From Labilithrix sp. (GTDB lineage: Bacteria > Myxococcota_A > Polyangia > Polyangiales > Polyangiaceae): 37,932 nucleotides of DNA. Under the pieces are notes generated by a model. It was not told the DNA's origin. It searched no databases and was given only the letters and a program-made list of their open reading frames with translations. The stretch is taken from NCBI GenBank assembly GCA_028287065.1, contig JAQBQJ010000062.1, forward strand, positions 1 to 37,932, read 5' to 3'. A program made the position numbers and the translations under genes. Position 1 is the first letter of the stretch. Each line of letters opens with the position of its first letter. This document shows, one piece after another, positions 1 to 37,932 of this stretch.

Positions 1-2
1 AC

Positions 3-353
3 GGCGGCAACGGCGGCAACGGCGGCCAGGGCGGTCAGATCGAATACGTGTATGATACAGCTCACCCCGAGCTGCGTGGAGCCGTGAAGCTCGACGTCGC
101 CGGCGGCCCTGCAGGGGCAGCGGGACAGCCCGGCAGCGCGGGCTCGGGTGGCAGCGGCGGAAGTGGGATCACGCCGTCGAGCACCGGCAACGGACCGCCT
201 CCTCCGCAGGCGAAGAGCGGCGCATCGGGACCGGAGGGCTCGCGCGGGTCGAGCGGCGCGTCGGGGCGTCCAGGGCCTGACGGTCGGGCGAACGCGACGG
301 CGGGGGTCGTGAAGGACAAGTTCGCGGGCCGGCCCGAGGTCACGCCGCTTTGA
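3..353 (+). CDS. Glycine-rich collagen-like protein, C-terminal part (5' truncated)
   Basis: The reading frame is open from the left edge and ends at TGA 351-353, so only the last 116 residues are present and the true start lies outside the window. The first residues are GGN and GGQ triplets. After a short mixed segment (IEYVYDTAHPEL) the chain returns to Gly-Xaa-Xaa runs rich in Gly, Ala, Ser and Pro up to about residue 95. This is typical of collagen-like or PE-PGRS-like surface proteins, but no specific family is recognisable. The stop codon overlaps the TTG start of the next gene (TTGA), so the two are probably translated together. A secreted or surface role is inferred from composition only. 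Confidence 0.7.
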   Translation, partial: GGNGGNGGQGGQIEYVYDTAHPELRGAVKLDVAGGPAGAAGQPGSAGSGGSGGSGITPSSTGNGPPPPQAKSGASGPEGSRGSSGASGRPGPDGRANATAGVVKDKFAGRPEVTPL

Positions 354-1774
354 GCGGATCTCGCGTTCGTCTTCCGTCGCGTCGCGACGTGCTCGGCGGG
401 TTCGCGACGCTCCCGCTCATCGCCCTCGTGAGCTCGCCGCCGTTGATCGCGGCGTGCGGAGGTCGTCCGCCGGAGACGCCGCTCGCCCACCTCTACGGTC
501 ACGAATGGGTGCAGGGTGCATACAAGATGTACTCGACCAAGTACGCCGCGGTGCAGACCTCGGCGGACGAGACCAGCCACGACGTGTATCGGGTGCTCGC
601 GCAGAAGGGCATCGCGGCGCTCGACGCGCTGCAATCGCGCGACGTCCCGTTCTACGTGCGCGTGGATCCGGCGGCGCAGTCCTTCGCGATCGAACGCAAG
701 GTCCCGGAGCGCCTGACCTTCACCGCGGACATGACGGAGGCGGATCGCAAGAACGCCGAGGCGGGCTGGAAGAAGGCGCGCGACAACATCCATCTCGATT
801 ATGTCGAGGTGAAGCGCCTGGATCAGGCGCTGACGCGTCTGCTCGGTCAGGTGCAGCGCATTCGCAACGCAATCGAGGAAGGAAAGATCGAGCAGTATCG
901 AATCGTCGGACAGCTCGCGGAGCTCAAGGCGGATCCGACGAAGCTGCCCTATCAGTTGCCCTATCAAGTGACGCCGAAGGACTACGAGGAGATCCTCCTG
1001 CTCTTGCTCGAGCGCCTCGAGGACGATCGCGCGCGGCTCGGCGTCATCGAGGCCGACGTGGTCGCGGTGGGAATGACGGTGAGGTCGACGGACGCGAACT
1101 CGGCGACGATGGCGGCGAGCATCCGCAAGGTGCTCTTGGCCGTCATCGAGGACGGCACCGCCAAGCCGCGCGAGCCGCTTTTTCCGGCGGATCAGGGCGA
1201 ACGAGAGAAGCTGCTCTCCGCGGCGAGGGCGCTACAGGCGAAGATCGAGTCGAGCGCCGAGTACACCGCGTGGCGCAAGGCCGAGACGGAGAAGCAGCTC
1301 GCCGCGCTCGGCGCCTTCCTCCAGGTGCTGGACACGATGACGGGCCTGCCGACCTCGCAGGTGTACCGCACCGTGCTGAACCTGTGGCGTGGCGACCACG
1401 ATTACCTGACGTACTTGAAGACGATCGCGGGCTTCGTCCCGCACGGGGGCGCGGTGGCGAGGACGATCGTCGAAGCGATCGAGTACACCGAGAAGGCGCG
1501 CCAGATCGGCGGGACGGTGGTGGCGACGGTGAGGGCGGCGTCGAACGGCGGCGCAGCCGGCATGGTCGACGCGCTGGCGGCGGAGGCAAAGGCGCAAGCG
1601 GCCGCGCAGCTGACGGCGCAGACGAAGGGCGTGGTCCTGAACACGGCGTCGAGGTTCGCGCTCGAGCGAGCGGACAAGCAGCTGTCGTTCTTCAAGGACA
1701 AGGCGGAGGTAGGGAGGGTCACGGACGCGCTCGCGCAGACGGAGCTGATGAGGGGCGTCATCCCGGGGCTCTGA
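350..1774 (+). CDS. Tat-exported lipoprotein with helical body, function unknown
   Basis: A 474-residue protein starting at TTG 350, which overlaps the preceding TGA by three bases. The N-terminus has a twin-arginine motif (SRRDVL, residues 10-15), a hydrophobic stretch (18-34) and a lipobox LIAAC with Cys36. It should therefore be exported folded by Tat and lipidated. The mature part is charged and mostly helical, with likely coiled coils around residues 150-180 and 205-240 and Ala-rich helices near 360-460. No catalytic motif is visible and I do not recognise the family. Coupling to the glycine-rich gene upstream suggests a shared envelope role. The TTG start is supported by the intact Tat motif immediately downstream and by the lack of a better start before the signal. 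Confidence 0.8.
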   Translation: MSGSRVRLPSRRDVLGGFATLPLIALVSSPPLIAACGGRPPETPLAHLYGHEWVQGAYKMYSTKYAAVQTSADETSHDVYRVLAQKGIAALDALQSRDVPFYVRVDPAAQSFAIERKVPERLTFTADMTEADRKNAEAGWKKARDNIHLDYVEVKRLDQALTRLLGQVQRIRNAIEEGKIEQYRIVGQLAELKADPTKLPYQLPYQVTPKDYEEILLLLLERLEDDRARLGVIEADVVAVGMTVRSTDANSATMAASIRKVLLAVIEDGTAKPREPLFPADQGEREKLLSAARALQAKIESSAEYTAWRKAETEKQLAALGAFLQVLDTMTGLPTSQVYRTVLNLWRGDHDYLTYLKTIAGFVPHGGAVARTIVEAIEYTEKARQIGGTVVATVRAASNGGAAGMVDALAAEAKAQAAAQLTAQTKGVVLNTASRFALERADKQLSFFKDKAEVGRVTDALAQTELMRGVIPGL

Positions 1775-1812
1775 CGCCGAACAGAGAGCTCGTCCCGCGC
1801 TACCCTCCCGCC

Positions 1813-2229
1813 ATGCCGACCGCTCCGCACCACGTCTCCGTCACGCTCCCCGTCCAGTGGTCGGACATGGACGCCCTCGGCCACGTGAACAATGCGCGCT
1901 TCTTCACCTGGTTCGAGTCTGCGCGCATCGCGCTCTTCCAGCGGATCGGCGTGCCGACGTCCGGCCCGTCGTCGACCGGACCCATCCTCGCGACGACGTC
2001 CTGCGATTTCCTCCGCCCGGTCGTGTTTCCCGCGACGGTGCGCATCGGTGCACGCGTCACGCGCGTGGGCGAGACGAGCCTCACGATGGAGTACGAGGTC
2101 GCCGACGCATCGGATGCCGCGGCGCTCTACGCGCGCGGCACGTCGGTCGCGGTCCTCGTCGACTATGCGACGACGCAGAAGGTCCGCATCCCCGACGACA
2201 TCCGTGCTGCGATTGCCGCGCTCTCCTGA
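1813..2229 (+). CDS. Acyl-CoA thioesterase, 4HBT/YbgC-FadM type
   Basis: A 138-residue hot-dog fold thioesterase of the 4-hydroxybenzoyl-CoA thioesterase superfamily. The segment WSDMDALGHVNNARFF (residues 16-31) is the family's active-site loop and first helix, with Asp20 in the place of the catalytic Asp. A strand signature (CDFLRPVVFP) follows near residue 64, and the length is that of a complete single-domain family member. Such enzymes hydrolyse acyl-CoA thioesters in the cytoplasm; the chain length used here cannot be read from the sequence. ATG 1813 is chosen because the fold begins about ten residues later. The same frame is open upstream only as a shadow of the previous gene. It lies 38 bp after the Tat lipoprotein gene, so cotranscription is possible. 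Confidence 0.88.
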   Translation: MPTAPHHVSVTLPVQWSDMDALGHVNNARFFTWFESARIALFQRIGVPTSGPSSTGPILATTSCDFLRPVVFPATVRIGARVTRVGETSLTMEYEVADASDAAALYARGTSVAVLVDYATTQKVRIPDDIRAAIAALS

Positions 2230-2235
2230 GCTCGG

Positions 2236-3195
2236 CTACTTGCCGGCGCAGTCCGCCGGTTGCCACGTCGGATCGAAGCTGCCGTACTTCTCCGTGTAGA
2301 GCTCGGTGCCCTTCTTCGACGGGCCCGGGATGCACAACGATCCGTAGGACGTATACGCGCACGCCGGATTCGAGTCGTGCGGGCAGTCGTAGTCCTGGTC
2401 CACCTCGAGCGTGTACGGATCGACGAGCGTCTTCAGGTCGGTCCGGTCGAGCGGTGCCTTCGCTGCGGCGCTCGCCGGATCCTCGAAGTACTGCACCTGC
2501 CCGCGCGGTGCGCCGTTCTCGGTCTCGTCGCTGATGTCGAAGGGGGCATGCGACCCGCCGAGATCGTGCGAGTCACGCCAGTAGCTGCCCGCGCCGATCG
2601 GGACGTCAGCGATGTCCGGCGCGCCGCCGGTCGGCTGGCCCTTGTTCGTGCTCGCCGCGATCAACGCATCGTGGAGATGCGCATCCATCGACAGGAACAA
2701 CCGATTGCCGTCGCCGCCACACTGACCGGGATCCACTGCGGTCGCGCCGTCGCCGCCGGCGATCCGATAGAGCTTCGTCACGTGCGCGAGCATCGAGCTG
2801 CCGTCCGCGGAGATCTTCGAGGACTGCAGGCGCGCCGTGAGCGTGAGGTACACGGCCTGCGCCGACGGCACGAGCGTGCGCCACAGCGCGCACACGTCGG
2901 CGAGCTTGCTGCCGTCGAGCCCGTTCGACTGCGCACCCGGATTCGCCTTCAGATACGCGAGATACGTCGCGAGCAGCCGATCGCGGTTCGCCGACGACGT
3001 ATCGACGATCGCGATCGCGCCGTCGCTCGTCGACCCGTCCGGCACCGGGCCGCCCTCCGGCATCGGCGTGCTCGTCTCGAGCGCTCCCGCCTCCGGACCC
3101 GCCGCCTCGTCCGGGACATCGGCGTTGCCCGAGCTCCCGCACGACCACGCGCCCACGCCGAGCGCGCAAACGACGAGCACAGGACCGAGCCGCAT
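2236..3195 (-). CDS. Predicted lipoprotein, function unknown
   Basis: A 319-residue protein with a lipoprotein signal: MRLGP, a hydrophobic core, then a Cys at residue 19 (GAWSC). An acidic Pro/Ala/Gly/Ser-rich linker follows to about residue 60. The rest is a soluble domain with six or more cysteines toward the C-terminus (DCPHDSNPACAY, LCIPG, ADCAGK), which suggests disulfides in an exported protein. SMDAHLHDALIAAS near residue 165 is the most distinctive stretch. I do not recognise the family. The gene converges on the thioesterase gene, with six bases between the two stops. It diverges from the ketopantoate reductase-like gene, and the ATG codons of the two strands overlap by two bases if the longest start is used for that neighbour. 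Confidence 0.75.
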   Translation of the reverse strand: MRLGPVLVVCALGVGAWSCGSSGNADVPDEAAGPEAGALETSTPMPEGGPVPDGSTSDGAIAIVDTSSANRDRLLATYLAYLKANPGAQSNGLDGSKLADVCALWRTLVPSAQAVYLTLTARLQSSKISADGSSMLAHVTKLYRIAGGDGATAVDPGQCGGDGNRLFLSMDAHLHDALIAASTNKGQPTGGAPDIADVPIGAGSYWRDSHDLGGSHAPFDISDETENGAPRGQVQYFEDPASAAAKAPLDRTDLKTLVDPYTLEVDQDYDCPHDSNPACAYTSYGSLCIPGPSKKGTELYTEKYGSFDPTWQPADCAGK

Positions 3196-3214
3196 GTCTG
3201 GAGTATATCAGGCC

Positions 3215-4249
3215 GTGGTCAGCGGCCTAGGCATCGGCATCATGGGCGCAGGCGCCATCGGCTGCTACGTCGGCGGATGTCTCGCATCCGCCGGTGAGCA
3301 CGTCGTCTTCGTCGGCCGCGAGCGCCTGCGGAAAGAGCTCGCCGAGAACGGTCTTGTCCTCTCCGATCTCGACGGCGGCACCGGACGCGTCGTCGCCAAG
3401 GAGCGGATCGTCTTCTCGACCGAGCTCTCCGCGCTGGCCGCGTGCGAGGTCGTGCTCTGTTGCGTGAAGAGTGCACAGACCGCCGAGGCCGCCGCGCAGC
3501 TGTCGAAGGTCCTCGCGCCGAACGCCGTCGTCGTGAGCATGCAGAACGGCGTGCGCAATGCCGACGTGCTGCGCGCCGGTCTCCCGAATCAGGTCGTCCT
3601 CGGCGGCATCGTCGGCTTCAACGTCATCTCGCGCGGTAGCGGCACGTTCCGCCGCGCGACGAGCGGCCCGCTCGTCATCGAGCGAGCTGCGCGCAGCGAC
3701 CCGCGCGTCGAGACGCTCGGCGATGCGCTCTCCTCCGTCGGCTTCGAGGTCGAGCTCGTCGAGGACATCCGCCCGCTGCAGTGGTCGAAGCTGGTCATGA
3801 ACCTGAACAACGGCGTCTCTGCACTCAGCGATCGCCCCACGCCCGATCTCCTTTTCGTGAAGGGCTATCGCCGCATCCTCCGCGCGATCATGGCCGAGGC
3901 GCTCGACGTCTTGCGCGCTTCGCACACGCGGACGGCGCGCCTCGGTCCGCTGCCGATCGGCCTCTTTCCGGCGATCCTCGCGCTTCCGTCGCCGATCCTG
4001 CGTCTCGTCGCGTCGGCGCAGGTGAAGCTCGATCCGGAAGCGCGCTCGTCGATGTGGGAAGACCTCTCGCGCGGACGTCCGACGGAGGTCGATCACCTTA
4101 ACGGCGAGATCGTCCGGCTCGCCGAGTCGTGCGGCGCGAAGGCGCCGCTGAACGCGCGCATGGTCGCTCTCGTCCACGAAGCCGAGAAGGCCGCCGCGGG
4201 GTCACCGAAGCTCTCGGCGGATGCGCTCTGGTCGGCGCTGACCGCGTAG
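3215..4249 (+). CDS. Ketopantoate reductase-like NAD(P)H oxidoreductase
   Basis: A 344-residue 2-dehydropantoate 2-reductase (PanE/ApbA) family protein. The N-terminal Rossmann fold carries GAGAIG (residues 11-16). The catalytic region has a Lys followed by the family Asn residues (WSKLVMNLNNGVSAL), and SSMWEDLSRGRPTEVDHLNG is the C-terminal ligand-binding signature. PanE makes pantoate for coenzyme A. Many paralogues reduce other 2-keto acids, and nothing nearby proves a CoA role, so no symbol is given. GTG 3215 is preferred over ATG 3194. It has GGAG 11 bases upstream, places the Rossmann strand at the usual distance from the N-terminus, and avoids overlap with the divergent lipoprotein start. 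ATG 3194 would add seven residues. Confidence 0.85.
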   Translation: MVSGLGIGIMGAGAIGCYVGGCLASAGEHVVFVGRERLRKELAENGLVLSDLDGGTGRVVAKERIVFSTELSALAACEVVLCCVKSAQTAEAAAQLSKVLAPNAVVVSMQNGVRNADVLRAGLPNQVVLGGIVGFNVISRGSGTFRRATSGPLVIERAARSDPRVETLGDALSSVGFEVELVEDIRPLQWSKLVMNLNNGVSALSDRPTPDLLFVKGYRRILRAIMAEALDVLRASHTRTARLGPLPIGLFPAILALPSPILRLVASAQVKLDPEARSSMWEDLSRGRPTEVDHLNGEIVRLAESCGAKAPLNARMVALVHEAEKAAAGSPKLSADALWSALTA

Positions 4250-4257
4250 GCCAGCCC

Positions 4258-5514
4258 TTACGGGCGCATCCGCTTCACGACCGCCATCACTTCCTCTTCG
4301 GTCATGATGTGGTCCTGCGTCTTCGCCGCCTTCAGGATCTCCGCGACGAGCGCGTCGTCCGCCGGGATCCCGCGCTGCGAGAGCCAGAAGTTCACGTTCG
4401 AAGCGCCGCTCATGAAGCCGACGCAGATCTCCTGCGCGCGTCCGATCATCCCCGCGGGCACGCCGCTGTAGATCCGATCCGCGAGCCACGTGTCGCCCTT
4501 GGCCATCGCCTTGATGACGGCGGAGGCATGGACGCCCGTCGCCGTGCGGAACGCGTCGCGACCGACGAGCGGGTAGCTGATCGGGATGTCCCACTTCACG
4601 GCGCGCGCGATCGTCTGGCAGTACTCGAGGAGCTTCGTGAGGTCCTGGCCGTCGAGCTGTCCGAGGAGCTTCAGGTTGAGGAGCATGAGCTCCATCTGCG
4701 CGTTGCCCACGCGCTCGCCGATGCCGAGACCCGTCGCGTGCACGCGGTCGGCGCCGTACTCAAAGGCCCAGATCGCGTTCTCGAGCGCGAGGCCGCGATC
4801 GTTGTGGCCGTGCCAGTCGATCCCGATCTCCGCGCCCGTGCCGGCGACGACGTTCTTCGTGAACTGGATCAGATTGCGCACGCCGTCGGGCGTCGCATGG
4901 CCGACGGTGTCCGAGAGACAGAGCCGGGTCGCGCCGTGATCGATGGCGGCGCGGAACAGCGTGGTGAGGACCTCGGGACGCGAGCGCGTCGTGTCCTCGG
5001 TGACGTAGGCGACGGGCAGACCCGCCTTCACGGCGACGTCGATCGCCTCGGTGCTGCGCTTCGCGATCAGCTCGACGTCCCAGCTCTCGACGAACTGGCG
5101 AATCGGGCTCGATCCGATGAACGCGTACACCTCGACGGGGATGCCGGCGCGCTGCGAGAGCTCGATCATCGGCGTGATGTCGCCGACCACGGTGCGCCCG
5201 GCGCACGCGATCTTGATCTTCATCTTGCAGTCGACGACCTCCTTGCAGAGGCGGAGCACGTCCTCGAAGGCGCGCTTGCTCGAGCCCGGGAGGCCGACGT
5301 CGGCGACGTGAATGCCGAGATCCTCCATGAGGTGGAGGATCTTGAGCTTCTCGTCGATGCCGGGGTCGACGACCGACGGATTCTGCAGGCCGTCGCGGAG
5401 CGTCTCGTCGAAGAACGTCGCGTTCTTCGGCAAAATCCGCCCTTTGCGATTGACCTCGTTCCAGTCGAAGATGAGGTCGGCCGCGCGATCGCGCTCGGTG
5501 GCGAACTCGGACAT
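4258..5514 (-). CDS. LeuA/homocitrate synthase-like DRE-TIM metallolyase
   Basis: A 418-residue member of the DRE-TIM family of acetyl-CoA or pyruvate carboligases and lyases. The metal and substrate signature DETLRDGLQ is at residues 36-44, SDTVGHATP at 201-209, the His-x-His metal motif HGHNDRG at 235-241, and GLGIGERVGNAQ at 262-273. The last resembles isopropylmalate, homocitrate and methylthioalkylmalate synthases more than HMG-CoA lyase. The protein lacks the roughly 130-residue LeuA allosteric domain and ends with a short helical subdomain, so leucine feedback of the usual type is not expected. ATG 5514 begins MSEFATERD; the open frame upstream is non-coding. The exact substrate is unresolved: 2-isopropylmalate-like, homocitrate-like or citramalate-like are all possible. 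Confidence 0.85.
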   Translation of the reverse strand: MSEFATERDRAADLIFDWNEVNRKGRILPKNATFFDETLRDGLQNPSVVDPGIDEKLKILHLMEDLGIHVADVGLPGSSKRAFEDVLRLCKEVVDCKMKIKIACAGRTVVGDITPMIELSQRAGIPVEVYAFIGSSPIRQFVESWDVELIAKRSTEAIDVAVKAGLPVAYVTEDTTRSRPEVLTTLFRAAIDHGATRLCLSDTVGHATPDGVRNLIQFTKNVVAGTGAEIGIDWHGHNDRGLALENAIWAFEYGADRVHATGLGIGERVGNAQMELMLLNLKLLGQLDGQDLTKLLEYCQTIARAVKWDIPISYPLVGRDAFRTATGVHASAVIKAMAKGDTWLADRIYSGVPAGMIGRAQEICVGFMSGASNVNFWLSQRGIPADDALVAEILKAAKTQDHIMTEEEVMAVVKRMRP

Positions 5515-5527
5515 GACTACAGTATGC

Positions 5528-5605
5528 CACGGCAGGCCGACCTTCGGGAGGCCGTGCCGTGTGCAACTCAGCACACGGCCGCGCGCGTGCAGCGGAGCAC
5601 GGCAC
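5528..5605 (+). promoter_or_regulatory. Structured leader or operator cluster before the LuxR-type gene
   Basis: The divergent region holds a perfect 9-bp dyad (5556-5564 with 5571-5579, six-base loop AACTCA). It also holds a 7-bp dyad (CACGGCA 5528-5534 with TGCCGTG 5555-5561). A third possible partner, CACGGCAC at 5598-5605, can pair perfectly with 5554-5561 and lies two bases before the AGGAG ribosome binding site (5608-5612). The three pairings share one strand and exclude one another. They could be alternative RNA folds or, as DNA, repeated half-sites for a regulator. Confidence 0.5.
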
Positions 5606-5620
5606 ACAGGAGCAACGACG

Positions 5621-6736
5621 ATGGAAGAGCTGGGGGCCCTCGATACGGCGCGACTCTCCGTGGTGCAGCACGGGACGCGATCGAGCTTTCGCAGGCGAGT
5701 CATGGACGCGATGCGTCAGGTCGTCCCGGCCTCCGGGGCATTCTTTTGCTTCGGGACCGAGGACAGTCGCGCCTATTCCGACTCCTCGCGGTTGGTCGAC
5801 GGCGTGCTCACGCCCGTAAAAGGCGCGGACGGAACGCGTCTGACGCAGGCGTTCGGGTTCGAGACCAAGAGCGTGGTCGAGACGACGCGGCGCGTCTATG
5901 TCGCCGGTGAGCTCTATCCCGAGGACGAGCGGATGAAGCTCCCGTACTTCGGGGCGCACGCGAGCGACGGGATGAAGCACACGCTCCTCTTCTTCCTCCA
6001 CGAGGGCGGAGTGCTCTTCGGGCTCGCAGGCCTCGAGCGTCGCGATGCGGAGGGCGAGTTCACCCCCGCAGACGCCGAGAAAATCGAGGCGCTCGGGCCG
6101 TTCGTCGTCGCGGGCGTGCGCACCCAGCTCGCCTACGACGAGCTGTCGCGCGAGGCCGCGGCGCTGCGCGCATTCAGCAAGGTCAGCGGCACGCTCTTCG
6201 TGATCGATCGCGAGCGCCGGAAGGTGCTCTGGGCGGCCAATCGCGAGCGCGGCGTCGACTGGGAGACGGACGTCGTTCCGATCGCCGATCACATCGTCGA
6301 CGCGGCGGAGCAGTCGCTCGCGGCGAGGGCAAAGGGCGATGCGCTTCCCACGCCGCCGCGTCTTCCGTCCGGTGCCGTCGTCGGCGTCGCGAAGATCGAC
6401 GGCGACCCCGTGTTCAACAACGCGAAGTGCGCCGTGCTGCGCGTCGAGGCGCAGGAGAAGGCCGCGCCGATCGAGGGGCTGAGCAAGCGCGAGCGTGAGA
6501 TCGCGCGTTTGCTCGTCGCGGGTTACAGCGGCGTGAACGTCGCGGCGATCTCGGGCCTGAGCGAGAACACCGTGCGCACGTACGTGCGTCGCCTGTACCA
6601 GAAGCTCGGCGTCGCGAATCGCGCGGACCTGGTCCGCAAGCTGATGTCGCCGGAGCCGAAGTCGTCCGCGCCGTCGTCGGTCATCGCCCCGCCGCCCGAC
6701 TCCTCCCTGGTCGACGGCGACGAAACCCTCGACTAG
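5621..6736 (+). CDS. LuxR-type transcriptional regulator with GAF-like sensor region
   Basis: A 371-residue regulator. The C-terminal helix-turn-helix spans residues 287-342 (LSKREREIARLLVAG, then LSENTVRTYVRRLYQKLGV), with the conserved LuxR/GerE Glu, Thr-Val and Lys-Leu positions. Residues 15-170 form a mixed alpha/beta region that reads like a GAF-type sensor domain (GVLFGLAGLERRDAEGEFTPAD). Residues 185-275 may be a second, degenerate sensor domain. No receiver-domain Asp pattern is seen, so it is probably a one-component ligand sensor rather than a response regulator. A low-complexity Ser/Pro/Asp tail follows the HTH. ATG 5621 has AGGAG at 5608-5612, eight bases upstream. It is divergent from the DRE-TIM gene across a structured 106-bp region, so autoregulation or control of that gene is plausible. 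Confidence 0.88.
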   Translation: MEELGALDTARLSVVQHGTRSSFRRRVMDAMRQVVPASGAFFCFGTEDSRAYSDSSRLVDGVLTPVKGADGTRLTQAFGFETKSVVETTRRVYVAGELYPEDERMKLPYFGAHASDGMKHTLLFFLHEGGVLFGLAGLERRDAEGEFTPADAEKIEALGPFVVAGVRTQLAYDELSREAAALRAFSKVSGTLFVIDRERRKVLWAANRERGVDWETDVVPIADHIVDAAEQSLAARAKGDALPTPPRLPSGAVVGVAKIDGDPVFNNAKCAVLRVEAQEKAAPIEGLSKREREIARLLVAGYSGVNVAAISGLSENTVRTYVRRLYQKLGVANRADLVRKLMSPEPKSSAPSSVIAPPPDSSLVDGDETLD

Positions 6737-6740
6737 CCCC

Positions 6741-6815
6741 CCGGAACCAAGGACGGACGCCGGAACTAAGGACGGGTCGCCGGAACTAAGGACGGACGCC
6801 GGAACTAAGGACGGG
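6741..6815. repeat. Tandem repeat, four copies of a 19/20-bp unit
   Basis: Four copies of CCGGAACYAAGGACGG-type units lie at 6741-6759, 6760-6779, 6780-6798 and 6799-6815. Odd copies continue ACG and the second copy continues GTCG, so the real period looks like 39 bp, present about twice. The copies follow the stop of the LuxR-type gene by four bases, in the 217-bp gap before the VanY-like gene. The AT-leaning AACTAAGGA core stands out from the surrounding GC-rich sequence. Confidence 0.85.
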
Positions 6816-6953
6816 TGATCTGGGTTGTGGGGTTGGTCGGCGGGAGCTGGGCGATCCCATGATCTGGCGCGGAATGGCGGGGATTCGAGGGTGAGGGGAG
6901 GTGGCAGGGAGTGTGCTCCGGGGTGGACCGCGATGTCCACACTCCGCCACGGC

Positions 6954-7592
6954 ATGAAGCTCTCGCTCTTTCCTCTCGTCGTCGCGCTCGCCGTCGGCTG
7001 CTCCAGCGGTGACGGCACCACGTTCGGCGACGAGTCCGTCGCCGGGTCATCCGAGGACGCGATGACCGCCGACGAGGCCGCGCTCGGCGCCTCGTGGAAC
7101 GGCGAAGAGGCCGACGACATCTCCGAGGCCGACCTCGCGATCGCCTCCGACCCGACCGGCGACGACGGACCGCCCGCCGACTCGCTCGGGCCGCAATCGA
7201 TTCGTCCGCTCTCGTCCTGCACCCGCACCACCGGGTTCAACAAGGGCAAGCAGATGAGCATCTGCACGGTCACGATCAACAGCAAGGCCGTCGAGCAGGG
7301 CACCGCGTCCGCGTTCGTGAAGATGCGCGATGCTGCACGGCGCAGCGGCGTCGACATCGTCGTCGTCAGCGGCTTCCGCACGATGGCGAAGCAACGCGAG
7401 CTCTACGCCGCGTACAAGGCGCATCGCGGCAACCTCGCCGCGCCGCCCGGCTACTCGAACCACCAGAGCGGACACGCGCTCGACCTCAACACGAAGGCGC
7501 CGGGCGTGAACGCATGGCTCTCGCGCAACGCCGCGACCTACGGGTTCCGCCGCACCGTTCCCTCGGAGAACTGGCACTACGAGAAGTGGTGA
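6954..7592 (+). CDS. VanY-like D-Ala-D-Ala carboxypeptidase lipoprotein
   Basis: A 212-residue protein with a lipoprotein signal ending at Cys16 (ALAVGC), an acidic Asp/Glu/Ala-rich linker of about 65 residues, and a C-terminal peptidase M15B domain (about 110-212). Domain landmarks are SGFRT (139-143), SNHQSGHALDL with zinc ligands His174 and Asp177 (168-178), and NWHYE with His208. VanY/DacB-type enzymes remove the terminal D-Ala from peptidoglycan stem peptides. The lipid anchor places this one at the envelope. ATG 6954 is chosen because it puts the positively charged residue and hydrophobic core in the right place; ATG 6933 would add seven residues. Two cysteines before the domain (residues 89 and 104) may form a disulfide. 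Confidence 0.88.
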   Translation: MKLSLFPLVVALAVGCSSGDGTTFGDESVAGSSEDAMTADEAALGASWNGEEADDISEADLAIASDPTGDDGPPADSLGPQSIRPLSSCTRTTGFNKGKQMSICTVTINSKAVEQGTASAFVKMRDAARRSGVDIVVVSGFRTMAKQRELYAAYKAHRGNLAAPPGYSNHQSGHALDLNTKAPGVNAWLSRNAATYGFRRTVPSENWHYEKW

Positions 7593-7596
7593 TCGG

Positions 7597-8310
7597 TCAG
7601 TGCAGGCCGGGATCGTCGCTGTCGATGAAGATCGCGTCGGCCTCGGCAGCGATCGGCTTCAGCAGCGCCATGAGCGAGGCATGCGTCTCCGGTTTCAGGT
7701 CGACGAATTCGACGCCGAGGCCCTTGAAGTCGGGCTCCTCGATGCGCCGCCGCACGATCACGTCGAGCGCGATCGACGGATGACCGTTCGCATGGACCTG
7801 CATGTGCGCGCGCGTTCCGACCGGCATTGCCGACTCGGAGCGGATCGCCATGCCGGTCTCGGACACGTCGCGCGTGCTCAAGCGCCGCCCGTCGACGATC
7901 ACCTCGAGCGCGAGCTTGAAGCGCTCCGACGAGCGACGGACCTTGTCGGTCGCGCGTGACGACGCGATGCCCGCGCGCTCGCGCACCTTGAGCTCGTAGA
8001 CGTATTTTTCCCAGGCCTTCGACTCCTGGACGGGACCCCAGAACTGCACGCCGATGCCCGGCACGGCTTGCCCGGTTCCGGGCGGCACGACATGCACGAC
8101 CATCGCGTGCGCCGAGACGAGCTCGCCTCCGGGCATCAGGAACGCGACCTTGACGAGCTGGCGCAGCGCGGGCGGAGCGTCGGTGCGGAGGAACGCGCCG
8201 CGGAAGCTGACGTCGTTCGTCATGAGCTCGACGTTCGCACCGCGCCGAACCACGCGGGCCATGATGCGCGCCGGAAATCGCAGCTCTCGTCGCTTGTCGT
8301 CGTCTGCCAA
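7597..8310 (-). CDS. Tandem PilZ-domain protein
   Basis: About 237 residues with two PilZ-like domains. The first begins KRRELRFPARIMARV near residue 6 and contains NDVSFRGAFLRTD. The second begins with RRSSERF near residue 130 and contains TRDVSETGMAIRSE. PilZ domains bind cyclic di-GMP through an N-terminal RxxxR and a later (D/N)xSxxG. The first copy has NDVSFRG and an Arg pair. The second has RDVSETG, and its RSSER/RF segment is weaker. No ATG precedes the first RxxxR motif, so TTG 8310 (MADDDKRREL) is proposed; TTG 8316 is equally possible. A start at ATG 8262 would cut the first domain. No ribosome binding site is obvious. The gene converges on the VanY-like gene with four bases between stops. 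Confidence 0.75.
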   Translation of the reverse strand: MADDDKRRELRFPARIMARVVRRGANVELMTNDVSFRGAFLRTDAPPALRQLVKVAFLMPGGELVSAHAMVVHVVPPGTGQAVPGIGVQFWGPVQESKAWEKYVYELKVRERAGIASSRATDKVRRSSERFKLALEVIVDGRRLSTRDVSETGMAIRSESAMPVGTRAHMQVHANGHPSIALDVIVRRRIEEPDFKGLGVEFVDLKPETHASLMALLKPIAAEADAIFIDSDDPGLH

Positions 8311-8469
8311 GGTCAACGAAGCGTACGCACCCGAGGACGTCGAGGGAAGACTCGTTGCCGCACCAGCCGCCACCCAAACAGGTGAGGCGAACGGCTGCGT
8401 GCGGTTTCCCGCCAAGCCGCCCACGTGCGACGTGGTGCCTGCCGGAATGCTGCGGTACACACGGGGCCC

Positions 8470-9078
8470 ATGCCCGCACCGCCGTCGAAGAAGATCGCCG
8501 AGACGCCGCTCGCCAAGGCCGCCGCCGCGCTCGAAGCCGAGCTCCTCGAGTACGAGAAGTTCGTGTCCGAGGTGAAACGGATGAGCCTGAACACCGAGAA
8601 GTCGATGCACCGCGCGAAGGATCTCCTCGAGCACTGCGCCGCCGGCGAGCAGCGCATGGCCGAGCGCCTCCAGGCCTTCGCCGCCGCGATGCAGGACGTG
8701 CAGGTCCGCCAGCAAGGCTGCATCTCGGAGGCCGTCGCGGCCGCCGAGACGATCCAGCAGCGCATCCAGAATCGCTCGGCGCTGCTCGAGCGCTTCTCGG
8801 CGCTCGGCGAGCGCGCACGTTCGCTGAACGAGCCCGTCGCCGAGCTCGAAGCGAAGCAGGGCGACGCGAACGCGCAGGACCTCCTGAAGACGTTGAGCGA
8901 GGTCGCCGAGCGCACCGAATCCGTCGTGGCCGAGGCGGAGACGCTCGGTCGAGACGCGGTCACGCACGACTGGGAGGACATCGCGCGCGAGGCGACCGCG
9001 CTCAAACAGCAGCTGCAGTCTGCACGTAACAAGATCTTGGTGGCGCAGCGCGACGTCGCCGGCCGCACGCCGAGCTGA
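8470..9078 (+). CDS. Cytoplasmic coiled-coil protein, function unknown
   Basis: A 202-residue, strongly charged, Ala/Glu/Leu-rich protein with heptad-like spacing through nearly its whole length. No signal peptide, membrane segment or catalytic motif is visible. Residues 10-60 (AAALEAELLEYEKFVSEV and following), 60-110 and 140-195 are likely helices. It could be a structural or scaffold coiled coil. The family is not recognised. ATG 8470 is the first Met of the conserved-looking helix; the frame is open further upstream but overlaps the divergent PilZ gene's leader. It converges on the next, leftward gene with no spacer: its TGA ends at 9078 and the neighbour's stop begins at 9079. Confidence 0.75.
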   Translation: MPAPPSKKIAETPLAKAAAALEAELLEYEKFVSEVKRMSLNTEKSMHRAKDLLEHCAAGEQRMAERLQAFAAAMQDVQVRQQGCISEAVAAAETIQQRIQNRSALLERFSALGERARSLNEPVAELEAKQGDANAQDLLKTLSEVAERTESVVAEAETLGRDAVTHDWEDIAREATALKQQLQSARNKILVAQRDVAGRTPS

Positions 9079-9843
9079 TCAGAACGTCGCCGCGAGGCCG
9101 ACGTCGAAGCCGCCTTCCTTGCGTGGACCGCCCGCTGGCGCGAACGAGATCGCCTTCGTCTTCGGAGCTGCTCTCCGTGGCTCGACACGCCGCGCTTCAT
9201 CGCCCGTTCGTTCGTCGTCGTCGTCACGGCGCGGCTCGAACGCGAAGACCGCTGCATCGATCGTCGTCGCGACGACCATCCCGACGACGAAGCCTGCCGC
9301 GGCGGGCCCCAGCCTGCAGAAGGACCCGCCGCAGTCACCCGCCACCGCCGCACCGAGCATCGCGCCGCCGACCGGCACGCCGAGGCGCAGACCGAGGCTC
9401 GCTGCGGCGATGCCCGGGCGGCCATGCGCGAGATGGACGATCGGCGGGGCGAGCGCATACGACGCCGCCGCGAGGCCGACGGCCGTGCCGCCATTGTCGC
9501 CGTTGCGGCTCGGGACGACGGCGATGGCGACCGCCGGCACGACGACCAAGGAGATGCCGTCCGCCATGAGGGTCTCCCATCCGTACCAACGACGGGTCGA
9601 TGTCGGCCGCGCCGTACCCGTGTAGGCGTAGCGGTACGGCGGCGGTGCGAACGCGAGCTGCGCGCCGCTGTCCGGTGCAGGCGCGGGCGCGGGCGCTGCG
9701 CTCGGCGCCGTCTTCCAGACCTCTTCGTCGGCGGCCCACGCCGGCGTGCATGCGGCGACGAGGATCACGACGACTGCCGATGCGACGAGCAGGGACCTAC
9801 GAAGCGTGCGCGGAGACCAACGCGGGCGGCGGTGAAGCGGCAT
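9079..9843 (-). CDS. Exported or membrane protein with glycine/alanine-rich helices, function unknown
   Basis: A 254-residue protein starting at ATG 9843. Residues 1-20 are rich in Arg and followed by a hydrophobic core (LLVASAVVVILVAAC) and a likely signal peptidase I site after PAWA. A Pro/Ala linker follows. Then come several Ala/Gly/Val hydrophobic stretches, compatible with membrane helices (for example ISLVVVPAVAIAVV, SYALAPPIVHLA, AAAGFVVGMVVATT). A charged Arg/Asp tract (PRRDDDDERTGDEARRVEPRR) precedes a C-terminus ending in Phe. The terminal Phe and GFDVGLAATF could fit an outer-membrane strand, but the helices argue for the inner membrane. The family is not recognised. Two palindromes lie directly upstream. 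Confidence 0.72.
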   Translation of the reverse strand: MPLHRRPRWSPRTLRRSLLVASAVVVILVAACTPAWAADEEVWKTAPSAAPAPAPAPDSGAQLAFAPPPYRYAYTGTARPTSTRRWYGWETLMADGISLVVVPAVAIAVVPSRNGDNGGTAVGLAAASYALAPPIVHLAHGRPGIAAASLGLRLGVPVGGAMLGAAVAGDCGGSFCRLGPAAAGFVVGMVVATTIDAAVFAFEPRRDDDDERTGDEARRVEPRRAAPKTKAISFAPAGGPRKEGGFDVGLAATF

Positions 9844-9858
9844 GCAGGACGTCCTGCA
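9843..9858 (-). promoter_or_regulatory. 16-base perfect palindrome covering the ribosome binding site
   Basis: TGCAGGACGTCCTGCA is its own reverse complement. On the minus strand it ends at the A of the ATG start codon. Its left arm holds AGGA, the only Shine-Dalgarno-like sequence for this gene, eight bases before ATG. In RNA, a six-pair stem closed by ACGU would hide AGG in pairing with CCU. It could therefore act as a translational switch, or as a DNA operator. Confidence 0.45.
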
Positions 9859-9869
9859 ACGCGGGCGCC

Positions 9870-9888
9870 AAAGTGGTTGAACCACTTT
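9870..9888. promoter_or_regulatory. Perfect 9+1+9 inverted repeat, candidate operator
   Basis: AAAGTGGTT and AACCACTTT (9870-9878 and 9880-9888) are exact inverted copies around a single G. The site lies 26 bases upstream of the leftward gene's start codon and is AT-richer than its surroundings. The size and symmetry fit a dimeric repressor site such as a TetR- or GntR-family operator. No regulator gene adjoins it. Confidence 0.45.
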
Positions 9889-10002
9889 TCCGGCCAGGAT
9901 CCAGCTACTTGGTGCGCTCGACGGCGCAATGCCCGTCCCCGGCGGGAACGCGCCTTCACATGGAGGCACGCCGCGCGTTCACAGCGCTACGTGGCTTACG
10001 CG

Positions 10003-11835
10003 CTACGTCGCGCTGCCGTACAGCGACTCGGCGATCTTGAACGTGAGCGTCTCGAGGTCCTGGTAGCTCGAACGGATCTGCGTGAGATCGCCGCCGGCCT
10101 CGAGCAGCGTGCGGAGGCGTTTGCAGTTCTCGCGCGCGTTCTCGATCATGATGCCGTCGACGAGGTCCTGATAACCCTCGAGCGCGGCCTCGGTCGTGTA
10201 GAGGAGCGTCTCGGCCTGGTTGCGCAGCTCGGCGAGCTCCTTGCGCACGGCGTCCGCCGCCTGGTGACGCTCGCCCTCGGTGATGATGCGCTCGATCTGA
10301 TCTTTCGACAGACCGCTCGTGGGGGTGACGTTCATCTGCTGCGACTTGCCGGAGCCGAGGTCCTTCGCGTCGATGCTGACGACGCCGTTCGCGTCGATGC
10401 GGAACGTCACCTGGATCTTCGGGACGCCGCGCGGCGCCGGCGGGATGCCGGTGAGCTCGAAGCGCGCGAGGCTCGCGTTGTCCGCGGCCATCGGGCGCTC
10501 GCCCTGCAGGATGTGGATCGGCACGAAGTTCTGGTTGTCGACGGACGTCGTGAAGATCTCGCTGCGCTCCGTCGGGATCGTCGTGTTGCGCGGGATGAGC
10601 ACCGTGAACACGCCGCCGCCCGTCTCGACGCCCATCGAGAGCGGCGTGACGTCGAGGAGGAGCATCTCGACGGCGGACTCGGTGTCGAGCGCCGCGCCCT
10701 GGAGGGCGGCGCCGGCGGCGACGACCTCGTCGGGGTTCACGCCCTTGTTCGGGTCGCGACCGAAGAACTCCTTCACCGCTTTCTGCACCGCCGGCATGCG
10801 CGTCATACCGCCGACGAGGACGACCGACTGGATGTCCGACGGCGAGAGCTTCGCGTCGCGCAGACACGCGCGGCACGGCTCGAGGCTGCGCTCGACGAGC
10901 TCCATCGTGAGGAGCTCGAGCTCGGCGCGCTTCATCGTCTTCTGGACGTGGAGCGGCTCGCCCTTCGGATTCGTCGCGATGAACGGCAGATTCAGCTCCG
11001 TCTCGAGCGACGACGACAGCTCGTGCTTCGCCTTCTCCGCCGCTTCCTTGAGGCGCTGCAGCGCCATGCGGTCCTTGCGGAGGTCGACGCCGTTCTCCTT
11101 CTCGAAGTTCTCCGCGATCGCATCGACGATGCGGAGGTCGAAGTCCTCGCCACCGAGATACGTGTCGCCGTTGGTCGCCTTCACGGAGAAGACGCCCTCC
11201 TGGATCTCCAGGATCGAAATGTCGAACGTGCCTCCGCCGAGGTCGTAGACGGCGATGCGCTCGGCCGTCTTCTTGTCGAGGCCGTACGCGATCGCGGCGG
11301 CGGTGGGCTCGTTGATGATCCTTCGGACATTCAGCCCGGCGATCTTGCCGGCGTCGCGCGTCGCCTGGCGCTGCGCGTCGTCGAAGTACGCGGGGACGGT
11401 GACCACGGCGTCGGTGACGGTCTCGCCGAGATACGTCTCGGCGATCTCCTTCATGCGCACGAGGATCATCGCGCTGACTTCGGGCGGTGACATGTCCTTC
11501 CCGGATACCGACACCCACGCGTCGCCGTTCGGCGCTTCGATCACCTTGAACGGGCTTCGATCGAGCTGGTGCCTCACCTCGTCGGACTTGTACTTCCGTC
11601 CGATGAGGCGCTTCACGGCGTAGACCGTGTTCGTCGCGTTGGTGACCGCTTGGCGCTTCGCGGACTGACCGACGAGACGTTCACCGCTCGCCGTGAACGC
11701 GACGATCGACGGCGTGGTGCGAGCACCCTCCGCGTTGGGGACGATCTTGACGTCGATCTTTCCTGTCGGACTTTGCTCGACGATCGCGACGCAGGAGTTC
11801 GTCGTACCGAGGTCGATACCGATGACCTTGCTCAT
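10003..11835 (-). CDS. dnaK: Hsp70 chaperone DnaK
   Basis: A 610-residue Hsp70. The ATPase domain shows [12 protein letters not shown] (6-17), the [17 protein letters not shown] segment, the DLGGGTFD phosphate-binding loop and [13 protein letters not shown]. The interdomain [14 protein letters not shown] follows, then a substrate-binding beta domain ([20 protein letters not shown]). The helical lid ends at ESLYGSAT, without the flexible acidic tail common in DnaK of about 640 residues. It folds and refolds proteins in the cytoplasm with GrpE and a J protein. grpE lies 26 bp upstream on the same strand, but no dnaJ follows, so the J partner must be elsewhere. This may be one of several dnaK paralogues, as is usual in myxobacteria. 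No CIRCE repeat is seen upstream of the operon. Confidence 0.96.
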
Positions 11836-11861
11836 TTAAGTGAAACCCGCCCCATCCAGAG

Positions 11862-12512
11862 TCACGCGTCAGGCTCCGATTTGCCGGCGGCCGCGTCGCC
11901 GTTCGCGCTCGCCTTCGGCTTGGCGACGACGACCATGGCTGCACGAATGAGCCTGTCACCCTGAAGGTATCCGGGCTGCACCTCGGCGACCACAGTTCCC
12001 GGCGGGTACTCGTCGGTCTCGACCTGCTGGATGGCTTCGTGGAGCCCGGGGTCGAATTGCTGGCCCACGGTGGGCACTTTCGTGATTCCGGAGCGGCCGA
12101 GGGTGTCGGTGAACTGGCGGAGGACCATCTTCAGGCCGTCCGACACCGGCCTCACTTCGGTCGCACGCTCGGCGCTCGTCATCGCACGCTCGAGGTTGTC
12201 GAAGACCGGCAGGAGATCCTTGAGGAGCTCCTCGCGACCGGCCTTCCGCGTGTCCTCGAGCTCACGGCGCGAGCGCTTGCGGAAATTGTCGAAGTCCGCC
12301 GCGGACCGCATCCACTGGTCCTTGAAGCGCTGCGCCTCGGCCTTCGCGTCGGCAACGGGATCCGCAGCCGCGCCGTCGGCGGACGCGGGGGTGCCGTCCG
12401 CGGTCTCCGATGAAACCGACGCGCCGCCGCCGCTGCTGCCTGAGGAAGACTTCGGGGTGCTCTCGCTCGTGGGCTCGGCCTCTGCGCCGCTCTTGTCGTT
12501 CGTGTCGACCAT
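11862..12512 (-). CDS. grpE: DnaK nucleotide exchange factor GrpE
   Basis: A 216-residue protein. The N-terminal 60 residues are low-complexity (Ser/Gly/Thr/Ala/Asp/Glu). A long helix follows (KAEAQRFKDQWMRSAADFDN), then FRKRSRRELEDTRKAGREEL, and the C-terminal beta domain has the GrpE signature ending PGYLQGDRLIRAAMVVVAKP. GrpE releases ADP from DnaK. It is the first gene of a two-gene operon with dnaK. The disordered N-terminus is longer than in E. coli GrpE. ATG 12512 is the only good start, and the helicase gene begins divergently 77 bp away. The start has no strong ribosome binding site. Confidence 0.95.
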   Translation of the reverse strand: MVDTNDKSGAEAEPTSESTPKSSSGSSGGGASVSSETADGTPASADGAAADPVADAKAEAQRFKDQWMRSAADFDNFRKRSRRELEDTRKAGREELLKDLLPVFDNLERAMTSAERATEVRPVSDGLKMVLRQFTDTLGRSGITKVPTVGQQFDPGLHEAIQQVETDEYPPGTVVAEVQPGYLQGDRLIRAAMVVVAKPKASANGDAAAGKSEPDA

Positions 12513-12522
12513 CCGACCACCG

Positions 12523-12528
12523 ACTATA
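12523..12528 (-). promoter_or_regulatory. Possible -10 box for grpE-dnaK
   Basis: TATAGT on the minus strand lies ten bases before the grpE ATG. Transcription from it would start at or just before the ATG, giving a nearly leaderless message. That would agree with the weak ribosome binding site. The -35 region at the proper distance (CTCGCA) matches consensus poorly, so this is tentative. Confidence 0.22.
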
Positions 12529-12589
12529 CCCGATTCAGAGACGTTGCGAGTGTAGCCGCGGGCCTTCGGGTTCGCTAAGCGGAGGGGTG

Positions 12590-14998
12590 ATGCACCCCGA
12601 GCCCGGCCCCGCAGCGACAGCCCCGCCCAGCGGCGACCGGCCCGAGCTCAACCCCCCTCAGGCGGATGCCGTGGCCCACGTCCAGGGCCCGTTGCTCATT
12701 TTTGCAGGCGCCGGCAGCGGGAAGACCCGCGTGATCACCTATCGCATTGCCAACCTCGTCGCGCGGGAGCGCGTCGCGCCATGGCGCATCCTGGCCGTGA
12801 CGTTCACGAACAAGGCAGCCGGTGAGATGCGGAGCCGCCTCGAGCGGCCCGACATGCTCGGGCCGGTCGCACGCGATCTCTGGGTCGGCACCTTCCACGC
12901 GACGTGCGCCAAGTTCCTCCGCATGTTCCCCGAGGCGATCGATCGGACGAAGAGCTTCGTCATCTACGACAGCACCGATCAGAAGGCCGTGATGACCCGC
13001 GCCCTGCGCGACCTCGACCTCGACGATCGGCGCTACCCGCCGAAGCAGGTGCTCGCGCGCGTCCACAAGGAGAAGCAGGAGGGACGCGGCCCGAACGAGA
13101 TGAACCGCGACAGCTTCATGGATGACGTGCTCCAGAAGGCGTACGCGAAGTACGAGGACGCGCTCCGCGCCGCGAACGCTCTCGACTTCGAGGACCTCAT
13201 CCTGGGCGTCGTCCGCATCCTCGAGGCGCCCGCCGACGGCACGATGCCCGTCGAGGTGCTGCGCGCCAAGGAAGCCCTTCAGAAGAAGTTCGACTACGTC
13301 CTCGTCGACGAGTTCCAGGACACGAACCAGATCCAGTCGCGGCTCATCAAGGCGCTCGCTGCACGCACCCGCAACGTCTGCGTCGTCGGCGACGACGACC
13401 AGTCAATCTACCGGTGGCGCGGCGCCGACGTGCGCAACATCCGCGGCTTCCGGAAGGACTACCCGGACGCGAAGGTCGTCAAGCTGGAGCAGAACTACCG
13501 CTCCACGAAGCGCATCGTGTCCGCAGCGCTCGCCGTCATCGCGCCCTCTCCCACGCGCGAGCCGAAGGAGCTCTGGACCGACAACTCGGACGGCTCGCCG
13601 ATCCGCGTCGTCGCCTGCGCCGACGAGCGCGACGAGGCCGCGTGCGTCGTCCGCACGATCAAGGACGCTCGCGACGCCGGGATCTCACCGAAGGACGTCG
13701 CCGTCTTCTACCGCGTGCACGCCCAGTCGCGCGTCCTCGAAGAGGCGCTTCGCGCCGTCGACATGCCGTACCAGATCATCGGCGGCACCAAGTTCTACGA
13801 GCGCGCCGAGATCAAGGACGCCATCGCTTACTTGCGTGTACTCTGCAATCCTCGCAGCGACGTCGACATGCTGCGCATCATCAACACGCCTCCGCGCGGG
13901 ATCGGCAACACCACCGTCGAGCGCGTCGCGACGTATGCGAGCACGCAGCGCCTCTCGCTCTTCGAGGCGCTCGAGCGTCTCGAGGACTTCTCCGAGGACC
14001 TCGGCACCGCGCCGAAGAAGCGCCTCGGTCAGTTCCGCGAGCTGATGCGCGGCCTCGTCGGCGAAGCCAAGGAGCGGCCGCCCGCCGACGTCCTCCGCAT
14101 GGTGCTCGCGAAGAGCGGATACAAGACGGCGCTCGAGGCCGAGGACACCGCCGAGGCCGAAGGCCGCCTCGAGAACCTCGCCGAGCTCGAGGGCTCGATG
14201 CACGACTACGCCATCGAGGCCGAGGCACGCGGCGAGCAGCCGACGCTCGACGGCTTCCTCGAACGCGTGTCGCTGCAGGCCGACACCGACAACCTCGACA
14301 AGGAGGGCGATGGCGCCGCCGCAGACGGCGGGGCTCGCCGCGAGCGCGTCACCTTGATGACCGTGCACGGCGCGAAGGGCCTCGAGTTCGAGCTCGTGAT
14401 GCTCACCGGAATGGAGGAGGACATGTTCCCCTACCAGAACCAGGAGCGTAAGACGTCCGAGGAGATGGAAGAGGAGAGACGCCTCGCGTACGTCGCGGTC
14501 ACGCGCGCGCGCCAGCACCTCGTCATCACGCACACGCGGCAGCGGCAGATCTTCGGCATCACCCGGCACGGTACGCCGAGCCGGTTCGTCGGCGACATCC
14601 CGCCGGACACCGTCGAGCACCTCGAGACGCCCGCGGCGAGGGCGGCGGGCGGGCAGGGGCGATGGATCGATCGCGGCGGCGGCGGCGATCACACGCAGCC
14701 GACGTCCTGGCGGCCGAGATCGGGCACGGGCACGGGCACGGGCACGTGGAGGCATCCGCAGGCTGCGCGGGCAGAGCCCGTCGCCGCACGCGAGCCCGGC
14801 GAGCGATTCGTCGAGTACGAGGAGGCCAGCGAGGGCAGCGAGGGCGTGTCGCTCCGGCGCGGCATGACCGTGCTTCACGACAAGTTCGGGCGCGGCGAGG
14901 TCCTGAAGGTGGTGAGCGTCGGCGAGCCCGCCGTGGTCGCGTTCTTCCCGGGCTGGGGCGAGAAGAAGGTGCTCGCGCGGTTCCTGAAGCTCGGCTGA
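12590..14998 (+). CDS. pcrA: UvrD/PcrA-type superfamily 1 DNA helicase
   Basis: An 802-residue SF1A helicase. Motif Q/I is NPPQADAV followed by AGAGSGKT (39-46). Motif Ia is AVTFTNKAAGEM, motif II VDEFQDTN, motif III GDDDQSIYRWRGAD, motif IV KLEQNYRST, motif V TVHGAKGLEFELV and motif VI EERRLAYVAVTRAR. The C-terminus (about 755-802, RGMTVLHDKFGRGEVLKVV) is the PcrA/UvrD Tudor-like domain that contacts RNA polymerase. A poorly conserved linker before it contains a Gly-Thr tract encoded by a hexanucleotide repeat. The enzyme unwinds DNA 3' to 5' in nucleotide excision and mismatch repair and in removing replication or transcription blocks. ATG 12590 has GGAGG four bases upstream. The call between pcrA and uvrD is by overall resemblance. 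Confidence 0.93.
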   Translation: MHPEPGPAATAPPSGDRPELNPPQADAVAHVQGPLLIFAGAGSGKTRVITYRIANLVARERVAPWRILAVTFTNKAAGEMRSRLERPDMLGPVARDLWVGTFHATCAKFLRMFPEAIDRTKSFVIYDSTDQKAVMTRALRDLDLDDRRYPPKQVLARVHKEKQEGRGPNEMNRDSFMDDVLQKAYAKYEDALRAANALDFEDLILGVVRILEAPADGTMPVEVLRAKEALQKKFDYVLVDEFQDTNQIQSRLIKALAARTRNVCVVGDDDQSIYRWRGADVRNIRGFRKDYPDAKVVKLEQNYRSTKRIVSAALAVIAPSPTREPKELWTDNSDGSPIRVVACADERDEAACVVRTIKDARDAGISPKDVAVFYRVHAQSRVLEEALRAVDMPYQIIGGTKFYERAEIKDAIAYLRVLCNPRSDVDMLRIINTPPRGIGNTTVERVATYASTQRLSLFEALERLEDFSEDLGTAPKKRLGQFRELMRGLVGEAKERPPADVLRMVLAKSGYKTALEAEDTAEAEGRLENLAELEGSMHDYAIEAEARGEQPTLDGFLERVSLQADTDNLDKEGDGAAADGGARRERVTLMTVHGAKGLEFELVMLTGMEEDMFPYQNQERKTSEEMEEERRLAYVAVTRARQHLVITHTRQRQIFGITRHGTPSRFVGDIPPDTVEHLETPAARAAGGQGRWIDRGGGGDHTQPTSWRPRSGTGTGTGTWRHPQAARAEPVAAREPGERFVEYEEASEGSEGVSLRRGMTVLHDKFGRGEVLKVVSVGEPAVVAFFPGWGEKKVLARFLKLG
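14722..14745 (+). repeat. Hexanucleotide repeat (GGGCAC)x4 inside the helicase gene
   Basis: Four exact GGGCAC units in phase encode Gly-Thr repeats in the linker before the Tudor-like domain. The same four units, with two identical bases on each side, occur on the minus strand at 30772-30795 in an unrelated lipoprotein gene. Gain or loss of units would keep the frame. Confidence 0.85.
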
Positions 14999-15027
14999 TG
15001 TCGGGGTGGTGACCGCGCAGTAACGGC

Positions 15028-15822
15028 TCAGTTCGCGCCGGTGACCTTCGCGGCGCCGCTCGCCTTCGACTTGCCGGTCACCGTGGTGCCCACGCAGTCG
15101 ACCTTCGCGGCTGCGGAGGCGACGACCGAATTCGTCGTCGCTTTGATGCTGCCGCCCGTCATCGTGACCTTGGCGTTGCCGCTCGCTTCGATGCCCGTCG
15201 CCGCGGTGATGTCGACGCCCGTGAGCGAGAGCTGACAGTTGCCGCTCGCCTTGATCGCCGTGCCCGCGACGTTCGCCTTCACGCCGACGAGCGAGACCTG
15301 GTCGTTCGCCTTGCAGTCGAACGTCGACTTGCCGTCCCACTGCGCTGCGGCGGCGTTCTTCGCGCCGGCCACCCCGGCGCTCGGATCCTTGGCCTGGAAG
15401 TAGATGTAGATGCCGAACCCGACTGCGGTGAGCACCATGATGCCGATGATGACGGCGCCGATGATCCAGCCCCAGATCATGCTCGAGGCCTTGTCCTTGA
15501 GATAACCCTCGGGGCTCTTGCCGTTGATCTTCAGCTGGAGCTGCTGGCCGCCGCCCATGTCGAACGTGCCGGCGGCGAGATTGTGTTGTTGCTGCTGCTG
15601 CTGCTGCTGGGGCATCCCTGCGCCTGGAGGCGGAGGACCGAAGCCGAGGTTCTGCGCGAACATCGCGTTGAACTCGGGGTTGTTGCCGCCGCCCGGAGCC
15701 TGGACCTGGATCGGGGTGAGCTGCCCGTTCTGGTTGTTGAAGAGCGCGAGGCAACGCGTGCAGCGCGCGTACTGTCCGTTACCGGCCCATTCGAACGCGC
15801 CGCCGCAGCTGAGACATTGCAT
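15028..15822 (-). CDS. Zinc-ribbon, polyglutamine, single-pass membrane protein, function unknown
   Basis: A 264-residue protein. The N-terminus has a four-cysteine zinc ribbon (Cys3, Cys6, Cys21, Cys24), followed by an Asn/Pro/Gly-rich linker with eight consecutive Gln (72-79). A single membrane helix spans about 116-142 (MIWGWIIGAVIIGIMVLTAV). The C-terminal 110 residues are short repeats of the type GxxIxASGNxxxxxTG, with cysteines at about 169, 196 and 246. These look like a small beta-helix or polymorphic-adhesin-like stack. The ribbon side should be cytoplasmic and the repeat side outside. This layout resembles zinc-ribbon plus membrane-helix proteins common in myxobacteria, but I cannot name the family. 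It converges on the helicase gene. Adjacent to it, upstream on the same strand, is another membrane protein gene. Confidence 0.8.
   Translation of the reverse strand: MQCLSCGGAFEWAGNGQYARCTRCLALFNNQNGQLTPIQVQAPGGGNNPEFNAMFAQNLGFGPPPPGAGMPQQQQQQQQHNLAAGTFDMGGGQQLQLKINGKSPEGYLKDKASSMIWGWIIGAVIIGIMVLTAVGFGIYIYFQAKDPSAGVAGAKNAAAAQWDGKSTFDCKANDQVSLVGVKANVAGTAIKASGNCQLSLTGVDITAATGIEASGNAKVTMTGGSIKATTNSVVASAAAKVDCVGTTVTGKSKASGAAKVTGAN
15586..15609 (-). repeat. CAG/CAA microsatellite coding eight glutamines
   Basis: On the minus strand the tract reads six CAG then two CAA codons. It is a pure trinucleotide run that can slip in replication while keeping frame, so the polyQ length may differ between strains. 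Confidence 0.85.
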
Positions 15823-15837
15823 CGCAACGAGCCTAGA

Positions 15838-16482
15838 TCAGAACGCGAACCCATAGGAGACGAACGGGCCGCCGGCGACCTCGCCCAAACGGATGCGCTC
15901 GATCTCCTTCTTCGCCGCCCACGTCTTCGGAGAAACCACGTAGGGGAAGAGAGAGCCGAGAATGCCGGTTCCCATCGCGATGAACACGCGCGCGCTCCGC
16001 TCGGGGACCGGCCAATGCACCGGCACAGCTCCGAGGAAGACGTAATCCATCGCGGGCGCCGTTGCCGCCGCGACGAGCGTGATCGCCGCAGCCATGGGCC
16101 ACGTCGCGCGCACGTTGCCTTCGGGCGGCGGTCCTTCGGCCCAGAGCGGGTCGCACTTCGGCAGCGACAAGTAGCCGCCGCTCAGGAATCCGCCCCACGA
16201 GAAGCCGACGAGGCCCGGGCCGATCAGTCGGACACCGGGCGTCTCCGACTGTTTGAGCACGCCGATGCTGAGGTATTCGCTCCCGGCGACGAGCGCGGCG
16301 AACGTGGCCGTGTAGAGCCAGTCGAAGCTCGAGGCCTTCTCGCAGAGTGCGATCTCGCGCGGCTGCCGGGGCCTGTAGTCCGTCGCCGCGTAGGCGTATG
16401 CCGGCACGCCCGGAGGCGCCGCCTGGCGCACTTCCACGACATCGGCAGGCGGGGACCCGTCCACGGCCGGCGACGGTACCAC
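15838..16482 (-). CDS. Predicted membrane protein, function unknown
   Basis: A 214-residue protein starting at GTG 16482. After a Pro/Ala/Val-rich N-terminus of about 45 residues come hydrophobic stretches near 55-75 (LYTATFAALVAGSEYLSIGV), 85-105 (IGPGLVGFSWGGFLSGG), 130-150 (PMAAAITLVAAATAPAM) and 170-190. This gives perhaps four membrane helices. Two cysteines (47 and 110) are present, and the chain ends in an aromatic YGFAF. There is no clear cleavable signal at this start, so the real start may differ. The family is not recognised. It ends 15 bp before the zinc-ribbon gene start, so the two may be cotranscribed, and it diverges from the phosphomannomutase gene. Confidence 0.68.
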   Translation of the reverse strand: MVPSPAVDGSPPADVVEVRQAAPPGVPAYAYAATDYRPRQPREIALCEKASSFDWLYTATFAALVAGSEYLSIGVLKQSETPGVRLIGPGLVGFSWGGFLSGGYLSLPKCDPLWAEGPPPEGNVRATWPMAAAITLVAAATAPAMDYVFLGAVPVHWPVPERSARVFIAMGTGILGSLFPYVVSPKTWAAKKEIERIRLGEVAGGPFVSYGFAF

Positions 16483-16544
16483 GGCTCGTGTCGCGCCTTC
16501 ACGCGACCTTTACGCGCGTGGGAAAAACGGCAATCCTCGCGGCC

Positions 16545-17957
16545 ATGACGGTTCCGGCGAACATCTTTCGCGAATACGACATCCGCGGCGTCGCCGATCG
16601 CGATCTCTCCGACGAGCTCGCCGAGGGGATCGGCCGCGGGCTCGGCGTGATGCTCTCGGCCGCGCGCGAAGGCGGCGACGGCAAGCCGCTGCGTCTCGCG
16701 GTGGGGCGTGATTGCCGCCTCTCGAGCCCGCGTCTCCACGCGGCGCTGCTGCGCGGCCTCACGAAGGCAGGCGTGCACGTGCTCGACATCGGAGTCGGCC
16801 CCACGCCGATGCTCTACTTCGCCGTGTTCGACCTCGGCACCGACGGCGGCATCCAGATCACGGGAAGCCACAATCCGGGCGACGAGAACGGCTTCAAGAT
16901 GATGCGCGGCAAGGCGAGCTTCTTCGGCGCCGACATCCAGAAGCTGCGCGAGAGGATCGTCGCGAAGGACTTCGGCGAAGATCGCTCGTCGTCGAGCAAG
17001 GTCGAGGACGTCGACGTGCAGGACTCCTACGTCGCGACGATGAAGGAGCGCTTCGACTTCGGGGGATCGAACCTCGTGTTCACGCTCGACGCCGGCAACG
17101 GCTCGGGCGGTCCGCTCGGCCTCCGCACCATGAAGGCCCTCGGGCTCTCTCCCGACCCGCTCTTCTGCGAGATGGACGGCACCTTCCCGAACCATCATCC
17201 CGATCCGACGGTCGAGAAGAACCTCGCCGCGCTCGTCGCGCGCGTGAAGGAGACGAAGGCGCGCGTGGGCCTCGCTTACGACGGGGATGCGGATCGCATC
17301 GGCGCCGTCGACGAGAACGGCACCGTGATCTGGGGCGACAAGCTCATGATCCTGTTCTCGCGCGCGCTCCTGAAGGACAAGCCGGGCTCGACGATCCTCG
17401 GCGAGGTGAAGTGCTCGCAGACGCTCTACGACGACATCGCCAAGCACGGCGGAAAGCCCGTCGTGTGGAAGACCGGCCACTCGCTCATCAAGACGAAGAT
17501 GAAGGAGACGGGCGCGATGCTCGCCGGCGAGATGAGCGGCCACATCTTCTTCGCCGATCGCTACTTCGGTTACGACGACGCGATCTACGCCGGCCTGCGG
17601 CTCCTCGAGATCCTCGCGAAGGATCCGCGCCCGCTGTCCGAGATGCTCGCCGACGTCCCGAAGACGTTCTCCACGCCCGAGCTGCGCGTCGACTGTCCGG
17701 ACGCGCTCAAGTTCCAGGTCGTCGCGGCCGTCACGCGTCACTACAAGGAGAAGGGCAATCCCGTCCTCGACATCGACGGCGCGCGCATCACGTTCCCGGG
17801 CACGAGCTCCGCGCCGAAGTGGGGCCTCGTTCGTGCGTCGAACACCGGGCCCATCCTCGTGATGCGCTTCGAGGCCGGCACCGAGGCCGAGCTCGCCGAG
17901 ATCCGCAGCGAGGTCGAAGCCGTCGTCACGAAGGAGCGCGCGAAGCTTGCAACCTGA
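16545..17957 (+). CDS. manB: Phosphomannomutase/phosphoglucomutase
   Basis: A 470-residue alpha-D-phosphohexomutase. The phosphoserine loop is TGSHNP with Ser108, the magnesium loop DGDADR at 246-251, the sugar-binding loop GEMSGH, and the phosphate-binding C-terminal loop RASNTGP. These fit the PMM/PGM (AlgC-like) subgroup, which interconverts the 6- and 1-phosphates of mannose and glucose for cell-surface polysaccharide precursors. Length is normal for the family. ATG 16545 starts MTVPANIFREYDIRG, where FREYDIRG is the usual N-terminus. It is the first of a rightward run whose first five genes are packed tightly. prmC begins inside its last codons, with an 11-bp overlap. Confidence 0.92.
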   Translation: MTVPANIFREYDIRGVADRDLSDELAEGIGRGLGVMLSAAREGGDGKPLRLAVGRDCRLSSPRLHAALLRGLTKAGVHVLDIGVGPTPMLYFAVFDLGTDGGIQITGSHNPGDENGFKMMRGKASFFGADIQKLRERIVAKDFGEDRSSSSKVEDVDVQDSYVATMKERFDFGGSNLVFTLDAGNGSGGPLGLRTMKALGLSPDPLFCEMDGTFPNHHPDPTVEKNLAALVARVKETKARVGLAYDGDADRIGAVDENGTVIWGDKLMILFSRALLKDKPGSTILGEVKCSQTLYDDIAKHGGKPVVWKTGHSLIKTKMKETGAMLAGEMSGHIFFADRYFGYDDAIYAGLRLLEILAKDPRPLSEMLADVPKTFSTPELRVDCPDALKFQVVAAVTRHYKEKGNPVLDIDGARITFPGTSSAPKWGLVRASNTGPILVMRFEAGTEAELAEIRSEVEAVVTKERAKLAT

Positions 17958-18831
17958 GGGGCCGGCGGCTCCGAAGAGCTGGACGATCGGCTCTCTGGTG
18001 AAGTGGGCGACGGACGATTTTCGCGCGCGCGGCATCGAGAACCCGAGGCTCGACGCCGAGCTCCTCGTCGCGCACGCTCTGAAGATCGATCGGATGCGCG
18101 TCATCCTCGACGCGAACCGGCCGCTCGAGGGCGTGGAGCTCGCGACGCTGCGCGATCTCGTCAAGCGACGCCGCGCCTACGAGCCAATCGCGTACCTGCG
18201 CGGCGAGCGCGAGTTCTACGGCCTGAAATTCCGGGTCGACAAGCGCGTCCTCGTTCCGCGGCCCGACACGGAGACGCTCGTCGACGCGGCGCTCACCCGC
18301 AGCGCGCACGTGTCGATGTCGATGAGGCAGCTGGATCTCTGCACCGGCTCGGGATGCGTGGCGGTCGCGATGGCGAAGCAGCGCCCCACGGCGAAGGTCT
18401 TCGGCTCGGACATCAGCCCCGATGCGCTCGTCGTCGCACGCGACAATGCGCTGCGGCTCGGCGCGTACAACGTCGCGTTCGTGGAGTCGGATCTGTTCGC
18501 CGCGTTCGCCGGGAAGCGCTTCGACGTGATCACCGCGAATCCGCCGTACATCGCGAGCGGCGACATCGCCTCGCTCATGCCGGACGTTCGCGACCACGAG
18601 CCCAGGCTTGCGCTCGACGGCGGCGACGACGGGCTCGTCATCGTTCGGCGGATCGTGCACGATGCGCCTTCGCATCTCGCGCCGGGCGGAGTGCTCGCGA
18701 TCGAGATCGGCGCCGGCGAGGCGCCTGCGACAGTCGCGCTCTTCGAGACCGGGGGCTTCGCCGACGTCCGCGTTCATCGGGACATCGCTAGGATCGAGCG
18801 CGTCGTCAGCGGCGTCCTACCCGTGCGATAA
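17947..18831 (+). CDS. prmC: Peptide chain release factor N5-glutamine methyltransferase
   Basis: A 294-residue PrmC/HemK methyltransferase. The N-terminal helical domain (13-95) is followed by the SAM-dependent Rossmann domain. Landmarks are LVPRPDTETLVD (102-113), the SAM loop DLCTGSGCVAVAMA (130-143) and the catalytic NPPY at 198-201. It methylates the GGQ glutamine of release factors RF1 and RF2. The TTG start at 17947 overlaps the phosphomannomutase gene by 11 bp, which suggests translational coupling; no later start keeps the helical domain whole. prfA is usually next to prmC but is absent here. Confidence 0.93.
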   Translation: MQPEGPAAPKSWTIGSLVKWATDDFRARGIENPRLDAELLVAHALKIDRMRVILDANRPLEGVELATLRDLVKRRRAYEPIAYLRGEREFYGLKFRVDKRVLVPRPDTETLVDAALTRSAHVSMSMRQLDLCTGSGCVAVAMAKQRPTAKVFGSDISPDALVVARDNALRLGAYNVAFVESDLFAAFAGKRFDVITANPPYIASGDIASLMPDVRDHEPRLALDGGDDGLVIVRRIVHDAPSHLAPGGVLAIEIGAGEAPATVALFETGGFADVRVHRDIARIERVVSGVLPVR

Positions 18832-18841
18832 TCGGCGCCCG

Positions 18842-20080
18842 TTGCGAGCCGCCCCCCTCAGCGCAGTCATCATGGCTGGAGCGCTCGCAGCGATCGCGTT
18901 CGCGCCGGCGCTCGCGCGCGCGCAGGCGCAGAGCCGTGCGCCGGGGGCGACGTCGCCTTCCGCCGCAGCTCGCGCGCCCGAAGACCTGGCGCGCGCCCGT
19001 GTGCTGGATCAGCAGGGCGCGAAGGCGTACGCCGACGGCCGCTACAACGACGCGATCCGCTACTTCGAGGAGGCGCACCGGCTCGGCGGGCCGCCGTTCG
19101 AGCTCTGGAACATCGCGAAGTGCCACGTGCGTCTCGACCAGCCGGAGCAGGCCGCCGAGATGCTCGAGCGCTACCTGGCCACGCCAACGCTCCCTTCCGA
19201 GGACCGCGAGGAAGCGACGCAGCAGCTCGAGGCGCTCCGGCGACGACCGAGCACCGTCACCATCGCATCGGTGCCCACGGGCGCAGCGGTCACGCTCGAC
19301 GGGCGGCCTCCGGCGGAAGGCGGCAAGACGCCGACGACGTTCACGGTGCAGCCGGGGCCGCACACGATCACGCTGTCGTATCCGAAGTATGCGGTTTACA
19401 CGCAAACGCTCGATGCGAAATACGGTCGGGCGATCATCCTCGACGTGCCGCTCGCGAGGGACACGAAGCACGCTCCTGCGGAGAACCCGTACGGCGACGA
19501 GGAGATCCGGCGCATCGCGCTGCGCGGTTACGTCGGCGTGATGCTGCCGCGCTACGGGAGCGTCGGGGGCGCCGCGCATCCCGAGCTCGACGTGAGCGGC
19601 ACGTATCGCTTCGCGGACGTCGGTGCGACGACCTTCGCCGTCGGCGCGACGGTCTTCCTCACCGGCGACTCGTGGGACAACACGGTCGGCGCGCCGGGCA
19701 TCGCGCCGCCCTGCGGCACGTTGAAGAACCCGCGCTCGGCCACGGCGCTCTCGATGTTCGCGATGGGCACCGCCGGCTGGGAGATCGTCCCGCGTCTGCG
19801 CGCGCATGCGCTCGCGGGGCTGGGCGTGGCCGCGTACTTCGCCGACGATCTCGGCGGTGACGTGTTCGTCCCGAAGTGCAATCCGTCACCGGGCGCGCGG
19901 CCGGCGTTGATGGCGGGAGCGCAGCTCGACTACGCGATCACGCCGATCGTACGCCTCTCGGCGCTGCCGCTGGTCTTGCAGCTGCAGCCGTCGTTCGAGG
20001 GCACGCGCAGCACGCCGATCGACACGAGCGGCGTGTGGTTGCGCGCGACGATCGCCATCGGCGTTGGAGTGGATCTCTGA
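18842..20080 (+). CDS. Exported TPR-PEGA protein with C-terminal barrel-like region
   Basis: A 412-residue envelope protein. TTG 18842 gives a signal peptide with a basic residue before the hydrophobic core and cleavage after ALARA (about 26). The alternative ATG 18872 lacks the basic part. Residues 50-135 hold two TPR-like helix pairs (GAKAYADGRYNDAIRYFEEA, then FELWNIAKCHVRLDQPEQAA). Residues 136-190 are a PEGA domain (STVTIASVPTGAAVTLDG). From about 228 on, alternating aromatic and Gly-rich strands (GYVGVMLPRYG, SGTYRFADVGATTFAVG) and the ending IAIGVGVDL suggest an outer-membrane beta-barrel. It begins 10 bp after prmC, and its TGA overlaps the next ATG by one base. Such TPR/PEGA proteins are common in myxobacteria; the specific role is unknown. 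Confidence 0.82.
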   Translation: MRAAPLSAVIMAGALAAIAFAPALARAQAQSRAPGATSPSAAARAPEDLARARVLDQQGAKAYADGRYNDAIRYFEEAHRLGGPPFELWNIAKCHVRLDQPEQAAEMLERYLATPTLPSEDREEATQQLEALRRRPSTVTIASVPTGAAVTLDGRPPAEGGKTPTTFTVQPGPHTITLSYPKYAVYTQTLDAKYGRAIILDVPLARDTKHAPAENPYGDEEIRRIALRGYVGVMLPRYGSVGGAAHPELDVSGTYRFADVGATTFAVGATVFLTGDSWDNTVGAPGIAPPCGTLKNPRSATALSMFAMGTAGWEIVPRLRAHALAGLGVAAYFADDLGGDVFVPKCNPSPGARPALMAGAQLDYAITPIVRLSALPLVLQLQPSFEGTRSTPIDTSGVWLRATIAIGVGVDL

Positions 20081-20787
20081 TGGGCTCGACGCTCTTCGAC
20101 TTCAACGGCGTGCTCGTCGACGACGAATCGGTGCATCTTGCAGCGTTTCGGCAAGTGGTGAAGCCCCTCGGCATCGAGCTCGACGACGCGACGTATGCGG
20201 AGCGCTATCTCGGGTTCGACGACGCCGGCGCGTTCCGCGCGATGTTGACCGACGCCGGCCAGACGCCTAGCGACGAGGACGTCGCGAGGCTCATCGCGGC
20301 GAAGAAGCCGCTCTACATGGAGCTGATCGGGGACTCTCTCGTCATCTTCGACGGCGCGCAGGATCTCGTTCGCCGGCGCGCGGCGCTCGGTCCGATCGGG
20401 ATCGTGTCCGGTGCGCTGCGCGACGAGATCGAGCATGCGCTGCGCGTGATGGGCGTGCGCGATGCGGTCGCGTTCATCGTGTCCGCGGAGGACACGCAGC
20501 GCTGCAAGCCAGATCCCGAGGGCTATCTGCTCGGGATGCGCGCGATGCAGGAGCACGTCGGGCAGCGCTCTCCGGCGGTGGTGATCGAGGATTCGATCGC
20601 GGGCATCGAAGCGGCGAAGCGCGCGGGCCTGCGCTGCGCGGCGGTCGCTCATTCGTATCCGGCCGAGAAGCTCCGTGCGGCGGGCGCGGACGTGGTCGTC
20701 CATCATCTCGTCGAGCTCACCGACGAGCTGCTCGACTACGAAGCACCGACGCACGGACCGAAGAGCGGGGGCCCGAGCGAGCGATGA
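20080..20787 (+). CDS. HAD-superfamily hydrolase with DxN motif I
   Basis: A 235-residue HAD hydrolase of the beta-phosphoglucomutase/phosphatase type. Motif I is FDFNGVLVDD with nucleophile Asp7, but the usual general acid/base Asp two residues on is Asn9. Motif II is the Ser in GIVSGALRDE, motif III the Lys in RCKPDPEGY and motif IV VIEDSIAGIEAAKRAG. The alpha-helical cap lies between residues 15 and 80. Family members dephosphorylate or isomerise small phosphosugars and metabolites. The Asn change could alter the reaction or slow hydrolysis. ATG 20080 overlaps the preceding TGA by one base and the gene's own stop overlaps the next start (ATGA), so coupling on both sides is likely. Confidence 0.87.
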   Translation: MGSTLFDFNGVLVDDESVHLAAFRQVVKPLGIELDDATYAERYLGFDDAGAFRAMLTDAGQTPSDEDVARLIAAKKPLYMELIGDSLVIFDGAQDLVRRRAALGPIGIVSGALRDEIEHALRVMGVRDAVAFIVSAEDTQRCKPDPEGYLLGMRAMQEHVGQRSPAVVIEDSIAGIEAAKRAGLRCAAVAHSYPAEKLRAAGADVVVHHLVELTDELLDYEAPTHGPKSGGPSER

Positions 20788-21983
20788 CCAGGGCGCGGAT
20801 CTTCGCGGCGGGTGTCCTCGTCGTCGCGTCGCTGGTCGTGCGCGGCGCATCGCCGGCCGGTGCCACCGGCGGCGCATCGCGCGCGACGGCGTCGTTCGCG
20901 TTTCCGTTGCACACCGCGGACGGGTGGCGCGCATCCGGACAGAATGCCGTGCGTGGGATCACGATCGGTCCGATCGAGAACGGATATCACCCGGGCGTCG
21001 GCTACGGCAGCGCCGCGTATGCGCGGACGCTCGACGAGTGCGTGCGCACGGGCGCCACGTGGGTGGCGATCACGCCGTTCGGCCGCGTCGCGGATCTCAC
21101 GGGCCGCGGCGTCGATCCTTCGTTCGAGCAGCCCTTCGCGAAGAACCGCGAGGACGTCCGCCGCGGGATCGCGATGGCGCATGCGCGCGGCTTGTCGGTG
21201 ATGCTCGTCCCGCATCTCTGGGTCGAGTCCGGCGAGTGGCGCGCGAAGATCGACCCGCCGACGGACGCCGCATGGGAAGCGTGGGCGCGCAGCTACGGCG
21301 CGTTCGTGCGCGGCTGGGCGGAGGTCGCGGAGAGCGCGCACGTCGATCTCTTCTCGGCCGGCGTCGAGCTCCGGTCGTGGGTGACGACGCCGCGCGCGCC
21401 GAGCTTCGCGGCACTCATTCGCGAGCTGCGTGGAATCTACAAGGGTCCGATCACGTACTCGGCGAACTGGGACGACGTCGAGCACACCGTCGTGCTCGGC
21501 GAGCTCGACGTCATCGGCGTGAACGCCTTCTATCCCCTCGCCGACAAGGAGGGCGCGCCGTTCGACGCGCTCCTCGACGGCGGCAAGAAGGTGCAGGCAC
21601 GCGTGCGCGCGCTCGCCGAGACGTGGCAGAAGCCCATCCTCTTCACGGAGATCGGCTACACGACGCGGCGCGATCCCGCGGTTCGCCCGTGGGAGTGGCC
21701 GGACGCGATGAAGGACGTGCGCGTCGACGAGGTCGCGCAGGCGGACGCGTATCGCGCGCTGGTCGCGCCGCTCCTCGACGAGCCGCGCTTCATGGGCTTC
21801 TTCGTCTGGCGCGTGTATGCGGACCCCGACGACGTCTCGCAGGAAGCGGAATGGGGCTTCTCCCCGCGCGGAAAGCTCGCCGAGCTCGTCGTGCGCGACG
21901 CATTCGCGGCGTCGTGGGCGGGCGATGCGGCGCGGCGGTATGGCTGGGCGCCGGCGGCGCGTGTGCCGGGGCTGTTTCCGTGA
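20784..21983 (+). CDS. Exported GH113-like glycoside hydrolase
   Basis: A 399-residue exported TIM-barrel glycosidase. A signal peptide (1-28, cleavage near GASPAGA) precedes a barrel that opens RGITIGPIENGYHPG. Candidate catalytic Glu residues are Glu195 (LFSAGVELRSW, acid/base) and Glu289 (PILFTEIGYTT, nucleophile), spaced as in glycoside hydrolase family 113 beta-mannanases and their relatives. Substrate is not readable from sequence. It overlaps the HAD gene by four bases, and a polysaccharide deacetylase gene follows after 68 bp. That makes a role in trimming an extracellular or cell-wall glycan plausible. Confidence 0.82.
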   Translation: MTRARIFAAGVLVVASLVVRGASPAGATGGASRATASFAFPLHTADGWRASGQNAVRGITIGPIENGYHPGVGYGSAAYARTLDECVRTGATWVAITPFGRVADLTGRGVDPSFEQPFAKNREDVRRGIAMAHARGLSVMLVPHLWVESGEWRAKIDPPTDAAWEAWARSYGAFVRGWAEVAESAHVDLFSAGVELRSWVTTPRAPSFAALIRELRGIYKGPITYSANWDDVEHTVVLGELDVIGVNAFYPLADKEGAPFDALLDGGKKVQARVRALAETWQKPILFTEIGYTTRRDPAVRPWEWPDAMKDVRVDEVAQADAYRALVAPLLDEPRFMGFFVWRVYADPDDVSQEAEWGFSPRGKLAELVVRDAFAASWAGDAARRYGWAPAARVPGLFP

Positions 21984-22051
21984 CGGCGCTTCATTAAGCA
22001 ACGCGGCGTAGTTGGCCGCGGGGGCTCCGGGCTTCGTACGATCGGCACGGT

Positions 22052-23206
22052 ATGGTCGGCGTTCTACGTGTCGTCCTGTTCGCGGGGACCCTCGCGATGG
22101 GTTCCTGGCTCGGGCTCGGGAAGCCGACGTTCGACCAGGCGCGTGCGTTCGTCGAGAAGGCGAAGGGCGAGGCGAGCGCGAGGGCGGACGCGAAGGCAAA
22201 GGCGGACGCAAAGGTAAACGCCGATGCGAATGCGGACGCGAAGGACGCGGACGCGAACGCGAACGCGAACGCCGGCGGCGACCTCGGCAACGTTCCTTCG
22301 ATGCGGCCATGGCCGGAGCTCAATGCCGAGGCGAGCATCCCGAAGGCGTGGATGGTGGCGGAGGGCCCGCTGTATCGCGCGGGCAGCGGGCGAAGGCTCG
22401 TGACCCTGACGTTCGACGACGGGCCGTTTCCCGAGACGACGCCGACGGTGCTGCGCATCCTCGCGAAGAAGAAGATCCACGCGTCGTTCTTCGTGATCGG
22501 TCGCTACCTCGACGGCGAGGACGCGCGCGCGCAGGCGTCGCGCGAGGCGCTGAAGCAGGTCGCGGCGGGCGGTCATCTGATCGGCAACCACACGCATGAT
22601 CACGCGCTGCTCACGGCCGTGACGCACACGCAGGTGCTGGAGCAGATCGACGAAGGCGCTGCGTCGATCGAGCGCGTCACCGGCAAGCGGCCGATCCTCT
22701 TCCGTCCGCCCTTCGGAAAGCTCGACGACTTCGGACAGGCCGCGGTGCGCGAGCGTGGCCTCGACCTCCTCTTGTGGAGCGTCGAGAAGCAGGACATGCA
22801 GCGCGCGGATTCCCACGAGGTGTTTCGCGAGCTCGTCGGACAGATCGAATACAAGGAAGGCGGCATCGTGCTGCTGCACGACATCCGCTGGACGTCGATC
22901 GCGGTGCTGCGAGAGCTGCTCGAGTGGCTGCAGCTTCACCGGTGGGATCCGAAGAGGCCGTCGCGTGTCGGCTACGAGATCGTCGATCTACCGACGTACC
23001 TGCGTGAGGTCGCCGCTGCGCCGCTGCCGTATGCGACGCGCGACGAGCTGGAGCGCGCCCGTGAGGTTGCCGCGCACGAGCGAAGTGACTCACGCGAGCC
23101 GCGGCAGCTACGCGAGCCGGGAGAGAAGCGTCCCGTCGTGAACCGCGTCAGGTCGTGTGCCGTAGCACACGACACGAGCTCCCGAAGGTCGCTCAGCCGC
23201 CGTTGA
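22052..23206 (+). CDS. Polysaccharide deacetylase (NodB domain) with Ala/Asp/Lys repeat linker
   Basis: A 384-residue protein. The N-terminal hydrophobic segment (4-22) should anchor or export it. Residues 41-76 are a biased tract of Ala with Asp, Lys and Asn (ADAK and ADAN units), probably a flexible linker. The NodB domain follows with TFDDGPFPETTP (Asp122-Asp123), zinc ligands His180 and His184 in NHTHDH, RPPFGK, LLLWSV and GGIVLLHD. Such enzymes (carbohydrate esterase family 4) remove N-acetyl groups from chitin-like, peptidoglycan or exopolysaccharide chains. The last 50 residues are Arg-rich and include a hairpin sequence, and the end overlaps the convergent thioredoxin gene by 14 bp. 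The true stop is clear from the frame. Confidence 0.88.
   Translation: MVGVLRVVLFAGTLAMGSWLGLGKPTFDQARAFVEKAKGEASARADAKAKADAKVNADANADAKDADANANANAGGDLGNVPSMRPWPELNAEASIPKAWMVAEGPLYRAGSGRRLVTLTFDDGPFPETTPTVLRILAKKKIHASFFVIGRYLDGEDARAQASREALKQVAAGGHLIGNHTHDHALLTAVTHTQVLEQIDEGAASIERVTGKRPILFRPPFGKLDDFGQAAVRERGLDLLLWSVEKQDMQRADSHEVFRELVGQIEYKEGGIVLLHDIRWTSIAVLRELLEWLQLHRWDPKRPSRVGYEIVDLPTYLREVAAAPLPYATRDELERAREVAAHERSDSREPRQLREPGEKRPVVNRVRSCAVAHDTSSRRSLSRR
23152..23173. terminator. 9-bp perfect hairpin between convergent genes, possible bidirectional terminator
   Basis: GTCGTGTGC (23152-23160) and GCACACGAC (23165-23173) are exact inverted copies around CGTA. The hairpin sits inside the last codons of the deacetylase gene and 20 bases beyond the stop of the convergent thioredoxin gene. 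No T-run follows on either side, so intrinsic termination is not certain. Confidence 0.4.
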
Positions 23207-23867
23207 TCGATTCGCAGACGGTCGCTTCTTTGCCGACGAACTTGCCGTCGCGAGCCTGGACCTCGCAGTAGCCGCCGGATCGGATCTGGTCGACGAGCTG
23301 CACGACCGCGGCGTTCGACCATTCGCGTGCGCCATCGAAGCGCGCGCGGATGACGCCGTTCTTGTCGATGACCCAGGTCTCCGGATAGAGCGTCGTGCCG
23401 TACTTGCCGGTGACGTTCTTCGCGTCGGGATCGATGAGCACGGTGAACGGCGGCTCTTCTTTCAGGACGGCCTTGAGCACGGAGCCGGCTTCTTCCGCCG
23501 TGTCGTCGGTGGAGACGGTGACCACCGCGACGTCGTCCTTCGACTTCAGGATGCGCGCGAGATCGGCGATCTCGGGCATCTCCTCCATGCAGGGCCCGCA
23601 CGTCCTGGTCCAGAAATTCAGGACGACGACCTTGCCGCGGTAGCTGTCGAGCGAGACCTCGTGGCCCTTCGTGTCCTTCAGCTTGAAGTCCGGCGCCTTC
23701 TTCTCGTAGCCGGCGTAGTTCGGGTGGAGGAGACAGGTCGCGCTGCAGCGTCGTCGCGCTTCGCCTTCCTTCGCGACCGACACGAACGCGTAGACGCCGA
23801 CGGCAGCCGCCAGCACGAACGCGAGGTGCGCCACGGGGGCGAGGGGGCTCTTCTCGTCGCTGCTCAC
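23193..23867 (-). CDS. TlpA/ResA-type membrane-anchored thioredoxin
   Basis: A 224-residue protein with one membrane helix (about 12-31, then basic residues) and a thioredoxin-fold domain facing outward. The redox site is FWTRTCGPCMEE with Cys90 and Cys93. The cis-Pro region is TTLYPETWVIDKNG. Cys41 and Cys45 just after the membrane helix, and Cys201 and Cys218 near the C-terminus, may add a disulfide or metal site. Relatives reduce apocytochrome c or envelope disulfides, or work in peroxide reduction. No cytochrome c genes adjoin it. ATG 23867 is the only good start. Confidence 0.88.
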   Translation of the reverse strand: MSSDEKSPLAPVAHLAFVLAAAVGVYAFVSVAKEGEARRRCSATCLLHPNYAGYEKKAPDFKLKDTKGHEVSLDSYRGKVVVLNFWTRTCGPCMEEMPEIADLARILKSKDDVAVVTVSTDDTAEEAGSVLKAVLKEEPPFTVLIDPDAKNVTGKYGTTLYPETWVIDKNGVIRARFDGAREWSNAAVVQLVDQIRSGGYCEVQARDGKFVGKEATVCESINGG

Positions 23868-23944
23868 GCGGGGGAGTGTCTCACAGATCCGCCGCTCTGT
23901 GGGCTACTCGGAGGTGCGCCGCCGTGCTACCCCGTGTGCCCTCC

Positions 23945-25342
23945 ATGACTCAGAAGACCGGGAAGGCCGTGCTCGTGGCCGTGCATCTGCCGGACGCCGA
24001 CGACCTCGAGTTCCGCTCGAGCGTCGAGGAGCTCGAGCGTCTCGTGTCGACGCTCGGCTACAAGACGGTCGCGGCGGTCACGCAGACGCGTACGCATCTC
24101 GAAGCCGGGGCGGTGCTCGGCGAGGGCAAGCTCCTCGAGCTCGGCGAGCTCACCGGCGGCGACGGCCATGTCGGCACGACGGCGCCGAAGAAGAAGGACA
24201 AGGCGCGCATGAAGCGCCAGGCGGCCGAAGCAGCGGAGCGCGGCGAGGACCACGAAGACGAGGACGACGCCGGCGATGACGAGAGCGAGGAGCCCGAGCT
24301 CGATCGCGACGGACAGCCCGTGCCGAAGGTCGACCTCGTGGCGGTCGATCACGACCTCTCGCCGAGCCAGGCACGGAACCTCGAGCGCGCGACGGGCTGT
24401 CAGGTGCTCGACCGCACGGGCGTCATCATCGAGATCTTCCACCGGCACGCGAAGAGCCGCGAAGCGCGTCTGCAAGTAGAAATCGCGCGCCTGAACTACA
24501 CGGCGCCGCGCATGCGCGAATCTCCGGGCGGGAAGGAGCGCCAGCAAGGACGTGGCGCCGGCGAAGCGGCGCTCGAGCTGGATCGCCGGAAGGTGCGCGA
24601 TCGCGTCGCGGAGCTGAAGAAGGAGCTCGACGCGGTCCAGCGCGACCAGGACGTCCGTCGTTCCCATCGCCGTCAGGCACGACGCATCGCGCTCGTCGGA
24701 TACACGAACGCGGGAAAGTCGTCGCTCATGCGCGCGCTGACCGGCAGCGACGTCTACGTAGAAAATAAGCTGTTCGCGACGCTCGACACCACGGTGCGCG
24801 CGCTGCAGCCCGAGGCGAAGCCGCGCATCCTGGTGAGCGACACGGTCGGCTTCATCAAGAAGCTGCCGCATGATCTCGTCGCGAGCTTCAAATCGACGCT
24901 CGACGAGGCGCTCGAGGCGTCGCACCTCCTCCACATCGTCGATGCTTCGGATCCGTCGTGGGAGGCGCAGCTCGAGGTCACGCGCGACGTCCTCGACGAG
25001 ATCGGCGCCGGCGACGTGCCGTCGACGCTCGTGATGAACAAGGTCGACCGCCTCGACGCGGAGACGCTCGCGCGCCTCCGCGTGCGTCTTCCGGATGCGT
25101 GGTTCGTGTCGGCGCATGATCCGAAGGACGTGGCGCTGATCCGCGACCGGATCGTGACGATCTTCGAAGCGACGTACGTCGAGGACGAGCTGCTGATTCC
25201 GTACGATCGCCAAGCCGTGCTGAGCGAGATGCACGACTCGGGTCGCGTGGGCGGCGAACGCTACGAGGACAGCGGCATCATCGTGACGTACCGGGCGGAG
25301 CCGGAGACGATCGCGCGATTCAAGTCGAAGCTGTCGAAGTAG
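23945..25342 (+). CDS. hflX: Ribosome-associated GTPase HflX with charged insert
   Basis: A 465-residue HflX-family GTPase. The N-terminal domain has RTHLEAGAVLGEGKLLEL (about 49-66) and SPSQARNLERATGCQVLDRTGVIIEIF (139-165). The G domain has G1 GYTNAGKSS (252-260), a G2 Thr in DTTVRAL, G3 DTVGFIKKLPHD (299-310) and G4 NKVD (365-368). HflX splits or rescues stalled ribosomes. Residues 78-126 are an extra low-complexity insert with a Lys-rich first half and an Asp/Glu-rich second half, dividing the N-terminal domain. Standard HflX lacks this. ATG 23945 is chosen by alignment of the domain start. Confidence 0.93.
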   Translation: MTQKTGKAVLVAVHLPDADDLEFRSSVEELERLVSTLGYKTVAAVTQTRTHLEAGAVLGEGKLLELGELTGGDGHVGTTAPKKKDKARMKRQAAEAAERGEDHEDEDDAGDDESEEPELDRDGQPVPKVDLVAVDHDLSPSQARNLERATGCQVLDRTGVIIEIFHRHAKSREARLQVEIARLNYTAPRMRESPGGKERQQGRGAGEAALELDRRKVRDRVAELKKELDAVQRDQDVRRSHRRQARRIALVGYTNAGKSSLMRALTGSDVYVENKLFATLDTTVRALQPEAKPRILVSDTVGFIKKLPHDLVASFKSTLDEALEASHLLHIVDASDPSWEAQLEVTRDVLDEIGAGDVPSTLVMNKVDRLDAETLARLRVRLPDAWFVSAHDPKDVALIRDRIVTIFEATYVEDELLIPYDRQAVLSEMHDSGRVGGERYEDSGIIVTYRAEPETIARFKSKLSK

Positions 25343-25361
25343 CCGGGCGTGACCGGTTTTT

Positions 25362-25426
25362 CGAGAAACAAGCGGAGACGCGGGGACGCGGAGCCCACGC
25401 GGAGATTTTTTTGATCGGACATGCGC
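25362..25426 (+). repeat. Left 65-bp terminal inverted repeat
   Basis: It pairs with 25866-25930 in inverse orientation at 59 of 65 positions, with no gaps. It begins CGAGAAACA, contains three or four ACGCGGRG-type units, then a T-tract (GAGATTTTTTTGATCGGACA), and ends GCGC. Matching stops abruptly on both sides. The outer boundary falls 19 bases after the hflX stop. Confidence 0.92.
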
Positions 25427-25457
25427 AACTTTCGCGCTGCGCGGCCGATGGGGGCGC

Positions 25458-25862
25458 GTGGACAGACACGACGTGAATGCGGTTAGCGAGCAGGTTGTGC
25501 TCGCATCCATCGAGGTCCATCGGCTCTTGGGGCCCGGGTTGTTGGAGAGCGCGTATCAGGAGGCGCTCGCTTTCGAGCTGACCCTGGTAGGGGTGACGTT
25601 CGTAAAGCAGCCCGTACTCGCCCCGGCGTACAAGGGTCACGCATTGCCCTCGTCGTACCGCGCGGACTTCATCGTCGAAGATCTCGTTGTCGTCGAGCTC
25701 AAGGCCGTCGACCAAGTACTCCCGGTGCACGCGGCACAGCTCTTGACCTACCTGCGAGTGAGCGGCCACCCCGTTGGCTTGCTCATCAATTTCAACGTTC
25801 CGCTGCTCCGCTACGGGATCCGTCGCCTGGCGAACAAGGCCCCAAACCTGCCGCCGCGTTGA
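25458..25862 (+). CDS. GxxExxY family PD-(D/E)XK nuclease-like protein
   Basis: A 134-residue protein starting at GTG 25458. The family signature G-x-x-E-x-x-Y appears as GLLESAY (27-33) after VHRLLGPG. A PD-(D/E)XK core can be read as Asp70 (YRADF), Glu80-x-Lys82 (VVVELKAV), followed by the helix with Gln94 and Tyr98 (AAQLLTYLR). The whole domain is present and no catalytic position is lost, so it looks functional. The family is annotated only by its motif; a nuclease activity is inferred from the fold, and the biological role is not known to me. The gene lies inside a pair of 65-bp inverted repeats, next to hflX and a radical-SAM gene with which it has no evident link. ATG codons are absent before the motif. 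Confidence 0.87.
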   Translation: MDRHDVNAVSEQVVLASIEVHRLLGPGLLESAYQEALAFELTLVGVTFVKQPVLAPAYKGHALPSSYRADFIVEDLVVVELKAVDQVLPVHAAQLLTYLRVSGHPVGLLINFNVPLLRYGIRRLANKAPNLPPR

Positions 25863-25865
25863 TGG

Positions 25866-25930
25866 GCGCGTGTCCGATCAACAAAATCTCGGCGTTGGCT
25901 CCGCGGCCCCGCGTCTCCGCCTGTTTCTCG
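25866..25930 (-). repeat. Right 65-bp terminal inverted repeat
   Basis: Inverse copy of 25362-25426, differing at six positions. It starts three bases after the GxxExxY stop codon and ends five bases before the stop of the leftward radical-SAM gene. Transcripts of the whole unit could form a long stem with the gene in the loop. Confidence 0.92.
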
Positions 25931-25935
25931 GATCT

Positions 25936-27501
<1,566 letters not shown>

Positions 27502-27573
27502 GCTCCGGTCGTCTCATTTACGTTGTTTGCGGTTTGTTACGCCGAGGGCACGTGCAGATCCCGCAAGCGCAAG

Positions 27574-27579
27574 TATAGT
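27574..27579 (+). promoter_or_regulatory. Possible -10 box for the amidohydrolase lipoprotein gene
   Basis: TATAGT lies 20 bases before ATG 27600 in a locally AT-richer divergent region of 98 bp. The -35 sequence at 17-base spacing (CGTGCA) is poor, so the call rests on the -10 box and its position alone. Confidence 0.28.
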
Positions 27580-27599
27580 GACGCACTTTTCCGGCCCCC

Positions 27600-30218
27600 A
27601 TGAAACTACGCCCCCTCTTCGCCCTCCTTCCGGCCCTCGCCATCCTCAAGCTCACCGCCTGCTCCGACAACAAGGACGCGACCGGTGAAGAGACGCCCAC
27701 GGCGGACGGGGGTGACGGCTCTGTCAAACCCGGCGACGAGGGCGGCAACGACGGCGGCCCCGAAGGCCCGCGCGGAAACTGCGGCGTCACCAAGGCAGGC
27801 ACAGCCGGCGTCCTGATCGAAGGACGCCTCCTCCTTCCGGCCGAGCCCATCGACGGCGAGCTCCTCATCGACGGCGACGGCATCATCCAGTGCGCGGCCA
27901 AGAGCTGCGCGACCGCGCCGGCGAACGCGGACCCGGTCGCGTACAAGGCGGCCTACGACGCGGCCACGCAGGTGACGTGCCATGACGCCGTCATCTCTCC
28001 CGGTCTGATCAACCCGCACGACCACCTCACGTTCGCGAACACGCCTCCGCTGCCGCACGGCACCGAGCGCTTCGAGCATCGCCACGACTGGCGCAAGGGC
28101 ATCCGCGGTCACAAGAAGATCACCACGTGGGGGACCGGCGGCGGCAACGCCGTCCACCTCGCCGAGCTGCGCTTCGTCATGAGCGGCGCGACGTCCGTCG
28201 CCGGCTCGGGCGGCGCCGACGGTCTGCTCCGCAACCTCGATGCGACGGCCGCGCAGCTCGAAGGCCTGAAGATCAAGATCGCGGACTCCGACACGTTCCC
28301 GCTGAAGGACTCCACGCCGCCCACGCCGTTCCCGCCCGCTTCGTGCGACGGCTACACCGGCCGCCGTCTCGCCTCGACGCTTCCTCCGCTCGATGCCGCG
28401 CTGCTGCACATCGCCGAGGGTATCGACGAAGCCGCGCACATGGAGTTCCTCTGCCAGAGCAACGCGACGGACGACCCGACGCACCTCATGCTCGCGAAGC
28501 AGACGGCCATCATCCACGGCATCGGCCTGCAGGCGAGCGACATCGCGAAGTACCACCCCGCGCAGACGTCGCTCGTGTGGTCGCCGCGCTCGAACATCGA
28601 TCTCTACGGAAACACCGCGCCGGTCGTCCTCTACGACAACCTCGGCGTGCAGATCGCGCTCGGCACCGACTGGCTGCCCTCCGGCTCGATGAACATGTCG
28701 CGCGAGCTGCGCTGCGCCGACGAGTACAACAAGAACTACCTCGGCAATCACTTCTCCGAACGCCAGCTCTGGCAGATGGTCACGCAGAACGCGGCCTTCG
28801 CGGTCGGCGGCCAGAACGCGATCGGGTCGCTCAAGATCGGCTACGCCGGCGACGTCGCGATCTTCAGCACGTCGTCCGGCAAGGACTACCGCGCCGTCAT
28901 CAACGCCGGCGTCGAGGACGTCATCCTCGTCATGCGCGGTGGCAAGCCGCTCTACGGCGACGGGGCGCTGCTCGCGCAGAAGGGCCTGAAAGCCGAGATC
29001 TGCGAGGACCTCGACGTGTGCGGCGTGAAGAAGAAGGCCTGCGTGAAGCAGGACCTCGGCAGCGTCGATCTGAAGACGCTCCTCGCCGAGACCGTGAAGA
29101 ACCCGACGAACAACAACGCGTCGGAGCTCCTCTATCCGCTCTTCTTCTGCAAGGGCACGACCCCGAAGAACGAGCCGAGCTGCGTTCCGTACCGCGGGCC
29201 CACGGCCTCCTCGGCCACGGCGTCGACGTACACGAGCGGCGAGACGCCCGTCGACAAGGACGGCGACGGCGTTCCCGACGCGACGGACAACTGCCCGAGC
29301 GTCTTCAATCCGGTGCGCCCGATGGATGGCGCCAAGCAGGGCGACACCGACGGCGACGGCATCGGCGACGCGTGCGACAAGTGCCCGCTCGCGACCGGCG
29401 AGACGTGCACGCCGCCGAGCGGCGACGACCTCGACGACGACGGCATCCCGAACGCGATCGACAACTGCCCGGAGATCGCGAACAAGGATCAGGCCGACAC
29501 CGACGGCGACGGCAAGGGCAACGCGTGCGATGCATGCCCCGACGCGCCCAACCCGGGCCAGGTCGTCTGCATCGCGCCGCCCGTCGACTACACCGTGCAG
29601 GAGCTCCGCGATCCGGCGAGCCCCACGCATCCCGCCGCCGGCGCGACGCGCGCTCGCCTGAAGGATCTCTACGTCACGGCGCTCCACGTCGTCGGAACCG
29701 ACCGCGGCTTCTTCGCCCAGCTCGACAACGGCGGACTGCCGTACTCCGGCATCTACATCCAGACCGGCACCGTCAGCCCGACCGTCGCGATCGGCAACAA
29801 GGTCGACGTCGAGGGCGACTACGTCGAGGCGTTCAACGTCTCGACCCTCAAGAACCCGGTCATCAAGGTCACCGGCGTTGGCACCACCCTGCCGTTTGGA
29901 CCGAAGGTCTTCACGACGGCCGACCTCACCAACGTCGCGGCCGTGCAGGGACCGATGGCCGAGCAGTACGAGTCGATGCTCGTCGAGGTCGACGCCGTCA
30001 CCGTGTCTGTCCTCAACGCGGACGCGCCGAAGGACTTCGACGAGCTCACGATCACCGACGCGAGCACCGGCGCGCTGCGCGTAGACGACTACTGCTACGA
30101 CGCGCTCGACAACACGTACGCGGTGGGCACCCCGTTCACGAAGATCATCGCGATCGCCGGCTTCTCGTTCTCGAACCGCAAGCTGTATCCGCGCAGCGCG
30201 GCCGACCTCGTCCCGTAA
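27600..30218 (+). CDS. Lipoprotein fusion: amidohydrolase, thrombospondin type 3 repeats, OB-like domain
   Basis: An 872-residue lipoprotein (lipobox LKLTAC, Cys21) with a Gly/Asp/Glu-rich linker to about 60. Residues 65-490 are an amidohydrolase of the TRZ/ATZ/SsnA type. Metal ligands appear as the HDH at 140-142, the His in [13 protein letters not shown] and in AIIHGIGL, and the Asp in [11 protein letters not shown]. Residues 550-656 hold calcium-binding thrombospondin type 3 repeats ([44 protein letters not shown]). From about 660 a beta-rich domain like the OB-fold part of secreted nucleases ([12 protein letters not shown]) closes the protein. The enzyme may deaminate or hydrolyse a small molecule outside the cell. 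The three-part layout is unusual. A TATAGT box lies 20 bp upstream. Confidence 0.86.
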
Positions 30219-30230
30219 TCAGGACCCGCG

Positions 30231-31832
30231 CTACGGCTCCAGGCGGTACAGCGAGCCACCTCGCTGTCCGCCTGCGTACAGCTCGTTCTTGAAGACCGCG
30301 AGCGGCGCGACACAGAAGAAGTCGCTCACCTCGAACGGCGACTTCGCGTTCTTCGCCGGTGCGCCGCCGTCGGGGCCTTCCAGCGCACGCGCGATCGCGG
30401 TCGCGGTGACCGACGCGACGCCGTCCGAGGCATCCACGCCGCGCGCGCCGTCGATCGACTCACCCGTGAGCCGGTAGAGGCCGCCCTCCGTCAGCACGAC
30501 GACGGAGTCGCGGAACCGCGTGACGTCGGTGGGGCGCCCGGCATCGGCCGGAAGCGGGATCGCCGCCCAGTGATCGCCGTCGCTCGTGACACGCAGGAGC
30601 ACGCCCGTATCGCGCGACCATGCGAGCCAGTAGAGCCGCGCGGGCGTCGCGCGCGTGTCGACCCACCAACGGAGTGTCCCGGCTGCTCCGGTGCGCGTGA
30701 CGCGTACGGGGTGCACGTCGTCGCGCCCAAGAATCGGTGGAGGGGCGACGCCAGCCTCTCTCCCCGTAAACGTGCCCGTGCCCGTGCCCGTGCCCGAGCT
30801 CGGTGCAAAATACAAATAGTCGTTCGGATCCCGCCCGTCGTAATCCTGGATCCCGGCGTACAGCCGATCCCTGAACCGCACCATGAACGTCAGGCGCCAC
30901 ACGCCGTCTTGCCACGGGTACGGGTAGTCCACCTCGTACGTCCACCTCGAGCCATCGTCGCTCGCGCGATGCAGCGCGCCCGGCGAAGCGCCGTGCCACG
31001 CACGCTCCTTCGGCGGCACCGAGCCCGTCGACGCATACAGGCCACCGCGGAACTTCACGACGTCGATCACGTGATACGCGCGCGGCAGCACCGCGGCGCC
31101 CGCTCGACCATCGGCGCTCAGCAGGTCCGGCGTGCCCGGCGGTCGATAGTGCGGCGCGCGCGGCGGCGCGAACGAGCCCGCGCGATCGGACACGAACACG
31201 TATCCCTCCGTGCCGTACTCGACGAGCCCGAGGCCGTTGTACGGAGGATCGGCATCGGCGACGAACAGCCGTCCGCCGATCGCGTGCACGCGCAAGAATC
31301 CCTGGCCCGCGCCGCCGCCCTTGACGGGCTCCCCCGGTCGGTTCCAGTCGAAGGCGATCCCGAACGGCTTCGCGGCGTCGGGGCGATAGCGCGTGATCGT
31401 CGCGCCGTCCGTGCCGAGCGGCTGGTTCGCGTGCGCGGCGTACAGCGCGTCCCCGAACGGAGTGAGATCGCAGATGCGCGTGAGCGCGAGCGGCGGCGTA
31501 CCGACCTTCGTGAAGTGCGCGGACTCGGGGACGGTGCCCTGACCGGGATCTTCCGGATCGTCGTTGCCGTCGTCGTCGAGCTGCGTGCGGATCGGCGCGG
31601 CGTCGGTCACGTTCTTGCTGCCCGCATCGTCGAGCGCGGGGGTGGTCGCGCCGCCGCCGTCGGCCGTCGCCGTCTTCGCGCTCGCGTCGCCCGATGACGG
31701 CGCACCGGTCACGGCGCTGCGCGCGCAGGCGGCCAGCGCAGCACAGGCTGCGAAGCACGCGACGAGCGCGCGTGCTCGATGGGCGTTTACTTGCAGACGT
31801 GAAAGCCGGGGAGACTGCCGCTCGCCGTGCAC
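30231..31832 (-). CDS. Lipoprotein with beta-propeller-like body, non-ATG start
   Basis: About 533 residues. A lipobox LAAC follows VACFAACAALAAC, then a Thr/Ala/Asp/Gly linker and an acidic tract (DDDGNDDPEDPG). The body (about 125-533) repeats blade-like units with GLYxSTG, DRLYAGIQDY, GLYRLTGE and ELYAGGQRGGSLYRL. This suggests a beta-propeller that may bind or display something on the surface. The family is not recognised. No ATG, GTG or TTG lies between the stop of the upstream gene and the signal peptide. The nearest candidates are GTG 31832, which overlaps that gene by 46 bp, and CTG 31796. GTG is listed as the conventional choice. A Gly-Thr run coded by (GGGCAC)x4 lies in the body. 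Confidence 0.7.
   Translation of the reverse strand: MHGERQSPRLSRLQVNAHRARALVACFAACAALAACARSAVTGAPSSGDASAKTATADGGGATTPALDDAGSKNVTDAAPIRTQLDDDGNDDPEDPGQGTVPESAHFTKVGTPPLALTRICDLTPFGDALYAAHANQPLGTDGATITRYRPDAAKPFGIAFDWNRPGEPVKGGGAGQGFLRVHAIGGRLFVADADPPYNGLGLVEYGTEGYVFVSDRAGSFAPPRAPHYRPPGTPDLLSADGRAGAAVLPRAYHVIDVVKFRGGLYASTGSVPPKERAWHGASPGALHRASDDGSRWTYEVDYPYPWQDGVWRLTFMVRFRDRLYAGIQDYDGRDPNDYLYFAPSSGTGTGTGTFTGREAGVAPPPILGRDDVHPVRVTRTGAAGTLRWWVDTRATPARLYWLAWSRDTGVLLRVTSDGDHWAAIPLPADAGRPTDVTRFRDSVVVLTEGGLYRLTGESIDGARGVDASDGVASVTATAIARALEGPDGGAPAKNAKSPFEVSDFFCVAPLAVFKNELYAGGQRGGSLYRLEP
30772..30795 (-). repeat. Hexanucleotide repeat (GGGCAC)x4 inside the lipoprotein gene
   Basis: On the minus strand four GGGCAC units code Gly-Thr repeats, in phase. 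With two bases on each side the tract is identical to that at 14722-14745 in the helicase gene, although the proteins are unrelated. Confidence 0.85.
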
Positions 31833-32536
31833 GTCTTCATGATCTCGGCGCACTCGTCGACCGGTGCGTTCGGATCGCAGAAGCGGACCGGCTGAAGGCC
31901 GGGGATCGGGCTGTTGTTGCACGACGGCGCGCATTGTACCGAGCGGTAGCCCTGGTTCGAATCGAACGCCCCGCAGCACACCTGGCCGGTCGGGCAGTCG
32001 GTGCGATCGTCGCACTTGATCTGCTGTCCGCCCTGGCACGACTGGAGCGGGTTGCCGCTGCTGACGCACTCGAACGAGCCGTCCCCCGGGTCGCCACCGA
32101 AGCCCTGCCGGCAGCACATCTTCGAAGAGGTCGCGCAGTACACGTCGGCGCCGACCTCGTCCTCGCCACAGAAGATGCCCGGGCTCTTCCACGCGGGAGC
32201 CGAGTCGGTCCCGGCATCCTTGCCACTCGATCCGCTCGATCCGCTGCTGCCGCTGCTGCCGGAGGAGCCACTCGATCCGGAGGTGCCGCTCGACCCGCTC
32301 GACCCGCTGCTCCCGCTCGTGCCCGAGGAGCCGCTCGTTCCGCTCGTTCCGCTCGTGCCCGACGTTCCGCTCGTTCCGGAGGTGCCGGACGCCCCGCTCG
32401 TCCCCGGCACCGGGTCGGTCGGCGACGACGACGTGTCCGTGATCGCGAAGAGGTCGGACGACCCGGCTCCGCTGCACGCAACGAGGAGAGAAAGGACGCT
32501 CGACGCGAACACCACGGCAGCTGCACGCGACTTCAT
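31787..32536 (-). CDS. Lipoprotein with Gly-Ser/Thr-Ser repeat stalk and Cys-rich domain
   Basis: A 249-residue lipoprotein (lipobox LLVAC, Cys21). After a short acidic segment, residues 45-105 are tandem GTS and GSS triplets, a flexible stalk. Residues 115-249 form a Cys-rich domain with at least a dozen cysteines (FCGEDEVGADVYC, KMCCRQGFGGDP, DCPTGQVCC, CAPSCNNS, FCDPNAPVDEC). It is likely to be disulfide-bonded and surface-displayed. Myxobacterial genomes carry many such modular lipoproteins; a named family is not recognised. Its last codons overlap the start of the propeller-like lipoprotein gene, so the two are probably coexpressed. Confidence 0.82.
   Translation of the reverse strand: MKSRAAAVVFASSVLSLLVACSGAGSSDLFAITDTSSSPTDPVPGTSGASGTSGTSGTSGTSGTSGTSGSSGTSGSSGSSGSSGTSGSSGSSGSSGSSGSSGSSGKDAGTDSAPAWKSPGIFCGEDEVGADVYCATSSKMCCRQGFGGDPGDGSFECVSSGNPLQSCQGGQQIKCDDRTDCPTGQVCCGAFDSNQGYRSVQCAPSCNNSPIPGLQPVRFCDPNAPVDECAEIMKTCTASGSLPGFHVCK
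32222..32404 (-). repeat. Minisatellite coding GTS/GSS triplets
   Basis: A run of about twenty 9-base units codes the Gly-Thr-Ser and Gly-Ser-Ser stalk. Synonymous Ser codons vary, so the units are not identical. Most of the first half codes Thr-Ser and most of the second half Ser-Ser. Length changes would stay in frame. Confidence 0.85.
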
Positions 32537-32662
32537 GACGGCGGAGCTTTACCGCCCGCAAGCGAGATGTCCAATGGCGACGACGCATGACCGCGACTCC
32601 TTGACGTCTCTGTCGGGCCCGACCGCCGGAGCGTGACCGCGCTGCGAAAAGCCGCGAACGAC

Positions 32663-32680
32663 ACCTATGTAAGCGTAGGT
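32663..32680. promoter_or_regulatory. Inverted repeat in divergent promoter region
   Basis: ACCTATG and CGTAGGT form 7-base arms with one mismatch around TAAG. The dyad lies in the 198-bp divergent gap, 55 bases upstream of the HD-domain gene's proposed start. It is AT-richer than its surroundings, so it may be an operator or promoter element. Confidence 0.3.
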
Positions 32681-32734
32681 AACACCACGTCCTTTCCGGG
32701 CCCGGCGTCGCATGCTAAGGAGCCCGACCCCGAG

Positions 32735-33712
32735 ATGGAGCCTTCCGACCCGCGCGCCCAGAACGTCCCCGTGCCGCCGGGCGAACCGGCGGGGTCGGCC
32801 GATCGCGCCATGGACGCGCTCGAGCTCGCAGCGGTCGCCTCCGAGAAGGGGCACCTCGTCGAGGTCGTGCAGGCGATCACGGCGAAGGACCTCGAGGCCG
32901 CCACGCGTCTCGACGCGAAGGCGGTGCGCGCGCGGCTCGATCGCGTCGTGATGGGCGCCGATCCCGAGCTCGGCCTCGACACCCTCCTCGATGCAGGCGC
33001 GCTGCGCGTCCTCTTCCCCGAGGTCCACGCGATGGTCGGCTTCGGCGACGGCGAGTGGCGTCACAAGGACGTGTGGAAGCACACGAAGCAGGTCGTGCGT
33101 CAGGCCGTGCCTCGGCTCGAGGTGCGCTGGGCGTCGCTCTTCCACGACATCGGGAAGACGAAGACGCGCTCGATCAGCCCCGACGGCAAGGTGCACTTCC
33201 TCGGCCACGCCGAGGTCGGCACGCGCATGTTCGACAAGCTCGAACGTCGCAGCAACATCTTCTCGCCCGAGCCGGCGCTGCGCGACACGATCCGCTTCCT
33301 CGTGCTGCACCACCTGCGCGCGAACCAGTACGACCCGAGCTGGACCGACAGCGCGGTGCGCCGCTTCGCGCGCGAGCTCGGGCAGCACCTCGACGATCTC
33401 CTGTGCCTTGCACGCGCGGACATCACGACGAAGCGCCCCGAGAAGAAGCGCAAGGGCCTGAACCAGATCGAAGAGCTGGCAGGACGCATCTCGCAGCTCG
33501 CCGCGGAAGACGCGAAGCAGCCGCCGCTGCCGTCCGGCGTGGGCGATGCGGTGATGAAGACGTTCGGCCTCGCGCCGTCGCGGCTGGTGGGAGAGATCAA
33601 GAAGCAGCTCGAAGCAGCGATCGCGAGCGGCGAGATCGAACCGCATCTACCGAGCGACGCGTACGTGGAGCTGATCGCGAAGGACAAAGCGCGGTTCGGT
33701 ATCCCGACGTAG
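32735..33712 (+). CDS. HD-domain protein resembling the C-terminal part of a CCA-adding enzyme
   Basis: A 325-residue protein. Residues 38-105 match the body of tRNA nucleotidyltransferases (AITAKDLEAATRLDAKAVRARL, then DPELGLDTLLDAGALRVLFPEV). The HD phosphohydrolase domain follows with His110, His116, HDIGK (137-141) and His158. The nucleotidyltransferase head with its GxGR and DxD motifs is absent. Full CCA-adding enzymes have the head first and the HD domain last, so this is either a stand-alone HD phosphohydrolase or a remnant. HD domains in this family act on 2',3'-cyclic or 3'-phosphorylated nucleotides. ATG 32735 is preferred. AAGGAG sits 12 bases upstream (32717-32722), rather far. 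Alternative GTG 32633 would add 34 low-complexity residues. Confidence 0.82.
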   Translation: MEPSDPRAQNVPVPPGEPAGSADRAMDALELAAVASEKGHLVEVVQAITAKDLEAATRLDAKAVRARLDRVVMGADPELGLDTLLDAGALRVLFPEVHAMVGFGDGEWRHKDVWKHTKQVVRQAVPRLEVRWASLFHDIGKTKTRSISPDGKVHFLGHAEVGTRMFDKLERRSNIFSPEPALRDTIRFLVLHHLRANQYDPSWTDSAVRRFARELGQHLDDLLCLARADITTKRPEKKRKGLNQIEELAGRISQLAAEDAKQPPLPSGVGDAVMKTFGLAPSRLVGEIKKQLEAAIASGEIEPHLPSDAYVELIAKDKARFGIPT

Positions 33713-33804
33713 GGATCACCGAGCGGGAACGCCGTCGCTCGAGCCGAACGCCCCAGATGCCGCGAGCGCGCAGCCGAACGCGGTCGCGCGGTCCCGACGA
33801 GCGC

Positions 33805-35862
33805 TCATTTGTGCTTCGCGCGCACGTTCTGCTCGACCGACGCGATCGTTCGCGCCAGCTGCCCATCGTGCAGGCAGGCGAGCGCGTCGCTCTTGCGGAA
33901 GCCGTTCTGCTTGATCGCATGCGCGGTCGTCAGCGGCTTCAGCAGCGCCAGCGTCCGCTCGTCGCCGTCCTTCGCTGCACGATCGAAGTGGTTCTTCGCC
34001 GCGCAGCTCACGCCCGCCGCCTGCAGATCGAGCGTCACCGCGAGCGGTGCGCTCATCTTCGAACGCTCGCCGCGCGCGAGCACCCTGCGCGCACGATCCT
34101 GCGCCTTCGGATACTGCGCGCCGGAGAGGCCGTAACCGATGTCGTAGATGTCGTCCCAGCCCGCCGGACCCATCTGCGTCTCGAGGACGTTGAACGCCTC
34201 GTCGACCGCGCCCTTCGCGGCGGCGTCCTTCGAGCCTTCCTTCAGCGCGGCATCGCGGATCTCGACGCGGAGCTTCTTCTCGCTCGGGATGTCGAGGTTC
34301 GGGTTCGACTTGAACACGAGGCCGGCCTCGTGGACCGCGTCCTTCGTGCGATCCGTCGCGCTGTACGCCGTGAAGAGCGCGCGATGGACGTCCTCGCGAC
34401 CCTGCACCGCCTCGCCGAGCTCCTCGAGGCGCTTGATGCCAGAGCCGTAGTCGCCGCGATTGATCATCGCGATCGCCTCTGTCACGCGCTCGTCGGTCGG
34501 CGTGTCGTCGGTCGTGGTGGTCGTGCCGGCTTCGCCCGTTCCGACCAACGCGGACGCGTCGGGTCCCGTCGTTCCGTTCTCGCGGCCGCGGAAGACGTAG
34601 ATGACGGCCGTGACCATCACGATGATCCCGAGGATGCCGGCGAACAGCGCGACGAGGAACGTACGACCGCCGAGGAGGCCGTCGACGCCCGGCTGTTTCG
34701 CCGGGTCGGGGGCTGCCTCGCGGAGCTTCTTCGAGGCGGCGAGCGCGGCGATGTCGGCGGGCTGCGGTGAGATCCCGCTGATCAGCCCGGGGTTCGTCGC
34801 GAATCCGCTCGGCGGCGGCGGAAGGAACTTCGCGTCGATGCGCCCTGCATTCGAGAGCTGCGAGAGGATGGTGGTGATGCCCTCGATGACCTCGCGCGCG
34901 TCGCCGATGCGCTCGGTCGCTTCCTTCGCGAGCAGGCGTCCGACGAGCACTTCGACCTCGAGAGGCACGTTGCAGTCGGCGCACTTCGTCATCATCGCGG
35001 GGACAGGCGCCGTGACCTGCATGCCGAGCAGCGCGACCTTGCTCTCCGCCTCGAACGGACGGTGGCCGGTGAGCATCTCGTACATGATGATGCCGAGCGC
35101 ATAGAGGTCCGCGCGCGCGTCGACCGGCTGTCCGAGCGCTTGCTCCGGCGCCATGTACTCGGGCGTGCCGTAGACCATGCCCGCCTGCGTGAGCACGTTC
35201 TGCTCCGGGCCCGCGCGATCGTTCGTGCCGAGCTCGCCCATCTGCACCTTCGCGATGCCGAAGTCGAGGACCTTCACGAAGTCGGGATCGCCGTCGCGAT
35301 CGACGAGCATGACGTTCTCGGGCTTGAGATCGCGATGCACGATCTTCAGCGTGTGCGCGCGCTGCAGCGCGCCCGCCATCTGACGCGCGATGTGGAGCGA
35401 ACGACCGAGCTCGAGGCGGCCCTGCGCGATCACCTCGCGGAGGCTCGAGCCCTCGACGAACTCGAGCGCGAGGAAGAACGAGCCGTCCTCGAGCTTGCCG
35501 AAGTCCGTGGCCGTGACGACGTGCGGATGATCGATGTGCGCGGCGGCCATCGCTTCGCGCTCGAACCGAGCGACGACCTCGGGGAGGCGCGTCATCTCCG
35601 GGTGGAGCACCTTGATCGCCATGCGCTTGCGCATGAGCGTGTGCTCGGCCTGGTACACGGCGCCCATCCCGCCTTCGCCGAGCAGGCGCTCGATCAGATA
35701 ACGATCGCTGATCGTCGATCCGATGAGCGACTTCGGACCGGGCTTGGGGCGTTCGCTCTTCATCCGGACGTTGCCGTCCTGAGCCGTCGCCGTCTGCACG
35801 CGGGGAGGCAACGGCGTACCCGCGCGCGGAGCTCGAGGCTTGTCGTCGGCGGGTCCACCCAT
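33805..35862 (-). CDS. Membrane-anchored Ser/Thr protein kinase
   Basis: A 685-residue PknB-like kinase. The catalytic domain (about 55-335) contains GEGGMGAVY (62-70), ATP-binding Lys84, HRDLKPEN (176-183), DFGIAK (200-205) and APEQ (238-241), so it should be active. A CxxC pair (KCADCNVP, near 293-300) lies in the C-lobe. A single membrane helix spans about 401-424. The outside part has a Gly/Thr/Asp linker and then alpha-helical, TPR-like repeats (about 450-685) that could sense a ligand or partner. Such kinases are abundant in myxobacteria and control development and stress responses. ATG 35862 is used; ATG at residue 34 would also leave the kinase whole. Confidence 0.92.
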   Translation of the reverse strand: MGGPADDKPRAPRAGTPLPPRVQTATAQDGNVRMKSERPKPGPKSLIGSTISDRYLIERLLGEGGMGAVYQAEHTLMRKRMAIKVLHPEMTRLPEVVARFEREAMAAAHIDHPHVVTATDFGKLEDGSFFLALEFVEGSSLREVIAQGRLELGRSLHIARQMAGALQRAHTLKIVHRDLKPENVMLVDRDGDPDFVKVLDFGIAKVQMGELGTNDRAGPEQNVLTQAGMVYGTPEYMAPEQALGQPVDARADLYALGIIMYEMLTGHRPFEAESKVALLGMQVTAPVPAMMTKCADCNVPLEVEVLVGRLLAKEATERIGDAREVIEGITTILSQLSNAGRIDAKFLPPPPSGFATNPGLISGISPQPADIAALAASKKLREAAPDPAKQPGVDGLLGGRTFLVALFAGILGIIVMVTAVIYVFRGRENGTTGPDASALVGTGEAGTTTTTDDTPTDERVTEAIAMINRGDYGSGIKRLEELGEAVQGREDVHRALFTAYSATDRTKDAVHEAGLVFKSNPNLDIPSEKKLRVEIRDAALKEGSKDAAAKGAVDEAFNVLETQMGPAGWDDIYDIGYGLSGAQYPKAQDRARRVLARGERSKMSAPLAVTLDLQAAGVSCAAKNHFDRAAKDGDERTLALLKPLTTAHAIKQNGFRKSDALACLHDGQLARTIASVEQNVRAKHK

Positions 35863-36009
35863 GCGATCGGCTCTGCGTACGGAAGCAAAAAAGACCGGAA
35901 AATCGTGGCCCTTACCCTAGCACTTTTGCGGCTGCGGTGCGGCTCAGACGCATCCGGCATAGACCTCGAGCGCAGCGATGTAAAAGGCAACGCAATCACC
36001 TGCCGATCC

Positions 36010-36636
36010 TTACAGGTCGGCAAGGATCCCGACCGTCAGACCGATCGCGAATCGATCCTTGCCGGCGAACGCCGGGGAGGAGGCCTCGTAGACGCTTCCC
36101 GTGTATCCGAACGCCGTCCGGCCGCCGAGCTCCGCGCAGAGCTCCCACGGTTTGCGAAGCTTGTAGGATGCACCTAATCCGAAGGGCACCTCGAAGGAGC
36201 TGCCGCCCGCGCCGTCGACGACGAGAGGGCCATGCACGGTGCTGCGCTGGTACACCCCGGCGTAGCCGAAGCCGGCGAAGAGCCACGCGCGGAGATTGCC
36301 GCGCGGCCACGGCGACATGAGCTTCACGCGCATGCCGCCCCACGTGAGATCGCGCGCCGAGACGTCACCGCCCACCGGCGAGATGTCGTGACCGAAGTAC
36401 CCGCCCACGCGCACGAGCGGGAGCAGCGCGACGTGCCCGGTGAGCTGGCCGACGGGGCCGAAGCCGGCGTCGTTCCCGCCGGCGGGGCGATCGCCGAGGA
36501 CGCGCTTCATCACGCCGAGCTGCGCGGAGGCGTCCCAGTGGATCTGCGCGTCCGCTGTCCTGGGGAACAGCCAGAGACAGAGAGAGACGAGCACGAGCAC
36601 GCGCACGCCGGGGACATCACGACGCGAGCTGAGCAT
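36010..36636 (-). CDS. Outer-membrane beta-barrel-like protein
   Basis: A 208-residue protein with a signal peptide (1-30, cleavage after TADAQ or nearby). It then has alternating strands rich in Gly and aromatic residues (LTGHVALLPLVRVGGYFGHD, RAWLFAGFGYAGVY, FEVPFGLGASYKL). It ends in IGLTVGILADL, fitting an eight-strand barrel. No enzyme motif is seen. Its ATG overlaps the TGA of the upstream SirB1-like gene by one base (TGATG), so translation is probably coupled. The divergent kinase gene lies on the same strand downstream, 147 bp away. Confidence 0.75.
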   Translation of the reverse strand: MLSSRRDVPGVRVLVLVSLCLWLFPRTADAQIHWDASAQLGVMKRVLGDRPAGGNDAGFGPVGQLTGHVALLPLVRVGGYFGHDISPVGGDVSARDLTWGGMRVKLMSPWPRGNLRAWLFAGFGYAGVYQRSTVHGPLVVDGAGGSSFEVPFGLGASYKLRKPWELCAELGGRTAFGYTGSVYEASSPAFAGKDRFAIGLTVGILADL

Positions 36637-37484
36637 CAGTGAAGGGTCGCTTTCGTCGCGACCAGCTTCGCGAGGTGAGCTTGGAGGTGCGGGATGTCCG
36701 GCGCCTGCGGCTCGAGCTCGATGACGCGCAGAAGGTCGGCGCGTGCGAGCTCGTTCGCGCCGAGCCGCATCGCCAGCGCGGCGCGCTCACGAAGCATGCG
36801 CGCCGAGTCCGGCACCAGCGTGACGATGCGATCGACGGCGATGAACGCGCGCGCGTGGTCGCCGCGCTTGGCCCACGTCGCCTCGAGGTTCGTGAGCAGC
36901 CGCACGAGCGTCGCGCGCGACGAAGCGGCGACGAACAGCGAAGGATGGAGCTGCGCGCCGTCGCCGAGCGCTCGCCTGAGCAGCGCCGTCGCATCGGCTG
37001 CCTCGAGGATGCGCCCGCCCGTGAACGGGTCGACGACGATGGGCGCCGCGGCGTCCTCCGTCTCGACGCGAACGAGGAAATGCCCTGGAAACGCGATGCC
37101 GCGTGCATCGAGCCCGGCGGTCTTCGCCATCGCGCACCACACGATCGACAGCGTGATCGGGATGCCGGTCTTCCGCGCGAGCACGTCGGGCAAGAGGCTG
37201 TTCTTCGGATCGTAGTAGTCGTCCGTGTTCCCGCGGAACCCGACGCTCGTGAACCGCTCGCTCACGGCGACGACGCGATCGCGGAGCGTCACGGCGGACT
37301 TCGCGTCGGGCGCGAGCGGCGCGAGCGGAGAACCCAGCGCGTCGAGCTCCGCGACGAGCGCCGGCACGTCGAGGTCGTCGTACGTGTCGCGCGCGACGAG
37401 CGCCGCGCCGAGCGTGACGTCGAGCTCCTCGTCCGGCATGCGGGCGAGCGCTTCGAACGACGGCTGCGCCTGCGCTCCTTTCAT
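36636..37484 (-). CDS. SirB1-like transglutaminase-fold/TPR protein
   Basis: A 282-residue protein of the SirB1 family. The N-terminal transglutaminase-like core is marked by GFRGNTDDYYDPKNSLLPDVL and KTGIPITLSIVW. GIAFPGHFLVRV and VVDPFTGGRIL follow, and a C-terminal TPR-like region covers about 205-282. The classic Cys-His-Asp triad is not clear: Cys in SIVWCAMA and His in PGHFLV may form it. Function of the family is not established. ATG 37484 is used because an earlier ATG would overlap the divergent gene's start. It is the first gene of a two-gene unit with the barrel-like protein. Confidence 0.8.
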   Translation of the reverse strand: MKGAQAQPSFEALARMPDEELDVTLGAALVARDTYDDLDVPALVAELDALGSPLAPLAPDAKSAVTLRDRVVAVSERFTSVGFRGNTDDYYDPKNSLLPDVLARKTGIPITLSIVWCAMAKTAGLDARGIAFPGHFLVRVETEDAAAPIVVDPFTGGRILEAADATALLRRALGDGAQLHPSLFVAASSRATLVRLLTNLEATWAKRGDHARAFIAVDRIVTLVPDSARMLRERAALAMRLGANELARADLLRVIELEPQAPDIPHLQAHLAKLVATKATLH

Positions 37485-37564
37485 GCGTAGAGGGATGCAC
37501 CCCCCTTGCGCTGCGTGCAAGCGACTTGACGCGCCGGCCTTTCGCAAAGAGAAGAGGTGCCCCA

Positions 37565-37932
37565 ATGTCTCAGTCGACGGAAAAGCAGGGCCTGCGAAAG
37601 GGCTTCGAGCGGTCGCGCAACGTCCACCCGGTCGGGATCACCGGCAAGGAGGCGCCCGCCGACATCATCGCCGCGATGTTCCCGGCCTACGTGGGTCGTC
37701 AAGAGCGCACCGCGTTCGAGCTCATGCGTCGTTCGTCGCAGGATGACACGTGCACATTCATGACGATGTCCGGCGCGATGACGCCCGCCGGCCTCCACCA
37801 GTCCTGCCTCATTCCGCTCATCGAGCGAGGGCTCGTCGACTGCCTCACGACGACGGGCGCGAACCTCTATCACGACGCGCATCGCATCATCGGCCACCGC
37901 GTGCGCGAGATCGATCCGAACGCGGGCGATCT
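37565..37932 (+). CDS. Deoxyhypusine synthase-like protein, N-terminal part (3' truncated)
   Basis: The first 122 residues of a deoxyhypusine synthase family protein, cut by the right edge. MTMSGAMTPAGLHQSCLIPLIERGLVDCLTTTGANLYHD shows the NAD-binding SGAMTPAG and TTGANLYHD motifs of the family. In eukaryotes and archaea the enzyme transfers the aminobutyl group of spermidine to eIF5A. Bacterial homologues instead often make homospermidine or have unknown targets. ATG 37565 has GAGG about seven bases upstream. The active-site Lys would lie beyond the window. Confidence 0.88.
   Translation, partial: MSQSTEKQGLRKGFERSRNVHPVGITGKEAPADIIAAMFPAYVGRQERTAFELMRRSSQDDTCTFMTMSGAMTPAGLHQSCLIPLIERGLVDCLTTTGANLYHDAHRIIGHRVREIDPNAGD

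Follow-up and report, generated by a model that had tools for sequence, protein, structure and literature searches.

A GxxExxY nuclease-family gene framed by inverted short-unit arrays: one copy of a probable mobile cassette family with gene-less derivatives

In a 37,932-nt stretch of DNA, referred to here as the window, an intact GxxExxY gene lies between two long inverted arms. We propose that this unit (approximately positions 25361-25933) is probably one copy of a prokaryote-wide family of mobile or copying cassettes that includes miniature gene-less derivatives. The results demonstrated that GxxExxY genes are associated with inverted arrays across phyla, that the arrays co-vary with the protein, that gene-less copies are dispersed within genomes, and that matching loci without the cassette occur. 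Movement of the cassette is what we infer from these sequence patterns.

The window element and its gene

An inverted-repeat search returned two arms of 65 nt that matched at 59 of 65 positions (91% complementary) and were separated by 439 nt. The second-best inverted pair in the surrounding 2.5 kb measured only 28 nt, and a chance origin of the arms was therefore rejected. The unit lies between convergent genes, since the HflX-type GTPase gene on its left is on the forward strand and the radical SAM gene on its right is on the reverse strand. The features are as follows:

23948-25342, forward strand: HflX-type GTPase gene, left neighbour, outside the cassette (GTP-bdg_N, GTP-bdg_M, MMR_HSR1)
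25362-25426, forward strand: left inverted arm, from the repeat search and alignment with the genome's other arms; the element probably spans 25361-25428
25370-25404, forward strand: four 8-nt units, AAGCGGAG, ACGCGGGG, ACGCGGAG and (CCC) ACGCGGAG, read from the sequence
25406-25412, forward strand: T-tract (T7) on the inner side of the left arm, read from the sequence
25458-25862, forward strand: GxxExxY gene of the PD-(D/E)XK nuclease family, 134 aa, GTG start, intact (TIGR04256, 2e-38; PF13366, 2e-36)
25866-25930, reverse strand: right inverted arm, from the repeat search and alignment with the other arms; the element probably spans 25864-25933
25936-27501, reverse strand: radical SAM protein gene, convergent right neighbour, outside the cassette (Radical_SAM, Radical_SAM_N2)

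These results confirmed what the first-pass annotation had described from the letters, namely 65-nt inverted arms matching at 59 positions, an intact PD-(D/E)XK-like GxxExxY gene between them, three bases (25863-25865) between its stop codon and the right arm, and repeat units together with a T-tract in the arms. Alignment with gene-less copies from the same genome further showed that the arms extend a few bases past both edges (inner, GACATGCGC/GACACGCGC; outer, TCCGAGAAACA). GxxExxY was the sole enclosed gene; neither a recognised transposase nor a DDE, Y1 or serine/tyrosine recombinase was found within the element, and Rfam gave no match at or near it.

The window protein matched the GxxExxY profile TIGR04256 over the whole domain (131.2 bits; cut-off 35) and the PDDEXK_3 profile PF13366 (125.5 bits; cut-off 22). 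In alignments of 15 and 67 sequences, residues E30, D70, E80 and K82 of the predicted PD-(D/E)XK catalytic site were invariant or nearly so, and no stop codon interrupted the matched stretch in 66 of 80 GxxExxY loci. The AlphaFold model (pLDDT 92) adopted a minimal PD-(D/E)XK fold, whose nearest structure was the Cas4-family protein 4ic1 (Z 9.6, 3.7 Å over 105 residues). The top Foldseek matches were LHK-Exo and lambda exonuclease, with Hjc resolvases ranked lower. Because the Foldseek E-values failed the 0.001 threshold and most Z scores were below 8, these comparisons secure the fold class and not the function. Cas4, lambda exonuclease and RecB-type nucleases are the closest structural neighbours of GxxExxY but share only 14-18% identity with it, and no solved structure related by sequence to the window protein was found. 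PADLOC models gave weak partial matches alone (RTasPDDEXK, E 0.007; Cas4, E 0.03). We consider the protein a putative compact nuclease of the Cas4/lambda-exonuclease-like PD-(D/E)XK type. The open literature (subscription journals and preprints being outside the scope of the search) contained incidental mentions of GxxExxY only and a single mention of PF13366.

Copies, architecture and distribution

The window genome is a 7.1-Mb draft MAG of 577 contigs. A search for other copies with the same ends, which the first-pass annotation had suggested, was positive: the window arm recurs at about 20 further places in this genome, some of them gene-less, and the arms thus form a genome-wide family. 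Class A copies, found in unrelated contexts on five contigs (one copy at a contig end), are near-perfect palindromes of 120-145 bp with a short loop and no gene. Their arms are those of the window, with the unit array and the T-rich segment followed by TCGAGACAYGCG, and the arm-by-arm alignment with the window element extends from TCCGAGAAACA inward as far as the innermost GACAYGCGC. Since the match runs up to the loop, the gene occupies the loop position. Five gene-less palindromes folded as single-stranded DNA, including one with a different unit on contig C246, gave energies of -52 to -64 kcal/mol (z -9 to -14). Class B copies, of 345-560 bp, share the outer 30-43 nt with the window arms and have differing multi-hairpin interiors (four contigs, plus fragments); five class B elements were seen to hold nested palindromes and no gene. 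Two further GxxExxY matches of the genome adjoin different units, GCGCGAA (C329) and CGCCAAG (C496, at a contig end), and the GCGCGAA unit of C329 is also that of the gene-less palindrome on C246. Many contigs of this genome, of which eight were noted, end within a few hundred bases of the repeats; the repeats therefore probably broke the assembly, and the copy numbers are underestimates.

When 84,980 species genomes were scanned, they yielded 80 named GxxExxY loci in Verrucomicrobia, Planctomycetes, Chloroflexi, Acidobacteria, Proteobacteria, Bacteroidetes, Cyanobacteria, Omnitrophota, Methanosarcinales and other groups. A flanking inverted repeat above threshold (score of at least 14.5) was present at 72% of 112 scorable GxxExxY loci, drawn from Myxococcota and many other bacterial and archaeal groups, compared to 1.3% of 380 control ORFs of 90-250 aa from the same loci. 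The remaining loci, about 28%, fell short of the threshold, being old, degraded or cut by contig ends. The best repeat period was 8 or 9 in 59 of 76 arms. Under a strict array definition, an array lay no more than 300 bp from 61 of the 80 genes, and the orientation was inward (upstream, 52 forward vs 9 reverse; downstream, 50 reverse vs 13 forward). Units were spaced by 8 (99 cases) or 9 nt (87 cases). The commonest outer terminus was TTMACCRCRGAG, with C at -1 in 85%, A at -2 in 94% and T at -4/-5 in 64-68%; conservation faded beyond -5, which fits a defined end. Sampled loci had a median element length of 472 bp from outer end to outer end. Among relatives, the short unit that flanked a GxxExxY gene on both sides tended to be particular to that gene (for example CACGGAGG, ACAGGGAG, CGCCAGGG or CACGAA), such that the unit varied from element to element and agreed between the two arms of one element. 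On plasmid 1 of Gemmatirosa kalamazoonensis, the GxxExxY gene has a complete gene-less palindrome on each side, both of the same unit, and lies within neither. No report on the array unit sequences, or linking GxxExxY to arrays, was found in the open literature (again with subscription journals and preprints outside the scope).

Array similarity tracked protein similarity across 74 loci (Mantel rho 0.50, P = 0.0005), including among distant proteins (rho 0.34). The co-variation persisted with genome and arm GC controlled (partial Mantel r 0.49, P = 0.001), which excluded GC bias as its source. It would fit a protein that recognises its array as well as a gene and array inherited together as one block, and on both readings gene and ends form one unit.

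Gene-less neighbouring arrays no more than 250 bp apart were predominantly convergent (26, vs 2 divergent and 8 tandem). In a phylum sample of 284 genomes, a generic array pattern occurred in 19 of 39 gene-positive and 21 of 245 gene-negative genomes (P = 1e-8, indicative only, as relatives are not independent); its absence from the other 20 gene-positive genomes is partly explained by units that differ from the pattern. At least five arrays were present in 11 of 39 gene-positive vs 1 of 245 gene-negative genomes, and in the sole gene-negative exception the reversed control pattern was richer still. The repeats are thus genome-wide yet linked to the gene; a genome-wide spread with no link to GxxExxY genes was the outcome that the first-pass annotation had named as fatal to the cassette idea. 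Genome G229 had 35 forward and 35 reverse array matches. Its gene-less copies that were examined have the ends GCCTCGCACRGAGTCACGGAG, identical to those on one of its two GxxExxY genes, while the other gene has a different unit; in genome G236, the gene-less copies and the gene likewise agree in their ends. Two single array ends of G229 apparently lie within acidic, low-complexity coding sequence, and arrays may here have been exapted into proteins.

Matching loci without the cassette were found in several lineages. The HflX/radical SAM pair stays convergent in four relatives that lack the cassette, with intergenic DNA too diverged for a base-exact junction. Comparisons among complete replicon records of isolates were clearer. 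In Bacteroides finegoldii, a cassette with ends TTCACCACAGAG...gene...CTCTGTGGTGAA lies between radA and the gene of an FAD-dependent protein, and the matching gap in Parabacteroides distasonis is 13 bp with no palindrome. Similarly, Sphingomonas parapaucimobilis carries a cassette between fabD and fabG, and the matching gap of S. paeninsulae is about 33 bp with no palindrome. The cassettes sit in gene strings between stop and start codons, and the comparison loci keep both neighbour genes. Cassette-free matching loci were found, and a base-exact empty site for the window was not. No target-site duplication was evident by eye in copies from the window genome or G229, the flanks of the comparison loci being too diverged for a base-exact junction, and no excision or insertion event was seen among these species-level genomes.

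GxxExxY was found in 0 of 50,697 phage records and 8 of 72,556 plasmid records, and 3 relatives were found in 2.9 million viral contigs. Phage or plasmid carriage of the cassettes was rejected on this rarity, and most copies are therefore chromosomal.

Alternative explanations and related systems

The main rival reading is an RNA one, in which the cassette RNA would form a long stem, leaving the ORF in its loop, and would be excised by RNase III or by the GxxExxY protein itself; insertion into operons would then be harmless, as for 23S rRNA intervening sequences (IVS) that carry an S23-type four-helix-bundle ORF (PF05635). We consider it unlikely; it owes its place as the leading rival to the comparable 7-nt inverted arrays around S23/four-helix-bundle genes. 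The Coxiella IVS has the same plan as the cassette, with terminal inverted repeats that close a loop containing an ORF, over about 430 nt (PMC4990558), and in three annotated replicons the cassette lies within co-directional gene strings. Inverted arrays framed 83% of 23 PF05635 loci of Myxococcota, and 12 of 19 arms had a 7-nt period, in contrast to the 8/9-nt units of GxxExxY loci. Units at these PF05635 loci include AGTCGAT, GGTCAGA, ACTGTAG and AATTGAT, and genomes such as G229 have 16 or more of these S23/Avd-like four-helix-bundle genes. Two small-ORF families that are unrelated to each other thus use the inverted-array plan, at different periods, which leaves some room for an IVS-like RNA role and suggests a wider class. 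Although 23S rRNA IVS resemble the cassette in holding a small ORF in an inverted-repeat loop of 400-500 nt, the cassette encodes a different protein and lies outside rRNA, its neighbours being protein genes (in the window, those for HflX and radical SAM proteins). The RNA reading also lacks an Rfam match, the nearest folds of the protein are DNA nucleases (the Cas4 family, lambda exonuclease and Hjc), and excision of a hairpin leaves the dispersal of gene-less copies unexplained.

Homing appears less probable still. Here the palindromes and arrays would be an older, independent repeat family that GxxExxY cuts, the gene being copied into the loop by recombination between arms. Homing nucleases with a PD-(D/E)XK fold exist (for example, I-Ssp6803I), the arms would supply homology, and the gene sits where empty palindromes of the same genome have their short loop, yet at unrelated genomic sites. 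However, gene-less arrays are far commoner in gene-carrying genomes and the array type follows the protein, neither of which an independent repeat family need show, and the Bacteroides and Sphingomonas comparison loci lack a palindrome. A scheme in which HUH (Y1) transposases encoded elsewhere move the palindromes, as in RAYT-driven REPs, with GxxExxY as a passenger, is very improbable. REPINs do look similar (PMC3116915), and the window genome has 13 Y1_Tnp matches (for example, C312:227-565), but the arms are absent from all 13 Y1 regions, and three genomes with 47, 24 and 14 array matches have no Y1_Tnp match. RAYT was rejected as the mover on these grounds. Reverse transcriptase was not informative as a mover, since RVT_1 occurred in array-rich and array-poor genomes alike and one array-rich genome lacked it. 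Chance or an assembly artefact is barely credible: the genome is a fragmented draft MAG with several copies at contig ends, but the same plan is present in complete replicons of isolates and at 72% of the 112 loci.

Among known systems, RAYT/REPIN shares with the cassette its gene-plus-repeat logic (PMC3116915): a gene framed by inverted repeats, several unrelated types per genome, gene-repeat co-variation, and dispersed gene-less inverted doublets in the same genome that fold into hairpins. The cassette, too, has inverted doublets of its own repeats scattered through the same genome. The RAYT/REPIN enzyme, however, is HUH/Y1 and that of the cassette PD-(D/E)XK (PF13366), and the repeats are 20-40-nt GTAG/CGTC-tagged palindromes in contrast to tandem 8/9-nt unit arrays. 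Insertion sequence/MITE pairs likewise combine a gene-bearing element with inverted ends and gene-less derivatives with the same ends; the cassette differs in encoding none of the DDE, Y1 and serine/tyrosine recombinases, and inspection by eye showed no target-site duplication. Heptamer repeats (TAACTGA in Beggiatoaceae; STRR in cyanobacteria) are short-unit intergenic arrays in distant phyla with no known mechanism (PMC4679880). They share only the array form: their units are 7-nt direct repeats that mostly precede genes, and no associated gene of the GxxExxY kind has been reported.

Proposed mechanism and significance

In the mobile-cassette reading, which we favour, a cassette consists of one PD-(D/E)XK gene between two ends, each an inward-facing series of tandem 8/9-nt units that stops at a defined outer terminus. 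The nuclease may recognise its own array type, as DNA arms, a hairpin or a cruciform; its cutting of the array could lead to copying of the cassette and of gene-less pairs to new sites, the latter being miniature non-autonomous elements. The logic would be that of RAYT/REPIN with an unrelated enzyme. We know of no catalytic strategy by which a lone PD-(D/E)XK domain would achieve integration. The presence of 7-nt arrays around the unrelated PF05635 family also means that the role of short-unit inverted arrays may be a broader one.

The cassette idea of the first-pass annotation is strongly supported by the gene-less copies with the same ends, the same plan at most GxxExxY genes and the cassette-free loci. 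Of the three options it had offered, a self-mobilising element is now favoured and a transcript stem recognised by its own protein is a live rival; the gene-array association and the co-variation speak against hitch-hiking in which the protein plays no part.

Tentatively, and with less confidence than we attach to the window unit itself, we suggest that GxxExxY cassettes may be a new class of mobile element, found in archaea and in many bacterial phyla, whose movement would require no more than a lone Cas4-like PD-(D/E)XK nuclease, inverted octamer-array ends and host repair, and which would have miniature gene-less derivatives; S23/four-helix-bundle genes in 7-nt inverted arrays may be a second, parallel class. 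If true, this would be a mobile system built on a class of enzyme that is not known to move DNA by itself, and movement driven by the nuclease alone would be categorically new. The cassette family would account for some repeat-driven contig breaks, and the question of how rRNA intervening sequences arose would be touched by the parallel 7-nt arrays that frame S23/four-helix-bundle genes. GxxExxY is often annotated and has been assigned no function, and we found no explanation for the tandem intergenic repeats of the CACAGAG/CGCGGAG type that many environmental genomes contain; linking the two would provide a testable role for each.
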